Position numbers and translations under genes: made by a program. A stretch of DNA of 64,000 bases, taken from positions 784,063 to 848,062 of the forward strand of contig NZ_QVMT01000001.1 of assembly GCF_003418935.1 (NCBI RefSeq), given 5' to 3'. Position 1 is the first letter of the stretch; every line of letters starts with the position of its first letter. Below are positions 1 to 64,000 of this stretch, in pieces. This DNA is from Emticicia sp. C21. GTDB lineage: Bacteria; Bacteroidota; Bacteroidia; Cytophagales; Spirosomataceae. The notes beneath the pieces were generated by a model that was not told the DNA's origin, did no database searches, and saw nothing but the letters and a program-made list of their open reading frames with translations.

Positions 1-273
1 GCCTGCTGCCAAATTCTGCAAGGCTCTGATACCATTTTCTACCAACCAGAATTTTGCTTCCGGAAAATGTTCGCTTAGGTCCGGCTTGGCTGCTTTTTTC
101 TCAACAACAAACTCACGGATACCTTTTTCATAGAGTTCTTCAATAAAATTATGTCCGTCGTGGCGTTCTCCTTTAATGGCAAAAAAGATGCTTTGCTGAG
201 GTTGAGAAACAAAACGACTATCAGTCAATAAGACAGTAGCCTTCGTAATAATAGGTTCAGAAAAGAAATTCAC
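1..273 (-). CDS. MurF-type ligase, N-terminal fragment (probably bifunctional MurF/alanine racemase)
   Basis: 5' end of a gene that leaves the window to the left; 91 codons are visible. The product would join D-Ala-D-Ala to UDP-MurNAc-tripeptide in the cytoplasm during peptidoglycan synthesis. Seen: the Mur-ligase N-terminal pattern 'VLLTDSR' followed about 15 residues later by 'FFAIKGERHDGHNFI' and 'LYEKGIREFVVE', the uridine-binding domain of MurF. In Bacteroidota this domain is often fused to an alanine racemase; the racemase half would lie outside the window, so the fusion is inferred. The start is a GTG (codon at 273-271): an in-frame TAG lies just upstream and there is no ATG before the conserved block. 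Confidence 0.75.
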   Translation of the reverse strand, partial: MNFFSEPIITKATVLLTDSRFVSQPQQSIFFAIKGERHDGHNFIEELYEKGIREFVVEKKAAKPDLSEHFPEAKFWLVENGIRALQNLAAG

Positions 274-315
274 TGTATATGTTGTAGAAAATGGCTAAGA
301 CTAAGGAAAACAATC

Positions 316-753
316 TTATAAAGAGGGTACTAGCTCTAAATTGATTGTACTCGACGCCGAGATAAATTTGTTATTTTCGGCCTGCAAAATGAGCTTATTG
401 TTCGATAATTCGAGGATTTTAAATTCTCCGCCAAATCCGGTAATCTGAATATCCAGCACCTTATCATCGTTTTTCAGGTACCAACTTCCGGCATTTACAA
501 TCTGTTTAGAAACGCGGTCTCTGCCACGGGTTACATTATCTGCACGAAATTCAAAATCAAAAGCAAAAATGGCTTGTGCCTGTGAGCCTACTTCATTTTG
601 AGACAAAGTTTTACCTGTAGGATCTGTAAAACGGTCTAATTTCCAGAAATTGGCAGTAAGGATTTTGGCCGAAGCATTAACAGGTTCTTCTTTTTTGTCT
701 TTACAAGCAAAAACAAAAGAAATTAATGTAAGAACTAATAGTAATTTTTTCAT
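316..753 (-). CDS. small lipocalin-like lipoprotein
   Basis: 145 aa. An N-terminal signal peptide ends in the lipobox 'FVFAC' (Cys17), followed by a charged KDKKEE linker, so the mature protein should be lipid-anchored in the envelope. The rest is a beta-rich domain with 'W-K-L-D-R' near the start and 'GSWYLKNDDKVLDI' in the middle, the layout of lipocalin-like lipoproteins (a W near the first strand, then an N-x-G-x-W-x-L strand) common in Bacteroidota. No ligand can be deduced. It lies between the MurF-type gene and coaD on the same strand, with a 93-bp gap to coaD. The family assignment is by pattern only. Confidence 0.65.
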   Translation of the reverse strand: MKKLLLVLTLISFVFACKDKKEEPVNASAKILTANFWKLDRFTDPTGKTLSQNEVGSQAQAIFAFDFEFRADNVTRGRDRVSKQIVNAGSWYLKNDDKVLDIQITGFGGEFKILELSNNKLILQAENNKFISASSTINLELVPSL

Positions 754-846
754 TGTGAGTGAGACGCATCAATACGCCTGATTTGAGAATTAATCGACAA
801 AATTAGCATTTTCAGCTTAGAACTAAAAACGCCTATTGTAATCATT

Positions 847-1302
847 TTATTCCAAATCATAGGGTAAATAATCGTTTACTTTAGCGCCAAACTTATGTAA
901 TTCTCTTACAATGGTGGAGCTGATTGGAGCTAACTCAGGAGAGGTAATCAGGAAAACAGTCTCTAAATCTTTTATTAAATGCCTGTTTACCTGCGATATG
1001 GTGTTCTCATATTCAAAATCTGTTGTATTTCTTAAACCTCTCAACAAAAACTGAGCGCCGTATTGCTGAGCTATGCTGGCGGTCAGCCCATCGTAAGAAA
1101 TAATGCTGATATTATCTGCCTCATGAAAAGCTTCTTTAATCTTCAGCGTCATTAAGTCGAGGGGAAAGTAACGGTTTTTCTGCGTATTTGTACCAATGCC
1201 TATAATCACTTCATCAAAAAGCTTTAATCCACGTTTGACAATATCTGCATGACCCTTGGTAAATGGATCGAATGAGCCGGGGAAGAAAGCTACTTTTTTC
1301 AT
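847..1302 (-). CDS. coaD: pantetheine-phosphate adenylyltransferase
   Basis: 151 aa, normal length for CoaD. It transfers AMP from ATP to 4'-phosphopantetheine to give dephospho-CoA, the fourth step of CoA synthesis, in the cytoplasm. Seen: the N-terminal nucleotidyltransferase motif 'FPGSFDPFTKGH' (the T/HxGH signature), 'FLLRGLRNTTDFEYE' (substrate loop) and 'ISSTIVREL' (the ISST..RE ATP-binding motif). The start ATG is unambiguous because the conserved block begins at residue 5. Downstream of the DUF3822 gene on the same strand with a 36-bp gap, so the two are probably co-transcribed. Confidence 0.95.
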   Translation of the reverse strand: MKKVAFFPGSFDPFTKGHADIVKRGLKLFDEVIIGIGTNTQKNRYFPLDLMTLKIKEAFHEADNISIISYDGLTASIAQQYGAQFLLRGLRNTTDFEYENTISQVNRHLIKDLETVFLITSPELAPISSTIVRELHKFGAKVNDYLPYDLE

Positions 1303-1338
1303 GAAATGGGGTCTGAGTTAAATATTCGTTTTGTTGCA

Positions 1339-2217
1339 CTAATACAGATAATATGAACAGAATAGCGTATAATATCGGTGTTCGGGAATTTGCTCAAAAT
1401 ACTGACTGAATTTTATTTTTGTCGGATTCCGGGCAAATTCAATATTTTTAAGGGTCTTACTTAACAAAGTATAGCCCTCTGAAAAAGAGGTTATCTCGCC
1501 ATAAAATGTAACCGGCATTTCTGTTTCCAGCCCTAATTCATTCATGATAAACAATACATGATATACCATATCAGGTGCAGTACGGTATTGAAAACGGTTG
1601 CAGAAATGCAATTTATCTTCCTGAAAATAAATCAGTGATACATAATTTTCTTCAAAATACAGATGCAACCCTTTATTGGTTTTATCTTTCACAATTCCCT
1701 CAATCAAAGTACTAATGACAGGCACAGGGGTAATTTTCTTGGCCGGATACATTTCTTTTATCCAGTTAACCAGATTTTTCTCAACACTGAAAACATTCAT
1801 AACCCCGTAGTGTGTGTGCTTATACTCAAATATCTGTTCCTGCTCTGTCAGGTTCTTGCCTGCAGCAAAGTTGAGATATTTGACTACTTCGTCAGATTGG
1901 TAATATTCTTCAGGAATCAGCGTAAAATGATTGGCATTAACCGTTAATCGGATGGTTTTCCAGTAATTGGCTGTTAAAAACTGATGGCTTTGGTAGATGC
2001 GCTGAACCGTGCTCAGCAATTGATTGTGTGTCAATAACGAAAATACGTGATAATCTTCCAGCCACATGACTGCATTATGAATCGTATTATAAACGGCAAA
2101 GCGAAAACGATCATGTCCCACTTCAATCATCAAATGGCTATCGGCTATCTGACTCACATCAAAGCGATCATCTTTTATCTCAAAGCTTGGTGAAATATGC
2201 GTAACTGTGGCCTCCAA
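1339..2217 (-). CDS. DUF3822 family protein
   Basis: 292 aa, no signal peptide, so cytoplasmic. The sequence matches DUF3822, a Bacteroidota family of ASKHA-like fold whose gene is habitually next to coaD. Seen: 'SHLMIEVGHDRFRFAVYN' near the N-terminus and a second-half strand 'GLHLYFEENYVSLIYFQEDK', resembling the two phosphate-loop strands of an actin-like fold with a change of orientation between halves. The C-terminus has 'MNELGLETEMPVTFYGEI', also typical. Function unknown. An rRNA methyltransferase gene (rsmD) that often accompanies this pair is not present between them here. Confidence 0.8.
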   Translation of the reverse strand: MEATVTHISPSFEIKDDRFDVSQIADSHLMIEVGHDRFRFAVYNTIHNAVMWLEDYHVFSLLTHNQLLSTVQRIYQSHQFLTANYWKTIRLTVNANHFTLIPEEYYQSDEVVKYLNFAAGKNLTEQEQIFEYKHTHYGVMNVFSVEKNLVNWIKEMYPAKKITPVPVISTLIEGIVKDKTNKGLHLYFEENYVSLIYFQEDKLHFCNRFQYRTAPDMVYHVLFIMNELGLETEMPVTFYGEITSFSEGYTLLSKTLKNIEFARNPTKIKFSQYFEQIPEHRYYTLFCSYYLY

Positions 2218-2292
2218 GTGTATTATTGGATTTGGTTGTTCCTATTCAAATTGTCGTTTCCCTGACAATGTTAATCAAATTTATACGATTTC

Positions 2293-2757
2293 CTAACGAT
2301 TTATCGCTAAATATACATCTTCTGTGAAAAACTCCCTGTTTTTTACAGGTATCCATCTCACATCTTTTATTATCTGGGCATCATGATTTACTTCCGGGTC
2401 TGTTCCTTTCATCAATTTCCCCGACAGAATCTGCACACTAAAATACAATTCGATGGCGTGTATAGGTGGGTGTATAAACTCATTCTTATATAAAAAACTT
2501 CCCACTTTTATATGATATCCGGTTTCTTCTAAAAATTCTCTTTCAAGCGTTTTTGTCAGGGTTTCCCCCTCTTCCATGCCTCCGCCGGGTGGTAACCATA
2601 CGTCATTCTCATTTATGACTCCTTTATGACAAACCATCAGCACCTGTTCATTTTCTATGCAAATACCGCATACCCGTATCCGAATCTTATTACTATAGAG
2701 TTTTTTTACTGTTTCCTGTGCATCATTTATCATAGAGCATGCTGAAAAATTGTGCAA
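2293..2757 (-). CDS. Nudix hydrolase
   Basis: 154 aa. It should hydrolyse a nucleoside diphosphate linked to another moiety; the substrate is not predictable. Seen: a complete Nudix box of form G-x5-E-x7-REUxEExGU ('GGGMEEGET', then 'REFLEETGY'), preceded by strand 'RVCGICIENEQVLMVCH'. The N-terminal 20 residues before the first strand are longer than usual; an internal ATG at residue 9 (2733) is an alternative start. Single gene between DUF3822 and the propeller protein, same strand. Confidence 0.85.
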   Translation of the reverse strand: MHNFSACSMINDAQETVKKLYSNKIRIRVCGICIENEQVLMVCHKGVINENDVWLPPGGGMEEGETLTKTLEREFLEETGYHIKVGSFLYKNEFIHPPIHAIELYFSVQILSGKLMKGTDPEVNHDAQIIKDVRWIPVKNREFFTEDVYLAINR

Positions 2758-2823
2758 AGATACAGATTGCAGTTTATGTGCGTGTATGTAGGCAGGTGAA
2801 AATTACTATAGGTTAATCAATAA

Positions 2824-5010
2824 CTAATTACTGCAGGATTTTATTTCGGCTGTAAATATCGCATAATTATTTACTTTGAAACCAGCATCTAAAATAATAG
2901 CTTTTCCGGATTGAAACTTTACTCTAGTCCTATCATCAGAAATGTTAGTGCCAATCTGACTTTGGGATTGTATGTAATCTGCAGCCTGGAAATCTCTTGA
3001 AATTGACCTTAATGGCTCATTGATACTAAGGTTGGTTTCGGCGACTGAAACTGTACAGCTTTTACTTCCACCAGATGAGCAATGGGCAGTATATACGCCA
3101 GGCGTTGGTATAAAACTAATGTTGTTGCCGGTCATGCCATTAGACCATGTCACTGTTCCGGGACAATCTTCAATACTTAAAGTAATAGGTGTATTGGGGC
3201 AAATACTTACACTTTGCTGATTAATTGAAATTTCACCATTCCAATATTTTAAAATTGAACCACTTGAACTTGCTATCCACCCATGCGAGGCATCAGTAAA
3301 TTTAATAGCCCAGAAATCACCCGATATTTTCAAGTATTGTTTTGTCCATGTATTCCCGCCATCAGTTGTCCTAAAAAAAGACTCTTCTCCTACAACCATT
3401 CCGTTGTTACTATCCCAGAAATATACATTTCGCAGGTTATAGTAGGGAAAGTTGAGATTTTGCTTATTCCAGGAAACACCACCGTCGGTTGTCCTCAATA
3501 AGGTATTATGCCCTGTCGCAAAAATAGTTGACTCGTCTTTTATGAAAAGGTTATAATAATAATCTCCTGTATTAGTATTTTGAGGTATCCAGTTATTCCC
3601 CCCATCGGTTGTCTTTAAAATAACATCTCTGCCTCCCACAATCCAGCCAGTGTTTTCATTGATAAATTTTACTTTATATAAATATTTGGTATCACCACTA
3701 TTCTGTGGGTTCCATGTTTGCCCCCCATTTATTGTTTTCAGAATTGTGCCATTATGCCCTACACACCAACCAGTATTTTCATTGATAAAAAATATTCCTA
3801 ATAATTCCTGAGTAGTATTGGTAGTTAAAACACTCCAGGAAGTACCTCCATTAGTGCTTTTAATTATTTTGCCATCGTATCCTGCTGCAAAAAGTGTATG
3901 CTGAGGCGTAAGGCAAATATCATTGAAATTATAAACCCCCGAATTGTTACTCTGTGTCCAGGTACTACCACCATTGGTTGTTTTGTAAATACTTGTGCCA
4001 ACTGCCCAACCAGTATTATTGTCTTTAAAATCAATATCATAAAAACCTGAATTAATAGTTGGCGCAACAATAGTCTGCCAGTTGTTTCCATTATCAATAC
4101 TCAAACAAATCCGCCCATCATAACCAACCGAAACACCTCTATTACCATTAAAGGCAAAATAATCTCCGATAGAATAGGTCGGGCGAAAAAAACTCCAGGT
4201 ATTGCCGCCATCAGTGGTTTTACCAGCCGCACCGTATTCAAGAAAAGCTATCCCATTCTGACTATCAGAAAAATGAAAGGATGTAACCTGATAGCTTGGG
4301 TGTACTTCTAAAAACATCCAGTTATTACCAGCATCATTTGTTCTTGCCATTCCACCCCCTCCAAATGATACCCAGCCCGTATGTGCATTGATAAATTCTG
4401 AGTGGAAAAATGAAGTATTTTCTCTAACCAATTTTGTTTCCCATGTATTCCCGCCATCTACGGTCTTTATGATTCTGCCAGGATGGAGCATAATAATCCC
4501 CTCATTTTCATTCGCAAAATGTATTTTTGAAAGTCCGTTATAGCTATTCGTTTGAACGCTTGACCACGAAACACCACCATTAGTTGTTTTCAGCAAAGTT
4601 CCATAACCCCCTGAAATCCATCCTGTAGTTGAATTAACAAAGAAGACATCAACGAGACTTTCACCACTTGGACTATAAATTTCAACCCAATTTACACCAC
4701 CATTAGTGGTTCTATAAATCTTATTACTGCCGACAATAATACCTGTGGATTCATTTATAAAATGCACTGCATTCAGATGAATCGAAATTGTATTATTTAA
4801 TACACTCCAGGTAAGTCCGCCATCAGTGGTTTTCACTACAGTACCATACATACCAACAGCCCAACCGTGGTTCTGATTTAAAAGGAATACATCTGTTAAG
4901 GTATTGCCTTGCGGGATGGGTCTCTGCCAAATCCAGGATTGTCCGTTTGTAAAAAAAGTACAAAAAGATAGCAGCAGCAATAAACTTGCTTTTTTGTTTA
5001 GGTTAGTCAT
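2824..5010 (-). CDS. secreted Ycf48-type beta-propeller protein with C-terminal GCX-type sorting domain
   Basis: 728 aa. A signal peptide (residues 1-23, ending TNGQ) precedes about 13 repeats of roughly 43 residues, each with the Ycf48/BNR-like signature K-T-T-x-G-G-x-x-W, enough for two beta-propellers in tandem. A short linker with Cys-containing strands ('SVSICPNTPITL') follows. The last 65 residues ('YIQSQSQIG' ... 'AIILDAGFKV' ... 'AEIKSCSN') fit the 3-coathanger-stack/GCX C-terminal domain of Bacteroidota surface proteins, thought to act in anchoring or type IX-like export. The function is probably extracellular binding or scaffolding; no catalytic motif seen. Monocistronic; convergent with nothing, divergent from ligA. 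Confidence 0.8.
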   Translation of the reverse strand: MTNLNKKASLLLLLSFCTFFTNGQSWIWQRPIPQGNTLTDVFLLNQNHGWAVGMYGTVVKTTDGGLTWSVLNNTISIHLNAVHFINESTGIIVGSNKIYRTTNGGVNWVEIYSPSGESLVDVFFVNSTTGWISGGYGTLLKTTNGGVSWSSVQTNSYNGLSKIHFANENEGIIMLHPGRIIKTVDGGNTWETKLVRENTSFFHSEFINAHTGWVSFGGGGMARTNDAGNNWMFLEVHPSYQVTSFHFSDSQNGIAFLEYGAAGKTTDGGNTWSFFRPTYSIGDYFAFNGNRGVSVGYDGRICLSIDNGNNWQTIVAPTINSGFYDIDFKDNNTGWAVGTSIYKTTNGGSTWTQSNNSGVYNFNDICLTPQHTLFAAGYDGKIIKSTNGGTSWSVLTTNTTQELLGIFFINENTGWCVGHNGTILKTINGGQTWNPQNSGDTKYLYKVKFINENTGWIVGGRDVILKTTDGGNNWIPQNTNTGDYYYNLFIKDESTIFATGHNTLLRTTDGGVSWNKQNLNFPYYNLRNVYFWDSNNGMVVGEESFFRTTDGGNTWTKQYLKISGDFWAIKFTDASHGWIASSSGSILKYWNGEISINQQSVSICPNTPITLSIEDCPGTVTWSNGMTGNNISFIPTPGVYTAHCSSGGSKSCTVSVAETNLSINEPLRSISRDFQAADYIQSQSQIGTNISDDRTRVKFQSGKAIILDAGFKVNNYAIFTAEIKSCSN

Positions 5011-5230
5011 GAGAGAGGGTATATGTTTGGGTCGCAGCTGAATTTTAATAGCCCAGCATTTATTTCCCCAAACATAAAGAAAATTCGGTAGTAGTGAAGA
5101 TGAATTTTCAATTATTTCATGCTTAAACTTAGTTAATCAGAAAATTAATTGTATTCTAATACATCATTGAATATTTCTCCTAAATTTGACCTGTTAATCA
5201 AACCTTATTGTACATATACCCACATACAAA
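5011..5230. promoter_or_regulatory. divergent promoter region between propeller gene and ligA
   Basis: 220 bp with no gene. TAAATTTG at 5181-5188 fits the Bacteroidota -7 element TAnnTTTG for ligA, but I see no good -33 box 19 bp upstream, so this is a weak call. The sequence is very AT-rich. Confidence 0.3.
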
Positions 5231-7309
5231 ATGACCCCGGCCGACAGAATCATAGAACTAACCGAAAAGCTGAATTATTATAATGAACGCTATTATATGG
5301 ATAGTGTTTCGGAGATTTCAGACCAGGAATTTGATTTCCTGCTGAAAGAATTAGAAGCTCTTGAAACTGAGTTTCCTGACCTGAAACAACCCGATTCGCC
5401 ATCGCACCGGGTAGGTGGCACTATCACGAAAAACTTTGCCAGTGTTGCACACCGCTACCCGATGCTATCGCTGGCCAACACCTATAGCGAGCAGGAATTG
5501 ATTGATTTTGACGAGCGTGTAAGAAAAGGGCTCAATGGCGAAAGCTATGAATACGTATGTGAACAGAAATTTGACGGAATATCTTTATCAATGACTTTTG
5601 ATAATGGAATTTTTGTGAGAGGGGTAACCAGAGGTGACGGGGTAAGAGGAGATGATATTACCACCAACGTAAAAACATTAAGGAGCTTACCTTTGAAAGT
5701 AAATAGTAGAGAGGGCATCTCACTCCCACCGATTTTTGAAGTGCGTGGTGAGGGGTTTCTGCCTTTTGCCTCGTTTGAAAAAATGAATAAAGATGCCGAA
5801 GAAGCGGGTGAAGAAAGCTATGCTAATCCAAGGAATGCGGCTTCGGGTACATTTAAATTGCAAGATTCAAAAGAGGTAGCGCGTAGAGGTTTAGATGCTT
5901 ATGTTTATCAGTTTCTGGCCGATCAGGAGATTTTTGCAACACATGAAGAAAGCTTGGTGGCTTTAAAAAAACTGGGCTTTAATGTATCTCAAACGTGGCA
6001 AAAATGTGCCAATATAGCCGAAGTAATGGCCTATATCAAAGAATGGGAAGAAAAACGCTATTCTTTGCCATTGGCTACTGATGGGATTGTGATTAAGCTC
6101 AATTCTTTTGCCCAAAGAGAAGAATTAGGCTATACGGCCAAAAGTCCAAGATGGGCGATTGCATATAAATACAAGGCAGAATCGAAACCTGCTATTCTAC
6201 GGGGTGTTACCTATCAGGTTGGTCGCACGGGAGCTATTACTCCGGTAGCTGAACTGGATAATGAAAAGCTTAATCATAAAGGTATTCATTTATCAGGCAC
6301 TACTGTAAAACGCGCCTCATTGCACAATGCCAATGAAATTGAACGTCTGGATTTAAGAATTGGCGACACAGTTTTTGTAGAAAAAGGTGGAGAGATTATT
6401 CCGAAAGTAACAGCTGTTGACCTTTCGCGAAGAGGGATGTTTGATACGCAGAAAATAGAATATCCTACCAATTGTCCTGAATGTGGTGCTGAATTGTATA
6501 GAAAAGAGGGAGAAGCCAACCACTATTGTCCGAATGAAAAGGGTTGTCCGCCACAAATCAGAGGGAGAATAGAGCATTTTATCCACCGCAAGGCGATGAA
6601 TATTGATAGTTTGGGAGAAGGGAAAATTGAATTACTTTATGAAAAGGGTCTGGTATTGGATGCCTCAGATTTATATAAACTGACCTACGAACAGTTGTTT
6701 GGCTTAGAGAAAGTAATTGAAGATAAAGAAACAGGAAAGGTTAAAAGAGTTGGTTTCAAAGAAAAAACAACACAGAATATACTGGATGGAATAGAAAAAT
6801 CAAAGCAAATGCCATTCAAGCAGGTGCTTTTTGCCATAGGTATCCGATACGTAGGGGCAACCGTTGCCGAAAAATTAGCGAGCTTTTTCAAGAATATTGA
6901 TGCTATTAAAAATGCCTCTTATGAAGAGCTGAGAACTGCACCAGAGATTGGAGATAAGATTGCCTTAAGTATTCTGGAATACTTCCAGAATGAGGATAAC
7001 CGTCAGTTTATTGAGCGTCTAAGAGCGGCAGGTTTACAACTGACCGCGCAGAATGAAGTAAAAGAAATAGAGGGTGATATACTGGCAGGAAAAACATTCC
7101 TATATACCGGAACATTCGAAAACTTTGAACGTGAGGCTTTGGAAACAAAAATTGAAGCCAATGGTGGCAAAGTAGTAAGTGGGGTATCAGGCAAGTTAGA
7201 TTACTTGATTGTAGGAGATAAGCCAGGATCTTCTAAACTCGAAAAAGCTAAGAAACTTAATGTAAAGATGATTTCAGAAACCGAGTTTGTGGCTATGCTG
7301 GAAGCATAG
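5231..7309 (+). CDS. ligA: NAD-dependent DNA ligase
   Basis: 692 aa, full length. It seals nicks in replication and repair using NAD+. Domains in order: Ia/adenylation domain with the nucleophilic lysine in 'EQKFDGIS' (K113); OB fold; a four-Cys zinc finger (residues about 417-440: 'CPECG' then 'YCPNEKGCP'); a helix-hairpin-helix region with 'IRYVGATVAEKLA'; and a C-terminal BRCT domain from about residue 615 ('LAGKTFLYTGTFENF'). Start ATG at 5231 is the only one giving the conserved N-terminus. Ends 12 bp before the stop of the convergent arginase-family gene. Confidence 0.97.
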   Translation: MTPADRIIELTEKLNYYNERYYMDSVSEISDQEFDFLLKELEALETEFPDLKQPDSPSHRVGGTITKNFASVAHRYPMLSLANTYSEQELIDFDERVRKGLNGESYEYVCEQKFDGISLSMTFDNGIFVRGVTRGDGVRGDDITTNVKTLRSLPLKVNSREGISLPPIFEVRGEGFLPFASFEKMNKDAEEAGEESYANPRNAASGTFKLQDSKEVARRGLDAYVYQFLADQEIFATHEESLVALKKLGFNVSQTWQKCANIAEVMAYIKEWEEKRYSLPLATDGIVIKLNSFAQREELGYTAKSPRWAIAYKYKAESKPAILRGVTYQVGRTGAITPVAELDNEKLNHKGIHLSGTTVKRASLHNANEIERLDLRIGDTVFVEKGGEIIPKVTAVDLSRRGMFDTQKIEYPTNCPECGAELYRKEGEANHYCPNEKGCPPQIRGRIEHFIHRKAMNIDSLGEGKIELLYEKGLVLDASDLYKLTYEQLFGLEKVIEDKETGKVKRVGFKEKTTQNILDGIEKSKQMPFKQVLFAIGIRYVGATVAEKLASFFKNIDAIKNASYEELRTAPEIGDKIALSILEYFQNEDNRQFIERLRAAGLQLTAQNEVKEIEGDILAGKTFLYTGTFENFEREALETKIEANGGKVVSGVSGKLDYLIVGDKPGSSKLEKAKKLNVKMISETEFVAMLEA

Positions 7310-7321
7310 AAACTGTTTGAG

Positions 7322-8260
7322 TTAAACTTGTTGAAATAAATCGACTAGTTCATCTATTAATCTTTTCCCGATTGTTCGGTCTGGGTCTAAGTCAGGGTCG
7401 TAAATGGTTAACTGAAAACCAGTTACGAGCCCTGACTTGATGAAAGTTCGGAGCAAAGTTATCAGTTCATCGTAAGATAAGCCATCTTCCTGTGGAGAAT
7501 CGACTGCTGGCATTAGGTCACTGTCTAATACATCAGCATCTACGTGTAGCCAAACGCCATCCACCTTGTTTTGCTTTAGTTTTTCAATAAACTGATTGGC
7601 AGTCTCTACAATTCCTTCCTCACGCAATACGGGTAAATCAGCACTAAAAATATCGGTATGATAAAAGCTACCATTGAAAGTTTCATCGTAGCAACGATTG
7701 GCAAATTGGGCCGTATTGGTTTCTGCCACATAAGGCTTTAGCTGATTGAGATTCGTAACGGCATCATCACCTACGCCTGTTACAATTGCCAAGTCCATTC
7801 CTGCTGCCCCACCAGTTGATGAACTGACTTTAGCAATGGCATAATCGGTATGTCCATCAATATGTACCAATCCATAATTTCCTGATTGTTTCAGGGCTAA
7901 CATACTGCCTATCAGAATACTGCAATCTCCGCCAATCACAATCGGGAATTGATTTTTGACAACAATTTCATTAATTACTCCTGCATATTGTTTAGAATAC
8001 TCAATCAATTCAAGCAGGTTTCTGATACCTGTTTTTGACTCAACTTCGCCTGAATAAGCCGGGGGAATAATCGAATAAGATTTGGCAATATTCAGCCTTT
8101 CTCTGAATAAGAATTGCTCAAATACAGCAGGTGCTTTTCTCGTGCCTGGACCATCTTTATCGGCATAAGACATACGTTTCAGCCCTAAGTTAGATGGAGC
8201 TGAAACGTAAACTACTTCTTTGTTATGAATATGTTTTGTTGGTGCCGAAGAATCATTCAT
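7322..8260 (-). CDS. arginase/ureohydrolase-family enzyme
   Basis: 312 aa, no signal peptide. Ureohydrolases cleave guanidino compounds (arginine, agmatine, formiminoglutamate and others) with a Mn2+ pair. Seen: 'IGGDCSIL', 'HIDGHTDY' and 'HVDADVLDSD' followed by 'VDSPQEDGLSYDEL', the three metal-binding blocks in the right order. Oddity: the first block has Cys where arginases usually have the metal ligand His (GGDHS). The substrate is therefore uncertain. It follows the nitrilase-like gene with a 4-bp gap, so both are in one transcript and may act on linked nitrogen compounds (inference). Confidence 0.8.
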   Translation of the reverse strand: MNDSSAPTKHIHNKEVVYVSAPSNLGLKRMSYADKDGPGTRKAPAVFEQFLFRERLNIAKSYSIIPPAYSGEVESKTGIRNLLELIEYSKQYAGVINEIVVKNQFPIVIGGDCSILIGSMLALKQSGNYGLVHIDGHTDYAIAKVSSSTGGAAGMDLAIVTGVGDDAVTNLNQLKPYVAETNTAQFANRCYDETFNGSFYHTDIFSADLPVLREEGIVETANQFIEKLKQNKVDGVWLHVDADVLDSDLMPAVDSPQEDGLSYDELITLLRTFIKSGLVTGFQLTIYDPDLDPDRTIGKRLIDELVDLFQQV

Positions 8261-8264
8261 AGCA

Positions 8265-9218
8265 TTATTTATCCATATTCAACCAGACTACTTTTTGTTC
8301 TGACGTATGTTCTTGTCCGATAATATCTCTGTACAAATCTGGCCTGCGGGCTTTTTTATAACGGTAACCACCTGCCTGAGTTAATTTTTCAGGGGTAAGC
8401 GTAGCAGTTACAAAGTCGTCTCCTAAGGTTCTGCATTCGGCTATTACATCTCCAAATGGATCTACAATCATCGAGCAACCATTTTTTAACTGGTGGGCAT
8501 CCATACCAATCGGGTTTGAGAAAATGGCATAGATGGCATTGTCATAGGCTCTGGCAGGTAGCCATTTCATCAACCATCCCCTACCTTTCATTCCATCAAA
8601 CTCTAAACGAAGTGAAGTCGGGTCTGCCTCTCTGTTTTCCCAGAGCTTAGGGTCAACAAAACCTGCGCCCGGACGAGTAGACGGTGTACACATGGTTACA
8701 TGCGGCATGAAAATAATATCGGCTCCCAGCAATGTAGTTGCTCGTACATTTTCAATCACATTATTATCATAACAAATCAGAATACCACATTTCCATCCGT
8801 GTATCTCAAATACACAATAAGCATTACCAGGTGTAAGATGTGTGTTGATAAAAGGGTGTAATTTACGGTATTTAGCAACCAAGCCATTTTTATCGACGCA
8901 TACATAGGCTTTGAATATATTATCGTCTTTATCTTTTTCAAAAAGCCCCGCCAATACCACAATATCATGCTTTTTGGCAATGGCAATCAGTTGTTGAATG
9001 CTTTCTCCATCAGGTATCAGTTCAGCTACTTCGAGCATTTGCTCTTTTGTAAAGGGCATGGCAAAAGTATAACCCGTAACAGAGCATTCATGAAAAGCAA
9101 TGACCTGTGAGCCTTCGGCTGCGGCTTTTCCGGCCAGTTTGTCAATAATAGATAGATTATAAGCTTTATCTCCGCTCTTGTTTTCGAATTGAGCGGTTGA
9201 TACTTTCAGGTTGTTCAT
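8265..9218 (-). CDS. carbon-nitrogen hydrolase (nitrilase superfamily)
   Basis: 317 aa, cytoplasmic. Nitrilase-superfamily enzymes hydrolyse amide or carbamoyl C-N bonds through a Glu-Lys-Cys triad. Seen: the Glu in 'AFHECSVTGY', the Lys in 'YRKLHPF' and the Cys in 'CGILICYDNN'. The long insertion after the Cys ('STRPGAGFVDPKLWENRE') separates it from standard carbamoylputrescine amidases. Its partner downstream is an arginase-family enzyme; upstream (6 bp) is a pirin. A guanidine/ureido-compound degradation route is a reasonable but unproven reading. Confidence 0.85.
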   Translation of the reverse strand: MNNLKVSTAQFENKSGDKAYNLSIIDKLAGKAAAEGSQVIAFHECSVTGYTFAMPFTKEQMLEVAELIPDGESIQQLIAIAKKHDIVVLAGLFEKDKDDNIFKAYVCVDKNGLVAKYRKLHPFINTHLTPGNAYCVFEIHGWKCGILICYDNNVIENVRATTLLGADIIFMPHVTMCTPSTRPGAGFVDPKLWENREADPTSLRLEFDGMKGRGWLMKWLPARAYDNAIYAIFSNPIGMDAHQLKNGCSMIVDPFGDVIAECRTLGDDFVTATLTPEKLTQAGGYRYKKARRPDLYRDIIGQEHTSEQKVVWLNMDK

Positions 9219-9224
9219 TAATAA

Positions 9225-10094
9225 TCAGGTTGGTAATGGTACAAATTCTGTTTCTCCCGGAATCTTAGGAAAAGTCTGCTCCTGCCATTTAATCTTGGCT
9301 TCGTCTATGGTTTCTTTACTGCTCGATACAAAATTCCAATAGATAAAACGTTCTTCCGGAAATGGCTCTCCACCAAAAATATAAATGCTCGTATTTTCTT
9401 TTATGGTAAACTCACAGAGTTCATCTTGCTTGGCAACTAATATGCGCTTGGGTTCATAGCTGATTCCCTGGTTTTCAATGCTTCCCTCCAGAATATACAT
9501 CGCTACTTCGCCAAATAATTCATGCCCGATTTTAATGGTTTTCTCATTTGTGCTTTTGAGCTCCAGCAAAAACAATTTACTATATACAGGCACAGGAGAC
9601 TTATGCCCAAAGGCAGTACCTGCAATCAGTTTATAAGCTACGCCATCATTCTCCCAGGTAGGTATAACATCTTCCGAAGCATGATAAAATGAGGGATCCA
9701 TGTCTTCCAAACCTTTGGGCATTGCTACCCAGATTTGGAGGCCATGCAGCATTTTATCAGATGCTCGCAGGTATTCAGGGGTACGTTCTGAGTGCACTAT
9801 TCCCTTGCCGGCCGTCATCCAGTTTACTTGTCCGGGTTTGATTTCCATTTCCACTCCCAGACTATCGCGGTGCATAATGCTTCCCTCGAAAAGATAGGTC
9901 AGGGTTGAAAGCCCGATATGTGGGTGCGGTGGAACATCAATATTCTGGTATTCACCCATACAAGCTGGCCCCATATGGTCGAGAAAGATAAAAGGCCCTA
10001 CGGTGCGTTTCCCTCTGAAAGGCAACAAACGCCCTACCATAAAATTCCCTATATCATGCGGGCGCTCTTCTATTATCAGGCTGATGTTGGACAT
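9225..10094 (-). CDS. pirin family protein
   Basis: 289 aa bicupin. Pirins bind a metal through an N-terminal cupin; some have quercetin dioxygenase activity, others act as redox-sensing co-regulators. Seen: 'GPFIFLDHMGP', then the metal-binding block 'PHPHIGLSTLTYLFEG', 'HRDSLG' and 'KGIVHSERT', all typical. The C-terminal pirin_C cupin ends with 'WNFVSSSKE'. First gene of a three-gene run with the nitrilase-like and arginase-family genes (gaps 6 and 4 bp). The upstream gap holds a large inverted repeat. Confidence 0.9.
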   Translation of the reverse strand: MSNISLIIEERPHDIGNFMVGRLLPFRGKRTVGPFIFLDHMGPACMGEYQNIDVPPHPHIGLSTLTYLFEGSIMHRDSLGVEMEIKPGQVNWMTAGKGIVHSERTPEYLRASDKMLHGLQIWVAMPKGLEDMDPSFYHASEDVIPTWENDGVAYKLIAGTAFGHKSPVPVYSKLFLLELKSTNEKTIKIGHELFGEVAMYILEGSIENQGISYEPKRILVAKQDELCEFTIKENTSIYIFGGEPFPEERFIYWNFVSSSKETIDEAKIKWQEQTFPKIPGETEFVPLPT

Positions 10095-10099
10095 GGTTT

Positions 10100-10230
10100 A
10101 TTGAGTGAGTTAGTGATTTGAAATCGCGAATGGTGAATTATGAATTAGCGAATATTCTAAGAATAAATCTTTATTACAATTATTCACTAATTCGTAATTC
10201 ATGATTCACCATTAAAATAATCACTCATTC
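10100..10230. repeat. large imperfect inverted repeat, AGTGATT-word family, copy a
   Basis: The gap between the M1 peptidase stop and the pirin start folds back on itself. The left part at 10129-10154 ('AATGGTGAATTATGAATT' and on) is the near reverse complement of 10181-10213 ('ATGATTCACCATT' at its end), and the outer parts TTGAGTGAGTTAGTGATT and AATCACTCATTCATT also pair. Built from the same AGTGATT/AATCACT words as the elements near 18.9, 28.65 and 34.1 kb. Confidence 0.7.
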
Positions 10231-10236
10231 ATTCCA

Positions 10237-12150
10237 TTATGCTATTCCTGCCATCCACTGCATCATATTCTGTATCCAGAACATGATTTTCATGGTGTAT
10301 TTTCTGAATACGAGCATAGATGGGTCGACAGCTTTGCTGTTATTATTAAAGTTTAAATCTAATAAGAGTTTATTCTGTGGGTCAACCTTTACAGAGCTGA
10401 TGGCTTTATCAAACTTATACAGCTTTGATTTCTCCTCTCCATTCCACGGAATTAATTCCTGTTTACCATCGGCAAACTGTACTGAGATTTCGGTCGGTAA
10501 TATCATATCGCCCAAACGTTCTACCGTGAATTGTCCGGAAACTTTACTATCTTTTTCAATATTGTTGATAGATTTCAGGGCATAATCAAGCACAGGAGCT
10601 TTATATAAGACCTGATCGAAATACCAGTTCATATCTGTTCCGAAACGATTTCCGGTGCGTTTGGGTACAATTTCGTTTACCACATCAATAAAATCTCTTA
10701 CACATGGGTGCTTAAAACGCCAGCGGATAAAATAGGTCTGCATCACTTCGTCCATTGTGCTGCGGCCTATCATATTCTCTAAGGTCTTAAGCAATGTGGC
10801 TGTTTTGGTATAGGTCATAATGCTATAAGTTCCTTTCGGATACTCCCAGGCATTGCGAAAAACTTCTGTAATCTTCGGGTTTTTCATAGTTATATAGCTA
10901 ATTCGCGAGGTCTCCATGTCGTTTATCGTAAAACCTATAAAATCAATCTGAGACCCTGGGGCATAGTTTTCATCCATGATTCTACCCTCATAATATTGGT
11001 TAAATCCCTCGTCTAAGAACGATTCTTCAAACTCATTGGTAGCCAGCATTCCTTGGAAATACTGGTGGCCGAATTCATGTACCGTTACCAATTCGGGAAA
11101 CCTGAAACCTTTTGGGAGGCCCCAGGCCGTGCCGCAGGTGATAAATGTTGGATACTCCATCCCACCGGAACCAGCCCCATTTACGGGTGGATCAATCAGA
11201 CTTAAAACTGTATGGGGGTATTTGCCCAGATTTTTCTCAAAATAAGTTAATGCCGTAATTGCCGACTGAAAGTAGCGTTCGGTAGAGCCTGAATGCTCCG
11301 GTTGCATCACAGCTTTTATTTTTACATGCTTCCATTGGCGCTCGCTGATAACAAAGCGAGGTGAGGTTGTCCAGGCAAAATCATGCACATCTTCCGCCAG
11401 ATAGGTAATGGTTTTAGTACCATTTGTATGAGGTGATTCGCTTTGGAAAATACCTGTAGCTGCCAGCTGATACTCTTTTGGCACAGTCATGCTGACTTTA
11501 TAGGTGCCAAAATCGGCGTAAAATTCGGTATTGGCATGAAACTGATGGCAATTCCATTGCCCTTTGGTCGCATAACGCATACCAGCTGGCTCATACACAC
11601 CAATTTTAGGGAACCATTGTCCTACCAGAAAATAATTATCGGCAAAACCCGTACGGGCAAATATCTGAGGAAGTTTGGCCTTAAAATTTATATCCAGTGT
11701 AATGCTTTCATTAGGACTTAGTGGCTTACTGAGGGGCACACTGATAACCGTCTTATCTTTCTCGTTCAGATCGTCTGTCTGTATAAATTTAATCTTTTTT
11801 GTTAGCGTCTCACCGTTCCTTATCTGCATCGATTCAATAGTAATTGAGCCTAAATTCATAGACTTAGATGGATCCATCATATCGCCGCGCAATTGTCCAC
11901 CCGACTCTTTCATAAAAGTCGAGTTTTTATCTTTGAACGCATTGAGGTAAAGATGAAACTGCAATTCTGAAATACGATCGTTTGAGGTATTTTTCCAGAT
12001 TAATGTCTCCTTGCCAAAGAGCGTTTTTTTATCAGCATCGAGCACAACATCAATGGTATAATTGGCAATCCGATTGCTGAGTGGTTTGTTTTGTGCTGTG
12101 GCAGTAGCAACCAGGCAAAACAAGAGAGATATACGCAGAAAATGAATCAT
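10237..12150 (-). CDS. M1 family metallopeptidase (secreted)
   Basis: 637 aa from the chosen start. Aminopeptidase of the gluzincin group; cleaves N-terminal residues of peptides using one Zn2+. Seen: the zinc motif 'VHEFGHQYF' with the third ligand Glu 19 residues after the second His ('SFLDEGFNQYYEG'), and the exopeptidase motif region 'GAGSGGMEYPT'. Start: an ATG at 12186 adds 12 residues; the one at 12150 places the signal peptide ('FLRISLLFCLVATATAQ') directly at the N-terminus and is preferred. Probably periplasmic or cell-surface. The C-terminus after about residue 600 has a short hydrophobic end. Confidence 0.9.
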   Translation of the reverse strand: MIHFLRISLLFCLVATATAQNKPLSNRIANYTIDVVLDADKKTLFGKETLIWKNTSNDRISELQFHLYLNAFKDKNSTFMKESGGQLRGDMMDPSKSMNLGSITIESMQIRNGETLTKKIKFIQTDDLNEKDKTVISVPLSKPLSPNESITLDINFKAKLPQIFARTGFADNYFLVGQWFPKIGVYEPAGMRYATKGQWNCHQFHANTEFYADFGTYKVSMTVPKEYQLAATGIFQSESPHTNGTKTITYLAEDVHDFAWTTSPRFVISERQWKHVKIKAVMQPEHSGSTERYFQSAITALTYFEKNLGKYPHTVLSLIDPPVNGAGSGGMEYPTFITCGTAWGLPKGFRFPELVTVHEFGHQYFQGMLATNEFEESFLDEGFNQYYEGRIMDENYAPGSQIDFIGFTINDMETSRISYITMKNPKITEVFRNAWEYPKGTYSIMTYTKTATLLKTLENMIGRSTMDEVMQTYFIRWRFKHPCVRDFIDVVNEIVPKRTGNRFGTDMNWYFDQVLYKAPVLDYALKSINNIEKDSKVSGQFTVERLGDMILPTEISVQFADGKQELIPWNGEEKSKLYKFDKAISSVKVDPQNKLLLDLNFNNNSKAVDPSMLVFRKYTMKIMFWIQNMMQWMAGIA

Positions 12151-12186
12151 ACAATCATTTATTAGTGGACTATAATTTACTGGCAA

Positions 12187-12473
12187 GCAGCGTTTGAGTT
12201 TGGCTATTATACTGTTTGCAATTTAGATAAATTCGCTTTTATTTAGAGAAGTTATTTGAAGTTTTATTGTGTAATCGTGTGTAGCGATTTTTCAAATCGT
12301 TCTGTGCTAAATGCGATGAGTATTTGAATCATGAAATCTTTTACTTTAAGTAAGTGCAATTTTTAAATTCATACCTCAACAGTACGATTCTACGCAAAAC
12401 CTCCCAAAAATCTTTGAAAACCCAATGTAAAGACGGAAATTTACTCGATTTGAATCCACATTATAACAAATTT
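12187..12473. other. intergenic region between M1 peptidase and repeat locus
   Basis: About 290 bp, AT-rich. An open frame running into the repeat ORF begins at 12354, but its first 40 codons have no similarity to the paralogous copy near 43.8 kb, so I treat it as non-coding. I see no RNA gene or clear promoter. Confidence 0.4.
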
Positions 12474-12764
12474 ATGGCTCACAAGAAAAAGAAGATAAAT
12501 ACAGTTGGTAGAGGCATGACTGACTACAGACCATCCACTCAAGCGGAACCTGAAAAGGTTACCATTATGGTGGGAACCTTTTTGAAAGAGGGTGGCTTCC
12601 AGCAGGTAGTTTCGGAGTCAGCAAAAGTACCAGCCACTAAAAAGGCGCAGAAAAAGGTTACCTGCACGGTGGGAACCTTTTTTAAAAAGGAGTCTGTGAA
12701 AGTACCAGCTACCAAAAAGGAAGCCAAAAAAGGTGGACGCTACGGTGACCACCTTTTTGAATGA
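12474..12764 (+). CDS. repeat-encoded small basic protein, paralogue of the 43.5-kb locus, frame-disturbed
   Basis: 96 aa if read as it stands. No known family. Start chosen at 12474 because from here the sequence parallels the other copy (43814 downward): both open with M-x-x-x-K-K-K-I-N, then a TDY, then the repeated 'KVT-x-MVGTF' units. It is rich in Lys with a period of about 25 residues. In the third unit an A-run has six A instead of the expected five; the frame changes to 'GGRYGDHLFE' and stops. With five A the frame would give 'VTTFLNEG' and run to a TAA at 12814-12816, directly abutting the deacetylase ATG at 12817. It may be a real protein, a pseudogene or a by-product of a DNA repeat. 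Confidence 0.35.
   Translation: MAHKKKKINTVGRGMTDYRPSTQAEPEKVTIMVGTFLKEGGFQQVVSESAKVPATKKAQKKVTCTVGTFFKKESVKVPATKKEAKKGGRYGDHLFE
12553..12758. repeat. palindrome array, family 1, three units
   Basis: Palindromes at 12553-12582, 12651-12682 and 12727-12758. Arms are AAAAGGTT(ACC) and (GG)GAACCTTTT with a centre like ATTATGGT. The third has arms AAAAAGGTGG / CCACCTTTTT, still perfectly complementary although the bases differ from the other units. Units 2 and 3 begin 76 bp apart, one more than the 75 bp period of the second locus because of an extra A. Confidence 0.8.
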
Positions 12765-12816
12765 GGGTTCAGATATTCTGACTCAGGTTACGAAAATCGT
12801 TATACAAAACATATAA

Positions 12817-13452
12817 ATGATACTCCACAAAACAAATTTTCTGATGCGGGCATTGTATCCTGATTTTATCTGGCGAAAGGATAAGCAGGAAAAGACCATC
12901 TATCTGACATTCGATGATGGTCCGATTCCTGAAATAACGGAGTTTGTACTGGAAACTTTAGCCCGATTTAATGCCAAAGCTACTTTTTTCTGCATTGGTG
13001 ATAATATCAGAAAACACCCTCATATTTTTGAAAGGGTTATGAACGGCGGACATGCTGTAGGCAATCATACCTATAATCATTTGAGAGGATGGGCTACAGA
13101 AGATGAAGAATATTTAGCTAATGTAAAACATTGTGATGCCGAAATCAGTAGTAAAATACAATGGGATGGGAAAAGCAAAAAGCTTTTCAGACCACCTCAT
13201 GGACGTATTAAGCGCAGTCAGGCAAAGGCTTTACTGCCGGAATATGATATAATTATGTGGGATGTGCTGACGGCAGATTATGATGCCAGTTTATCGCCTG
13301 AGAGAGTTTTAGCAAAGGCTTTGCAGTATACTGAAAATGGTTCGATTGTGCTTTTTCATGATAGTATCAAGGCAAATAAAAGCATGAGTTTTGCTTTACC
13401 AAGGTTCCTTGAATACTTTTCTGAACGAGAATTTCGTTTTCAATCAATTTAA
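12817..13452 (+). CDS. polysaccharide deacetylase family protein
   Basis: 211 aa NodB-type carbohydrate esterase 4. It removes N-acetyl (or O-acetyl) groups from glycans such as peptidoglycan or chitin oligomers using a metal. Seen: motif 1 'LTFDDGPIPE' (D33, D34), motif 2 'GNHTYNH' (two His), motif 3 'LFRPPHGR', motif 4 'MWDVLTADYD' and motif 5 'GSIVLFHDS'. There is no signal peptide, so it is either cytoplasmic or exported without one. The ATG is immediately preceded by the TAA that would end the restored frame of the upstream repeat ORF. A hairpin terminator follows the stop. Confidence 0.92.
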   Translation: MILHKTNFLMRALYPDFIWRKDKQEKTIYLTFDDGPIPEITEFVLETLARFNAKATFFCIGDNIRKHPHIFERVMNGGHAVGNHTYNHLRGWATEDEEYLANVKHCDAEISSKIQWDGKSKKLFRPPHGRIKRSQAKALLPEYDIIMWDVLTADYDASLSPERVLAKALQYTENGSIVLFHDSIKANKSMSFALPRFLEYFSEREFRFQSI

Positions 13453-13484
13453 ATACCTCCCAGACAATGATTTAAGAGGTATTT
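13451..13484 (+). terminator. hairpin terminator after the deacetylase gene
   Basis: Arms AAATACCTC (13451-13459) and GAGGTATTT (13476-13484) with a 16-nt loop, followed by TATTAATAAAA. Overlaps the stop codon of the deacetylase. Confidence 0.55.
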
Positions 13485-13524
13485 ATTAATAAAAAACTAT
13501 TTAAAACCATAAACAGCTTTTAAC

Positions 13525-14064
13525 ATGAAAATTACAAAAGGGGTTTTAATAACATTATTATCTATCACAACACTGGTTTCGGCGTATAGCCAGACCAAAT
13601 TCACAGAACAGAAAGCAGGTCATATATATTATGTATCAGTGCCCGATTACATGACAAAAGCCGTAACATTGAACGATGTAGCTACTATGCAATACATCAA
13701 CTCTGCCAAAAATGCCTATCTGGTAATCATAGACGACTCAAAAGAAGAACTGGAAATGAAGGGAATCAAGTTTGCTTCGCTGAAAGATTTCCATGACGAT
13801 AATATTAAACACCTGAGAACTGAAGAAAACGAATCAGTAGAGACAAAAGCTATAGAGTTTGAAGTCAATGGTAACAAATTTTATCAGTCCGAACTAGGTG
13901 TCAACTTTAAAGAATCTGATAATCTGGAAGTAAAAATCACTTATCTGATTACCTATGTAGAAACCAAGAACTATTATTATCAGATTTTATGTTGGTCGCT
14001 AAGTTCAGAATATAAAAACCTATACGCCGATTTTAAAAAGATAGCTGCCAGTATCAGAGATTAG
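13525..14064 (+). CDS. secreted protein of unknown function
   Basis: 179 aa with a signal peptide (cleavage likely after 'SAYSQ'), so periplasmic or outer-surface. I do not recognise the family. The body is alternating strand and helix with 'IYYVSVPDYMTKAVTLND' at the start, 'KAIEFEVNGNKFYQSEL' in the middle and a C-terminal helix 'LYADFKKIAASIRD'. The layout (a short stress-type domain fitted after a signal peptide) recalls small PsbP/DUF1795-like proteins, but no signature supports a call. It ends 4 bp before the glycosyltransferase start, so the two are co-transcribed. Confidence 0.7.
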   Translation: MKITKGVLITLLSITTLVSAYSQTKFTEQKAGHIYYVSVPDYMTKAVTLNDVATMQYINSAKNAYLVIIDDSKEELEMKGIKFASLKDFHDDNIKHLRTEENESVETKAIEFEVNGNKFYQSELGVNFKESDNLEVKITYLITYVETKNYYYQILCWSLSSEYKNLYADFKKIAASIRD

Positions 14065-14068
14065 TTTC

Positions 14069-15079
14069 ATGAATATACCAATGGTAAGTATCCTGATTGC
14101 CGCCCGCAATGAGGAAAACAATATACTAGATTTATTACGCTCGCTCATATGCCTGAGTTACCCTAAAGAAAAAACACAGATTTTAATCGGAAACGATGGT
14201 TCTACCGATAAAACTGATGAATTGATTAAGGGATTCATGGGGCATTTGAGCGAGCATGAAAAAAGTATGTTTCAGATACATACCATTGAAAAAAGCATAC
14301 CCGGTCTCAAAGGGAAAGCCAATGTTCTGGCTCAACTGGCACATCATGCTGAGGGAGAGTATTATTTCTTTACTGATGCTGATGTAGAAGTACCCAGACA
14401 TTGGATTGAAAAAATGCTTGAACTGCTGCACGAAAACCCATCGGACAAAAAAGCAGGAGTAGCCGTAGGTATTACTTTAGTAAAAAATACCCATTGGTTT
14501 GAGGCTTGTCAGGCTTTGGAGTGGCTATTTGCGCTAAAACTGATGAAAACCATGAATAACTATCATATTCCCTCAACGGGTATGGGTAATAATATGATGG
14601 TAACCAAAGAAGCGTACTGGGCTGTTGGCGGCTACGAAAATATTGGCTTCTCGATAGTAGAAGATTATGCCTTATATAAGGCTGTGATTGATAAAGGTTA
14701 TGATTTTAAGCAGGGCTTTGATGCATCTATCATGACTGTTACTAAACCTCCACTCAACTATTTCGAGCAGCGCAAAAGATGGGTTGCCGGAGGAATTTCT
14801 ACCGGTTCTGTTTTAATTTATCCTGCTCTGGTTCAAGGCTTTGCTTTGCCTATTCTGCTTGCCATCAGCTTATTTTCTTGGCAGATTCCTCTCATTGTTA
14901 TTGGGTTTAATTTACTGATAAATGCTATATTGGGCTATCAGATTTTTGTCCGATTGGGCCAGCTACATTTGTTCAAATATATTCCTGTGTATACCCTCTA
15001 CATGTATGTATTCTGGTTCCTGCAACTGGTGAGCTATTTTCTACCTACTAAGCTGGTCTGGAAAGGGCGAGATTACTAG
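14069..15079 (+). CDS. family 2 glycosyltransferase, membrane-bound
   Basis: 336 aa. A processive-type GT2 (cellulose-synthase-like fold) that should transfer sugar from a nucleotide donor to a lipid or polysaccharide at the inner membrane. Seen: 'VSILIAARNEENNILDLL' at the N-terminus, the donor-binding 'GNDGSTDKT', the DxD motif in 'FTDADVEV', the catalytic acid block 'SIVEDYALYKAV', and 'QRKRWVAGG' (the QxxRW-like site). The last 90 residues hold three or four transmembrane segments. Same operon as the preceding secreted protein (4-bp gap). Confidence 0.9.
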   Translation: MNIPMVSILIAARNEENNILDLLRSLICLSYPKEKTQILIGNDGSTDKTDELIKGFMGHLSEHEKSMFQIHTIEKSIPGLKGKANVLAQLAHHAEGEYYFFTDADVEVPRHWIEKMLELLHENPSDKKAGVAVGITLVKNTHWFEACQALEWLFALKLMKTMNNYHIPSTGMGNNMMVTKEAYWAVGGYENIGFSIVEDYALYKAVIDKGYDFKQGFDASIMTVTKPPLNYFEQRKRWVAGGISTGSVLIYPALVQGFALPILLAISLFSWQIPLIVIGFNLLINAILGYQIFVRLGQLHLFKYIPVYTLYMYVFWFLQLVSYFLPTKLVWKGRDY

Positions 15080-15190
15080 AAACTGTTTAATGGCTTAAAT
15101 CTACCATTCGACTACATTTTCGGCTTATTCAGTGTGTTTGATTTGGATTAGAGTTTGAAAATATCAAACTTTGATAAAAAAACGAGGCGT

Positions 15191-15601
15191 ATGACAAACG
15201 AGCAAGTAAAAATTATCAGAAATACATGGCGGAGTTTACAAGGGATTGATGCTACCTTGCTGGGAGACGTGTTTTATAGCCGATTGTTTCTGAAAGAACC
15301 CTCGTTGCGCAAAATGTTTCAGGTTCCGAGAGAAATACAGGCGAAGAAATTAATTGATATGCTCGACATGATTGTGAGCCGATTAGACCGCCTGAATGAA
15401 GTAAGTGAAAAAATCAGACAATTAGGCAAAAGACATGTCGGCTATGGCGTAAAACCCAAGCATTATGACGAGGTTGGCAAAGCCTTGTTGTGGTCGATTA
15501 GCAAAGGTTTAGGCAAAGACTGGACACCGGAAGTTGAAGCTGCCTGGGCGGCCTGTTATGCTATACTGGCAGAGGCAATGTTAACTGCTGCAAATGATTA
15601 G
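15191..15601 (+). CDS. single-domain globin
   Basis: 136 aa from the chosen start (an ATG at 15155 would add 12 residues with no homology). Haem protein of the flavohaemoglobin-like group; roles in O2 binding or NO detoxification are known for the family. Seen: the A-helix 'IIRNTWRSL', the CD region 'FLKEPSLRKMFQVP', and the proximal His in 'GKRHVGYGVKPKHYDEVG' (H82), then 'ALLWSI' and 'AWAACYAILAEAM'. The distal position does not carry an obvious His. There is no reductase domain. Its stop overlaps the stop of the convergent corA gene by 4 bp. Confidence 0.85.
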   Translation: MTNEQVKIIRNTWRSLQGIDATLLGDVFYSRLFLKEPSLRKMFQVPREIQAKKLIDMLDMIVSRLDRLNEVSEKIRQLGKRHVGYGVKPKHYDEVGKALLWSISKGLGKDWTPEVEAAWAACYAILAEAMLTAAND

Positions 15602-16680
15602 ACATATTTCTTCCACTTAAAATATATCCAGAGCCCTATGGTTATTACAACCATTAGACCCAAGGTATAAAAATACCCGTTGTGATGGTGGAGCTCGGGC
15701 ATATTGTCGAAGTTCATCCCGTAAATACCTGCAATAAAAGTGAGTGGCATGAAAATAGCCGTGAAAACGGTAAGGGTTTTCATGACTGAGTTCATTTTAT
15801 TGCTTATGCTTGTGAGATAGATATTATGAATATTCTCAATCATTTCACGATAAGTATCAATGGTGTCGAGTATCTGTAAGATATGGTCGTATACATCTCT
15901 CATATAGATATTCGTATTTGCCTGAATGAGTGGAGAATCTTCTCTGATGAGCGTGCCGAACATATCTCGTAGTGGGAGAGTCACTTTACGGATGGTCATT
16001 AATTCTCTCTTGAACCGATACAACAAGGTCTGGTCGCTTGCTTCGGGTCTTTCAATGATCTTTACTTCCAGTTCCTCGAGTTTTTCTCCGAACTTTTCGA
16101 GTACAACGAAGTAATTATCGACAATCAAATCGCAGAAAGAATAATAGAGATAATCAGCTTTGCCTTTACGGGTTTTGCCGATTGAAGCATTCAACCTTGT
16201 AAAAATGGGTGCAAATACATCAGATTTATGGACTTCCTGAAAGGTGAGTACGTAATTCTCACCCAGAATCAATGCTACGTGTTCTGATTCTATCTGATTC
16301 AGTTCAGGGTTGAACTGCAGCATTTTCAAAACTGTGAAAAGGTGCTTATCGCCGAAATGTTCCAGTTTCGGCTTTTGTTCGGTGTTCAGTATATCTTCCT
16401 GCAAGAGCGGATGCAGGTTGTAATGTCTGCCAACGGCTGCTACTACAGGCACTTCGTGTACTCCCTCCACATCCAGCCAAAGCACCTCATTTTCTTTTAT
16501 CGGAGGTTTGCAGTTACTTAAATCCTTAATGGTTTTTTCATGGTAGAATTGTTCATTAAACTCAACCAACTTAATGAGTGTATTCTCAGCTACCTCTTTG
16601 CCTACATATACCAAAGTACCAGGAGAGGTAAAGGCCTTTTTCTCTTTATAATTGCCGTGTTTCCTACGATTTTTCCCCAT
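15598..16680 (-). CDS. corA: CorA-type magnesium/cobalt transporter
   Basis: 360 aa. Pentameric inner-membrane channel for Mg2+ and Co2+. Seen: a long cytoplasmic N-terminal domain (residues 1-about 290) with the coiled stalk helix, then TM1 ending in the signature 'IYGMNF', a short periplasmic loop 'DNMPELHHHNG' and TM2, then a basic tail 'KWKKYV'. An N-terminal basic stretch (KNRRKHGNYKEKK) is unusual but present from the only good ATG. It follows the helicase gene with a 2-bp gap on the same strand. Confidence 0.92.
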   Translation of the reverse strand: MGKNRRKHGNYKEKKAFTSPGTLVYVGKEVAENTLIKLVEFNEQFYHEKTIKDLSNCKPPIKENEVLWLDVEGVHEVPVVAAVGRHYNLHPLLQEDILNTEQKPKLEHFGDKHLFTVLKMLQFNPELNQIESEHVALILGENYVLTFQEVHKSDVFAPIFTRLNASIGKTRKGKADYLYYSFCDLIVDNYFVVLEKFGEKLEELEVKIIERPEASDQTLLYRFKRELMTIRKVTLPLRDMFGTLIREDSPLIQANTNIYMRDVYDHILQILDTIDTYREMIENIHNIYLTSISNKMNSVMKTLTVFTAIFMPLTFIAGIYGMNFDNMPELHHHNGYFYTLGLMVVITIGLWIYFKWKKYV

Positions 16681-16682
16681 GA

Positions 16683-18116
16683 TTACACAAAAAAATCTTT
16701 GTTGAAATTAACTAAAAAAACCTGTTTTACGCCACGTGTGATAGCAGTATAAAGCCACCTGATAAAATCATTGTCTATCTGTGCATCAGGCAGATAACCC
16801 TGGTCTACAAAAACGGCATCCCACTGTCCACCCTGAGATTTATGACAGGTTAGTGCATAGGCAAATTTCACCTGTAAGGCATTCAGATAAGGGTCTGCTT
16901 TCAGCATTTCCTGTCGCTCTTTTTTTGATTTCACCCAGAAATAATCTTTCATTACACTCTCATACAAAGCCTTGTTTTCTTCGGGTGTCAATGTAGGTGC
17001 ATTCGAATATAGTGTATTTAGAATTAATTTCGAATCAAACTCCGGTTCATCCGGATAATCAACCAATCTCAAAGTAGCATTTACGAATCTGAATCCGTGC
17101 ATTTCTTCCTCTTTACGAAGTTTTATAACTTCCACAAAGTCACCGTTGGCTATAAAACCTGCTTTCGAATCTTCATCCAGAATCGTATAATTATTGCGCA
17201 CCACCATAAGCATATCTCCATTCTCAATCTCACTTTCTGAATAATTAATGGCGTTTCTGATGTAACGATTATACTGTACAGCCGTCTTATTGGAGCGTGT
17301 AATAATAGTTGTATTTTCGCGGCCATATTTATCATAGGCATAGCGCAAACCATCTTCCAGTCTATCACTACCCATTTTGAAGAAATCCTTAAAACCGCCT
17401 GTCATCAATTTGATAGCAGGATTTTCTATATCCAATAATTTCCTTAATTCAGTCGCATTAGTTAATATCCCTGATTCCTGTTCCTGACGCATCACTTCGG
17501 TCAGGCAATGTTCGGTTAAATCAGTATGGTAACGGTTTTTGAGGTGGTCGGCATTGAGTGCGGGGCTTACGGCCATTTTCACAGGGGGAAGCTGAGCTTC
17601 GTCCCCAATCAGTAAGAGTTTATTAGTTTCCTGTTCAAAGACATAATCCAGTAAATCGTGCAAAAGGCTGTTTGTACCAAAATCTCTTTCGTCAGAAATC
17701 ATTGAGGCCTCATCAACAATGTATACCGTTCCTTCACTATTGTTTTTCATCCGTTCAAAAACAAGCGTACCAGTATAGGTGTTTTCAACCTGCCGATAGA
17801 TTTTTTTATGGATGGTAAATGCACTTTTTTTGGCATAACCCGACATCACCTTGGCGGCTCGTCCGGTTGGTGCCATTAATACCGATTTATAGCCAAACTC
17901 TCTTAAAACCTTAATTAGGGTATTGATAAAAGTCGTTTTTCCAGTACCAGCATAGCCTTTCAGCAAGAATACATCTCTGAATTTCTCTTCGTCCAGAATA
18001 AAATCGTTCATCAATTCAAACAATCTGGCTTGTCCGGGTGTGGGAGTAAAAGGGAATTTTTTAAATAATCTTTCAGAGGGCTTAATTTCCGGATCGAGAT
18101 TCATGGACAAAGACAC
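16683..18116 (-). CDS. RecD-like DNA helicase (AAA_30/UvrD_C_2)
   Basis: 477 aa superfamily 1 helicase of the RecD2/TraA-like group. Seen: Walker A 'LKGYAGTGKTTFIN' near residue 53-66, 'MAPTGRAAKVM' (motif Ia), Walker B 'VYIVDEASMIS', motif III 'LLLIGDEAQLPPV', and the C-terminal motif 'FAYALTCHKSQGGQWDAVF' with 'LYTAITRG' (motif VI). No N-terminal RecD2 hairpin domains, so it is the short form widespread in Bacteroidota. Presumed repair or recombination role. Probably one transcript with corA (2-bp gap). Confidence 0.88.
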   Translation of the reverse strand: MSLSMNLDPEIKPSERLFKKFPFTPTPGQARLFELMNDFILDEEKFRDVFLLKGYAGTGKTTFINTLIKVLREFGYKSVLMAPTGRAAKVMSGYAKKSAFTIHKKIYRQVENTYTGTLVFERMKNNSEGTVYIVDEASMISDERDFGTNSLLHDLLDYVFEQETNKLLLIGDEAQLPPVKMAVSPALNADHLKNRYHTDLTEHCLTEVMRQEQESGILTNATELRKLLDIENPAIKLMTGGFKDFFKMGSDRLEDGLRYAYDKYGRENTTIITRSNKTAVQYNRYIRNAINYSESEIENGDMLMVVRNNYTILDEDSKAGFIANGDFVEVIKLRKEEEMHGFRFVNATLRLVDYPDEPEFDSKLILNTLYSNAPTLTPEENKALYESVMKDYFWVKSKKERQEMLKADPYLNALQVKFAYALTCHKSQGGQWDAVFVDQGYLPDAQIDNDFIRWLYTAITRGVKQVFLVNFNKDFFV

Positions 18117-18191
18117 GTTATTTTATGCAAAATAAATAGATGAAGTGGTGTATTGGTAGTTTTGAGTGAATTAAATATACAAAATACCAAC

Positions 18192-18216
18192 AAAAAAGCC
18201 TGCCAAAGGCAAGCTT
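18192..18216 (-). terminator. terminator after frr
   Basis: On the minus strand: AAGCTTGCC, loop TTT, GGCAGGCTT, then a run of T. One mismatch in the stem. It lies 29 bp downstream of the frr stop. Confidence 0.75.
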
Positions 18217-18244
18217 TCTGTTTATAGCAATGCTAATAGCCAGC

Positions 18245-18805
18245 TTACACACTCATGATATCTTTTTCTTTCTCAGCCATTAGCTGTTCGGCTTTCTGAA
18301 TATAACTATCAGTTAGTTTTTGAACTCTTTCTTCAGCTTTTTTAACTTCGTCTTCTGAGCCCCCATCTTTCTGAATTTTCTTCAATTCTTCGTTAGCCTC
18401 CTGACGTACCTTACGGATATTCACACGCGCCACTTCGATTTCTCCCTTTACTCTTTTCACTAAATCGCGGCGCCGCTCTTCTGTCAATGGTGGGATATTC
18501 AAACGGATCACTTCACCATCATTAGCAGGTGATAACCCCAGGTTTGAATTAATAATGGCACGTTCCAAATCATTAATTAGCTTTCTTTCGAAGGGCTTAA
18601 TTGAAATGGTACGAGCATCAGGCGTACTCACCGATGACACCTGATTTAAAGGTGTTGGCACACCATAATATTCAACCATAATACCATCAAGCATATTAGT
18701 ACTCGCTCTTCCGGCTCTGATTTTTGAAAGCTCAATTTGAGTATGTTTCAAGGCACGATCCATCGTGTCTTTCGCCATATCAATTACAAGATCTATTTCT
18801 TCCAT
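18245..18805 (-). CDS. frr: ribosome recycling factor
   Basis: 186 aa, exact family length. With EF-G it splits post-termination ribosomes. Seen: 'HTQIELSKIRAGRASTNMLDG', 'PLNQVSSVSTPDARTISI' and the C-terminal helix with 'LTEERRRDLVKRVKGE', all diagnostic. In the usual pyrH-frr order; the gap to pyrH (195 bp) is unusually long and holds a large inverted repeat. Confidence 0.97.
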   Translation of the reverse strand: MEEIDLVIDMAKDTMDRALKHTQIELSKIRAGRASTNMLDGIMVEYYGVPTPLNQVSSVSTPDARTISIKPFERKLINDLERAIINSNLGLSPANDGEVIRLNIPPLTEERRRDLVKRVKGEIEVARVNIRKVRQEANEELKKIQKDGGSEDEVKKAEERVQKLTDSYIQKAEQLMAEKEKDIMSV

Positions 18806-18816
18806 GTGTATTTAAA

Positions 18817-18998
18817 ATTGAGTGATTGTGTGAATTAGTGATTGAGTGATTATTTTTTCACTTTCTATCCAATTCTTTTAATCACTTGCTGTAAAATTAT
18901 TCAAAATCTATTTAAATGACTTAATATAATTAATCAATAGAGGATTTTCAGATTTCTTAATTTAATCACTCAATCACTAATTCACTAAATCACTCAAT
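18817..18998. repeat. large inverted repeat between pyrH and frr, AGTGATT-word family, copy b
   Basis: Left arm 18817-18853 (starts ATTGAGTGATTGTGTGAA) and right arm 18963-18998 (ends AAATCACTCAAT) are reverse complements over about 36 bp with very few mismatches, separated by about 110 bp. It fills the gap between pyrH and frr. Confidence 0.85.
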
Positions 18999-19000
18999 AA

Positions 19001-19717
19001 TTACTCCGTAACCAAGGTCCCTATATCCCCACCTGTTACAACTTTCATCAGGTTTCCGGCCTGGTTCATATCGAAAACTACGATTGGCATTTTGTTCTCT
19101 TTACATAACGCAAAGGCCGTTAAGTCCATTATTTTCAGATTTTTATTAATGGCCTCGTCATAGCTTATTTGCTTATAGCGTGTAGCTGTAGGGTCTTTGC
19201 GTGGATCGGCTGTGTATACGCCATCCACACTTGTGCCTTTCAATAACAAATCTACGCCTAATTCATTGGCTCTTAGAGCGCCCCCCGAATCGGTAGAAAA
19301 ATAAGGGTTACCCGTACCTGCTCCTAAAATAACCACTCTTCCTTTTTCTAGGTGACGAATGGCTCTGCGACGAATAAACGGTTCTGCTACCTGTTCTACC
19401 TTGATGGCTGATAATAATCTGGTATTCAATCCGATTGACTCTAAGGAGCTTTGAATAGCCATACCGTTAATAACGGTGGCCATCATACCCATATAGTCGC
19501 CTTGCTCACGCTCAATACCTGAGTTTGAACTTGCTCCACGAAAAATGTTTCCACCGCCTATCACGATAGCTACTTCACAACCCGCATCTACCACGGCTTT
19601 GATTTCCTGAGCATATTGAGAAAGGATTTCAGTATTAATAATCTGGCTTTTATCGCCTCCATTTAGGGCTTCGCCGCTCAATTTTAAGAGGATTCTTTTG
19701 TATTTCAGTTGGCTCAT
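19001..19717 (-). CDS. pyrH: UMP kinase
   Basis: 238 aa, family length. Phosphorylates UMP to UDP with ATP; hexameric. Seen: 'YKRILLKLSGEAL' at the N-terminus, 'VAIVIGGGNIFRG', 'GTGNPYFSTDSGGALRA' (the nucleotide pocket, in pieces 'GTGNPYFSTD' and 'AALRA'-like), 'DGVYTADPRKDP' and 'MPIVVFDMNQAGNL'. Start ATG fits the family N-terminus. Followed by frr on the same strand. Confidence 0.97.
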   Translation of the reverse strand: MSQLKYKRILLKLSGEALNGGDKSQIINTEILSQYAQEIKAVVDAGCEVAIVIGGGNIFRGASSNSGIEREQGDYMGMMATVINGMAIQSSLESIGLNTRLLSAIKVEQVAEPFIRRRAIRHLEKGRVVILGAGTGNPYFSTDSGGALRANELGVDLLLKGTSVDGVYTADPRKDPTATRYKQISYDEAINKNLKIMDLTAFALCKENKMPIVVFDMNQAGNLMKVVTGGDIGTLVTE

Positions 19718-19763
19718 AGTTTATGATTTGGGCGTAAAATTAAATATTTGTCTCAATCAATCA

Positions 19764-19793
19764 AAAAAATACCCTCTTTGTTGAAAGAGGGTA
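19764..19793 (-). terminator. terminator after the biotin carrier gene
   Basis: Minus-strand hairpin TACCCTCTTT, loop CAAC, AAAGAGGGTA, followed directly by seven T. Ten base pairs without mismatch. It ends transcripts from the biotin carrier gene before pyrH. Confidence 0.88.
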
Positions 19794-19804
19794 GCAAATA
19801 AATA

Positions 19805-20305
19805 TTATTCAAACTCCATAATAATATGATTCTTCTCAACGGTCTCGCCCGTCTTCACTTTAATGCTCTTTACCTTGCCATCACCTGTGGCTTTTATGGC
19901 ATTTTCCATCTTCATGGCTACTAAAATCAACAGAATATCGCCTTTTTTTACCTCATCCCCTACCTGCACTTTCATTTCATAAATCAGACCGGGCATAGGG
20001 GCTTTCAGGTCGTTTAATTTAGCAGATTTAGTATTGCTCATGCCCATTTTTTCCAGAAGCAAATCAGTGCGGTCTTTCAAATTAACAGTATGAATTTTAT
20101 CTCCGATTTTCAACTTAAAGATTTTCTCAGCATAATTCGCCTCAACGACTTCTATATTATACGACTTATTATCTTTGATAATGTGAAAGTCTTTGTCGGA
20201 TATCTTTTTTAAATCCCATGCAAAAGGCTCATTATTAAGCAATATATTGCCCTTTTCTTCTGAAATCTCTACAGTTTCTTTGTCGTTGATAATGGCTTTT
20301 AGCAT
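19805..20305 (-). CDS. biotin carboxyl carrier-type protein
   Basis: 166 aa. A C-terminal biotinyl domain (residues about 98-166) carries the biotinylated lysine in 'LVAMKMENAIKA' (K132). The preceding 95 residues are a beta-rich domain like the BT region of acyl-CoA carboxylase subunits. Such stand-alone carriers serve acetyl- or propionyl-CoA carboxylase in Bacteroidota; no carboxylase subunit lies nearby, so the partner is unknown. Follows the EamA permease gene with a 12-bp gap. Confidence 0.88.
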   Translation of the reverse strand: MLKAIINDKETVEISEEKGNILLNNEPFAWDLKKISDKDFHIIKDNKSYNIEVVEANYAEKIFKLKIGDKIHTVNLKDRTDLLLEKMGMSNTKSAKLNDLKAPMPGLIYEMKVQVGDEVKKGDILLILVAMKMENAIKATGDGKVKSIKVKTGETVEKNHIIMEFE

Positions 20306-20317
20306 ATACTTAAAGTC

Positions 20318-21208
20318 TTATTTTTTATTAATCAGATAGACCCCCACTAAGATAATACTCATTCCGAAATAATGGTATAATGAAATTGGTTCGCCATCCA
20401 GAAACCCAATCATGGTTGCCACTACCGGTATCAGATAAGTAACCGAAGAGGCAAATACCGGAGACGCAATTTGCAAAATATAATTAAAAATAATAGCAGC
20501 AATGCCCGAATTTATTGCACCCAGTAAAATAACCAGTAACAAGGGTGTAAGCGTCTGTATATTCACTCTCGACAAAAAGTCGGTTGTAAATAGGGTGATA
20601 CCTGCCAGAATAGCCACACCACAGAGTGTCCAGGCACTTACCAATACCGGATTAATGGTGCTCAGGTGCTTGCCGGTAATATTTACATTGAAGCCATACA
20701 TCAGGGCTGAAAGCACTACCAATAAAGCATACGGATTATTAAAAGACAAGCCATCTTTACTAGCCGAAAGAATCAGGACAATGCTACCAATAAAGCCTAG
20801 AACCAAACCAATAGCTTGCCAGCGTTTGATTATTTGCTGAAAGAAAAGCGCGCCAACCATCAAAACAAACAATGGCGTACATGAATTGAGTGCTCCTATC
20901 AAAGAACTATTGACTCTGGTACCTGCTAATGCAAATAAAAAAGCAGGAAAAAGATAGCCTAAAAAACCTGAAGCCAGAAAGTATCTGGTTTTCTCCTTAG
21001 GGTATTCTTTGCGTCGGCTAATGATCCAGGGCAAAAAGACTAACCCTGCCGACATGATTCTTAAAGCACCAATCTGCACAGGTGTAAAAGCAACCAATGC
21101 TTTTTTCATGATGATAAACGACGAACCCCACATGGTTGCCAATAAACAGAGAAGCAGCCAGGCAATAATCGTTTTATTTTGGGTGGTAGTGGTTGTTGAT
21201 GTATTCAC
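20318..21208 (-). CDS. EamA/DMT family transporter
   Basis: 296 aa, ten predicted transmembrane segments in two repeated EamA halves. Inner-membrane exporter of the drug/metabolite superfamily; the substrate is unknown. Seen: 'LLATMWGSSFIIMKKALV' at the N-terminus, 'RIMSAGLVFLPW', and second-half 'VVLSALMYGFNVNITGKHL' and 'SVTYLIPVVATMIGFL', the conserved proline helix. It sits between dusB and the biotin carrier on one strand (17-bp and 12-bp gaps). Confidence 0.9.
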   Translation of the reverse strand: MNTSTTTTTQNKTIIAWLLLCLLATMWGSSFIIMKKALVAFTPVQIGALRIMSAGLVFLPWIISRRKEYPKEKTRYFLASGFLGYLFPAFLFALAGTRVNSSLIGALNSCTPLFVLMVGALFFQQIIKRWQAIGLVLGFIGSIVLILSASKDGLSFNNPYALLVVLSALMYGFNVNITGKHLSTINPVLVSAWTLCGVAILAGITLFTTDFLSRVNIQTLTPLLLVILLGAINSGIAAIIFNYILQIASPVFASSVTYLIPVVATMIGFLDGEPISLYHYFGMSIILVGVYLINKK

Positions 21209-21225
21209 TTATAAGGTGGCATTAA

Positions 21226-22254
21226 TTAATCTACACCTGCATATTCTACTTTAATTACCTGCTTCTCCAGCACAAAGCCCTCAAAAATAACAGGAATTTC
21301 GTTCAGAATATCCGTAATCTCGTTAATATCCAACGATTGCACCAAACGCATCCGATGCTCTTTGAAATTTGGTAAACCTTTGAAATAATTGCTGTAGTGA
21401 CGGCGCATTTCGAGAATACCCAATCTCTCACCTTTCCATTTGATAGAAAAAGTAAGGTGCTTGCGTGCAGCTTCTACTCTTTGGTCTATACTTGGGGCAG
21501 GTAATTTCTCACCTGTGGCAAAATAATGTTTGATTTCGTTGAAAATCCAGGGATAACCGATAGCAGCACGGCCAATCATAATACCATCAATACCAAAACG
21601 ATTACGATACTCCAAAGCTTTTTCAGGTGAATCAATATCACCATTACCAAAAATCGGGATTTTGATGCGTGGGTTTTCTTTGATTTTGGCAATCAAAGTC
21701 CAGTCAGCTTCGCCTTTATACATTTGTGCACGGGTACGGCCATGTACTGTCAAGGCCTGAATACCTACATCCTGTAAGCGCTCTGCTACTTCTTCCACAT
21801 TCTTTGTTTCGTCGTTCCAGCCTAAGCGGGTTTTTACGGTTACTGGCAGGTGTGTAGCTTTTACTACGGCCGAGGTCATTTCTACCATTTTCGGGATATC
21901 CTGCAACAAAGCCGCTCCTGCTCCCCTGCACGCCACATTTTTTACCGGGCAACCATAATTGATGTCAATCAAATCAGGGTGTGCATTGGTAGCAATTTTG
22001 GCGCATTCGCCCATCGTTTCTACATCACTGCCAAATAACTGAATGCCTATCGGACGTTCATACTCAAAAATATCCAGTTTTTGCACGCTCTTGGCGGCAT
22101 GACGAATCAAGCCCTCTGAAGAAATAAACTCTGTGTACATCAAATCCGCTCCGTTTTCTTTACAGACTAATCTGAACGGTGGATCGCTGACATCTTCCAT
22201 CGGTGCTAGTAAAAGCGGAAATTCTCCTAATGATATATTACCTATTTTAACCAA
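21226..22254 (-). CDS. dusB: tRNA-dihydrouridine synthase
   Basis: 342 aa TIM-barrel flavoenzyme that reduces uridine in the tRNA D-loop using FMN and NADPH. Seen: 'LLAPMEDVSDPPFR' (FMN region), 'LIDINYGCPVKNVACRG' with the catalytic Cys followed by 'GAALL', 'TVKTRLGWNDE', 'LTVHGRTRAQMY' and 'FGNGDIDSPEKA', all in order. DusB-like in length and motifs. The upstream gap holds a short copy of the AGTGAATT words. Confidence 0.93.
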   Translation of the reverse strand: MVKIGNISLGEFPLLLAPMEDVSDPPFRLVCKENGADLMYTEFISSEGLIRHAAKSVQKLDIFEYERPIGIQLFGSDVETMGECAKIATNAHPDLIDINYGCPVKNVACRGAGAALLQDIPKMVEMTSAVVKATHLPVTVKTRLGWNDETKNVEEVAERLQDVGIQALTVHGRTRAQMYKGEADWTLIAKIKENPRIKIPIFGNGDIDSPEKALEYRNRFGIDGIMIGRAAIGYPWIFNEIKHYFATGEKLPAPSIDQRVEAARKHLTFSIKWKGERLGILEMRRHYSNYFKGLPNFKEHRMRLVQSLDINEITDILNEIPVIFEGFVLEKQVIKVEYAGVD

Positions 22255-22356
22255 AATCTAAAATTGAATTAGTGAATTCACAAATAAGTGAATAATTTTA
22301 CTGCAAATTTACCGAATTTTAAGCAGAAACTGCTATACTAAATTTAAACAGTAAAT

Positions 22357-23304
22357 ATGAAAAATAATTCCCCTATGTACCTAAGCGGTAAGGAAAATCC
22401 TGCAGCCTCTTCTGTTCTGATTATTCTGGGCCTTTTTTTAGTAAATTTTCTATTTTTAGGTAGTCTGATTCAGATTATAGTCATGTTGGCCTCGGGAGTT
22501 ACTTTGCAGGGAATGCTAGAAAGCGGTGGAGACTTCACAAAAATGCCAAACGGATGGTTGAGCATGATTGTGGGTCAAGGCTTAGGTTCATTTGTAGGGT
22601 TTATTGGCACCGCCTGGTTATACTGGCGAATTATTGAAAAAAAGCAATGGAGCGATTTAAACTTTAAGCCTTTTCCGAAAGCCAGAGTATTTTTCATGAT
22701 TATTCTGATTCAGGTGGTTTTTATGGGCTTTAATGGCTGGTTGCAGGAGATTAATGAAAATATTGTTTTCCCTGAATCAATGAAAGGTTTAGAAATATGG
22801 TTGAAAGGTATGGAAGATCAACTAGCCAAAGCCACCAAGTTTTTTACCACTTTTACCTCTTTCTGGCAGTTTCTTCTGGCCTTTCTGGTAATAGCAGTGA
22901 TAGCAGGTATTGGTGAAGAACTGGTTTTCAGAGGTTTATTGATGCGTAAACTGTTTTTAGGTATCAAAAATATTCATGTGGCTATCTGGTTGGCAGGGTT
23001 CATTTTTGCTGTCATCCACTTCCAGTTTTATGGTATTTTGCCGCGCATGATGCTGGGTGTTTTATTTGGCTATTTATATTATTGGACGGGCAATATCTGG
23101 GTACCTATTCTGGCACATATTTTCAATAATGGTCTGGCTATCATTATTATGTATCTGTATAATCTGAAAATAGTAAAAACTGACCTCGAAAGCATAGATC
23201 ATATGCCTATGCCTATCGTTCTTTTTTCGTTGGTAGCAACTATCGGCTTACTATTTTTGTTCAGAAATTATATGGAATCACAATCTATTGAATCGCAATC
23301 ATAA
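22357..23304 (+). CDS. CPBP family intramembrane glutamic endopeptidase
   Basis: 315 aa with about eight transmembrane segments. Seen: the catalytic motif 'GIGEELVFRGLLM' (EExxxR-type), the His in 'VIHFQFYG' and the C-terminal 'WVPILAHIFNN', the CAAX-protease/bacteriocin-processing signature. Family members process prenylated proteins or peptides, or confer self-immunity. It runs head-to-tail into a 57-aa membrane protein and then, 28 bp further on, the HPr-kinase-like gene, so it may be a part of the RiPP-like locus (inference). Confidence 0.88.
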   Translation: MKNNSPMYLSGKENPAASSVLIILGLFLVNFLFLGSLIQIIVMLASGVTLQGMLESGGDFTKMPNGWLSMIVGQGLGSFVGFIGTAWLYWRIIEKKQWSDLNFKPFPKARVFFMIILIQVVFMGFNGWLQEINENIVFPESMKGLEIWLKGMEDQLAKATKFFTTFTSFWQFLLAFLVIAVIAGIGEELVFRGLLMRKLFLGIKNIHVAIWLAGFIFAVIHFQFYGILPRMMLGVLFGYLYYWTGNIWVPILAHIFNNGLAIIIMYLYNLKIVKTDLESIDHMPMPIVLFSLVATIGLLFLFRNYMESQSIESQS

Positions 23305-23308
23305 CGAT

Positions 23309-23479
23309 ATGGAAAATTCAAATAAAAATCCCCCTTGGTATAGAAGGATTGACAAAAATAAAATTATAGCCTGGTTTAAACGACTTGGCTGGGCTGGTTT
23401 TTTCTTTTTTCTTATCAAGGGCTTAGTTTTATATGTACTTCTTCCTTATCTGATAGCTAAAGGTTTTTTGAGTAAATAA
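23309..23479 (+). CDS. small single-span membrane protein
   Basis: 56 aa from the ATG at 23309, which lies 4 bp after the stop of the CPBP gene; an in-frame start 21 bp upstream overlaps that gene and is less likely. A basic soluble N-terminus ('PPWYRRIDKNKIIAWFKRLG') precedes a hydrophobic segment of about 25 residues. I know no function; the same 'FKRLGWAGFFFFLIKG' arrangement occurs in small Bacteroidota alanine/tryptophan-rich membrane peptides. Its position in the CPBP-kinase run suggests the same transcript. Confidence 0.6.
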   Translation: MENSNKNPPWYRRIDKNKIIAWFKRLGWAGFFFFLIKGLVLYVLLPYLIAKGFLSK

Positions 23480-23507
23480 GCGTTTCTGATAATCTTCAAA
23501 ATCATCG

Positions 23508-24437
23508 ATGAATTATTATTTTGCCTATGGCCTGAGCATAGCAACTGACATTCATTTCCCCGAATTATTTGTTATTTCTCTTACTACTACTCCTGATGTA
23601 ACTGTTTGTATAGGAAAAATTCCTGTACCCATTTCAGAAAAAGCAACAGAAGAACAACCCAATATTTTCATTACCCCTACCGAATATTTACTGCACATAG
23701 ACAATATTGCTTCGTACTATGCTGCCAACGGCAACGAAGTAATCATTGAGCCTTTACCCGATGCCGACGAAAAAAGTGTAAGGCTTTTTTTCCTCTCTAA
23801 TACTATGGCGGCCATCTTATACCAGAGAGGGTTTATTCCGATGCATACCTCGGCAATTTATGACGAAGATGGCATTGTTTTATTCATGGGAGATTCGGGT
23901 GCAGGTAAATCAACTACCATTGCAACCTTACAAGCCAAAGGATACCGTATTTTTTCGGATGATATATGTGTACCCGTGCAGGAAGACGGCATTTTAAAAG
24001 CCTTTGCGGCTTACCCGATGATGAAACTTTGGAAAGATGCTTTCGAAAAAGTAGGTATTGATTCGTATAAGGAAGAAAACAGAATCAGGCCCGAGATAGA
24101 AAAGTATAACAGGTCTTTTTATGAGTCTTTTGATATTCAGGCGCACCCTATCAAACAGATTTTCATTCTAGAAAAAGACCCAACCCTTGATAAAAACGAG
24201 ATTCGAACTCAATCTATACAAGGTATTGAAGCCTTCAAGCATATCCAATATTATGCTTATCGCCTACCCTTTGCAGAGGCTATGGACAGAAAAAAGGATT
24301 ACTTTGCCATAATAAGTGCGCTATCAAATCAGATTCCGGTTAGATTAATCAGTCGCCCTGATGATAATAGTACTTTCAATGATTTAACTGGTTTCATTGA
24401 GTCTACTCTGGGTAAAACCACTGTTAAAACCAGCTAA
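23508..24437 (+). CDS. HPr-kinase-like P-loop kinase of a RiPP-type locus
   Basis: 309 aa. The N-terminal 100 residues are a beta-rich domain. The C-terminal half has the HPr kinase/phosphorylase fold: His113 in 'MHTSAI', Walker A 'GDSGAGKST' (128-136), and 'FSDDICVP' (D151-D152). Homologues sit in lasso-peptide clusters, where the paeninodin kinase phosphorylates the C-terminal serine of the precursor, and in HPr-rel loci. Here the gene faces B2 and B1 (stop-to-stop gap of 9 bp) and three precursor-like genes lie beyond. There is no true HPr-domain gene in the window, so a role in catabolite control is less likely than peptide modification (inference). Confidence 0.85.
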   Translation: MNYYFAYGLSIATDIHFPELFVISLTTTPDVTVCIGKIPVPISEKATEEQPNIFITPTEYLLHIDNIASYYAANGNEVIIEPLPDADEKSVRLFFLSNTMAAILYQRGFIPMHTSAIYDEDGIVLFMGDSGAGKSTTIATLQAKGYRIFSDDICVPVQEDGILKAFAAYPMMKLWKDAFEKVGIDSYKEENRIRPEIEKYNRSFYESFDIQAHPIKQIFILEKDPTLDKNEIRTQSIQGIEAFKHIQYYAYRLPFAEAMDRKKDYFAIISALSNQIPVRLISRPDDNSTFNDLTGFIESTLGKTTVKTS

Positions 24438-24446
24438 TGGCAACTA

Positions 24447-24896
24447 TTAGCTAAAGAACGAATGTACCTGATATTGACTAAAATCACAGTGCCCAGTTAT
24501 GACATGGCTCTGACTTATTAACCATGCATGCCCTTCGAAATGATTATTTTCTCCTTTCTTAAATCCGATATACAATACACTGTTAATGGCTCTTTTGTGC
24601 AATAGAATTTTGGCCGTTAAAGCCTGTGTATAGCATTCTGTAGGCCAAGGTGTATATTTATCGCAAAGTTTTAGGGCTTTTTGTGTTTCTACCAGATAGA
24701 TATCCTTTTCAGAAGGAATCTGAGTCTCAGACACTTGCAGATTACGATTACCCAACCATCGGGAAACCTTATTGAAAGGCATAAACAACAATGAGAATTT
24801 TACAATAGCCGAAGTGCACACTGCCTCGGCAAAAAGTCTTTTCCGCAAAGCAGGCATTTTTATAAAACTATCCGCTTTGTTAAGCAGTTTTTTCAA
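24447..24896 (-). CDS. lasso-peptide biosynthesis B2-type cysteine protease
   Basis: 149 aa, matching the transglutaminase-like B2 family (Transglut_core3), which removes the leader from a RiPP precursor. Seen: the catalytic Cys in 'PWPTECYTQALTAKILL' (C88), the His in 'EGHAWL' (H123), and a third polar residue in 'HCDFSQY' (D138). The N-terminal 45 residues hold the helix typical of these proteins. Follows the PqqD gene by 13 bp on the same strand, so B1 and B2 are one transcript with B1 first, the canonical order for split B proteins. Confidence 0.92.
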   Translation of the reverse strand: MKKLLNKADSFIKMPALRKRLFAEAVCTSAIVKFSLLFMPFNKVSRWLGNRNLQVSETQIPSEKDIYLVETQKALKLCDKYTPWPTECYTQALTAKILLHKRAINSVLYIGFKKGENNHFEGHAWLISQSHVITGHCDFSQYQVHSFFS

Positions 24897-24909
24897 TACA
24901 AGGCATTGT

Positions 24910-25194
24910 TTAGTTTTCTACCAACTGAATCATTTTTTCGCCAATCATTTTATTCAGATATGGCAGAGTTTCATCTATGCATTGTTTTTCGGCTACCTCA
25001 TAAATCTCCATCAGTTCTTTTACCAATTCCTCAAAACTCTTCTGTTCTTCTAACAAATTCCAGATTTCAGTACCTACACTGTTTAGTCCTATAAAATCTC
25101 CACTGGCTGTATTCATCATAACTGCTTCTTCTCCCAGACTATTTACGATAAACTGCTCCTCATTCCGCTTCAACTGCGATGTCAAACTAATCAT
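24910..25194 (-). CDS. PqqD/B1-type leader-binding protein (RRE)
   Basis: 94 aa from the ATG at 25194; a TTG at 25215 would add seven residues. PqqD-family fold (RiPP recognition element): a three-stranded sheet ('QFIVNSLGEEAVMMN', 'GDFIGLNSVGTEIW') and helices ('SFEELVKELMEIYEV'). These proteins bind the leader and hand it to the B2 protease or another enzyme. It is divergent from the first precursor-like gene across a gap of about 200 bp. Confidence 0.9.
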   Translation of the reverse strand: MISLTSQLKRNEEQFIVNSLGEEAVMMNTASGDFIGLNSVGTEIWNLLEEQKSFEELVKELMEIYEVAEKQCIDETLPYLNKMIGEKMIQLVEN

Positions 25195-25397
25195 TCTATA
25201 AATATTAAATATCAACTAAATAATTTTGGCTACAATTTTGATACTACATTTCCATTAATCAGTGCAATATGATAATTTTTTAGCATTCAAGTATCGAAAT
25301 ACAAATTAAAAATTTCAAGCACTATTGTTTCTTACGATAGAAATCTGTAAGATTATACGCTGAAATATTTCACCTTACACTCTCAATTTTTATTATT
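25195..25397. promoter_or_regulatory. divergent control region between B1 and the precursor genes
   Basis: About 200 bp, very AT-rich. No perfect TTTA-N19-TAnnTTTG promoter found on either strand; TAATTTTT at 25273-25280 is a weak -7 candidate for the rightward genes. Holds whatever starts transcription both ways. Confidence 0.4.
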
Positions 25398-25550
25398 TTG
25401 AAAACTGCTAATTTAGCTCCAAAACCTAAGTCCAATGCCAAAAAAAAGGATTGGCAAACTCCTAAATTTGAGCAAATTGATGTAAAATCAAACCATGATT
25501 CTAAGCTATTTCCTGGCATGAATCTTCTTGACCCTCATAGTATAGGTTAA
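25398..25550 (+). CDS. RiPP precursor-like peptide 1
   Basis: 50 aa. The start is a TTG at 25398; the frame is open upstream but has no ATG, and from the TTG the peptide opens M-K-T like peptide 2, and the 20 bases before both starts are similar. Leader-like part: 'KDWQTPKFEQIDVKS' (the W-x-x-P-x-[LF] pattern, like the YxxPxL motif read by lasso B1 proteins). C-terminal part: 'LFPGMNLLDPHSIG'. Compared with peptides 2 and 3, the invariant residues are K-x-W, P, E-x-I, V-K-S, G-x-N-L-L-D-P-H. Not a known lasso core: the Asp is not at position 7-9 from any Gly, Ala, Ser or Cys. Confidence 0.75.
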   Translation: MKTANLAPKPKSNAKKKDWQTPKFEQIDVKSNHDSKLFPGMNLLDPHSIG

Positions 25551-25601
25551 TTTTAAAGTTGTTTTATTCAAAATCTTTTTTAACCTTTCAATTTTACTAT
25601 C

Positions 25602-25751
25602 GTGAAAACCATTCGCTTTCCGCAAAAACCCAATTGTTCAAAAAAGACCTGGATTACACCAATATTAGAGCGTATTGATGTAAAGTCAAAAACAGACGCT
25701 AGACTATTATCCGGCTTTAATCTTCTTGACCCTCATGGAATAATGTCGTGA
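25602..25751 (+). CDS. RiPP precursor-like peptide 2
   Basis: 49 aa, GTG start at 25602 (opens M-K-T as in peptide 1). Leader-like part 'KTWITPILERIDVKSKT'; C-terminal part 'LLSGFNLLDPHGIMS', ending in a serine. Contains one Cys (Asn-Cys-Ser, in the leader). 51 bp after peptide 1; the bases before the start (TTTCAATTTTACTATC) resemble those before peptide 1. Likely a tandem duplicate. Confidence 0.78.
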   Translation: MKTIRFPQKPNCSKKTWITPILERIDVKSKTDARLLSGFNLLDPHGIMS

Positions 25752-25792
25752 GTTTAATTTATTTTTTTATCCACTTTATTAGTTTAGGAAAT

Positions 25793-25930
25793 ATGTATTC
25801 TTCAAAGAAAAAAAATGCCACACCAAAAAAGGTCTGGGCGATACCATCTTTAGAAGTTATTGAAGTTAAATCAAAGACTAGTTCTAAGATATTACCTGGA
25901 ATTAATCTGCTTGACCCTCATGCAAGTTAA
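25793..25930 (+). CDS. RiPP precursor-like peptide 3
   Basis: 45 aa, ATG at 25793 (an in-frame ATG at 25748 would add 15 hydrophobic residues with no counterpart in peptides 1 and 2). Leader-like part 'KVWAIPSLEVIEVKSKT'; C-terminal part 'ILPGINLLDPHAS', again ending in serine. No Cys. 41 bp after peptide 2. The upstream 'TTTTTATCCACTTTA' recurs before the nucleotidyltransferase-family gene. Confidence 0.8.
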   Translation: MYSSKKKNATPKKVWAIPSLEVIEVKSKTSSKILPGINLLDPHAS

Positions 25931-26055
25931 TTAGGTAAGTTTTGAAAACTGAGATTCCTATTGCCATTTGTCAGGATTAACCATCCAGCAAGTGGCAATA
26001 CTGACAATTAAAGCCCTAATTTAAAAAATATCCTTTTTATCTACTTTACTTAAAA

Positions 26056-27222
26056 ATGCTTTCCGTTGAACTCCAGTTTTTGATAGAGTGTTGCAAAATA
26101 AGCCTCTTACAAGCACCTGTTACTAAGCTTCTAGACATTATTGAAAACCATAAAGTTAACTGGGAGAAGCTGTATAAAATGCTTGCCTATCATAGCATCA
26201 GACCAACGGTATATTCGGCGCTAAAAGGAATTACATCAGAAAAAATCAATGCTGACTTCTTTAGCCTCCTAAATCAGGAAGTAAAAATAAAAAGTGCACA
26301 TAGTTTATTTATGTCGGCTGAGCTGACCCGAATTCAGAAACTTTTTAGTGAGCATCAGATTCCCTTTATTCCTTATAAAGGGCTCACCTGGAGCAAGATT
26401 TTATACAAAAAATCTTTCAGAGAGGGGGCTGACATGGATTTTCTGATTGATAGAAATAAAGTTTTTGAGGCACTGCACCTATTGAAAAAAGATGGTTACG
26501 AGCTAGGACATTTATCAGAATATACTAAAAAATATACCCCCGAAGATTTACTGAAAGCATTAATTGAAACAGAACGGGTTGAAATGCCTTTGGTTAAAGA
26601 AAATGCCTTTAAGTATATATTTAAATTTGACTTCCACTGGGAATTAGTGATGAAACCCTTCAGCTACGGCTTCGCTACCAGCGAGTTATTTACTGATAAA
26701 TTTGATGAACAGGAAAGGATGCTGCTAATCATTATTTTACATAATGGTAAAAAAGAAGCGTGGACAAAACTGAAATATATTTCAGACTTACTATGTTTCG
26801 TTGATCAGTATGGTCAGGATTTTAACTGGGATTTATTCCTTGAAAAACTTAACAACTATTCTATCGAAAAAAGCTTATTTAAGGGTTTGGCGCTGATCAA
26901 TTTTTTCGTCCCTATAGCAGATCTCACTACTTTTAATAGAGCAATACCAGAATATGATGCATTAAATATTTCTTTCTGGGAAGAAGCCATTCCTTATGAA
27001 ATAAGTAAAAAAGCGAGAATTAATTTTTTCAGATTAAAGTTTAGTTATCACAAAAACATAAAAGAATCTTACTATTGCATTACTAATTTTATGAGATACC
27101 TGTCTTATCCCAACCCTAGTGGAAACAGATTGATTGTGTTTCCTGCATCGTATAAATTATTAAATCTGTCAAGCTCACTCTTGAGTTACCTTTATTTCAA
27201 TACGTTTAATAGAAAAAATTAA
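26056..27222 (+). CDS. nucleotidyltransferase-family protein (NTP_transf_5)
   Basis: 388 aa. N-terminal half: helical bundle, then the nucleotidyltransferase core with 'IPFIPYKGLTW', and 'FREGADMDFLID' giving the paired acidic residues D126 and D128 that bind metal in this fold. The C-terminal half is helical and ends with the hydrophobic 'LLNLSSSLLSYLYFNTF'. Family members (PF14907) occur in lasso-peptide and HPr-rel loci next to HprK-like kinases and PqqD proteins; the modification is not settled. Last gene of the precursor operon, 125 bp after peptide 3. Confidence 0.85.
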   Translation: MLSVELQFLIECCKISLLQAPVTKLLDIIENHKVNWEKLYKMLAYHSIRPTVYSALKGITSEKINADFFSLLNQEVKIKSAHSLFMSAELTRIQKLFSEHQIPFIPYKGLTWSKILYKKSFREGADMDFLIDRNKVFEALHLLKKDGYELGHLSEYTKKYTPEDLLKALIETERVEMPLVKENAFKYIFKFDFHWELVMKPFSYGFATSELFTDKFDEQERMLLIIILHNGKKEAWTKLKYISDLLCFVDQYGQDFNWDLFLEKLNNYSIEKSLFKGLALINFFVPIADLTTFNRAIPEYDALNISFWEEAIPYEISKKARINFFRLKFSYHKNIKESYYCITNFMRYLSYPNPSGNRLIVFPASYKLLNLSSSLLSYLYFNTFNRKN

Positions 27223-27358
27223 TCCATATATCCTCATTATTTGCCGTTAGTTGATTAAATGCTACTAATCAGCCTTTTTTATTTTTTTTATCCTCAGAAG
27301 AATTTTATTTTCGTTAGTCCAAATCCGCTCTCATAGTTAATCATTCAATCGCAGATTC

Positions 27359-28606
27359 ATGATAAAATTTTTCTTTTTAGCATTTGAGAGTTTCCGGTTT
27401 GCCTGGCAGGCGCTCAGGTCTAATTTATTCCGTACAATGCTCTCTTTAATGGGTGTAACGGTAGGTATTTTCTCTATTATAGGCGTGCTCACCATGGTAG
27501 ATTCGCTAGAAGCCAACATTAAAAATAGCCTTAATTCTATTGGTACAAATGTAATTTATGTACAAAAATGGCCCTGGTTATTTACTAATGGCGATTACCC
27601 GTGGTGGAAATACTTTATGCGTCCGGAGCCTAAATATAATGAATTTAAGTATCTGCGAGAAAATCTGGAACATGCGCAGGCAGGTGCCATGATGGATTTT
27701 GCTGGGGATGTAACCTGCCGTAAAGGTAGTAATAGTATCAATGCTTTGTGTCAGGGCATTACCTATGAGTTTAATGAAATCACAGAAGTACCGATTGTTA
27801 ATGGACGTTATTTTGCCTCTCAGGAAATAGAATCAGGGAAAAATGTAGCCGTATTAGGTGCTGAAATTGCTGATGCATTATTCCAGGATACTGATCCGAT
27901 TGGAAAAACATTTAAAATGAAAGGGCAGAATATTACTGTGATTGGGGTGCAGGAAAGGAAAGGTAAACAGATTGCCGATTTTGGTGGAGAGCCAGACCAG
28001 AAAGTAATTATTCCGTTCTTATCTCATAAAAGAATCTTTTCTTCCGGCGAATTGACTGGCGATATTGTTTTTAAAGGTTATGAGGGAGATGAAGGGCTTT
28101 TTGAATTGGAGGGTGAAATAACAGGCTTATTACGTACCAAAAGAGGTTTACGACCTACTCAGGAAGATAGTTTTGCTCTGAACCGCCCTGAGGCGGCCGC
28201 AGCCATGCTGGGTCAGTTATTCAGTACATTACGTGTCAGTGGGTTTGTTATCGGTATTTTTGCTTTATTAATTGGTGGATTCGGTATTGCTAATATTATG
28301 TTCGTGACAGTAAAAGAACGCACCAATATTATTGGTATTCAGAAATCACTTGGTGCTAAAAACTACTTTATTCTATTTCAGTTCTTATTTGAGTCTATAT
28401 TCCTTTGTGTTGTAGGTGGGCTTTTCGGACTCTTACTGGTATATATTTTAAGTTTCTTGCCTTTAGGCTCCTTAGATATTATTTTAAGCTACGGCAATAT
28501 TATTCTGGGGATTGGTGTCTCTAGTACTATTGGTATACTTTTCGGTATTATACCTGCCTGGCAGGCTGCCCGTTTAGACCCTGTAATTGCCATCAGAAGT
28601 AAATAA
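27359..28606 (+). CDS. ABC transporter permease, MacB/FtsX type
   Basis: 415 aa. Seen: an N-terminal basic helix and TM1 ('LSLMGVTVGIFSIIGVLTMVD'), a large periplasmic MacB-type domain (residues about 45-290), then three TMs with 'MFVTVKERTNIIGIQKSLGAK' and the C-terminal 'IPAWQAARLDPVIAIRSK', all signatures of FtsX/MacB permeases. No ATPase or membrane-fusion partner lies next to it. It could export the peptides of the preceding locus, but this family is also found as a stand-alone gene near tsaB, so the link is open. The 136-bp gap to the nucleotidyltransferase holds no clear promoter. Confidence 0.88.
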   Translation: MIKFFFLAFESFRFAWQALRSNLFRTMLSLMGVTVGIFSIIGVLTMVDSLEANIKNSLNSIGTNVIYVQKWPWLFTNGDYPWWKYFMRPEPKYNEFKYLRENLEHAQAGAMMDFAGDVTCRKGSNSINALCQGITYEFNEITEVPIVNGRYFASQEIESGKNVAVLGAEIADALFQDTDPIGKTFKMKGQNITVIGVQERKGKQIADFGGEPDQKVIIPFLSHKRIFSSGELTGDIVFKGYEGDEGLFELEGEITGLLRTKRGLRPTQEDSFALNRPEAAAAMLGQLFSTLRVSGFVIGIFALLIGGFGIANIMFVTVKERTNIIGIQKSLGAKNYFILFQFLFESIFLCVVGGLFGLLLVYILSFLPLGSLDIILSYGNIILGIGVSSTIGILFGIIPAWQAARLDPVIAIRSK

Positions 28607-28628
28607 ATTCCAATTTTTCGATACTTTC

Positions 28629-28677
28629 TTACACGATTGAGTAATTTTGCCCTTTCAAAAATTGCTCAATCGTGTAA
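28629..28677. repeat. 20-bp inverted repeat ending on the tsaB start codon, AGTGATT-word family, copy d
   Basis: Left arm 28629-28648 begins TTACACGATTGAG; right arm 28658-28677 ends CTCAATCGTGTAA; 19 of 20 positions pair, loop of 9 nt. The last A of the right arm is the A of the tsaB ATG, so a folded mRNA would bury the start. Confidence 0.85.
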
Positions 28678-29375
28678 TGGCTATTATTCTCAGTATCGAA
28701 ACTTCTACTAAAGGATGTTCAACCGCTATCCATCAGGATGACCAATTGCTGGCCTTGAGCGAGTTATTCCATGAAAAATCTTCTTCCGGAATGCTCACTA
28801 CTTTAATTCAGCATGTTGTAAAAGTTTCCGGTCTTGAATTTTCCAATCTTGATGCCATTGCAGTAGCCAAAGGCCCCGGCTCTTATACAGGCTTACGAAT
28901 TGGCGTTTCTACCGCCAAAGGTCTATGTTTTACACTTGATAAACCTTTACTTGCTGTGAATACCCTACAAGCTTTAGCTTGGCAGATTCATAGTATAGTG
29001 CAATCAGTTAGTGGCAATGAAATGCTTTGCCCTATGCTTGATGCGCGCCGTATGGAAGTCTATTGTGCTTTATATAGGGCAGATACATTAGAGCAAGTCT
29101 CTCCTACTGAAGCGAAAATCATTGACGAAAATTCGTTTGCAGAGATATTAGAAACGCAGAAAATTATCTTCTTTGGCGATGGGGCAGCTAAGTGTAAGGA
29201 TGTTTTAGGAAAATATACTAATGCGGTTTTCTTAGAGCAAACCATCAATCCATCAGCGAAGGGAATTGGTATTCTGGCCTACGAAGCTTATCGGAATAAT
29301 CAATTTGAAAATGTAGCAGATTTTGAGCCTTACTATTTAAAGGAGTTTATGGCTACTACGCCCAAGAAGGTGTAA
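28677..29375 (+). CDS. tsaB: tRNA threonylcarbamoyladenosine biosynthesis protein TsaB
   Basis: 232 aa. TsaB forms the complex with TsaD and TsaE that adds t6A to ANN-decoding tRNAs. Seen: 'ILSIETSTKGCSTAIHQ' at the N-terminus, 'DAIAVAKGPGSYTGLRIGVST' (the Gly-rich ATP-like loop, in the pieces 'KGPGSYTGLR' and 'AKGLCFTL'), and 'MLDARRMEVYCALY'. Start at 28677 (MAIILSIETS) puts the conserved beta strand at residue 3; an upstream ATG at 28647 lies inside the left arm of a hairpin and has no homology. Confidence 0.93.
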   Translation: MAIILSIETSTKGCSTAIHQDDQLLALSELFHEKSSSGMLTTLIQHVVKVSGLEFSNLDAIAVAKGPGSYTGLRIGVSTAKGLCFTLDKPLLAVNTLQALAWQIHSIVQSVSGNEMLCPMLDARRMEVYCALYRADTLEQVSPTEAKIIDENSFAEILETQKIIFFGDGAAKCKDVLGKYTNAVFLEQTINPSAKGIGILAYEAYRNNQFENVADFEPYYLKEFMATTPKKV

Positions 29376-29573
29376 AAAACATAGGATCTGCGTGGCACCC
29401 GCGGCGGCGTCCGGCCTATACTCCGACTAGAAAGGGCGTGTCATGCTTAAGCACTCAGAGATGGATCTGCCGAGATTAATCAATAGAATACTAACTCCAA
29501 AAGTAAGCGTGCCACACCCATATTCTTTCGAGTAGAGGCGTGGCACGCTAGAAGAAAATCCTTGCTAAATATT
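29376..29573. other. GC-rich intergenic island with GTGGCAC words
   Basis: About 200 bp between tsaB and the S41 protease, with stretches far richer in GC than its surroundings. GCGTGGCAC-like words occur near 29390, 29436 (GCGTGTCATGC), 29507 (reversed) and 29539. AGCGTGCCAC at 29506-29515 and GTGGCACGCT at 29540-29549 form a 10-bp inverted repeat. 'GGATCTGC' occurs twice. No ORF. Possible remnant of a repeat or an RNA; a weak two-way terminator is also possible. Confidence 0.5.
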
Positions 29574-31226
29574 TTATTTCCCTCCTTTCAGAATGGACTG
29601 ATATTTTGGCATATCTTTAAATAACTTCAAGGCCTCCTGTACTTCTTTATCACGCTCGAATGAAACAAATTTCATGGCTTTCTGATAGTAGTAACGGCTT
29701 AGAATCTCTGCCTCCAGTTGTTCTTTAATATCTGCCTTATTTTTTATCAAATCCTGTTGTTTGCTTTGGCTGATTTTATCTCTCAATGATTTTAAATTCT
29801 CTTGCACTGCATCCAGGCTGTTTTCTTTCTTAGCCGAAGCTTCCAAGTTGTCCAGACTTTTTTCCATAGAGGTAGAATAAGTAAAGTCTCTGGTTTTTAA
29901 CCAAGTCGTAAAGTCTTGATAGTCTGAGTCTTTCAAAGAGAATTTCTCTTGAGGTTTTTCGTTAGCATGCTCAAAATAATACTTAGTTGCATAGTCAAAA
30001 ATTACATTTTTTGCCAATAAGTTTGCTGTGACCGAAGCCATAGCTGGCACTTCTGTTTTAATATCAGGGTCAATGCCGCCGCCATCATATACCGTACGAC
30101 CATTTTTGGTTTTAAAAGCAGTTTTCAAAGAATCCGGCACTTTACCTACACTACCATCCGCGTTTCTGTGGCTATAATCCAAAGCCTGAATACAACGTCC
30201 ACTCGGGATGTAGTATTTAGCAGTCGTGATTTTCATTTTGGTATTATAAGTCAAATCGCGAGTGGTTTGTACCAATCCTTTACCAAATGAACGTTGACCG
30301 ATAATTACGGCACGGTCATAATCCTGCAAAGTACCACTCACAATTTCAGAAGCCGAAGCACTCATGCTATTTACCAGCACCACAATAGGAATTTCCGTAT
30401 CCATCGGGTTTTCCATTGATGTAAACTTCTTATTCCAGTCAGCTACCTTACCTCTGGTTTCTACAATCAGTTGGTCTTTTGGTAAAAACACATTACAGAT
30501 TTCAACCGACATATTTAATAAACCACCCGGATTGCCTCTCAAATCAAAAATAAGCTTTTTCATTCCTGCAGCCTTTAACTCGCTGAAAGCTGATTTTACT
30601 TCCTTGGCAGCAGTTGCGGTAAAGTCGTTTAGCTGAATGTATCCGACTTCATCGTTAACCATGCCTGAGTGAGGTACGTTCAATGTTTTCACAATATCAC
30701 GGCCTACCACTAAATCGATTGGAGAGTTTTGTCCATAGCGTTTAATCTGCATTTTCACTGTAGTGCCGGTTTGTCCTTTCATCAAACGTCCCATATCTAC
30801 GCCTTTACGAGAAACCACGTCTACACCATCTACTTTCAATATTTCATCACCAATCTTCATTCCGGCTTTATCGGCAGGCGAACCTTCGTAAATCATTACT
30901 ACCAGGTGTTTGTTGTTCTGGTGCGACACTGTGGCCCCAATACCATTGTATTTGCCGGTAGCCATCGTCATATAGTCTTCAATATCATCTTCCGGATAGA
31001 AATTCGTATAGGGGTCGAGTTGTTTCAACATCGACTCAATACTCAATCTCATGGCCTTGTTCGGATTGATTTCGTCAACATAATAAGCGTTCAGTTCTTT
31101 AAACATCGTAGCGAAAATATCGAGGTTCTTAGCTATTTCAAAATAGCGGTCGTCGTATTTAAACGCCACAAAAGGAATGGCCAGAAAAATGAAAATAATG
31201 ATGGAAAACTTACGGATACGTTTCAT
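29574..31226 (-). CDS. S41 family C-terminal processing peptidase
   Basis: 550 aa, with an N-terminal signal-anchor helix (residues 6-21). Periplasmic serine protease with a Ser/Lys dyad and a PDZ domain. Seen: PDZ 'GIGATVSHQNNKHLVVM' and 'GSPADKAGMKIGDEILKVDG' (in the pieces 'SPADKAGMKIGDEIL', residues about 117-131), the catalytic Ser in 'NSMSASASEIVSG' (residues 287-299), and Lys in 'GQRSFGKGLVQ' (K316). The C-terminal 150 residues are helical, as in CtpA. Monocistronic, minus strand, divergent from nothing. Confidence 0.93.
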   Translation of the reverse strand: MKRIRKFSIIIFIFLAIPFVAFKYDDRYFEIAKNLDIFATMFKELNAYYVDEINPNKAMRLSIESMLKQLDPYTNFYPEDDIEDYMTMATGKYNGIGATVSHQNNKHLVVMIYEGSPADKAGMKIGDEILKVDGVDVVSRKGVDMGRLMKGQTGTTVKMQIKRYGQNSPIDLVVGRDIVKTLNVPHSGMVNDEVGYIQLNDFTATAAKEVKSAFSELKAAGMKKLIFDLRGNPGGLLNMSVEICNVFLPKDQLIVETRGKVADWNKKFTSMENPMDTEIPIVVLVNSMSASASEIVSGTLQDYDRAVIIGQRSFGKGLVQTTRDLTYNTKMKITTAKYYIPSGRCIQALDYSHRNADGSVGKVPDSLKTAFKTKNGRTVYDGGGIDPDIKTEVPAMASVTANLLAKNVIFDYATKYYFEHANEKPQEKFSLKDSDYQDFTTWLKTRDFTYSTSMEKSLDNLEASAKKENSLDAVQENLKSLRDKISQSKQQDLIKNKADIKEQLEAEILSRYYYQKAMKFVSFERDKEVQEALKLFKDMPKYQSILKGGK

Positions 31227-31337
31227 TTCTTTTCTATTTATTATAAAATTTTTATCAATCTAGGGCTCAAAAAAGCAACTATTACAAATTAACGCAAAAA
31301 CTTATCCAAAAGGTATCTGATTGTGATAAAAGGTAAA

Positions 31338-31853
31338 TTATTGCGTTGGCTTACCATAGTTTTTTGCCTCAAAACTCAACTTCTTTTTAGGCAAAGTTTG
31401 TCTTTTTACAATATAAAGATTATCAAAATCGGATTCTGGCAAATCTTTCGTCAAGGTATCTTTTTCATACAGGCCATTGACAATATGGCGAACCGTATTG
31501 CTATGCCCCACTACCAGTATATTTTTCCCTTCCAGTTTTTTCAAATCCTCAACAAATGGTTTCTGGTTTCTAGGGTCGTAGTTCTGAATACTTAAAGCCA
31601 TAGCATCTGCCAGCGGTTTACCTGTGTGGGTTGTTCTTAAATATTTAGTGGTGTATACAGCCGAGATTTTCTTACCAGCCAATAGGTTTTTCAATGTTTC
31701 AGCCCTTTCTTTTCCTGCTGCACTTAACTCTGGGTCAGCAGACGTGGTATCGACCTTTTCGCCATGACGTACAATGTAATAGGTTGAAGAAACAGGGCGG
31801 CTACAAGCAGATAAAAATAGTAAACAAAGCAATAAGTAAAGATAGTTTTTCAT
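31338..31853 (-). CDS. histidine phosphatase family lipoprotein
   Basis: 171 aa. Signal peptide with lipobox 'FLSAC' (C17). Seen: the catalytic 'YYIVRHGEKVD' (H30), the conserved Arg in 'TKYLRTTHTGKPLAD' and the second His in 'NILVVGHSNTVRHIV'. The protein would be an envelope phosphatase of the phosphoglycerate-mutase branch; substrate unknown. It is upstream of the S41 protease on the same strand with a 111-bp gap. Confidence 0.88.
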   Translation of the reverse strand: MKNYLYLLLCLLFLSACSRPVSSTYYIVRHGEKVDTTSADPELSAAGKERAETLKNLLAGKKISAVYTTKYLRTTHTGKPLADAMALSIQNYDPRNQKPFVEDLKKLEGKNILVVGHSNTVRHIVNGLYEKDTLTKDLPESDFDNLYIVKRQTLPKKKLSFEAKNYGKPTQ

Positions 31854-31954
31854 AAAATAATCAGGTGATTCGATTGGTGAAAAATAGGGATATTTTTAAG
31901 GGAAATAATGTTTTAAAATATATGGTTTTTACTGATAATCATTAGTTGAGAAAT

Positions 31955-31985
31955 TTCGATTTGTAGATAAAAAACCGTAACTTTA
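31955..31985 (+). promoter_or_regulatory. gyrB: possible gyrB promoter
   Basis: TTCG at 31955-31958, then 19 bp, then TAACTTTA (31978-31985), close to the Bacteroidota form TTTG-N19-TAnnTTTG. The leader to the gyrB start is about 95 nt. Confidence 0.4.
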
Positions 31986-32070
31986 CAACTAATTTATATT
32001 AATTAATGGTGAATATCAAATATCCTTTTTCAGGCACGATTAAACCATTGACAGTCAAGAGTTTACATAA

Positions 32071-34053
<1,983 letters not shown>

Positions 34054-34056
34054 GAA

Positions 34057-34176
34057 TTTAGTGAATGAGTGATTGAGCGAATTAGTGATTAAATTAATTC
34101 ACAATTATTGAGGAAAATAATATTTGAGATTTTATTTTTAATCACTCAATCACACATTCACTAAATCACTCAATAA
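34057..34176. repeat. large inverted repeat after gyrB, AGTGATT-word family, copy c
   Basis: Left arm 34057-34094 (TTTAGTGAATGAGTGATTGA...) and right arm 34136-34176 (...CACTAAATCACTCAAT) are reverse complements with a bulge of about 9 bases. The words AGTGATT, GAATTAGTGA and ATTGAGTGATT are shared with the elements near 10.1, 18.9 and 28.65 kb. Confidence 0.8.
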
Positions 34177-34214
34177 AAAAGCAGTTATCGGGTAATTCTG
34201 ATAACTGCTTTTTT
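34175..34214 (+). terminator. gyrB terminator
   Basis: Arms AAAAAAGCAGTTATC (34175-34189) and GATAACTGCTTTTTT (34200-34214), 15 bp, no mismatch, with a 10-nt loop and the T-run as part of the right arm. About 120 bp after the gyrB stop, beyond a separate inverted repeat. Confidence 0.92.
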
Positions 34215-34288
34215 ATTGGATATTTCAGCCGATTTTCAAGCCAGTCTCCCCATAATTTAATCATTTTCTGCCAGTATTACATTCTGCC

Positions 34289-34319
34289 TTTATGAGCGTT
34301 GATGCTTGCTATACTTTTG
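34289..34319 (+). promoter_or_regulatory. Bacteroidota-type promoter for the lipoprotein at 34.35 kb
   Basis: TTTA (34289-34292), 19 bp, TACTTTTG (34312-34319): exact spacing of the -33/-7 consensus. The lipoprotein ATG at 34353 is about 27 nt after the expected start of transcription. Confidence 0.65.
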
Positions 34320-34352
34320 TAGCATAAACACAAACAAAACAAAAACAACGCC

Positions 34353-34841
34353 ATGAAAAAACAAATCTTATTACTCGCTATTGTATTTGTATCTCTTTTA
34401 TCTGCTTGCAGCAAAAAAGGTGATGATGTTAACCCGGACGGACAATCTCCTGATGGACAAAATACCGCCAAAGCAGGATTCTATTGTAAAGTAGATGGGA
34501 AAGATTTCGCTCCTGATTTTGCCTATGCTACCTCAGTCATTACTGGTACTTATGGTATCTATGGTCTTTATAGTTCTACTTCCAACATTATCCATATTGA
34601 AGTTCCATTAAATGTAGGCAAAGGAACCCATAAAATTGATGATACTACTATCAAGGCCTATATGACGCTTGGCAAAACATCTGACCTTGAATATAGCACT
34701 ATTCATGGCGGAACAGGGACTTTAGTGATCACGGAAAAAGATGCCAAAGGTGTGAAAGGTACATTTTCTTTCACTATCAAAAATAGTAAAGGCACTCAAC
34801 TGCCTGTAAGCGCAGGGACATTTAATGTATTATTTAAATAA
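34353..34841 (+). CDS. lipoprotein, DUF6252-like
   Basis: 162 aa. Signal peptide with lipobox 'LLSAC' (C20), followed by a KKGDD linker and the Asn/Asp-rich 'NPDGQSPDGQN'. The body is beta-rich: 'FYCKVDGKDFAPDF' (a hallmark of DUF6252-type lipoproteins, which have a K-V-D/N-G pattern near the start), 'ITGTYGIYGLYSS', 'NVGKGTHKI', and 'GTLVITEKDAKGVKGTFSF', then the closing 'VSAGTFNVLF' strand. No known function. Own promoter and a 17-bp bidirectional terminator. Confidence 0.75.
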   Translation: MKKQILLLAIVFVSLLSACSKKGDDVNPDGQSPDGQNTAKAGFYCKVDGKDFAPDFAYATSVITGTYGIYGLYSSTSNIIHIEVPLNVGKGTHKIDDTTIKAYMTLGKTSDLEYSTIHGGTGTLVITEKDAKGVKGTFSFTIKNSKGTQLPVSAGTFNVLFK

Positions 34842-34854
34842 CATTAACAAACAT

Positions 34855-34891
34855 AACGACAAAGGGCAGGAGATTCCTGCCCTTTGTCGTT
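34855..34891. terminator. bidirectional terminator between lipoprotein and galK
   Basis: 17-bp perfect stem: AACGACAAAGGGCAGGA (34855-34871) and its complement (34875-34891), loop GAT, with TTT on the right. Serves both converging genes. Confidence 0.9.
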
Positions 34892-34911
34892 TTAAGATAT
34901 TTCATAAATCT

Positions 34912-36066
34912 TTAAATCTCCTCTACCCCATTGGTAATAGCCACTCTATAAGACTCTAATTTCTGCCCGAATTGTGATTCGTAAGCTTTGCCCATTTCAA
35001 CAAGAAAATCGTCTACAGCTTCTTTTTTTACCAGATTAATGGTACAGCCCCCAAAGCCGCCTCCCATCATTCTTGAACCCGCTACGGCTTCGTTATCTCT
35101 GGTTTGTTCAACCAGAAAGTCTAGTTCCTCGCAGCTTACTTCGTATAATTCACTTAATCCGTCATGAGTTTCGTACATTTTTTCTCCGAAGGCAACGAAA
35201 TCATCGTTCAATAAGTCTTTACAGGCTAGTTCTACCCGATTGATTTCTTCAACCACATATCTACAACGGTTATACACTATCTGAGGTAATTTATCTGCGT
35301 GGCTGCGTAGCATATGCATCGTAACATCTCTCAGGCTATCTACCTGCGGATAAGGCCCCTGCAAAATGCTGATCCCCTCTTCACATTCTGCTCTGCGCTT
35401 GTTGTATTCAGAATCTCCTAAATTATGCTTTACCCCTGAATTACATAAGATAATCGCATATGCTGAAGTATTGAACGGGAAATATTCGTAGCTCAAATCA
35501 CGGCAATCGAGCTTAATAACGGCTTTATCTTTCCCATGAATAGAAGCAAACATATCCATAATGCCACATTTTACACCAGCAAAATTATGTTCAGCCTGTT
35601 GCGCAGTCAAAGCTAAATCAATGCTCGATAGCTCAAATCCATACAGTTGATTGAGGGCAAAACCAATACCACTTTCTACTGCTGCGGAAGATGACAAACC
35701 TGCGCCTAAGGGTACATCTCCTCCGAAAACCACATTAAAACCCTGTGTTAGTTTATCATTGTTCTTGGTGATTTCGGCTACCATACCAATCAGGAAATTA
35801 GCCCAGCCTTTATCTGATTTCGTAAGATTGTCTAACGAGAACTCATAGGCGTCATCTAAATCATAGGCAAAGAGTTTAATAGTTCTATCGTCTCTTTTTG
35901 AAACGGCAAAATAGATTGCTTTATCGATGGCTGCTGGTAGTACAAAGCCATCGTTATAATCGGTATGCTCACCAATCAGGTTGATGCGCCCGGGGGCACG
36001 AACAATGATTTCAGGCGCTTGATTAAATAAGTCTGAGAACTTCTGCTTGATATTTTCTGAATACAT
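34912..36066 (-). CDS. galK: galactokinase
   Basis: 384 aa, normal length. Phosphorylates alpha-D-galactose to galactose-1-phosphate (Leloir pathway). Seen: the GHMP signature 'RAPGRINLIGEHTDYNDG' at the N-terminus, the ATP-binding 'GDVPLGAGLSSSAAVE', the catalytic Asp region 'GVKCGIMDMFASIHG', and the C-terminal 'GSRMMGGGFGGCTINLV'. Same strand as ppk1 with 3 bp between; they appear to be co-transcribed, with ppk1 first. No galT/galE in the window. Confidence 0.96.
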   Translation of the reverse strand: MYSENIKQKFSDLFNQAPEIIVRAPGRINLIGEHTDYNDGFVLPAAIDKAIYFAVSKRDDRTIKLFAYDLDDAYEFSLDNLTKSDKGWANFLIGMVAEITKNNDKLTQGFNVVFGGDVPLGAGLSSSAAVESGIGFALNQLYGFELSSIDLALTAQQAEHNFAGVKCGIMDMFASIHGKDKAVIKLDCRDLSYEYFPFNTSAYAIILCNSGVKHNLGDSEYNKRRAECEEGISILQGPYPQVDSLRDVTMHMLRSHADKLPQIVYNRCRYVVEEINRVELACKDLLNDDFVAFGEKMYETHDGLSELYEVSCEELDFLVEQTRDNEAVAGSRMMGGGFGGCTINLVKKEAVDDFLVEMGKAYESQFGQKLESYRVAITNGVEEI

Positions 36067-36069
36067 CTA

Positions 36070-38394
36070 CTATTTTGTTTCTTCTTCTATTGGTGTTTCT
36101 GTCGCCTCTGGTGTTGTTTGCTCTGAGTCAGCCTCTTCTTTCTCTTTCAACGGGAACAAATTTATATCTTCCATTTCATTTTCTTCAATTTCGAAGAACA
36201 TTTTATGAATATCAATCGGTTGGTCGTCAGGATTTAACGAACAAACTACTCTGATGTAGGAGCCATCTTCCTGCAATTCATAAGCATTTACATTGTCGCG
36301 CAGGTTGTAATCCAGAATATGAATGGCGTGCTTTTTCACTTCTGTATCTACCAGTTCAAACAAAGACTCAATGCGTTTATCAAAACTGCGTACCATAATA
36401 TCGGCACTGCCCCCATACAGTTTTGGCTCATTATTATTATGAAAATAGAAGATACGTGCATGCTCCAGGAACAAACCTACAATAGAGCGCACTGTAATAT
36501 TTTCACTCAGATTCTGACGCCCCGGGCGCAGACAGCAAATACCTCTGATAATCAGTTTTATTTTTACGCCTGCCTGAGATGCTTTGTACAATTCATCAAT
36601 TACGTAGCGGTCTTCCAACGAGTTTAATTTGATACAGATACCACTTGGCAATCCATTCTGCGCATTAGCAGCTTCATTTCTGATTAATTCTATCAGGCGT
36701 TTTCTCATATCTCTTGGAGAGGTGATGAGGTATTGATAGTTGGCAGGTTGCGAGTGCCCGGTAATAACATTGAAAAACTCAGAAATATCTTTGGTATAAA
36801 TCGGGTTGGTAGTCAATAGGCCAATATCGGTATATAACCTGGCTGTATCTTCGTTATAATTACCACTGGCTAAGTGGGCATATTGTATTACTCTATTACC
36901 CTCTTTACGAACAATCAGCATCAGTTTGGTATGGGTTTTATACCAGCCAATACCATAAATTACAAAACAGCCCGCACGCTGCAAGCGCTCTGCTTCTCTG
37001 ATATTGTTTTCTTCGTCGAAACGGGCTTTTATCTCAAATAATACTGATACATGTTTGCCATTTTCAGCCGCTTTCAGCAAAGCCTGTGTGACACGAGAGC
37101 GTTTGGCTAACCTATAAATCGTTAGTTTAATCGCCAATACATCAGGATCTTCAGCTGCTTTTTCCAGCAATTGAAGAACAGGCTCAAAATTGTTATAGGG
37201 ATGGTGAAGCAATAAGTCTTTTTCACGAACTACTTCAAAAATATCTGTATTCTTCTCTTTTAACCTCGGCGGTTGAACCGGAGGGTGAACAGGCTCCAAC
37301 TCTTCCTGAAATTCCGGATGGCGGATAATCTGCCAAAGACAAGTATAATCAATCAGACACTCATCAGTAAAAATATTGTATTTGTCTATCTCCCAACGTT
37401 TTTGCAGAATAGTTATCATCCATTCGTTAGCATCGGGTTCAATCTCCATAAAGACTACCCTACCCAATCGACGGCTCTTAATTTTCTGCTTGATTTCATC
37501 TACAAAATCAGCTTCAATATCATCTGATTCCTCCAAAGTAAAATCACCGTTTCTGACAATTCTGAAAAGGTTTACGGCTTGAATCTCTACATTCCGGTAG
37601 AGTTTCTTTATTTCGTGTCTTACTATCTCCTCAATCGGCAAAAATAATACTTCATCGCCTCTTTCAATCGTGAAGAATCGTGGCAAGTTGCCGGGTATCT
37701 GTACAAATGAGATTTTCTTCGTATCACTATCATCTGACAAAAGCGTTGAGCGGTTTGTATCAGTAACCACACCAAAAATGAGCGTTTTGGCAATTAATAC
37801 CGGAAAGGCATGGGTATGGTCGAAGAGCATAGGTGTAAGCATCGGATAAATTGTGTAATCAAAATAATTTATCGCTTCTGCTAATTCGCTCTCGCTGAGG
37901 TCGCTGATTTTAACAACCTGAAATTTATAGTCTTTAAAAAGTGGCGTTAATTCTTCATTAAAAACTCGATCCTGCTCCTGGCAAAATTGTCGTACAGCTA
38001 ATAAAAGAGCTTTGCGGAAAGGGATTTCACGCAACCCTGAATAATCTATACGTTCTTTGTTATAATCAAGATAATTATATAAGCTACCTAAGCGAACGGT
38101 AAAGAATTCGTCGAGGTTAGAAGAGGTAATGGCCAGGAACTTTAAACGCTCAAAAAGATTGAGGTTCTTTTCGCAAGCCTGGTCTAATACACGCTCATTA
38201 AATTTAAGCCAGCTCAAATCACGGCTGATATAATTTGATTGCTCTATGCTATCTGCATAACGACTTATTTTTGATTCAGGAACGGCAGTACTTTTTTCTT
38301 CGCTTTTAGAGGGGGTCACCAAACCATTCAAAAATGAAAAAAGGCTACCTTTCGAGCCTTTTTCATTAGATATATTTTTATTCTTTTCTTCCAT
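36070..38394 (-). CDS. ppk1: polyphosphate kinase 1
   Basis: 774 aa. Makes long-chain polyphosphate from ATP. An N-terminal low-complexity tail (residues 1-50, 'SKSEEKS') precedes the helical N domain starting at 'NYISRDLSWLKFNERVLDQA'; the catalytic block has 'RYVIDELYKASQAGVKIKLI', 'GIGWYKTHTKLMLIVRKE' and 'QYAHLASGNYNEDTARLYTD' (autophosphorylated His in the AHLASGNYN block). Acidic C-terminal tail 'EKEEADSEQTTPE'. Start ATG chosen by its position 58 residues before the core; upstream there is a stop. Confidence 0.95.
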   Translation of the reverse strand: MEEKNKNISNEKGSKGSLFSFLNGLVTPSKSEEKSTAVPESKISRYADSIEQSNYISRDLSWLKFNERVLDQACEKNLNLFERLKFLAITSSNLDEFFTVRLGSLYNYLDYNKERIDYSGLREIPFRKALLLAVRQFCQEQDRVFNEELTPLFKDYKFQVVKISDLSESELAEAINYFDYTIYPMLTPMLFDHTHAFPVLIAKTLIFGVVTDTNRSTLLSDDSDTKKISFVQIPGNLPRFFTIERGDEVLFLPIEEIVRHEIKKLYRNVEIQAVNLFRIVRNGDFTLEESDDIEADFVDEIKQKIKSRRLGRVVFMEIEPDANEWMITILQKRWEIDKYNIFTDECLIDYTCLWQIIRHPEFQEELEPVHPPVQPPRLKEKNTDIFEVVREKDLLLHHPYNNFEPVLQLLEKAAEDPDVLAIKLTIYRLAKRSRVTQALLKAAENGKHVSVLFEIKARFDEENNIREAERLQRAGCFVIYGIGWYKTHTKLMLIVRKEGNRVIQYAHLASGNYNEDTARLYTDIGLLTTNPIYTKDISEFFNVITGHSQPANYQYLITSPRDMRKRLIELIRNEAANAQNGLPSGICIKLNSLEDRYVIDELYKASQAGVKIKLIIRGICCLRPGRQNLSENITVRSIVGLFLEHARIFYFHNNNEPKLYGGSADIMVRSFDKRIESLFELVDTEVKKHAIHILDYNLRDNVNAYELQEDGSYIRVVCSLNPDDQPIDIHKMFFEIEENEMEDINLFPLKEKEEADSEQTTPEATETPIEEETK

Positions 38395-38585
38395 TGCTCG
38401 ATAACAAAATGTGTTTGGCGAAGTACGGCATTTATGCTAAAAAATTCAAGTAATTAACAATAATTTAATAGATAAGTGCAATTTTCAGCACTATTTTATT
38501 GGTTTTCATCACCAAAGTATTATATCTGTTTAAACGACAATTTTGAATAGATTGTTAGATGGAAATATAGATTTTATTAAAGCAG

Positions 38586-38619
38586 AAACCCCTTGAACCT
38601 AATTAAGTGCAAGGGGTTT
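38586..38619 (-). terminator. terminator after odhB
   Basis: Arms AAACCCCTTG and CAAGGGGTTT (38586-38595, 38610-38619), ten base pairs with a 14-nt loop, 33 bp after the odhB stop; on the minus strand followed by CTGCTTTAAT, a weak T-run. Confidence 0.65.
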
Positions 38620-38651
38620 AAATATGTCAATTACTGATAATCTGCTATTGA

Positions 38652-40256
38652 TTATACCCCCAACAAGATTCTGGCCGGGTCTTCTAATAGTTGTTTTACT
38701 CTTACTAAAAAACTTACCGAATCTTTACCATCAATCGTACGATGATCATAGCTTAGGGCTACATACATGATTGGGCGGATAACGATTTCACCATTGACAA
38801 CCACTGGTCTCTCCACAATATTATGCATACCTAAGATAGCCGATTGCGGTGCGTTGATGATTGGAGTTGATAACATTGAGCCGAAAATACCACCATTGGT
38901 AATAGTGAAAGTTCCTCCGGTCATTTCTTCAATAGTCAGTTTATTATCTCTTGCTTTTCCTGCCAGACGAACTACTTCTGATTCGATACCTGCAAAGCTT
39001 AGTTTCTCGGCATTTCTGATAACCGGAACTACCAGACCGCGAGGAGCAGAAACGGCAATAGCTATATCTGCATAATCGTTATATACGATTTCATCGCCAT
39101 CGATATAAGCATTTACTACAGGGAAATCTTTTAGTGCAATAGCGCAAGCCTTGGTAAAGAATGACATAAAGCCTAGGCCTACACCATGTGTTTCTTTGAA
39201 TTTATCTTTATACTTGGCTCTCAAATCCATGATTGGCTTCATATCCACCTCATTGAAAGTCGTCAGCATCGCTGTTTCTTGTTTTACAGCTACCAGACGT
39301 CTGGCAATGGTTTTGCGAAGAGAAGTCATTTTTTCTCTGCGAGAAATTCTGCCTTCAACACCAGAAGCAACAGGTGTACTTGCCGGAGCTTTAGGCTCTG
39401 TCGCAGGCGTTGGCTGTGGTGTGCTTGGTGCTGTTGGTTGCGCAGGAGTCGGCGTAGCTTTCAAGGCATCTTCTTTCATGATACGGCCGCCTACACCTGT
39501 ACCTTGTACAGTTGCCGGGTCTATACCTTTTTCTGCCAATACTTTCGCCGCTACTGGAGACGGGTGTCCTGCAGCATAGTTATTACCTGATGCCGGAGTA
39601 GCTGGTTTTTCTTCTTGTGCTGCCGGTTGAGTGGCTGCCGGAGCAGTGTTTACTGCACCGCCTATGGCTATTTTTGCTACTACACCACCAATAGGTATAA
39701 CCTGGCCTGCCTGTGCTACAATCGTAATCACACCATTTTCAGGTGATGGTAGTTCAAAGGTTGCTTTATCTGATTCCAGTTCACAAATTACCTCATCCAT
39801 TTTCACGCTATCACCGTCTTTTTTAGACCATGAAGCAATGGTTACTTCTGAAATTGACTCGCCTACTGCCGGAACAACCACATCAATGGTTTTACCCTCA
39901 GCAGGTGCTGCCGGAGTAGTTGCAACAGGTGCAGGTGTTGGTTCAGCAGCCGGAGCTTTTGGCTCTTCTTTCGGAGCCGGGGTTGGTTCCGGAGCAGGAG
40001 TTGATGCTTGTGGTTTATCGTTTGTGGTTTCAATTTTACAAATCAAAGCGCCAATAGGTAGTGTTGTACCTTCAGCTGCTACAATTCTTAAAATACCGTC
40101 GGCTTCTGCGGGCAGTTCGAAGGTGGCTTTATCGGACTCCAGTTCACAGATTACTTCGTCCATTTTTACAGTGTCACCATCTTTTTTTATCCAGGATGCG
40201 ATCGTTACCTCGCTTACTGATTCGCCCACCGAAGGGACTTTCATTTCTATTGCCAT
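38652..40256 (-). CDS. odhB: 2-oxoglutarate dehydrogenase E2, dihydrolipoyl succinyltransferase
   Basis: 534 aa. E2 of the TCA-cycle 2-oxoglutarate dehydrogenase complex. Domains: two lipoyl domains (each with the lipoylated Lys in '[11 protein letters not shown]', near residues 43 and 167) joined by Pro/Ala/Thr-rich linkers, a small E1/E3-binding domain ('[20 protein letters not shown]'), then the catalytic domain ending '[16 protein letters not shown]' with the catalytic His-x3-Asp-Gly. Two lipoyl domains is unusual for E2o but seen in Bacteroidota. Follows sucA on the same strand (72-bp gap); terminator after it. Confidence 0.95.
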
Positions 40257-40328
40257 AACTTGTTTTTATTGCTAAGTTATTGATATCGATATATTTATTA
40301 ATTCTCTATTGGTTTACTGCTAGCTGAC

Positions 40329-43148
40329 TTATTTTTTCTCAAAAGCCTTCTCTACAATATCCGCCTGCTCTTTAGCATGTATTTTTGTATAACCTGTAGC
40401 CGGAGATGCACTCGATTTACGGGCAATTACATTACCGACACCGATTTGCGGAAACTCTCTCAACACAAACGACCAGTAACCCATGTTTTCAGGTTCTTCC
40501 TGTACCCATATTACTTCTGGCTTTTTGTATTTAGCCAGATGCGCTTCTACTTGTTTAACCGGGAATGGGTGTAATTGTTCAACACGAATAATGGCAACAT
40601 CAGTACGTTTGTCTTTCTGTTGCTTATCCAGCAAATCGTAATAGACTTTTCCGCTACACAATAGCACGCGTTTTACCTTTTTAGGATCAGCGTATTCGTC
40701 ACCAATGGTTTCCTGAAAGCGTGTGCCTTCTGCAAAATCTTCTATTTTTGAAACCGCCAATGGGTGTCTTAACATTGATTTTGGCGACATATGGATACAT
40801 GGCTTACGGAATGGCAATGCTACCTGACGGCGTAACATGTGGAATATATTGGCAGGTGTTGTACACGCACAAACATACATATTGTACTCAGCCGCTAATT
40901 GCAGGAAGCGTTCAGGACGTGCATTAGAGTGTTCAGGGCCTTGGCCTTCATATCCATGAGGTAATAGTAGAACCAGGCCGTTCATGCTGTTCCATTTAGA
41001 CTCAGAAGCCGCAATGAACTGATCAATCATGATTTGTGCACCATTCGCAAAATCACCGAATTGTGCTTCCCAGATTACCAGAGCATTTGGGTTAGCCATT
41101 GAATAACCATATTCAAAGCCCATTACGCCATATTCGGCCAGTAATGAGTTGTATATCTCGAATTTACCTTGTTTTTCGTCTACATGCGCCAGATTGGTAT
41201 ACAACTGGTTGGTATCTGCATCGTGCAATACGGCATGGCGGTGAGTAAATGTACCACGTTGCACGTCTTGTCCGGTAATACGAACTACTTTGCCCTCATC
41301 CAGGATAGCGCCATAAGCCAGTAATTCACCCACAGACCAGTTAAAAGGTTTTTCCTGTGCAAAAATGGCACGTCTTTCTTCCAGTACTTTTTCAATCTGT
41401 TTCAAAGGTTTAAAACCTTGAGGTACTGTTGATAATGCTTTACCGATTTTCTCAATTTCAGTAACAGGAATACCTGTTACAGGTGATTGGTCGAAATCGC
41501 CTGGTACTGAACGACGCAATTTTTCCCACTCTTCTTCCAGTTTTGGTTTCTGATAAGGCAATTGTTTCTGTTTTACTTTTGCCAGTAAATCCTGCAATTC
41601 TCCTTCAAATTCTTTCTTCAATTCTTCTGAGAATTTCGCATCGGCATCTCCACGCTCCATCAATTCCTGTAGATATATCTCACGTGGATTCGAATGGCTA
41701 TCAATCACCTTATACATGGTTGGCTGTGTCATACGTGGTTCGTCTGATTCGTTATGACCGTATTTACGATAACAAACCATGTTTACGAACACGTCACGAT
41801 TGAACTCCTGACGGAACTCTGTAGCCAGTTTCATGGCATAAACCACTGCTTCAGGGTCATCACCATTCACATGGAAGATCGGAGCATCAATGATTTTAGC
41901 AATATCAGTACAATAGATAGACGAACGCGCATCTTCAAAATCGGTAGTAAAACCAACCTGATTGTTGATAACAAAATGAAGCGTACCACCTGTATAATAA
42001 CCCGGCAGGTTAGACATCTGTGTTACCTCATATACAATCCCTTGACCGGCTACAGCTGCATCGCCATGAATAACGATTGGCAGAATTTTATCATAAATAT
42101 CATCACGGTCATTAGGCTTTACAGCAGCCTTTTCGTAATGAGCATCGGCTCTGGCACGTGCATACCCTACTACTACCGGATTCACCGCTTCCAAGTGCGA
42201 TGGGTTAGCCATCAGTTTCAGACTCACCCTTTTGCCTTCCGGTGTTTCTACCTGGCTCGAATAACCCATATGGTATTTCACGTCGCCGTCGGTATAAGCA
42301 TCCAGTTGCACGTTTTCTTCAAACTCATTGAAAACCTGCTCATAAGGTTTTTGAAGAATATTGGTAAGGATGTTCAGACGACCGCGGTGAGCCATACCAA
42401 TTACTACTTCTTCCACACCTAATTCAGCCCCACGGTTGATCGCTATATCTAAAGCCGGAATAGTTGATTCCCCACCTTCTAGCGAGAAGCGTTTTTTACC
42501 TAAGAATTTAGTATGCAGGAAGTTTTCGAAATTAACGGCTTCATTCAGTTTCTCAAAAATTCGCAATTTTTGTTCACGTGTTGGGTCGAAGTTCAGATAT
42601 TCCTGCTCAATTTTCTTACGTAACCAGCTTTTGGCATGGCGGTCTCTGATATATAAATATTCAAAACCTATTTTGCCCAGGTATACTTTGGTTAACGCTT
42701 CACATATTTTACGCAAGGTTGCTGCTTCGCCAAAAAGCTCCACACCAGCCTCAAAAACTGTATCTAAGTCTGCATCCGAAAGGTTAAAGTCGCTCAGGTC
42801 AAGCATAGGCTTACGATCTTTTCTTGGCCCAATCGGATTGGTTTTTGATAGTAAGTGTCCACGAGAGCGATACCCTCTGATTAAGTGAACCACTTCCATT
42901 TCTTTGCGTGTGTGTTCAGCACTTGGAGAGGCAACAGAAGTTTTTGGAGTAGCTACTGCAGTTGAAGCAGTCGAAACTGTTCCGTTAGTGCCGTTTGTAT
43001 GTCCGTTGTTATAGGTCTGGCTAAATTCAAAACCCCTGAAGAAATTCTGCCAGCTTTCATCAACTGACGCCGGGTCTTGTTTGTATTGTTGGTAAATAGC
43101 ATCCAATGCGGCTACGTCTGCATTGGCGATGTACGAGTATTGGTCCAT
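40329..43148 (-). CDS. sucA: 2-oxoglutarate dehydrogenase E1
   Basis: 939 aa. Thiamine-dependent E1 of the 2-oxoglutarate dehydrogenase complex. Seen: 'SYIANADVAALDAIYQQYKQDP' (the E1 N-terminal helix, residue 4 on), 'RGYRSRGHLLSKTNPIG' (in pieces 'IRGYRSRGHL'), 'GMAHRGRLNILTNIL', 'HGDAAVAGQGIVYEVTQMS' (thiamine region), the 'VCYRKYGHNESDEPRMTQP' block, and the C-terminal 'VALPFRKPCIHMSPKSMLRHPL'. First gene of the sucA-odhB pair. No lpd (E3) gene is nearby. Confidence 0.97.
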   Translation of the reverse strand: MDQYSYIANADVAALDAIYQQYKQDPASVDESWQNFFRGFEFSQTYNNGHTNGTNGTVSTASTAVATPKTSVASPSAEHTRKEMEVVHLIRGYRSRGHLLSKTNPIGPRKDRKPMLDLSDFNLSDADLDTVFEAGVELFGEAATLRKICEALTKVYLGKIGFEYLYIRDRHAKSWLRKKIEQEYLNFDPTREQKLRIFEKLNEAVNFENFLHTKFLGKKRFSLEGGESTIPALDIAINRGAELGVEEVVIGMAHRGRLNILTNILQKPYEQVFNEFEENVQLDAYTDGDVKYHMGYSSQVETPEGKRVSLKLMANPSHLEAVNPVVVGYARARADAHYEKAAVKPNDRDDIYDKILPIVIHGDAAVAGQGIVYEVTQMSNLPGYYTGGTLHFVINNQVGFTTDFEDARSSIYCTDIAKIIDAPIFHVNGDDPEAVVYAMKLATEFRQEFNRDVFVNMVCYRKYGHNESDEPRMTQPTMYKVIDSHSNPREIYLQELMERGDADAKFSEELKKEFEGELQDLLAKVKQKQLPYQKPKLEEEWEKLRRSVPGDFDQSPVTGIPVTEIEKIGKALSTVPQGFKPLKQIEKVLEERRAIFAQEKPFNWSVGELLAYGAILDEGKVVRITGQDVQRGTFTHRHAVLHDADTNQLYTNLAHVDEKQGKFEIYNSLLAEYGVMGFEYGYSMANPNALVIWEAQFGDFANGAQIMIDQFIAASESKWNSMNGLVLLLPHGYEGQGPEHSNARPERFLQLAAEYNMYVCACTTPANIFHMLRRQVALPFRKPCIHMSPKSMLRHPLAVSKIEDFAEGTRFQETIGDEYADPKKVKRVLLCSGKVYYDLLDKQQKDKRTDVAIIRVEQLHPFPVKQVEAHLAKYKKPEVIWVQEEPENMGYWSFVLREFPQIGVGNVIARKSSASPATGYTKIHAKEQADIVEKAFEKK

Positions 43149-43332
43149 TGAAAATTTTAAAATTATTGATGCTCGTTTCGGGGAACGATAATATTTTGTC
43201 GTAAAACCTGAATAACCTGCTTTACTTAGTGATAATCAAAAAGTATTTTGCTTTGGCAAACCCCCATTTGCGAAAACGTTGCAAAGTTACAGTAAGGTAT
43301 TTAATAAAATAACAATTTTTTCACTAAAATGA
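43149..43332. other. intergenic region upstream of sucA
   Basis: About 184 bp, AT-rich with poly-A/T runs. I see no clear promoter, RNA gene or repeat; the divergent unit beyond it belongs to the palindrome array. Confidence 0.4.
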
Positions 43333-43447
43333 TTATCTGTTGATTGAAAGAAAATAGATTAGTGAGGTTTGAGTGAAAATATATTCCCGTTTGTTCCACC
43401 ACAGTTGAGGCTGATGGTTTTTGAGCCAGAATATTTGCTCCTCATTC

Positions 43448-43736
43448 AAAAAGGTTCCTACCGTATTGGTAACCTTTTCTTGCTCTGTTTTAATAGTTTT
43501 TACTCTGATATCCTCCAAAATTACCTATTGAAAACCATCGATATGCTCCTATTAAAAAAGGTTCCTACCATATTGGCAACCTTTTTCGGCTGCGTTTTAG
43601 TAGATGGCCCTTTTACAGACTTCTCATTCAAAAAGGTTCCCACCATATTGGTAACCTTTTTCGGCTCTGTTTTAGTGGTTGATACTTTTACAGACTCCTC
43701 ATTCAAAAAGGTTCCCGCCATATTGGTAACCTTTTT
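43448..43736. repeat. palindrome array, family 1, four units
   Basis: Palindromes at 43448-43478, 43555-43586, 43630-43661 and 43705-43736, arms AAAAAGGTT and AACCTTTTT with the centre CCCACCATATTGGTA or close. Spacings 75, 75 and 107 bp; the last gap has an insertion of about 32 bp. Related in sequence and, in reverse, in orientation to the array at 12.55 kb. Confidence 0.85.
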
Positions 43737-43814
43737 TTGTTCCGGTTGACAGGATATTATATAGTCAGTCTTGCTTCTGTCAGCTATATTTATCTTCTTT
43801 CTCGCTGCGGTCAT
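43521..43814 (-). CDS. repeat-encoded small basic protein, paralogue of the 12.5-kb locus
   Basis: 97 aa read on the minus strand, no known family. Starts M-T-A-A-R-K-K-I-N, has TDY near residue 18, then three tandem units of 25 residues with 'KKVTNMVGTFLNE' as core. It parallels the protein from 12474 over its first 30 residues and the DNA is similar over about 90 bp. After the third unit the frame ends; the fourth unit near 43.45 kb lies in another frame. Coding status is uncertain: the palindrome may be the unit selected. Confidence 0.35.
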   Translation of the reverse strand: MTAARKKINIADRSKTDYIISCQPEQKKVTNMAGTFLNEESVKVSTTKTEPKKVTNMVGTFLNEKSVKGPSTKTQPKKVANMVGTFFNRSISMVFNR

Positions 43815-44013
43815 AAATTGTTATTATATAAATTATAATCAGAACTGGGTATCCCTGACTGTGCATCTCCTTAATTTCGGTCTTTAGTCCGGATCTTCAA
43901 AGTGTTTCGGGAAGTTTTGAATAGAATCATACTGTTAGGGCAAGGAATTTAGCGAGGACACCCAGTCGGCCGCCGCTGCGGTAATTGAGATTTTGTTCTG
44001 AAAAAAACAAAAA
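43815..44013. other. intergenic region with a short GC-rich patch
   Basis: About 200 bp between the repeat locus and porP. The stretch at 43949-43979 (GAGGACACCCAG, then CGGCCGCCGCTGCGG) is much richer in GC than its surroundings; its gcaccc/ccgccgc make-up recalls the patch near 29.4 kb. No ORF or clear hairpin. Remnant of a dispersed element is possible. Confidence 0.35.
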
Positions 44014-44031
44014 TCCCTCTTCGCAGAGGGA
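44014..44031 (-). terminator. terminator after porP/sprF
   Basis: TCCCTCT (44014-44020), loop TCGC, AGAGGGA (44025-44031); on the minus strand followed by TTTTTGTTTTTTT. Eight bases from the stop. Confidence 0.85.
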
Positions 44032-44038
44032 CTTAGGA

Positions 44039-44935
44039 TTAATAGTATTTCATACGATTGTTGCTGTCGCCATCACGTATAAAATCATATCGTAGGTATA
44101 GCTGAAAAATACCTCTCTGCTGGAATGCTCCCTGCGACGATGAATTTGGATAGGCCATTGGTTTGAAGTCGTAAGACCCACCTAAACGGAAGCTCTCTCC
44201 CAATTGAAATTCAACCATCGGTACAATTTTATTTATTTTTGTTCCAAATGGCGCTTCAGAACGATATATGATACCAAAACCTGCCTTCTGTTTAAACCAT
44301 GCCTTAGCTGTTATAAAAAAATTGGCCGAAGCTCCTTTATTGGTTTCTAAAGTACCACTCATATTCAACATGACATTTTCCATCTCTCCTAACGAAAAGC
44401 CAAGCATGGTATACAATGGTTTCTTGCTGTTGAATAAGCCATCGTTGATGAATAAGACGGGTTTGGACACACTCAGAAAGAACTGGTTGGTTGAAAACAA
44501 GCCACCTAATCCGGCATATGGGAACATCTGTTTAATGCCTTGCCCGGTCACGATAGTTGGCTGATAAATAAATCCGGCATCAGCGCCCAGAGCAACTGTA
44601 AATACATCACCGAATTTTTGTCGGTAAGCATACGATACTTTAGCGCCGGCATTGTTAAATCCGGCTATATTGCTGTTATAGGCTTGTAAGCCCAATCCGC
44701 CTCTTCCCTCCTGAATCGGGCCATCCATTGAAAAAAGCTGGTAAACCTGTTGCGGCCGAAGTGTCCCATTAAATTGGTTACCGAACATCCCGTTCAGACT
44801 AAAAGACTCACGTGCACCTGTCATGGCGGGATTCAGCGCCAGAAAGTTAAACTGAAATTGGTCTTCCAGTACAGTTTGTGCTTTAACCAGTGTGGTGATG
44901 GGTAAAAGTAATAGTAGCAGGTATTTTCTCATCAT
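44039..44935 (-). CDS. PorP/SprF family type IX secretion protein
   Basis: 298 aa. Outer-membrane beta-barrel of the family that serves type IX secretion and gliding (PorP, SprF). Signal peptide (residues 1-19, ending in VKAQ), then 'FNFLALNPAMTGARESFSLNG', the family signature, and a C-terminal strand 'GIFQLYLRYDFIRDGDSN'. It has no large partner adhesin beside it, as is usual for extra copies in Cytophagales. Downstream of rbsK by 49 bp on the same strand. Confidence 0.88.
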   Translation of the reverse strand: MMRKYLLLLLLPITTLVKAQTVLEDQFQFNFLALNPAMTGARESFSLNGMFGNQFNGTLRPQQVYQLFSMDGPIQEGRGGLGLQAYNSNIAGFNNAGAKVSYAYRQKFGDVFTVALGADAGFIYQPTIVTGQGIKQMFPYAGLGGLFSTNQFFLSVSKPVLFINDGLFNSKKPLYTMLGFSLGEMENVMLNMSGTLETNKGASANFFITAKAWFKQKAGFGIIYRSEAPFGTKINKIVPMVEFQLGESFRLGGSYDFKPMAYPNSSSQGAFQQRGIFQLYLRYDFIRDGDSNNRMKYY

Positions 44936-44984
44936 TCTTATCCTTATAATTTCTATTTGACAGCAACAAAAATAAAACCAATTA

Positions 44985-45905
44985 TTAGAAATAGAAGTTA
45001 GATAGTGATGAAATTTCGCTTAAAAATGGAGCCGATGCCTGGGCGCCCATACGCGTTACCGAAAGCGATGCCGCTTTACAGGCCAGTTCAATAGCCGATT
45101 TCCAGTCTTTTTTGTGGGCCAGAGCCACTGCCAATGTTCCATTAAAAATATCTCCGGCTGCTGTGGTATCTACGGCGTCTACTTGCGGAGCATCAATAAA
45201 AAAGGATTGATATTCATTCCTGAAATAAGCACCTCTGGCACCTAAAGTGATGATAACATTTCTCACGCCTTTGTCTAATAAAATCTCTGCTGCCTCTTTG
45301 ATAGAGTCATCATCTTTTACTTCTACACCTGTTAAAAGCTGCGCTTCTGTTTCGTTAGGCGTAATCAGATATAGGTTTGAATAGATTTCGTCAGGCAATG
45401 CTTGCGCAGGTGCAGGGTTCAGAATCACTTTGCTTTCTGATTTCAATCCATGGGTTGCTGCAAAAACTACGCTACTAATAGGAACTTCCAATTGCATTAA
45501 TACCACTTCAGCATTTTCTATTTCTTTCGCAGCTTTCATAATATCGTCCTGAGAAAGTGTATCATTTGAGCCGGGTGCTACAACAATTTTGTTTTCTCCG
45601 TGTTCATTGACGATTATCAAAGCTGTGCCCGATGCTTTCTCATGATCTGTACTGATATAATAGGTATTGATTTTTTCTTTCTGAAAGCCCTCAATAGCTT
45701 GTTTGCCAAAAACATCGTTCCCTACTTTAGTAACCAATACCACATCACCCCCCATGCGTGCCGCTGCTACCGCCTGATTAGCACCTTTTCCTCCGGCAAA
45801 CATAAAAAAGGTTCCTCCCAAAATAGTTTCACCGGGGTTCGGGAAACGATTGGTCTTCACCACCATATCGGTGTTTGAACTACCTATAACTACTATTTTT
45901 GACAT
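44985..45905 (-). CDS. rbsK: ribokinase
   Basis: 306 aa, PfkB family. Phosphorylates D-ribose to ribose-5-phosphate with ATP in the cytoplasm. Seen: 'VIGSSNTDMVVKTNRFPNPGET' (in pieces 'GSSNTDMVV'), 'GGKGANQAVAAARMG' (substrate Gly-Gly), 'VILNPAPA', 'TPNETEAQLLTG' and the catalytic Asp in 'VDTTAAGDIFNGTLA'. Last member of the nucleoside hydrolase - transporter - ribokinase run; 33-bp gap to the transporter. Confidence 0.95.
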   Translation of the reverse strand: MSKIVVIGSSNTDMVVKTNRFPNPGETILGGTFFMFAGGKGANQAVAAARMGGDVVLVTKVGNDVFGKQAIEGFQKEKINTYYISTDHEKASGTALIIVNEHGENKIVVAPGSNDTLSQDDIMKAAKEIENAEVVLMQLEVPISSVVFAATHGLKSESKVILNPAPAQALPDEIYSNLYLITPNETEAQLLTGVEVKDDDSIKEAAEILLDKGVRNVIITLGARGAYFRNEYQSFFIDAPQVDAVDTTAAGDIFNGTLAVALAHKKDWKSAIELACKAASLSVTRMGAQASAPFLSEISSLSNFYF

Positions 45906-45938
45906 AATAAATGTATAGTTTTGTGGATATTTTTAATT

Positions 45939-46934
45939 TTATCTTGCAGCAATTATCAAAGCTAACCCTATAATATAGAGTAGCAACATAGCATTTAAAA
46001 TAGTAGACGTGCCTTTGGGTGCGTTCTTGAATTCTTTCCAGATATAAATGCCCCAGAGTGCAGCTACTACTGTTGCCCCCTGTCCTAAGCCATAAGAAAT
46101 GGCAGTTCCGGCTTTGTCAGAAGCAATAATACTAAATGCCATACCCACACACCAGATGGCTCCGCCTAAAATTCCGGTCAGATGGTTTTTCAGACTCCCT
46201 CCGAAATAATCTCCATAGCTGACAGGTGAACCAACAAACGGACGCAACATCAGGAATGTATTAAACACAAAATTACTCAAAAAGATGCCAATCGAGAAAA
46301 AGAACACTGCGGTATAAGGGCTCAGTTTACCATCCTCCGGCACTAAAAAGTTTGGAAACATAGCCTGTGCTACATATTTGTAGAAATAGCCCATCAACAC
46401 TCCTGCTACTACAGAAAGCGCTAAACCTTTAGAAGATACTCCCTGAGACTGCGAGGCAGTCCGGCGGTAAGCATAAGCATTTAACAAGATAGCCGCAGCT
46501 ACTAAAGCTACCCCTAGAAAAATCATATAAGAGTTACCAACCGGATTATCCATATAATTCACAATCACACCAATCACTAAAGCCAAACCGATACCCACCG
46601 GAAAAGCCACCGCCATACCTGCAATAGAAATGGCTGCGCCCAAGAGAATATTAGCAATATTGAATACCACCCCACCCAGCATAGCCGAACCAATATTGGA
46701 GGAATCGGCCTGTTTAATGTCTTCCAGAAAACCTCTTCCCTCCTCTCCTACGCTTCCTAAAGTAAAAGCAAATAAAGTAGCTATTAGCACAATGCCTATG
46801 ACATAATCCCAATAAAAAAGCTCAAATCGCCAGGTGGAAGCTGCCAGTTTCTGGGTATTAGCCCATGAGCCCCAGCACAGCATCGTAATGATGCAGAAGA
46901 TAACCGCAAGCGGATAGGTTTCAATAATAAACAT
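45939..46934 (-). CDS. GRP-family sugar transporter
   Basis: 331 aa with ten transmembrane segments. Fits the glucose/ribose permease (GRP) group of DMT transporters: 'MLCWGSWANTQKLA' at TM1, 'FPVGIGLALVIGVIVNY', 'YGLGQGATVVAALWGIYIWKEF'. Placed between the nucleoside hydrolase and ribokinase, it should bring ribose across the inner membrane (inference from context). Gaps 35 bp (hydrolase) and 33 bp (ribokinase). Confidence 0.85.
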   Translation of the reverse strand: MFIIETYPLAVIFCIITMLCWGSWANTQKLAASTWRFELFYWDYVIGIVLIATLFAFTLGSVGEEGRGFLEDIKQADSSNIGSAMLGGVVFNIANILLGAAISIAGMAVAFPVGIGLALVIGVIVNYMDNPVGNSYMIFLGVALVAAAILLNAYAYRRTASQSQGVSSKGLALSVVAGVLMGYFYKYVAQAMFPNFLVPEDGKLSPYTAVFFFSIGIFLSNFVFNTFLMLRPFVGSPVSYGDYFGGSLKNHLTGILGGAIWCVGMAFSIIASDKAGTAISYGLGQGATVVAALWGIYIWKEFKNAPKGTSTILNAMLLLYIIGLALIIAAR

Positions 46935-46969
46935 AGCTTTATAAGGTTAGAGGTATGAATCGAATAACA

Positions 46970-47953
46970 TTATTTCTTCTTCGGCTGATGCATCATATAA
47001 TCTTCAATAATGGTTGCCACTTCTGCCGCAGGCATTTTTTCCGTCAGGTAAATTATCTTCTCTCCCGGAATCAACACATTCGTCCCATCATCTTTAATCT
47101 CAAAATCCAGTTTTCTGGTCGAAAAATACGGTTCTATTCCTTTTACTGCCACCAATACTGCTGTCTGGTCCCAACTATTGCGGCCAATGGTATTTTTATC
47201 CTTGGTGAGTGCTACCTGATAAGCATCTTTTACAGGGCTATTCTGAATGCTTTCGTTATTAATTAAACGTATGCCCGTTCTTATCTTCTCTCCAATCTCA
47301 AAGCCACTCAGAAGCATGGGTGTGTTCCATTCGGTAAAGACCTTTTGTGATGCTTTGGTATCAATATGCACATTAAACTCATGTCCGCGATTTTCTTTGT
47401 TTAACCCTGCTGCCATTGAGACCAATAATTTCACTTTTTTCTTTATCAGGTCTTTCCCTGAAAGTTTCGAAAATTCATCCGGTTGAGAGGCTAATAAATC
47501 GGCCAGATTAGTAAAGAATCCTACTGTTATAATGGTTACCGATTGGTCGGGTTGTTTGGCTAAAATTTGTCTGTAAAGTTTGGTAGCCTCTATGGCATCA
47601 GCATTTGATTTCAGTTTATGCGGGTATTTCTCTACAATAAACTCCGCCCATTTCTGCGAGCAGTTCATATTAGGCTTCTCTTTTTTAGTAATACCTGTAG
47701 GAATATTCGGGCGACCGAAATAGGTATTTAATAAGCTGATAGTTGGCACTGTTGTTTCAAAGGCATTGCATGAGATAGTGGCCAGAATTTTAGCCTCTCC
47801 GGCATCAGCAAAAGCGTGGAGCAGCGCCATAGCGCCTACATCATCATAATCCGGGGCAATATCGGTATCAAAAATAACAGCGACAGGTTGTTTTTTCTGA
47901 GCAGAGACAGACAGGCTTAGCATACAAAGTATGATAACTAGAAACTTTGGCAT
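46970..47953 (-). CDS. nucleoside hydrolase, secreted
   Basis: 327 aa with a signal peptide (cleaved about residue 18, VSAQ). Hydrolyses the N-glycosidic bond of nucleosides; Ca2+-binding. Seen: 'VAVIFDTDIAPDYDDVGAM' (the DTD-x4-DD motif, D29-D38 region), 'ISCNAFETTVPTISLLN', 'SVTIITVGFFTNLADLL' and 'EFNVHIDTKASQKVF'. A periplasmic location means free base and ribose are released outside the inner membrane, and the next two genes (transporter, ribokinase) use the ribose. First gene of the operon. Confidence 0.9.
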   Translation of the reverse strand: MPKFLVIILCMLSLSVSAQKKQPVAVIFDTDIAPDYDDVGAMALLHAFADAGEAKILATISCNAFETTVPTISLLNTYFGRPNIPTGITKKEKPNMNCSQKWAEFIVEKYPHKLKSNADAIEATKLYRQILAKQPDQSVTIITVGFFTNLADLLASQPDEFSKLSGKDLIKKKVKLLVSMAAGLNKENRGHEFNVHIDTKASQKVFTEWNTPMLLSGFEIGEKIRTGIRLINNESIQNSPVKDAYQVALTKDKNTIGRNSWDQTAVLVAVKGIEPYFSTRKLDFEIKDDGTNVLIPGEKIIYLTEKMPAAEVATIIEDYMMHQPKKK

Positions 47954-48113
47954 TTGAATAGATGGTTATAGGCTGAATTATGTTTGTCAAAAATAGGAAA
48001 TAAATGTTAATTGTTTGTATTTACACAAGAAGAAATACTTATTCTCATCGACAAAAAAATGGCTTTGTTTTATATTTCTCTCTAACTTGCCAAAAACTAT
48101 AAAAACCCAATCT

Positions 48114-49490
48114 ATGAAACCTACTTTAATCCTTCTGCTTTGCTTTGTAGCTACTCTCACAAAAGCGCAACAGGCAGAAGTATGGCTTACCAATGCCGAT
48201 AAATCGGCTTTATTTCAGAAACAAAACGAAATAGTAATATTCGGCAATGAAAAGACCGATGGCCCAACCATTTTTGTAGACGATACCAAACGCTTCCAGA
48301 GCATGGATGGATTTGGCTTTACGCTTACAGGCGGTAGCGCCACTTTGATTAATCAGTTAAAGACTGATGAAAAGGCTGCCTTGCTGAAAGAACTCTTTGC
48401 TACAGACCAGAACAATATCGGCATCAGTTATTTGAGAGTCAGCATTGGCGCATCTGATCTGAGCGACCATGTTTTTACTTATAACGACCTCACTAATGGT
48501 GAAACTGACCCTAATATACAGAAATTCAGCCTAGCAGAAGAGCAAAAAGACCTGATACCTGTATTGAAACAAATCCTGAAAATCAATCCTAGTATCAAAA
48601 TCTTAGGCTCACCATGGACACCTCCGGTTTGGATGAAAACCAACGGCAATTCTAAGGGTGGAAGCCTGAAACCTGAGTATTACCAGGCTTATGCCAAATA
48701 TCTGGTAAAGTACATTCAAAGCATGCAAAAAGAAGGTATCAGGATTGATGCCATTACAATTCAAAACGAACCTTTGCATCCGGGCAATAACCCAAGTCTT
48801 TTGATGTTGCCAAGCGAACAAGCGGCATTTATCAGGAAAAGTTTGGGTCCTGCATTCAAAGCAGCAGCCATCAAAACCAAAATTATCCTTTACGACCATA
48901 ATGCCGACCGCCCCGATTACCCAATCAGTGTATTGAATGACCCGGAAGCGCGTAAGTATATAGATGGTTCGGCCTTTCATCTATATGGCGGTACGGTTGA
49001 AGCTCTGACAGATGTACATGAAGCACATCCTGATAAAAATCTGTACTTTACAGAGCAATGGATTGGTGCACCGGGCAATTTTGCAGGAGATTTAAAATGG
49101 CATGTAAAAAATCTGATTATCGGCGCCCCAAGAAACTGGAGCAAAAATGTACTGGAATGGAATCTGGCCGCCGACCCTAAACAAAATCCTCATACCGATG
49201 GTGGTTGTACTGAGTGTTTAGGAGCCATTACTATCGGTAATTCAATAGTCAGAAATCCGGCTTATTATATTGTGGCGCATGCGTCTAAATTTGCCCGTCC
49301 GGGTTCAGTACGTATTTCATCCAATATCACAATGGGACTGGCTAATGTGGCTTTTAAAACACCCACAGGCAAAACTGTTTTGATTGTGCTGAATGAATCT
49401 GACAAACCTCAGGCATTTGCAATTTCGAGCAAGGGCAAAACGCTGAGCCAATCACTTAACGGTGGCTCGGTAGCTACATATATCTGGTAA
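48114..49490 (+). CDS. glycoside hydrolase family 30
   Basis: 458 aa from the chosen ATG, where the signal peptide begins ('MKPTLILLLCFVATLTKAQQ'); an upstream ATG at 48015 would add 33 residues of no homology. GH30 acts on beta-glucosidic or beta-xylosidic bonds (glucosylceramidase-like). Seen: 'FQSMDGFGFTLTGGSATLI', the acid/base Glu in 'IDAITIQNEPLHPG', the nucleophile Glu in 'NLYFTEQWIG', and a C-terminal beta-sandwich. Monocistronic with a hairpin terminator. Confidence 0.93.
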   Translation: MKPTLILLLCFVATLTKAQQAEVWLTNADKSALFQKQNEIVIFGNEKTDGPTIFVDDTKRFQSMDGFGFTLTGGSATLINQLKTDEKAALLKELFATDQNNIGISYLRVSIGASDLSDHVFTYNDLTNGETDPNIQKFSLAEEQKDLIPVLKQILKINPSIKILGSPWTPPVWMKTNGNSKGGSLKPEYYQAYAKYLVKYIQSMQKEGIRIDAITIQNEPLHPGNNPSLLMLPSEQAAFIRKSLGPAFKAAAIKTKIILYDHNADRPDYPISVLNDPEARKYIDGSAFHLYGGTVEALTDVHEAHPDKNLYFTEQWIGAPGNFAGDLKWHVKNLIIGAPRNWSKNVLEWNLAADPKQNPHTDGGCTECLGAITIGNSIVRNPAYYIVAHASKFARPGSVRISSNITMGLANVAFKTPTGKTVLIVLNESDKPQAFAISSKGKTLSQSLNGGSVATYIW

Positions 49491-49511
49491 ATCAAACTAA
49501 TAATATAATGA

Positions 49512-49546
49512 AGCCACCCTATCTCGTTCATAAGGTGGCTGTTTTT
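49512..49546 (+). terminator. terminator after the GH30 gene
   Basis: AGCCACC (49512-49518) and GGTGGCT (49534-49540), loop of 15 nt, then GTTTTT. 22 bp after the GH30 stop. Confidence 0.75.
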
Positions 49547-49560
49547 ATGTCTCAGCAATT

Positions 49561-49586
49561 GCTTATCAGACTATAGTCTGATAAGC
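49561..49586. other. 26-bp perfect palindrome
   Basis: Half-site GCTTATCAGACTA followed by its exact complement. It lies between the GH30 terminator and the stop of the lipoprotein gene, 14 bp from the latter. No T-run follows on either strand, so a binding site or recombination site is as likely as a terminator. Confidence 0.8.
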
Positions 49587-49600
49587 GGTGTCTGGGTTTC

Positions 49601-50023
49601 TTACTTCTTTTTGGCTACGATAGTTATATCTCCGTTCTCGTCAGTAAAGGCAAATGTAATGGTGTTATTAGCAAAGTTTCCTACTTTTTCTGTGGTATGA
49701 AACTCAATGCTTCCATCATTGGCTTTTTTCAAAGTAGCATCTTCTGAACCTACTTCGTCAGGATAACCCGCCGATTTCAACACATAAGAAACTTTTACTT
49801 TAGAATCATTGATTTTGCTGACTGAGTACTCACCTGATACGCCTTGCATCGGCAAAGTAACCACAATACCTCCTTGCGAAATTGAAGTTACATTATAGGT
49901 TCCTGTAACCTGGTCGGCCATTGATGGGTCAACTGAATCTTTGTCTTTACAACTGTACAGGAATACCATTGAACAAAGGAATGCATAAGCGAAGAATTTG
50001 TTAAAAGCATTGAAAGTTTTCAT
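49601..50023 (-). CDS. lipoprotein of unknown function
   Basis: 140 aa from the ATG at 50023, where the signal peptide and lipobox begin ('FLYSC', Cys22); a longer frame from 50062 has no signal. After the linker 'KDKDSVDPS' there is a beta-rich domain with 'VTGTYNVTSISQGGIVVTL', 'INDSKVKVSYVLKSAG' and the strand 'NTITFAFTDENGDITIVAKK'. Similar to small lipocalin-like lipoproteins near other Bacteroidota genes. No function can be assigned. Confidence 0.65.
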   Translation of the reverse strand: MKTFNAFNKFFAYAFLCSMVFLYSCKDKDSVDPSMADQVTGTYNVTSISQGGIVVTLPMQGVSGEYSVSKINDSKVKVSYVLKSAGYPDEVGSEDATLKKANDGSIEFHTTEKVGNFANNTITFAFTDENGDITIVAKKK

Positions 50024-50505
50024 GACTGTGATGTTAATTGTTTGATTAATTTGATGGGACAAAATTGTGCGAAATTTGAAACCCCCGAAAGTGAGAATTT
50101 GTAGATGGCAGTAACGAATTAGATTCTGGCAGAAAAAAACGAGAAAGTGGCGTTTTAGTTAGATAAGGATACTTGAGCAGCTTCAGAGAATGGTAAAGTG
50201 AGTTTTACAAACATTTTTAGCCTATATTAGTTGTATGGATTAATTATAACCTGAACTGTTAAAACCTCAAGACATCATCATGCCCCACTTATTTGCACCC
50301 GTTTCCAGGTCATTCATTCATCGACAACATACTTGATTATCCACATATTAGGGCTTCCTATTCTTTCAATAAGATTTATAGCGGATAATTTGCTTTTGAA
50401 AACATACCTGTCTGGCTTTTTAGTAAATTTCGGAAACAAGTTTTCATGCCGTCTTAAAGCGTGCGTTATTAACTGACAAAACATTAACTGTAAACCCTAC
50501 GCTGA
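50024..50505. other. divergent intergenic region, about 480 bp, no gene
   Basis: Between a lipoprotein and the propeller kinase. It holds the promoters of both; I found no exact TTTA-N19-TAnnTTTG, no hairpin and no ORF with a counterpart. Confidence 0.4.
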
Positions 50506-53500
50506 GTGAGATTTTTTTTAATAAATATATGGTTAACCCTACTACTTTCCTGTGGTCAGACTACCGCCCAGTTGCTTTTCAATAATATTGAGCATTTCAA
50601 CTCTCGGAATGGCTTATCAAGCAATGAGGTAAAAGCTATCGTTCAGGATCAGGATGGTTTTTTGTGGATTGCTACTCCCGAGGGTCTGAATCGTTATGAT
50701 GGCGAAAGGTTTGTTCAATTTACACATACCAAAGACACCAACTCTATTATATCAGACCAGCTTTCTTCAATTATCGTATTACCCGATAATCAACTGGCCA
50801 TTGGTACGGCTGATGGTTTAACCATTATGGACACCCATAAGCGTACATTTCGCAATATTTTCTTCGCCCGCTCCACAGACCTGAAACTATTAGATAACAA
50901 TGTATATGATTTAAAATTAGACCAGAAAGGCAATCTTTGGGTACTTACTTTCTCGGGTTTGCACATATTGGATAAAAGTTTTAAGGTCATTCAATCTTAT
51001 TACACTCCCAAAGAAGCCTATGAGAAAAACCGGATTGCCTTAGGGCACAATCTTTATGAAGTAGAAGGCAATAAGTTTATTATTAAAAACATCCAGACTT
51101 ATCAAATCAATTGGGTCGATTTCAGCAAAAAAAAATTGGTACCAGCTGTTCAGAAATTTCCGCATTTAAGCTTTCTGAATGAACTCAACACCTGCAAACA
51201 AGCCCCTGACCGAACCCTCTGGGTATTGTTGAGAAATACCAATGTAGTCTATAAGTATTTTCCTGATACCAGAAAAGTCGAGTCTTTTCAAATTAATATA
51301 AAACCATCTGAATTGGCCAATGACCGCCTGGCAACCATCTATCCGCTTGACAACAATACAGCGATAATAGAAAAACAGGAGGGAAAACCTATTCTATTAA
51401 ATCTGGCTACCAATCAATTAAAAGATTTAAGTAATAAGCCTGTCTGGACAGCCTCTATGAGTGGAAACCGGATTCCGACTTATCTGAAAGACAAAGATGG
51501 GAGTCTCTGGATATGCCATTTTGATGGGCTGTACCTTATTTCAAAATCAAAGCAGGCCATTATTACTTATCCTAATATCAACAAGGCTATCAATAGTCTA
51601 TCGTGGTCAGTTGCCTCCGCACCTACTTTTCAACGAATGAGTCCTGATAAAATCTTTGTAGGCACTTATGGCAATGGCTGGTTTATGTCAGACCTCAGCA
51701 AAGACGATATGGAGCGGTTTTTCTTTGGAAGTAAACAACATCCTGAGATTGCTGTAGGCGTTTCAACCCGATTGCATAGTAAAGATACGCTCTGGCTAGC
51801 TACCCAATATGGCTTATGGTGGTTTAAACCAAGTACCTATCAGTTTGGCCGAATCAGGAATTCAACTAAGCCAACTGCTCTGGACTCATCTTTGGTAAAT
51901 TACCAATACATTGATAGCAAAGGACTCATCTGGATGGGTGTGGCTAATGGTAATGGTACCATCATCTATGACCCTAAAACCAATCGGTTCAAGCAATATT
52001 CGCAGAAAACAAAGCCTGCTTTCCCCTTGCGAATGGCTTATAGTATTACGGAAGATTATGAAGGGAATATGTGGATGGGTACACCTGCCGGTGGTGGATT
52101 AATAAAATGGGATAGGAAGAAAGATACTTTCTCAATCATTAAAGTTGGCGAGAAAAAGGGGTTCGACAGTGATGCCATTAGTTTCATGACTGCAGACAAA
52201 AAAGGGAATCTCTATTTAGCAACCCGTGTCGGCGTATTCATCTATGATTTACGTAAAGATACGTTCACTCTTTATGATAAGTTTGATGGTTTATTGAGCA
52301 ATGATGTAGAGCACTTACTACTTGACAAAAATGATATTTTATGGATAGGCTCTCCGCAGGGACTAAACTATCTGAACCTGAAAACCAATGTGATTCAGCA
52401 TCTGACTACCGCCAATGGATTAGCCAATAACAATATCGGAGCTATTCTGCCTTTTAATACAGCAGGTGACACCCTCTTTATTGGTTCTGATAATTCTTTT
52501 TCCTTACTGGCATTAGATAATTTTAACATCAAACGCAGTGCGCCAAAACCATTTATAACAGGTATCAAGATTAATAATGTTGATGTTCCTTTCAATTCTA
52601 ATGAACCCTTGACAGTCAATTATCAGCAAAATGATGTAACCTTTGAGTATGTCGGGCTTAACTTTAATAATGGCAGTCAGAACCGATATAAATATATTCT
52701 TGATGGCGCAGATAATACCTGGAAAGACGCACAGAATAACAAATATGCCAGTTATACGAATCTTCCGGCAGGTAGCTATACTTTTAAAGTAACCGCTATG
52801 AGCGATGGTCTGAACTGGAGCAGAGATGTAGCTACTTTCACGCTTATTATTACGCCACCTTGGTGGAAGACGCTCTGGTTTAGAGTAATATTCTTATTGA
52901 TTGTAAGTGGTTCACTTTACTACATATACAGGCGTCAGATTAAAGACATTGAAGTTCGCGAGGCAGAAAAAACAGAGATACAGAAACAGATTAATGAGCT
53001 AAAACTCACAGCCCTCCGCTCACAGCTGAATCCTCACTTTATTTTTAATGTGCTCAATTCCATTCAATCATTTATTCTGGAAAATAATCCGGTCGAAGCC
53101 TCACGTTACCTATCTAAGTTCGCCAAACTGGTGCGTCTGGTATTAGATAATTCAGGCAGCCAGTTTGTCTCATTGAATAAAGAGGTAGAGTTATTGACTT
53201 ACTTTGTTCAGATGGAAAGTCTGCGTTTCTCTAATTCTTTTCAATACAATATAGAGGTTGACGATGCTATCGAGCCAACTGAAATTCAGATTCCTAGTAT
53301 GATGATTCAACCTCATGTAGAAAACGCCATCTGGCACGGACTCATGACAGGACGCCGGGAAGGACATCAGGGTAAAATATGGATAAGATTCAAAAAGGAC
53401 ACCAAAGAAACCCTTATCTGTGAAATTGAAGACAATGGTATCGGCCGAAAAGCTGCAGGCAATATTCAGCAAGCCCATAAAGAACATGTTTCCAAAGGAA

Positions 53501-53649
53501 CCTCTCTCATCAAAAACCGCCTGGAATTAATGAAGCTTGAAGAAAACTATACCCTGAATATCCAGACCATTGATTTAGAAAATGAACAAGGTGAGGGCAT
53601 CGGAACAAGAGTAGTAATGGTATTACCTGTGAAGGAGGTTGACATATAA
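50506..53649 (+). CDS. sensor histidine kinase with two-component propeller, LytS type
   Basis: 1047 aa. The start is a GTG at 50506, giving a signal peptide ('FFLINIWLTLLLSCGQTTAQ'). Domains: two periplasmic seven-bladed reg-prop propellers (about residues 25-660, with repeats such as 'DQDGFLWIATPEGLNRYDG'), a Y_Y_Y domain (about 690-780, 'QNDVTFEYVGLNF'), one TM ('WFRVIFLLIVSGSLYYIY'), then a His_kinase domain with the phospho-acceptor in 'RSQLNPHFIFNVLNSI' (H844) and an HATPase with 'QPHVENAIWHGL' and 'EDNGIGRKAAG'. No LytTR response regulator lies next to it, so the partner is elsewhere or is the pair at 58.8/61.3 kb (inference). It probably senses glycans, with GH and sulfatase genes nearby. 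Confidence 0.93.
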   Translation: MRFFLINIWLTLLLSCGQTTAQLLFNNIEHFNSRNGLSSNEVKAIVQDQDGFLWIATPEGLNRYDGERFVQFTHTKDTNSIISDQLSSIIVLPDNQLAIGTADGLTIMDTHKRTFRNIFFARSTDLKLLDNNVYDLKLDQKGNLWVLTFSGLHILDKSFKVIQSYYTPKEAYEKNRIALGHNLYEVEGNKFIIKNIQTYQINWVDFSKKKLVPAVQKFPHLSFLNELNTCKQAPDRTLWVLLRNTNVVYKYFPDTRKVESFQINIKPSELANDRLATIYPLDNNTAIIEKQEGKPILLNLATNQLKDLSNKPVWTASMSGNRIPTYLKDKDGSLWICHFDGLYLISKSKQAIITYPNINKAINSLSWSVASAPTFQRMSPDKIFVGTYGNGWFMSDLSKDDMERFFFGSKQHPEIAVGVSTRLHSKDTLWLATQYGLWWFKPSTYQFGRIRNSTKPTALDSSLVNYQYIDSKGLIWMGVANGNGTIIYDPKTNRFKQYSQKTKPAFPLRMAYSITEDYEGNMWMGTPAGGGLIKWDRKKDTFSIIKVGEKKGFDSDAISFMTADKKGNLYLATRVGVFIYDLRKDTFTLYDKFDGLLSNDVEHLLLDKNDILWIGSPQGLNYLNLKTNVIQHLTTANGLANNNIGAILPFNTAGDTLFIGSDNSFSLLALDNFNIKRSAPKPFITGIKINNVDVPFNSNEPLTVNYQQNDVTFEYVGLNFNNGSQNRYKYILDGADNTWKDAQNNKYASYTNLPAGSYTFKVTAMSDGLNWSRDVATFTLIITPPWWKTLWFRVIFLLIVSGSLYYIYRRQIKDIEVREAEKTEIQKQINELKLTALRSQLNPHFIFNVLNSIQSFILENNPVEASRYLSKFAKLVRLVLDNSGSQFVSLNKEVELLTYFVQMESLRFSNSFQYNIEVDDAIEPTEIQIPSMMIQPHVENAIWHGLMTGRREGHQGKIWIRFKKDTKETLICEIEDNGIGRKAAGNIQQAHKEHVSKGTSLIKNRLELMKLEENYTLNIQTIDLENEQGEGIGTRVVMVLPVKEVDI

Positions 53650-53652
53650 AAA

Positions 53653-53679
53653 AGCAGGCAGTATTTGATACCGCCTGCT
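53653..53679. terminator. shared terminator between the propeller kinase and the sulfatase
   Basis: Arms AGCAGGCAGTA and TACCGCCTGCT, one mismatch, flanked by A-run and 'AAAAATATC'. Converging genes on both sides. Confidence 0.75.
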
Positions 53680-53695
53680 AAAAATATCTTATTAA

Positions 53696-55207
53696 TCAAT
53701 AAGTCCCCCGATACCGATGGTCTCCCCTCTTATTCGGAATACGTTTCAACGGTATCTGCATGCCTTTGGTGTCTTCTAACCAACTCCAAACCTGGTCTCT
53801 CAGGTCTTTCGCAATCGTCTGATGCTCAGCACTTCTGATTAAATTATTCACCTCCAACGGATCGTTTTTCAAATCGTATAATTCGTTAGCATCCCATACG
53901 CCATGATTGAAAATATATTTGTAACGGTCGGTTCTTACGGCAAACATCGTTGGGGTTTGCGGGAAATCATATTCCCAGTAATACTCATAAAAAGCCTTGT
54001 CTTTCCAATCTATCTTTTTCCCTTGCAGAATCGGCAGAAATGATTTGCCCTGCATCTGCATAGGTGTTGGTACTCCTGCATAATTCAGAATGGTTGGCGC
54101 AATATCTATATTCTGAATCACCTCTGTTACCTTTGAATTACCCTTAATAATACTCGGACAACGCATAATCAAAGGTACACGCATCGACTCTTCGTAAGCA
54201 TGGCGTTTGTCTATCAGGCCATGTTCGCCAAAGCTAAAGCCATTATCACCCATATAAATCACTAAAGTATTTTCGGCTTGACCGTTATCTTCCAACCATT
54301 TCAAAACCCTGCCGATACTATCGTCAACGCCTCTCAGTGTTTCAGCATATTGGCGATAAAAATCATTGAACTGGATTTGCCCATGATACAGATAATCAAC
54401 GCCATGCCAGCTATAACGCTGATTTTTCACCCATTGCGGCATGTCTTTCATATTCGGGTTCATCGGTGGCTGATTAGGATTATGCGTAGGCATAGCGCCG
54501 AAAATCTTACTGGTATCGGTCTTTGTCAGATACATCGATTCAGGATAAACCAAGGCATCTTTAAAAGTGCCTTTATGTCTTTTAGCAGGCTGAAACTCTG
54601 CGTGCACGCCTTTATGTGACAGGTACATGCAGAAAGGCTTATTTTTATCTAAAGAGTTGAGCCATTGTTCGGCATAGTCGGTCAATAAATCAGAGATATA
54701 ACTGCTGTCTTTATGCGCTACCTGCTTGCCATTAATATTGAACGTAGGATTATAATAGACGCCCTGCCCCTTGAAGCTCAGCCAATAGTTGAAACCGGGT
54801 TGTGGGGCATCATCTGTATTACCCATATGCCATTTACCCAAGAAAGCGGTGCTATATCCGGCTTTTTGCAGGTATTGAGGAAAGAACTTCAAGCCCTTTG
54901 GTAAGGGTGCCTGGTTGTCTACAATAGTATGTGTGTGTGCATATTGCCCGGTAAGAATACTGGCTCTGCTAGGCGAACAAAGAGCAGTACTCACAAAGGC
55001 ATTCTGGATATGTGTGCCCTCGCGTGCAATTCTGTCCATATTAGGTGTTTGCAGACCGGGCACTTTACCCATGAATCCCATGAAATCATAGCGATGGTCA
55101 TCGGCCAGAATAAAGATGATATTTTTAGGTTTTGTCGGAGGTGGAGTTTTGCCTTTCCATCCACATAGAAATAGCACAAAGGCGAACAATAGTAGTTTTA
55201 CTTTCAT
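53696..55207 (-). CDS. sulfatase family protein
   Basis: 503 aa. A signal sequence with a possible lipobox ('FVLFLCGW') precedes the type I sulfatase fold. Seen: metal-binding 'IIFILADDHRYD' (D36, D37), the formylglycine site 'TALCSPSRASILTGQ' (C77, of the form CxPxR), 'GKWHMGN' and the C-terminal 'YIFNHGVWDANELYDL'. Cys77 must be converted to formylglycine for activity. Its nearest neighbours are the propeller kinase and the GH127 gene, so glycan desulfation is a good guess. Convergent with the kinase. Confidence 0.93.
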   Translation of the reverse strand: MKVKLLLFAFVLFLCGWKGKTPPPTKPKNIIFILADDHRYDFMGFMGKVPGLQTPNMDRIAREGTHIQNAFVSTALCSPSRASILTGQYAHTHTIVDNQAPLPKGLKFFPQYLQKAGYSTAFLGKWHMGNTDDAPQPGFNYWLSFKGQGVYYNPTFNINGKQVAHKDSSYISDLLTDYAEQWLNSLDKNKPFCMYLSHKGVHAEFQPAKRHKGTFKDALVYPESMYLTKTDTSKIFGAMPTHNPNQPPMNPNMKDMPQWVKNQRYSWHGVDYLYHGQIQFNDFYRQYAETLRGVDDSIGRVLKWLEDNGQAENTLVIYMGDNGFSFGEHGLIDKRHAYEESMRVPLIMRCPSIIKGNSKVTEVIQNIDIAPTILNYAGVPTPMQMQGKSFLPILQGKKIDWKDKAFYEYYWEYDFPQTPTMFAVRTDRYKYIFNHGVWDANELYDLKNDPLEVNNLIRSAEHQTIAKDLRDQVWSWLEDTKGMQIPLKRIPNKRGDHRYRGTY

Positions 55208-55454
55208 GAGCGAAGAGGTTGAATGAATAGCTACAAATATTCAGAAAAATTGGCAAATGCCCAAGTATCAATCTACATAATTAGTCTTTTGTCAGATAAT
55301 CCATCTTTTATTGTTCATATTTTCAAAATCTGCTATCTTTAAAGGCAGAACATTCGGTTCTTTTACGAGTTACATTTTAAGTATAGCTTAAACAGAGGTT
55401 CGATTCACCTTAGAAGTTAAACCTCAAAAACAATTAAAATTATCTACTACAACT
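55208..55454. promoter_or_regulatory. divergent region between sulfatase and secreted protein gene
   Basis: About 250 bp of AT-rich sequence. It must contain the promoters of both genes; I see no perfect consensus and nothing else. Confidence 0.35.
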
Positions 55455-55883
55455 ATGAAAATAACATTGCTATTTTTATTGACGGCCTTTGGTATCTCAA
55501 CGGTTTCTGGCCAGGATTCTAAAAAAAGTTCAGAAAAAGAATCTGATAAAATGAAAGTTCCGGTATGCACAATTTCTGGTGTGAATTTCGCCAAAGGAGA
55601 CACCATCACCATTGGTCAACCCTCAAATGCTAATCAGAGATTTTCCTTTATACATAGACGTTTTGGAGTTTTCGAGGGAATACGTGAATTGGAAAAATTC
55701 AGATTAAGTGTTGAATGGTCGAATAGATTGGTACTTATCAACGAAACCTATATTGTAACAGAAGGACTTAATAAAATATGTTATGCAGAGTTTAAGGTAG
55801 GAAACGATTTTCGTGGCTGGATAACTTTAGACAATGCTATTAAAACAAAAGAGATAGTAAAACTGAACAGTACAGATTTGTAA
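55455..55883 (+). CDS. secreted protein of unknown function
   Basis: 142 aa with a signal peptide ('LLFLLTAFGISTVSGQ'). Body beta-rich and charged: 'KKSSEKESDKMKVPVCTISG', 'RFSFIHRRFGVFEGIREL', 'CYAEFKVGNDFRGWITLDNA'. Two Cys could form a disulfide. No family recognised. 39 bp before the broken GH127 gene on the same strand, so the two may share a transcript. Confidence 0.6.
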   Translation: MKITLLFLLTAFGISTVSGQDSKKSSEKESDKMKVPVCTISGVNFAKGDTITIGQPSNANQRFSFIHRRFGVFEGIRELEKFRLSVEWSNRLVLINETYIVTEGLNKICYAEFKVGNDFRGWITLDNAIKTKEIVKLNSTDL

Positions 55884-55922
55884 GTAAACCAAAACTCACC
55901 TATCCTAAACTATATCGTATCA

Positions 55923-57950
55923 ATGAAACGCTCCATCATCACCATTATCTTTAGTTTTGTTTCTCTGCTGTCTTTGGCACAATTCCAGAAAGATTATCCT
56001 TATAGCGGTGTACCTTTTACGAAAGTAAAACTGAATGATAATTTCTGGTTGCCTAAATTGGAAATCAACCGTACAGTAACTATTCCGTGGTCGTTTCAGA
56101 AGTCAAAAGAGACCGGGCGTATTAAAAACTTTGAGCAGGCAGTAGCACATAAAGGGAAACTCTGCACTACCTATCCATTTGATGATTCGGATATTTATAA
56201 AATAATTGAGGGTGCAGCCTATTCACTTCATGTCAGATACGATGCGAAACTAGACACCTATATTGATTCACTGATCACGCTCATTGGCAAAGCACAAGAG
56301 CCTGATGGCTATTTATATACTACCCGCACGATGGGCGATACCACCCATCCCTGGATTGGCAAAGAGCGATATGAGAAAGAGCATGAACTAAGCCATGAAT
56401 TATACAATATGGGGCACTTCTACGAAGCAGCTTCTGCACATTATCTGGCTACAGGCAAAAAGAATATGCTCAACATTGCCACTAAGAACGCTGACCACCT
56501 GCTGACAGTTTTCGGACCGGGTAAAAAAGCAGTAGCACCAGGACATCAGGTGATTGAAATAGGCTTGGTGAAACTGTACAGAATCACGGGTAAAAAAGAA
56601 TAACTCGACCTCTCTAAATTCTTTATTGATTGCCGCGGTAAGCGACCATACGAAAAGAAAACAGGAGATAAAGATGCGACTGTCTGGCAAACAGGTGCTT
56701 ACTGGCAGGATAATATTCCGGTCGTACAACAAACCGAAGCACTAGGCCATTCAGTAAGGGCAGGCTATCTCTACGCAGGTATGGCTGATGTAGCCTCATT
56801 AACCAATAATCTGGAATACCTGAATGCCATTACCAAAATATGGGAGAATGCCTTTACAAAGAAAACCTATATCACAGGCGGACTCGGACAAGCAGGTAAC
56901 TGGGAGGGCTTCGGGCCTGATTATGAATTATCAAACCATAGTGCTTATTGCGAAACTTGTGCCGCTATTGCCAGCGTTTACTGGAATCACCGGATGTTTA
57001 TGATGTATGGTGATGCGAAATATATTGATGTATTGGAGCGTACACTTTATAATGGTTTAATCAGCGGTATAGGGTTGGATGGAAAGACTTTCAACTACGA
57101 AAATCCGATGGAATACACCATTAAAAATGGCAAACTGACAGGAGAGAATAAACGCTCGCCCTGGTTTACCTGTTCATGTTGCCCGACCAATATCTGCCGT
57201 TTTATGCCTTCCATCCCGGGTTATATCTATGCGCAAAAAGATAATCGGGTGTATGTCAATTTGTTTATAAGCAATACTTCGACAATGGAAGTTTCCCCCA
57301 AAGAAAACGTTACTATTACCCAAACCAGCAATTATCCCTGGGAGGGAAATATCAAAATCAATGTGGAACCACAGAACAAAAAAGGGCTACAATACGCCAT
57401 GTATGTTCGTATTCCGGGCTGGGCAAAAAATCAGGCATTCCCTACAGATTTATATGCTTATAAAGGCACATTAGTAAAAGAAGTTTCAGTAAAAGTAAAT
57501 GGTCAGCCTTTAGAGTTAAAACTGGAAAACGGCTATATCGCCATTGACCGACTCTGGAAAAAAGGCGATGTGATAGAAGTAGACTTACCAATGGAAGTAC
57601 GCCAGACCATTGCCAATGCCAAAGTAAAAGACGATATCGGTAAAATTGCCATAGAATACGGCCCGATTGTCTACTGCGCCGAATTCGTTGATAACAATGG
57701 CCATACCTCCAACCTGATAGTACCAGAAAAACAACAGTTCCAGACCAGTTTTCAGCCTAATTTACTGAATGGTGTAATGACATTAAAAGGTACTGCTAAT
57801 GCTATTAATATTCTGGATGATTCTTCTGTTAATACCACAACCCAACCTTTAGTATTGATCCCCTACTACGCCCGATCTAATCGTGGACAGGGAGAAATGC
57901 GGGTCTGGTTTCCAACCAAAATTAAAAATCTGGAGATATTGACTGAGTGA
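55923..57950 (+). pseudogene. GH127 beta-L-arabinofuranosidase, interrupted by an in-frame stop codon
   Basis: 676 codons in a single frame except for TAA at 56601-56603. The text on both sides is intact: '...LYRITGKKE' then stop then 'LDLSKFFIDCRGK', where homologues read '...KEYLDLAKFF'; a Tyr codon (TAT/TAC) to TAA change is the simplest explanation. GH127 hydrolyses beta-L-arabinofuranosides; residues seen: E344 and C346 in 'AYCETCAAI', C417, C419 and C420 in 'FTCSCCPTN', the Zn-Cys site and nucleophile. Signal peptide at the N-terminus ('IITIIFSFVSLLSLAQ'). The rest is well preserved, so the loss is recent, or the stop is a sequencing error. Confidence 0.9.
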
Positions 57951-57972
57951 TTAGCTTACTATAAATTTCCCT

Positions 57973-58010
57973 AAAGAAGTCCATGATTATCTCGTGGACT
58001 TCTTTATTTT
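57973..58010 (+). terminator. terminator after the GH127 gene
   Basis: Arms AAAGAAGTCCA (57973-57983) and TGGACTTCTTT (57995-58005), 11 bp, loop 11 nt, then ATTTTT. Confidence 0.8.
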
Positions 58011-58063
58011 TGTATAGACAAATTTTGCATCTGACTAAATCATTAATTAACAACCACATCTTT

Positions 58064-58681
58064 ATGAAAACAACTATTGTGCTTTTGCTGCTAATATTTA
58101 TCAGCTTATCTTCTTTTTCCCAAAGTGAATTAAAAAATACCATTGGATTATCAGGAGGATTTACCTTATTCGGTACAGGTGATATAAAGGGGTATAACTT
58201 CACTCCTAAATATGAGAGACAACTAACTAAGCTTATAGCGTTTCAGTCGCAATTAAGTTTTGCTAATGCCCAGAGACATACTAGTGCTGAAGATTTTGGT
58301 GTAGCGAATAATCCTTATACCATATCTTTTCTGCAAAGCAGCTCACAAAAATTGAATATAGGTTTTCTAGTAGGCATTTTTAAGCGACAATCTCATTTCT
58401 GGGGTATCAATGCTTCTGCAGGCGCTGTTAGGTCTACCCAATTCCGATACGGAGGTTTCAGGCTTAATCCTATGAAAAATCCACCTGTTGGCTTAGAATA
58501 TATCCCAGATCCGCCTTATTTCCAAAGAAGTCTGTCACTGGGGTTCAGTGGAGGCCTTGAATACAGATATAGCGTTTCAAAACACCTTAAATTAGGCCTG
58601 GAAGCAGCCTACCAGCAATACATCCGGGATACGGAAGCTAGAATCAATTTTGTGGTGTATTATAGTTTTTATCGGTTCTGA
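58064..58681 (+). CDS. outer-membrane beta-barrel protein
   Basis: 205 aa from the ATG at 58064, which begins a signal peptide ('TTIVLLLLIFISLSSFSQ'); a frame from 57983 reads through the terminator and is not favoured. Alternating strands ('NTIGLSGGFTLFGTG', 'KYERQLTKLIAFQSQLSF', 'SLSLGFSGGLEYRYS', 'LKLGLEAAYQQYI') and a C-terminal aromatic ('YYSFYRF') identify an outer-membrane beta-barrel of the porin family 2/OmpA-like kind. Function unknown; monocistronic. Confidence 0.8.
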   Translation: MKTTIVLLLLIFISLSSFSQSELKNTIGLSGGFTLFGTGDIKGYNFTPKYERQLTKLIAFQSQLSFANAQRHTSAEDFGVANNPYTISFLQSSSQKLNIGFLVGIFKRQSHFWGINASAGAVRSTQFRYGGFRLNPMKNPPVGLEYIPDPPYFQRSLSLGFSGGLEYRYSVSKHLKLGLEAAYQQYIRDTEARINFVVYYSFYRF

Positions 58682-58830
58682 GTTTATATAATAGCAGAAA
58701 TTACAGTCTTCTATACTAAACGTATCTTGAACTAAAACCAAAATTCAGATACTTTAATAGAATAAATTGAGTAAAAGTTTATTCTTTATATCAGAGTATT
58801 TTTGTATTTTTGTCATAAACATCTTTGCAC

Positions 58831-59493
58831 ATGACTAATAAAATGAATCCATCACAAGAAATCTCAATACTTTCTGTTACTCAAAACTTTATAGATGCCG
58901 TTGCTCTTATAAATGATTCTTCTAAATATGGAATGTGTATTTCTTTGGGAATAGAAAACGAAAAGTCTATTTTTGAGAAAATACTTAGTACAAAACCTGA
59001 CTTTGTAATTTTAGAGGGCAAATACGGACTAGAGTTAATCCGCAAAATTAAATCTATTCTTCATCTATCTACTAAATGTATTCTTTGCCTTTCAGAATTG
59101 GACAATACATCTATTATTAATGCCATATTTACCAATGCAGATGCTTATTATCTGAAAGATACCTCAAGTGAGTCTTTAATAAACTGCGTTCAATGCCTCA
59201 TCAAAGGAGAAAGATATATCTCTCCTATACTCATAAAAAAAATTCAGAGCCCTGTTTTTGATAAGCGAAATACAGTATTAAATCAATTGAGCCAAAGAGA
59301 AAATGAAACTCTGCGCTTATTAAGTTATAACTATTCAATCAAGCGAATTGCTGAGCTACTTTTTATCAGTGAAAAGACGGTTGAGGCGCACAAAAACAAT
59401 ATCATTAAGAAATTAGATTTGACTGGCTCAAGAGAGTTAAGACAAATAGCTTCGCAATTGTACAAAGATTCTTCACCTGCATTTGATAAGTGA
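58831..59493 (+). CDS. LuxR-type regulator with degenerate receiver domain
   Basis: 220 aa. Start at ATG 58831 (an internal ATG at 58843 is equally possible). N-terminal receiver-like domain: 'ISILSVTQNFIDAV' lacks the usual acidic pair and 'PDFVILEGKYGLELIRKIK' has Glu where the phospho-acceptor Asp would be; the Lys in 'YYLKDTSSESL' is kept. C-terminal LuxR HTH: 'LSQRENETLRLLSYNYSIKRI', 'LLFISEKTVEAHKNNIIKKL'. It could be a constitutive (phosphomimetic) or ligand-dependent activator; no partner kinase is certain. Two TATTTTTG motifs at 58797-58812 lie just upstream. Confidence 0.85.
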   Translation: MTNKMNPSQEISILSVTQNFIDAVALINDSSKYGMCISLGIENEKSIFEKILSTKPDFVILEGKYGLELIRKIKSILHLSTKCILCLSELDNTSIINAIFTNADAYYLKDTSSESLINCVQCLIKGERYISPILIKKIQSPVFDKRNTVLNQLSQRENETLRLLSYNYSIKRIAELLFISEKTVEAHKNNIIKKLDLTGSRELRQIASQLYKDSSPAFDK

Positions 59494-59570
59494 AATCACC
59501 TATATCAGAATAAATTTCGGTGTTTTCACTTATTGATTACTTATCTGTCCTCTTTTATATTTGTTAATAA

Positions 59571-59608
59571 AGTAAGCCCCGAAAATCTTGGTGGACCAGG
59601 GGCTTACT
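59571..59608 (+). terminator. hairpin before the lipoprotein at 59.6 kb
   Basis: Arms AGTAAGCCCC (59571-59580) and GGGGCTTACT (59599-59608), ten base pairs, loop 18 nt, followed by ATTTAATC and T-run. Ends the regulator transcript, or acts as an attenuator in the leader of the next gene. Confidence 0.7.
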
Positions 59609-59641
59609 ATTTAATCTTTTTACAATTAAACATTTAAATTT

Positions 59642-60658
59642 ATGAAAAAACATTCATTGCCCAAAGTGCTAGTACTAATATTAACGTCTTGTCTTACTTA
59701 CGTTTTTATTTCTTGTAAAGAAGAGGTCACAACACCGCCGAAAGTACAAGAAAAAGTACAGCAAACAAATAAAATAACAGTTGAGAATGGTAGACTAAAG
59801 TTTGTTGATGAGAAACATTTTAGAAAGGTATTTGATGAGTTAATGAAAAACCAAAACCATGAATACTTAAAAAACTGGGAAAGTCAATTTCAGAATTACA
59901 CTTCAATGAAAAGGGCTTATGAAAAACTTACTGAATCGGATAAAGTAAAAATTGGTGAAACGAAATCCAATAAAGGATATGAAGGATTTTTAACACTTAT
60001 AAAAGAAGGTAATGAAATAGAGGCCATTAGAAATACTGAGCAACCTATACATTCTATATTATTTAATCACGAAGGTGTAATTTTAGTTGGAAATAGTGCA
60101 TATAAGTTAGAATATGATAGAATATTAAAGATAAATAATTTTAGCGAAAATAAATTAAAAGATGTTCTTAAAGGGAACTTATCTCAAGAGATAAAAATTT
60201 CTCCGTTAAAAAAGGAAAGAATTGCTATACTTGATAAAAATCTAAGAATAAAAGATGTAACAAATTTAGACCGGGAATGTCATAATTTATACGGTTCTGG
60301 TGACAATAGAGCATTTGCTGGTTACTTTACTTTATATGGGACTCCTGATGTATTTGGCATAGATATCGACGGAGCTTTTTATGGTTATGATGCAATAGCT
60401 AAACATAGAAAAAGAACGGTTGGGATATGGTTTAATAATAATACCTCTCAACTAAGATTACAAGCACAGTTTTTATACTTTAATGGTGTGAGTAATCAAT
60501 TGATAACTATTGATTCAGGCATCTGTTATGAATGCTCAGAAAGTAGTGTCGCTCAACCTTTTGGCGCTCCAGGCAGTACCTATCCGGCCACAGGTTGGGT
60601 AAAGTCATCAGGTATAGGTCACGATACATTCTATCATGAATGTACGGCATCAAAATAA
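59642..60658 (+). CDS. lipoprotein of unknown function
   Basis: 338 aa. Signal peptide with lipobox 'VFISC' (Cys25). A coil region with 'KITVENGRLKFVDEKHFRKV' (the 'NGxLxF-x-x-E' start of DUF4848-like Bacteroidota lipoproteins; weak), a Lys-rich middle, and a second half with 'GSGDNRAFAGYFTLYGTPDV' and four Cys/His ('GICYECS', 'YHEC'). More AT-rich than the neighbours, in keeping with the accessory nature of this stretch. No function can be assigned. Confidence 0.65.
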   Translation: MKKHSLPKVLVLILTSCLTYVFISCKEEVTTPPKVQEKVQQTNKITVENGRLKFVDEKHFRKVFDELMKNQNHEYLKNWESQFQNYTSMKRAYEKLTESDKVKIGETKSNKGYEGFLTLIKEGNEIEAIRNTEQPIHSILFNHEGVILVGNSAYKLEYDRILKINNFSENKLKDVLKGNLSQEIKISPLKKERIAILDKNLRIKDVTNLDRECHNLYGSGDNRAFAGYFTLYGTPDVFGIDIDGAFYGYDAIAKHRKRTVGIWFNNNTSQLRLQAQFLYFNGVSNQLITIDSGICYECSESSVAQPFGAPGSTYPATGWVKSSGIGHDTFYHECTASK

Positions 60659-60666
60659 AAATTTTA

Positions 60667-60694
60667 AAGATGGAGTTTGCACGAACTCCATCTT
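60667..60694 (+). terminator. terminator after the lipoprotein
   Basis: AAGATGGAGTT (60667-60677), loop TGCACG, AACTCCATCTT (60684-60694). Eleven base pairs, then ACTTCGC; no long T-run. Confidence 0.7.
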
Positions 60695-60712
60695 ACTTCG
60701 CTAAATAATTAT

Positions 60713-61123
60713 GTGAAAATTTTATGTATCCAATTCTTTTTCCTATTTGTCTTTACTAACTCAATTGCACAAAAGTTTATAATTAATGGCTATATTGCTG
60801 ATGAATCTGTAGGCGAGGCCCTTATTGGCGCATCTGTTTTTTGAAGAACATTCAAAAGTTGGTCAGTTCACCAACAAATATGGCTATTTTGTTCTCTCTC
60901 AATCAAAAATCGGCTCAATTAAAAGTTTCGTTTATAGGTTATGAAACAGCTATATCCCAGAACCCTTAGTAAAAGTTACAATGAATTTTCCAGAACCTAC
61001 TACACGGCAACCGAATTAGAACAGGCCTTTTCTCCTCCATATCCACGCTATTCAAATATCAAAGGAGGTTATAGTATATTTACTTCTTATAACGAGGTAG
61101 TACTGGAACTATCTCCGAAATAA
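60713..61123 (+). pseudogene. deletion scar: TonB-receptor N-terminus joined to a DUF4249 C-terminus
   Basis: From GTG at 60713: a signal peptide ('FLFVFTNSIAQ') and 'KFIINGYIADESVGEALIGASVF', the CarboxypepD_reg start of a SusC/FecA-type receptor, then a TGA; the next frame continues 'VGQFTNKYGYFVLS' and a third 'KVSFIGYET', so at least two frameshifts. From about 60960 the sequence reads 'LSKSYNEFSRTYYTATELE' and 'YSNIKGGYSIFTSYNEV' to a stop at 61121: the C-terminus of a DUF4249 lipoprotein, the usual neighbour of such receptors. The middle of both genes is gone. Confidence 0.75.
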
Positions 61124-61227
61124 TTTTATTAGCTAAATTAGCCATTTCTCATACTTCTAGCCCTCCCCCAAATACCTGCCCAAAACTACCAGATATAGTA
61201 TAAAATCCCCCAAATACTAAATCTCCC

Positions 61228-61258
61228 TTTACACCGCCCCGTGGTTTCAATAGATTTG
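61228..61258 (+). promoter_or_regulatory. Bacteroidota-type promoter for the 61.28-kb gene
   Basis: TTTA (61228-61231), 19 bp, TAGATTTG (61251-61258); same spacing as the promoter at 34.3 kb. The ATG at 61282 is about 17 nt after the expected start. Confidence 0.65.
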
Positions 61259-61281
61259 CAAAAGCCGAAACAACCATCGCT

Positions 61282-61884
61282 ATGATTTTTTTTTATCCCA
61301 CTCTTTTATTAGTGATAATGAACGTGTTTATGTATGTGGCAATGGGTTTGTTATTGCTGATTAGTTTCTTGTGGAGTCTGACAACGTATCTGAAACAAAA
61401 AAGAGAGTCGCACATTGTAGCCAAAATACGGGAATTAGAGAATGTTATGGGTAATCCGCAGTTTTTATACAGTAACCTGAATTCGATTAAGCAGTATATT
61501 CTAGTGCATAGCCCCATGGAAGCTGCCCAGTACCTGACCGAGTTCAGTAATTTACTCAAATCAATCTCTGTTAACTCCAAACAAAAGAATATCTCTCTGG
61601 CGCAGGAAATAGAGACCGTAATACTATTTCTCGAATTAGAGAAAAAACGACTAGGCGAACGTATGGAGTTTTTTCAGGAGATAGAGACCAATCTGAATAC
61701 TGAAAGAATACAGGTAAAGCCCTTATTCGTATTCAGACAGATTGAAGATTTGATTCAGAAACAAAGCGATTATGCCAATATGAAGATTCACTTGCTGGTA
61801 AAAAACGTAGGTGAAAAACTGAATTGCCGTACTGAAGGCGTGATACCCAATACAACTTTTATCATTGAAATTCCAACTAAATAG
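61282..61884 (+). CDS. LytS-type pseudo-histidine kinase
   Basis: 200 aa. One or two N-terminal membrane segments (residues 3-28), then a His_kinase-family dimerisation domain aligned with the propeller kinase at 50.5 kb: 'ENVMGNPQFLYSNLNSIKQYIL' has Gln60 where the phosphorylated His stands in 'NPHFIFNVLNSI'. The ATPase part is shortened: 'QVKPLFVFRQIEDLI' for 'QIPSMMIQPHVENAI', and there is no DNGIG-like box. It keeps 'MEAAQYLTEFSNLLK' and 'SLAQEIETVILFLELEKKRLGE', so it folds but should not phosphorylate. Own promoter and terminator suggest it is expressed; role perhaps in regulating another kinase. Confidence 0.8.
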   Translation: MIFFYPTLLLVIMNVFMYVAMGLLLLISFLWSLTTYLKQKRESHIVAKIRELENVMGNPQFLYSNLNSIKQYILVHSPMEAAQYLTEFSNLLKSISVNSKQKNISLAQEIETVILFLELEKKRLGERMEFFQEIETNLNTERIQVKPLFVFRQIEDLIQKQSDYANMKIHLLVKNVGEKLNCRTEGVIPNTTFIIEIPTK

Positions 61885-61894
61885 CCGTGAACCT

Positions 61895-61924
61895 ATCACC
61901 CTTTTACCTGCTGGAAAGGGTGAT
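61895..61924 (+). terminator. terminator after the pseudo-kinase
   Basis: ATCACCCTTT (61895-61904) and AAAGGGTGAT (61915-61924), 10-nt loop, then TATTTTTTT. Overlaps the stop of the convergent ThuA gene. Confidence 0.85.
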
Positions 61925-63507
61925 TATTTTTTTCTACTCTTTACAGGCACTTTATTCACCTGAATTTTGACTATTGCCTCTGCAGTTTCTCCATTCCCAT
62001 CACTTACTTTCAACTTTATCTCATAAGGCCCTGGCTTGGTAAATGTAAATTCAGGATTCGGTTCTGTTGACTGATTAACCCCATCAAAATTCCATTCAAA
62101 ACTGATTTTATCATTCTTATCAAAATCAATTGAGCCGTCAGAAGTAAACTTTACTTTTAAAGGCATATTTCCGGTTAATACATCTGCCGAGGCAATCGCA
62201 ATCGGTTTACGATTAACTTCTGAATAATCTATTTTCTTTAGCTGATTATCTTCCAGAAAATATAGCCCTCCATCAGCCCCAAATGACAGGTCTTTAATGA
62301 AATTAAACTTCATATCTGTCAGAAAAGGCTCTATGTTCTTCACATTGCCGTCTTCATCTAGTGTTTCCAATATCACGCCTTGTTCATCGACATATCTGAA
62401 AGATTTCTTGTCGAAATACTTCGGTAACCGATACGGACTTTTAGCATATCTTTCAAAATCATATACCGCATTGCGTACTAAAGGATTCGTCGATTGACTG
62501 GTAAAATCTGTCATCATAATGGTGGTGTCGCCAACCAATTGCATTCGCCCGATTTTATATTCATTCAGCGCTGTTTCAGCAAAAGTATAGATATAACCAT
62601 TCTGATAAAATTCGGGGTCGAGCCTGATGGCTTTCATCTTAGGTATTTCAATCTTACCTAATAGGCTGGTCTTGCTTTTTTTGGCTTCATACATTTTCAC
62701 ACTACCATCCTCTTCTACCAATAGCACATTCTCATTTCGCAAAGTCGCCAGAGCCAACGGATTCTGTAAATTATCTGATAATACAATTTTCAGGAAGTTC
62801 TTTTCATCAGGTAAGGCAGTTCCGGCAATTTTCACATAATCAGGTAAGGCTTTTGCAGATACTTCTTCAATACCCGACCAGACATGGCTAATAAAATCCG
62901 GGTTTGTATAGGCGGAGGGCTCACAGCCCAAAGCCGTATAAAACAGCTTTCCACCCTCGTCTGTGGTATAATACCAGGCCCAGGTTTTACCCATCACATC
63001 TAATAGTACAGGTTTGCAACGGGTGGGCAGATTATTAAAAACCAAAGGCTTATCATTTACTTTCCAGAGTGGCGGTAAGGCTGTTTTGCCTATACTGGCA
63101 TTAGTAATCAGGCTTAATTGAGCAGGATTTTCTAATTGAGTTTGGGCTAATGTACCTCCCAGAATTTTCTCGTACCAAAGCCATTTGTATGAATGCTCTG
63201 CTGCTTTGCCAATCCCCACAAAACCACCACCAGCTTGTATAAATCTTTGTAGCTCGGCCGCTTGTCTGAAATTCAGCCGATTGGCTGAGGTATTCAGAAA
63301 AACAATGGCATTGTAGTTTTTTAATGTATTTTCAGTAAATCTGGTCGGATTAGAAGTGGTATCCAGACTTATTTTTTTCGATGAAGCGGTTGCTGCCAAT
63401 GCGTTCAATTCGGGTGTATTGACCGCATCATAAAATACCAGTACTTTTTGCCCAAAAGCAAAGTGCGTAAGTAAACATAGTATAGTTAGGGATATTAATT
63501 GCTTCAT
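61924..63507 (-). CDS. secreted ThuA-domain protein with PKD domain
   Basis: 527 aa. Signal peptide ('ISLTILCLLTHFAFGQ'). Residues 20-210 form a ThuA-like domain (class I glutamine amidotransferase fold: 'GGGFVGIGKAAEHSYKWLWY'), often linked to sugar or trehalose use in Bacteroidota. The middle (220-400) has a strand-rich region ('ILSDNLQNPLALATLRNENVL') like the soluble glucose/sorbosone dehydrogenase propellers, and the last 90 residues are a PKD domain ('VKFTSDGSIDFDKNDKISFEW'). No catalytic residues could be assigned. Convergent with the pseudo-kinase. Confidence 0.8.
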   Translation of the reverse strand: MKQLISLTILCLLTHFAFGQKVLVFYDAVNTPELNALAATASSKKISLDTTSNPTRFTENTLKNYNAIVFLNTSANRLNFRQAAELQRFIQAGGGFVGIGKAAEHSYKWLWYEKILGGTLAQTQLENPAQLSLITNASIGKTALPPLWKVNDKPLVFNNLPTRCKPVLLDVMGKTWAWYYTTDEGGKLFYTALGCEPSAYTNPDFISHVWSGIEEVSAKALPDYVKIAGTALPDEKNFLKIVLSDNLQNPLALATLRNENVLLVEEDGSVKMYEAKKSKTSLLGKIEIPKMKAIRLDPEFYQNGYIYTFAETALNEYKIGRMQLVGDTTIMMTDFTSQSTNPLVRNAVYDFERYAKSPYRLPKYFDKKSFRYVDEQGVILETLDEDGNVKNIEPFLTDMKFNFIKDLSFGADGGLYFLEDNQLKKIDYSEVNRKPIAIASADVLTGNMPLKVKFTSDGSIDFDKNDKISFEWNFDGVNQSTEPNPEFTFTKPGPYEIKLKVSDGNGETAEAIVKIQVNKVPVKSRKK

Positions 63508-63565
63508 CTGTAACAGAATTCATATTCTACAAAAATAAGTAAGAATGAGCGTTTTTTTATATATC

Positions 63566-64000
63566 TTAAGTCTGAATCTGATGAATTATTTGATTGGCGA
63601 GATTTTCTGTTGCATCCATCCCATCTAACCAATAAATAGGCAGGTCTTTTTTCTCCATACTCCTAAAAAAAGTCATCTGGCGCTTGGCAAATTGGTGGAT
63701 GGCTACTTCCAGTTTTGTTACCATTTCCTCATAACCCAATTGACCCAATAGATATTCGGTAATGAACTTATATTCCAAACCATAAAAAATCAGTTTTTCA
63801 GCACTTATTCCCTTATCTAAAAGAGCCTGGACCTCTTCAATCATACCTTCTTCCAGGCGTTTATATAACCGCTTGGTAATCCGTTCCCGCCGCACTTCTG
63901 TCGGAATAGAAATACCAAAGATTAATGCCTCATAAGCTTCCTTTGCATCATTAACTTGCGGATTATTTCGCATAAAACGACCAATCTCAATAGCCCTGAT
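63566..64000 (-). CDS. miaA: tRNA dimethylallyltransferase, C-terminal fragment
   Basis: 3' part of miaA; the start lies to the right of the window. 145 codons seen, beginning inside 'IRAIEIGRF' (the MiaA 'RxxRAIEI' motif) and then 'KRLEEGMIEEVQALLDKGISAEKL' and the conserved end 'KRQMTFFRSMEKKDLPIYWLD'. The enzyme adds dimethylallyl to A37 of tRNAs reading UNN codons. An internal ATG at 63973 is not the start. Confidence 0.92.
   Translation of the reverse strand: MRAIEIGRFMRNNPQVNDAKEAYEALIFGISIPTEVRRERITKRLYKRLEEGMIEEVQALLDKGISAEKLIFYGLEYKFITEYLLGQLGYEEMVTKLEVAIHQFAKRQMTFFRSMEKKDLPIYWLDGMDATENLANQIIHQIQT

Follow-up and report, generated by a model that had tools for sequence, protein, structure and literature searches.

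A cyclase-free Emticicia locus built from lasso-type trimming and phosphorylating genes, with a predicted linear product

What does a lasso-type gene set make when no cyclase gene accompanies it? The question is raised by a 3.7 kb locus of Emticicia sp. C21, located in a 64,000-nucleotide stretch of contig NZ_QVMT01000001.1 (hereafter the window, whose numbering is used throughout). The locus is an intact set of the kinds of gene that trim and phosphorylate lasso peptides, with three precursor genes and no cyclase gene. Gene K (23508..24437, plus strand) encodes an HPr-kinase-like protein of 309 aa, a putative precursor kinase with H113, the P-loop lysine K134, and D151-D152. On the minus strand are B2 (24447..24896; 149 aa, TTG start), a transglutaminase-like cysteine leader peptidase with C88 and H123, and B1 (24910..25215; 101 aa), a PqqD/RRE leader-binding protein whose true start may be an internal ATG giving MISLTSQL. 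Three paralogous precursors follow on the plus strand: A (25398..25550; TTG start, 50 aa, ending in ...WQTPKFEQIDVKSNHDSKLFPGMNLLDPHSIG), B (25602..25751; GTG start, 49 aa, ending in ...WITPILERIDVKSKTDARLLSGFNLLDPHGIMS), and C (25793..25930; 45 aa with an assumed ATG start, ending in ...WAIPSLEVIEVKSKTSSKILPGINLLDPHAS). The last gene, N (26056..27222, plus strand), encodes a PF14907 nucleotidyltransferase-like protein of 388 aa with K108-G109, R122, and D126xD128. No RNA element reaches its gathering threshold between 22300 and 28700. Promoter-like sites number 18 versus 16.2 expected and terminator-like sites 5 versus 2.4, and a strict Bacteroidota-type promoter pattern has zero matches. No exporter particular to the locus is found; the adjoining MacB-like permease occurs in every genome of the genus (11 of 11), whether the locus is there or absent.

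An earlier, sequence-only reading had placed K, B2 with its C88/H123 pair, B1, three short paralogues, and N within 3.7 kb, and the open reading frames, family matches, and residue conservation all agree with it. B2 scores 70.1 bits against NF033537 (lasso_biosyn_B2), above the cut-off of 33, and 61.1 bits against PF13471, for which it is the sole match genome-wide at E ≤ 0.001. B1 exceeds the cut-off of PF05402 (PqqD; 56.3 bits, cut-off 23.4), falls under that of NF033536 (68.1 bits, cut-off 80), and matches two PDB chains, the lasso PqqD-family chaperone 9x90_B (E 8.8e-10) and TbiB1 5v1u (E 3.3e-7). N lies above the PF14907 cut-off (129.8 bits, cut-off 31.2). K matches HPr-kinase models only under cut-off (TIGR04352, 30.9 of 200; PF07475, 18.8 of 33.3) and finds weak HPr kinase matches among PDB sequences (best E 0.0006); there, B2 finds just weak photosystem I matches (best E 0.24) and N finds none up to E 1. 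The catalytic residues are nearly invariant in alignments: C88 and H123 at 100% in 45 B2 sequences, H113, K134, and D151 at 100% and D152 at 98% in 62 K sequences, and K108, G109, R122, D126, and D128 at 100% in 48 N sequences. The available text of PMC9266682 assigns a His-Lys-Asp-Asp motif to lasso kinases.

The window genome (6.64 Mb, 99.94% complete) was searched for a lasso cyclase with PF00733 and with a profile of 10 lasso cyclases (LasC), and neither finds one. PF00733 has a single match in the genome, a 365-aa ORF at 23.6 bits (cut-off 21), which was rejected as a lasso cyclase on its model coverage, positions 24-125 of 354. Its neighbors are, we take it, HisF/HisH-like, and its setting looks like a polysaccharide locus. 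The LasC profile matches only this ORF (E 0.003) and one other (E 0.013), which is presumably PurF-like. No LasC relic is detected within the locus, barring a weak tblastn match of one of the 10 cyclases to part of N (26% across 175 aa, E 0.003); the other nine have no match there, and it was taken as chance. The locus thus lacks a cyclase, as the sequence-only reading held, and the genome-wide search is likewise empty. Its suggestion that a cyclase gene lies at another site is rejected for this genome, as far as the two models reach, although it holds for a related genus (g32, below). Its other suggestion, a linear peptide that is cleaved and modified, perhaps by phosphorylation or nucleotidylation, is the best remaining reading of the sequence; the class can no longer be called uncharacterized, given the precedent of the Linear Polyphosphorylated Peptides (LPP) of Bacillota (PMC13381572).

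Our best explanation, to which we give roughly even odds, is that the locus is a cyclase-free offshoot of phosphorylated-lasso-peptide machinery with a predicted linear product. Judging by homology and motif, B1 would bind all three precursors at their W..P leader. K, with help from B1, would then put one or more phosphates on a precursor hydroxyl, the first candidate acceptor being a C-terminal Ser and the second a Ser/Thr at W+12. B2 would remove the leader near the T at W+14, and N may attach a hexose or a nucleotide to the phosphate, as the PsmN precedent suggests. The core, about 15-17 residues, would remain linear, because the searches, as far as they reach, find no lasso cyclase genome-wide.

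The precursors match only one model, NF033524 (paeninodin-family), at 17.4, 14.4, and 20.7 bits, under its cut-off of 27. Precursor B shares 58% identity with both A (query residues 8-47) and C (query residues 9-46). Among the window's 463 ORFs of at least 30 aa, the pattern W..P.[LIVMF][EQ]..[EDIV] occurs in ORFs shorter than 90 aa only in these three neighbors, so the set is not a product of chance. A fourth precursor-like match in the window genome, C23, is weak (E 0.9, 33% identity). Syntenic loci occur in Emticicia sp. BO119 (G074) and Emticicia sp. 21SJ11W-3 (G049), both without a local cyclase, and all six precursors of the three loci share the leader W..P.[LF]E.I[DE][VIL]. Four of the six end in Ser (including two of the three in the window), one in Gly, and one in Tyr; at W+12, five have Ser and one has Thr. 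This variation leaves no strictly conserved phosphate acceptor among them. That a C-terminal Ser always accompanies the kinase was considered and rejected: several related K-bearing loci, L055, L059, and L081 among them, have precursors with other ends.

The gravest challenge is that this is a decaying lasso locus, with its cyclase gone, its remaining genes still unbroken, and nothing mature produced, which we regard as unlikely but worth serious weight. The relatives provide its evidence. In G074, N carries an in-frame stop and B2 survives only as a 22-residue relic, which matches at 50% identity (E 1e-4) in the 220-bp gap where the gene would be expected, and in G049 just K and one precursor are left. 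Across the two, K and precursor are retained, B2 is lost as a full gene in both, and B1 is lost in one. The corresponding site is empty in a further genome, G094, and LasC is scattered across the genus, with strong profile matches in 4 of its 11 genomes; a lack of match weighs less in the many catalogued genomes that are drafts. Against decay, every ORF in the window is intact with its catalytic residues, and three precursors are retained. By pairwise counts against G074, at high dS (1.1-2.0), dN/dS values of 0.09 for K, 0.13 for B1, and 0.10 for N show purifying selection on the coding sequences; the pairs with G049 are mostly saturated. Nor is K faster in the window lineage (15 unique changes versus 17). 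Because all three syntenic loci are without a local cyclase, its absence is probably old for the locus. The kinases of the three form one clade (100/99) nested in a larger one of 20 rows (97/91), and 15 of those rows belong to cyclase loci, meaning here loci where any of six lasC-like queries has a tblastn match no more than about 8 kb away; the tree was midpoint-rooted, and none of its long branches falls within the window clade. Another Emticicia, G102, carries K-B1-B2-N; neither PF00733 nor the LasC profile matches its 94% complete genome, and one of its two precursors is without Asp or Glu past W+11. It looks like a separate cyclase-free case, which also argues against decay.

A cyclase could act from a distance. 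In g32, the PF00733 gene stands apart from B1-B2-K-N in all 16 sampled B2-bearing genomes, and we therefore reject the notion that an absent neighboring cyclase is remarkable in itself. A Y..P lasso-like precursor adjoins the distant cyclase in 15 of the 16 places (none is seen in L118), with the L122 peptide repeating that of L121 and the L132 peptide that of L120. One genome of this genus, G147, has an additional B2 locus (L109) with a weak cyclase-like gene. B1/B2 without nearby short peptides, named by the sequence-only reading as contrary evidence, is seen in g32, yet the lasso-like peptides there lie beside the distant cyclase, so that this arrangement does not refute the claim.

The Emticicia peptides might likewise be precursors of lassos or lactams that are closed in trans, by LasC in the relatives and by some other ATP-dependent ligase in the window strain. 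We consider this improbable. G074 encodes two cyclases elsewhere in its genome and G049 six, so their peptides could be cyclized in trans, whereas the window genome has no LasC match. The spacing of acidic residues bears on the same point. In the six syntenic precursors, the LDP aspartate is always at W+26 and none has an acid at W+22..24. Other LDP-motif precursors of G049 (L172) have Asp at W+23, which would fit an 8-residue ring. Lasso rings typically contain 7-9 residues. If B2 cut two residues past W+13, the Asp of the syntenic precursors would be core residue 11, with a tail of only 4-6 residues. A wider set of 122 uncurated pattern matches, obvious false ones included, was grouped whole with no hand removal; the six syntenic precursors were tallied apart from it because only one of two G074 precursors fits the pattern and the window locus lies outside the set. 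An acid at W+22..24 is present in 72 of 85 pattern-matched peptides of cyclase loci and missing from 13; it is also missing from 9 of 15 in the other G049 cyclase places, and it is present in 3 of 6 peptides from cyclase-free loci. As a mark of a linear product, the W-to-acid spacing is therefore only suggestive. The LDPLS-like tail alone does not mean linear, since peptides with such ends adjoin a cyclase in G109 (locus L098).

An HPr-rel-type system, with peptides that act as carriers or regulators and not as natural products, is very improbable: the locus shares with HPr-rel-A the pairing of an HprK-like and a PqqD-like protein, and K and B1 weakly match HprK_rel_A (TIGR04352) and PqqD_rel_X (TIGR04353), but the scores lie far under the cut-offs (30.9 of 200; 18.9 of 35), leaving the HPr-rel label of the earlier reading unsupported, while B2 and the precursor leaders indicate the lasso branch and K clusters with lasso-locus kinases.

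Returning to the cyclase-free offshoot, we tentatively propose a broader scheme, possible though short of probable, in which lasso pathways became linear phospho-RiPP pathways by cyclase loss, independently in Bacteroidota and in Bacillota (LPP). In Emticicia this may have happened twice, in the window/G074/G049 kinase clade and in G102. The Bacteroidota form would keep B2 and have a precursor class of its own, marked by a conserved LDP[HD] tail. In that case the function under selection in this branch would be to phosphorylate and decorate the peptide rather than to knot it. The locus thus bears on whether lasso machinery gave rise to linear phospho-RiPPs repeatedly or a single time. Surveys set aside loci with B1, B2, K, and N but no cyclase: in the available text of PMC7470986 (RRE-Finder), lasso-type RREs without peptidase and cyclase are possible false positives, and in that of PMC7533575, a rumen survey, clusters missing lasA, lasB, or lasC are incomplete. 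With B1, B2, K, and N intact, a genome in which no cyclase is detected, and syntenic sister copies, the Emticicia locus offers a natural test of kinase and nucleotidyltransferase action on linear peptides.

Among known systems, the LPP RiPPs of Bacillota (Popov et al., May 2026; PMC13381572) are cyclase-free and proceed through a linear polyphosphorylated intermediate. LPPs and paeninodins were called restricted to Bacillota (PMC13381572). The Emticicia locus resembles LPP clusters in its discrete RRE, HprK-like kinase, NTP transferase, short precursors, lack of a cyclase, aromatic-xxP leader motif, and predicted linear intermediate; the place of K in this likeness rests on weak HprK matches and conserved residues. 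It differs in its peptidase, which is the cysteine peptidase B2 rather than a SipW-like signal peptidase (SpI), for which the six larger proteins at 22357-28606 give no match in Pfam or NCBIfam. The LPP leader YxxPxVLxHQxIxFETxxS is replaced by W..P..E.I, the LPP acceptor Ser3 is not conserved in the Emticicia precursors, and in place of the MsbA-like exporter of the LPP cluster there is only the adjoining MacB-like permease. Paeninodin (PadeA/B1/B2/C/K) shares the WxxP leader, B1, B2, and a His-Lys-Asp-Asp kinase, as well as the Ser end of two window precursors, but has the cyclase, ring-position acid, and dedicated ABC exporter that the Emticicia locus does not. In BsfA of Bradymonas, B1 assists the kinase and B2 alike, as we predict here, and phosphorylation at Ser3 indicates that such kinases need not use a C-terminal Ser (PMC10368454). 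That system is a lasso cluster with a penultimate Ile in its leader, and its Ser3 acceptor is unconserved in the Emticicia precursors. Pseudomycoidin, a phosphorylated and hexosylated lasso peptide made with PsmK and PsmN, is cyclized, unlike the predicted Emticicia product. It shares the pairing of a kinase with a nucleotidyltransferase, which does not imply kinship between PsmN and PF14907, and the Emticicia locus could also show which group the nucleotidyltransferase really transfers, a point left open in the available text on pseudomycoidin.

The sequence-only reading placed an HPr-kinase-like gene (K), a cysteine leader peptidase (B2), a PqqD/RRE leader binder (B1), three precursors and a PF14907 nucleotidyltransferase-like gene (N) together at 23508-27222, and these are genuine, intact ORFs with conserved active-site residues. 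Among ORFs shorter than 90 aa, only the three precursors carry the leader motif W..P.[LIVMF][EQ]..[EDIV] (463 window ORFs of at least 30 aa). The precursors match no NCBIfam model other than that of the paeninodin family, which all three hit with scores below the cut-off. The PDB chains nearest to B1 are 9x90_B, a lasso PqqD-family chaperone (E 8.8e-10), and TbiB1, and the single PF13471 match in the window genome at E <= 0.001 is the B2 of this locus. Residue 230 of N (26743-26745) is Asn both here and in the copy of Emticicia sp. BO119 (G074); it is His in 95% of 48 aligned relatives, and a conserved His adjoins it. Two further window ORFs, 12354-12764 (KKVPTILVTFFG...) and 43369-43749 (KVTCTVGTFFKK...), contain internal repeats and are possibly a repeated DNA element.

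The lack of a lasso cyclase (LasC), noted at first for the locus, extends to the genome: searches with PF00733 and a LasC profile likewise find no lasso cyclase in the assembly (6.64 Mb, 33 contigs, 99.94% complete; window at G000:C1:784063-848062). The one PF00733 match is partial, scores 23.6 bits (cut-off 21), and lies in a 365-aa ORF amid polysaccharide-type genes. For the profile, built from ten lasso cyclases of related loci, the best match there has E 0.003. Strong matches to it occur in four of the 11 genus genomes searched (two in G074, six in Emticicia sp. 21SJ11W-3 [G049], one in G027 and two in G123) and are absent from the window genome, G102, G085, G094, G128, G062 and G110; weak part-matches (E 0.003-0.008) are found in the window genome, in G094 and, as a second match, in G027. 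G102 has K-B1-B2-N with two precursors and neither a PF00733 nor a LasC-profile match; it looks like a second cyclase-free Emticicia case, though its assembly is only 94% complete. G023 (78% complete) and G035 (63% complete), also without PF00733, were left out of the comparison.

An absent neighboring cyclase is not special by itself, because B1-B2-K-N without an adjoining cyclase is common in relatives. B2 is present in 67 of 150 sampled family genomes, from which 77 B2 loci were taken with about 8 kb per side where the contig allowed. Many of these show this arrangement, particularly in the related genus g32 (split-system loci L036-L051, L058, L061, L062 and L117-L132). All 16 g32 genomes with B2 have a PF00733 gene at a separate place, adjoined by a Y..P precursor in 15; L039 and L061, the two operon loci of g32 that were inspected, have their flanking genes in common. 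These are split lasso systems, with B1-B2-K-N at one place and precursor plus cyclase at another, and either half alone would look incomplete. The window genome is set apart from them in that it has no cyclase anywhere.

The window locus lies between a CPBP-protease gene and a MacB-like permease gene. In G074 these flanks enclose K, B1 and N, at 72%, 76% and 71% identity respectively (N with one in-frame stop), as well as two precursors; of B2 there is only a 22-residue relic. G049 has K (56% identity) and one precursor at the syntenic place, and in G094 the site between these flanking genes is empty. A cyclase is missing from the site in all three. The ORF at 23309-23479, small and membrane-protein-like, separates the CPBP-protease gene from K in the window; as G074, G049 and G094 have it too, it is independent of the locus. 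The permease occurs in 11/11 genus genomes, and the other seven have no K or precursor within ~1.5 kb of it. A profile of the six syntenic precursors, run against 222 family genomes, gives full-length matches only in the window genome, G074 and G049, and weaker, mostly partial ones (E 4e-5 to 0.003) in G049, G027 and G526.

In a midpoint-rooted tree of 66 kinases, those of the window, G074 and G049 form one clade (100/99) nested in a larger one of 20 rows (97/91); 15 of these 20 come from loci with a cyclase-like gene. Nested in this way, the window locus appears to have branched off from lasso-type machinery. The G102 kinase falls in a separate group, where 10 of the 12 rows belong to loci that contain a cyclase-like gene, so a single origin is not required for the two Emticicia genomes without a cyclase. 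Between window and G074, dN/dS is 0.09 for K, 0.13 for B1 and 0.10 for N, with high enzyme dS (1.1-2.0), and 0.30-0.54 for precursor pairs with finite dS. With G049 as outgroup, K has 15 unique changes in the window and 17 in G074. These dN/dS values and change counts fit a long-kept function and are also compatible with recent loss.

All six syntenic precursors share W..P..E.I and an LDP motif whose Asp lies 26 residues after the leader Trp (W+26); a B2 cut at the W+15/W+16 bond would make this Asp core residue 11. Four of the six end in Ser, and W+12 is Ser in five and Thr in one. An acid at W/Y+22..24 is found in 72/85 pattern-matched peptides beside cyclases, 13/14 in separate cyclase places (L117-L136), 6/15 in other G049 cyclase places and 3/6 in loci without a cyclase. 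Distant peptides that end in LDP are also found in G102, in G049 (Asp at W+23) and, next to a cyclase, in G109, so the motif as such is compatible with lasso use elsewhere.

Related lasso loci, in Emticicia and beyond, frequently contain a gene (WLASYPKSGNTW) that we take to be sulfotransferase-like (L088, L095, L098, L099, L173, L175). What we provisionally call a CGMCC/CGLCC protein adjoins the kinase or cyclase in L095, L098 and L099. L097, L100 and L101 have arrays of W..P precursors beside one cyclase, some ten or more and all different; many of these precursors contain a G.DGG-like stretch. Six similar tandem ORFs, five starting MDEYIG and presumably resembling phage-tail-collar proteins, adjoin a lasso-cyclase-like gene and precursor at L088:12604-16334.

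HprK-like kinases of lasso clusters are described as phosphorylating the linear precursor, PadeK at the C-terminal Ser (PMC9266682, PMC8498205) and BsfK at Ser3 with strong assistance from BsfB1 (PMC10368454); PsmN is associated with a phosphate that carries one or two hexoses (PMC9266682, PMC8498205). Linear Polyphosphorylated Peptides (LPPs) of Bacillota, studied with Paenibacillus genes expressed in B. subtilis, are reported to follow the same logic without a cyclase: a SipW-like peptidase releases a linear, polyphosphorylated core of 45 residues. In the test host of that account, which does not identify the final product, no effect of the NTP transferase was seen (PMC13381572). On the basis of this kinase, PsmN and LPP work, B1 would bind the precursor leader, K would phosphorylate the precursor, B2 would cut the leader off and N would decorate the peptide, which is expected to stay linear. 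Gene content, conserved active-site residues, the lack of a detectable cyclase, synteny and kinase descent are direct observations; each chemical step of the scheme is predicted.

Among the records listed by our search of openly licensed literature, no title or opening of an abstract reports a cyclase-free B1/B2/K/N system in Bacteroidota. According to the study that describes LPPs, these and the paeninodins are confined to Bacillota (PMC13381572). The window system is not a lasso system, because the cyclase of such systems is missing from its genome. Its genes predict that it works like an LPP, but the SipW-like peptidase and MsbA-like exporter of LPPs are missing from the locus and its precursors' leader motif is unlike the LPP leader; by the stated features of LPPs, it is not one. 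The gene-level observation is well supported, and the proposed product is a plausible prediction; the kind of system that it resembles, the LPPs, was described only recently.
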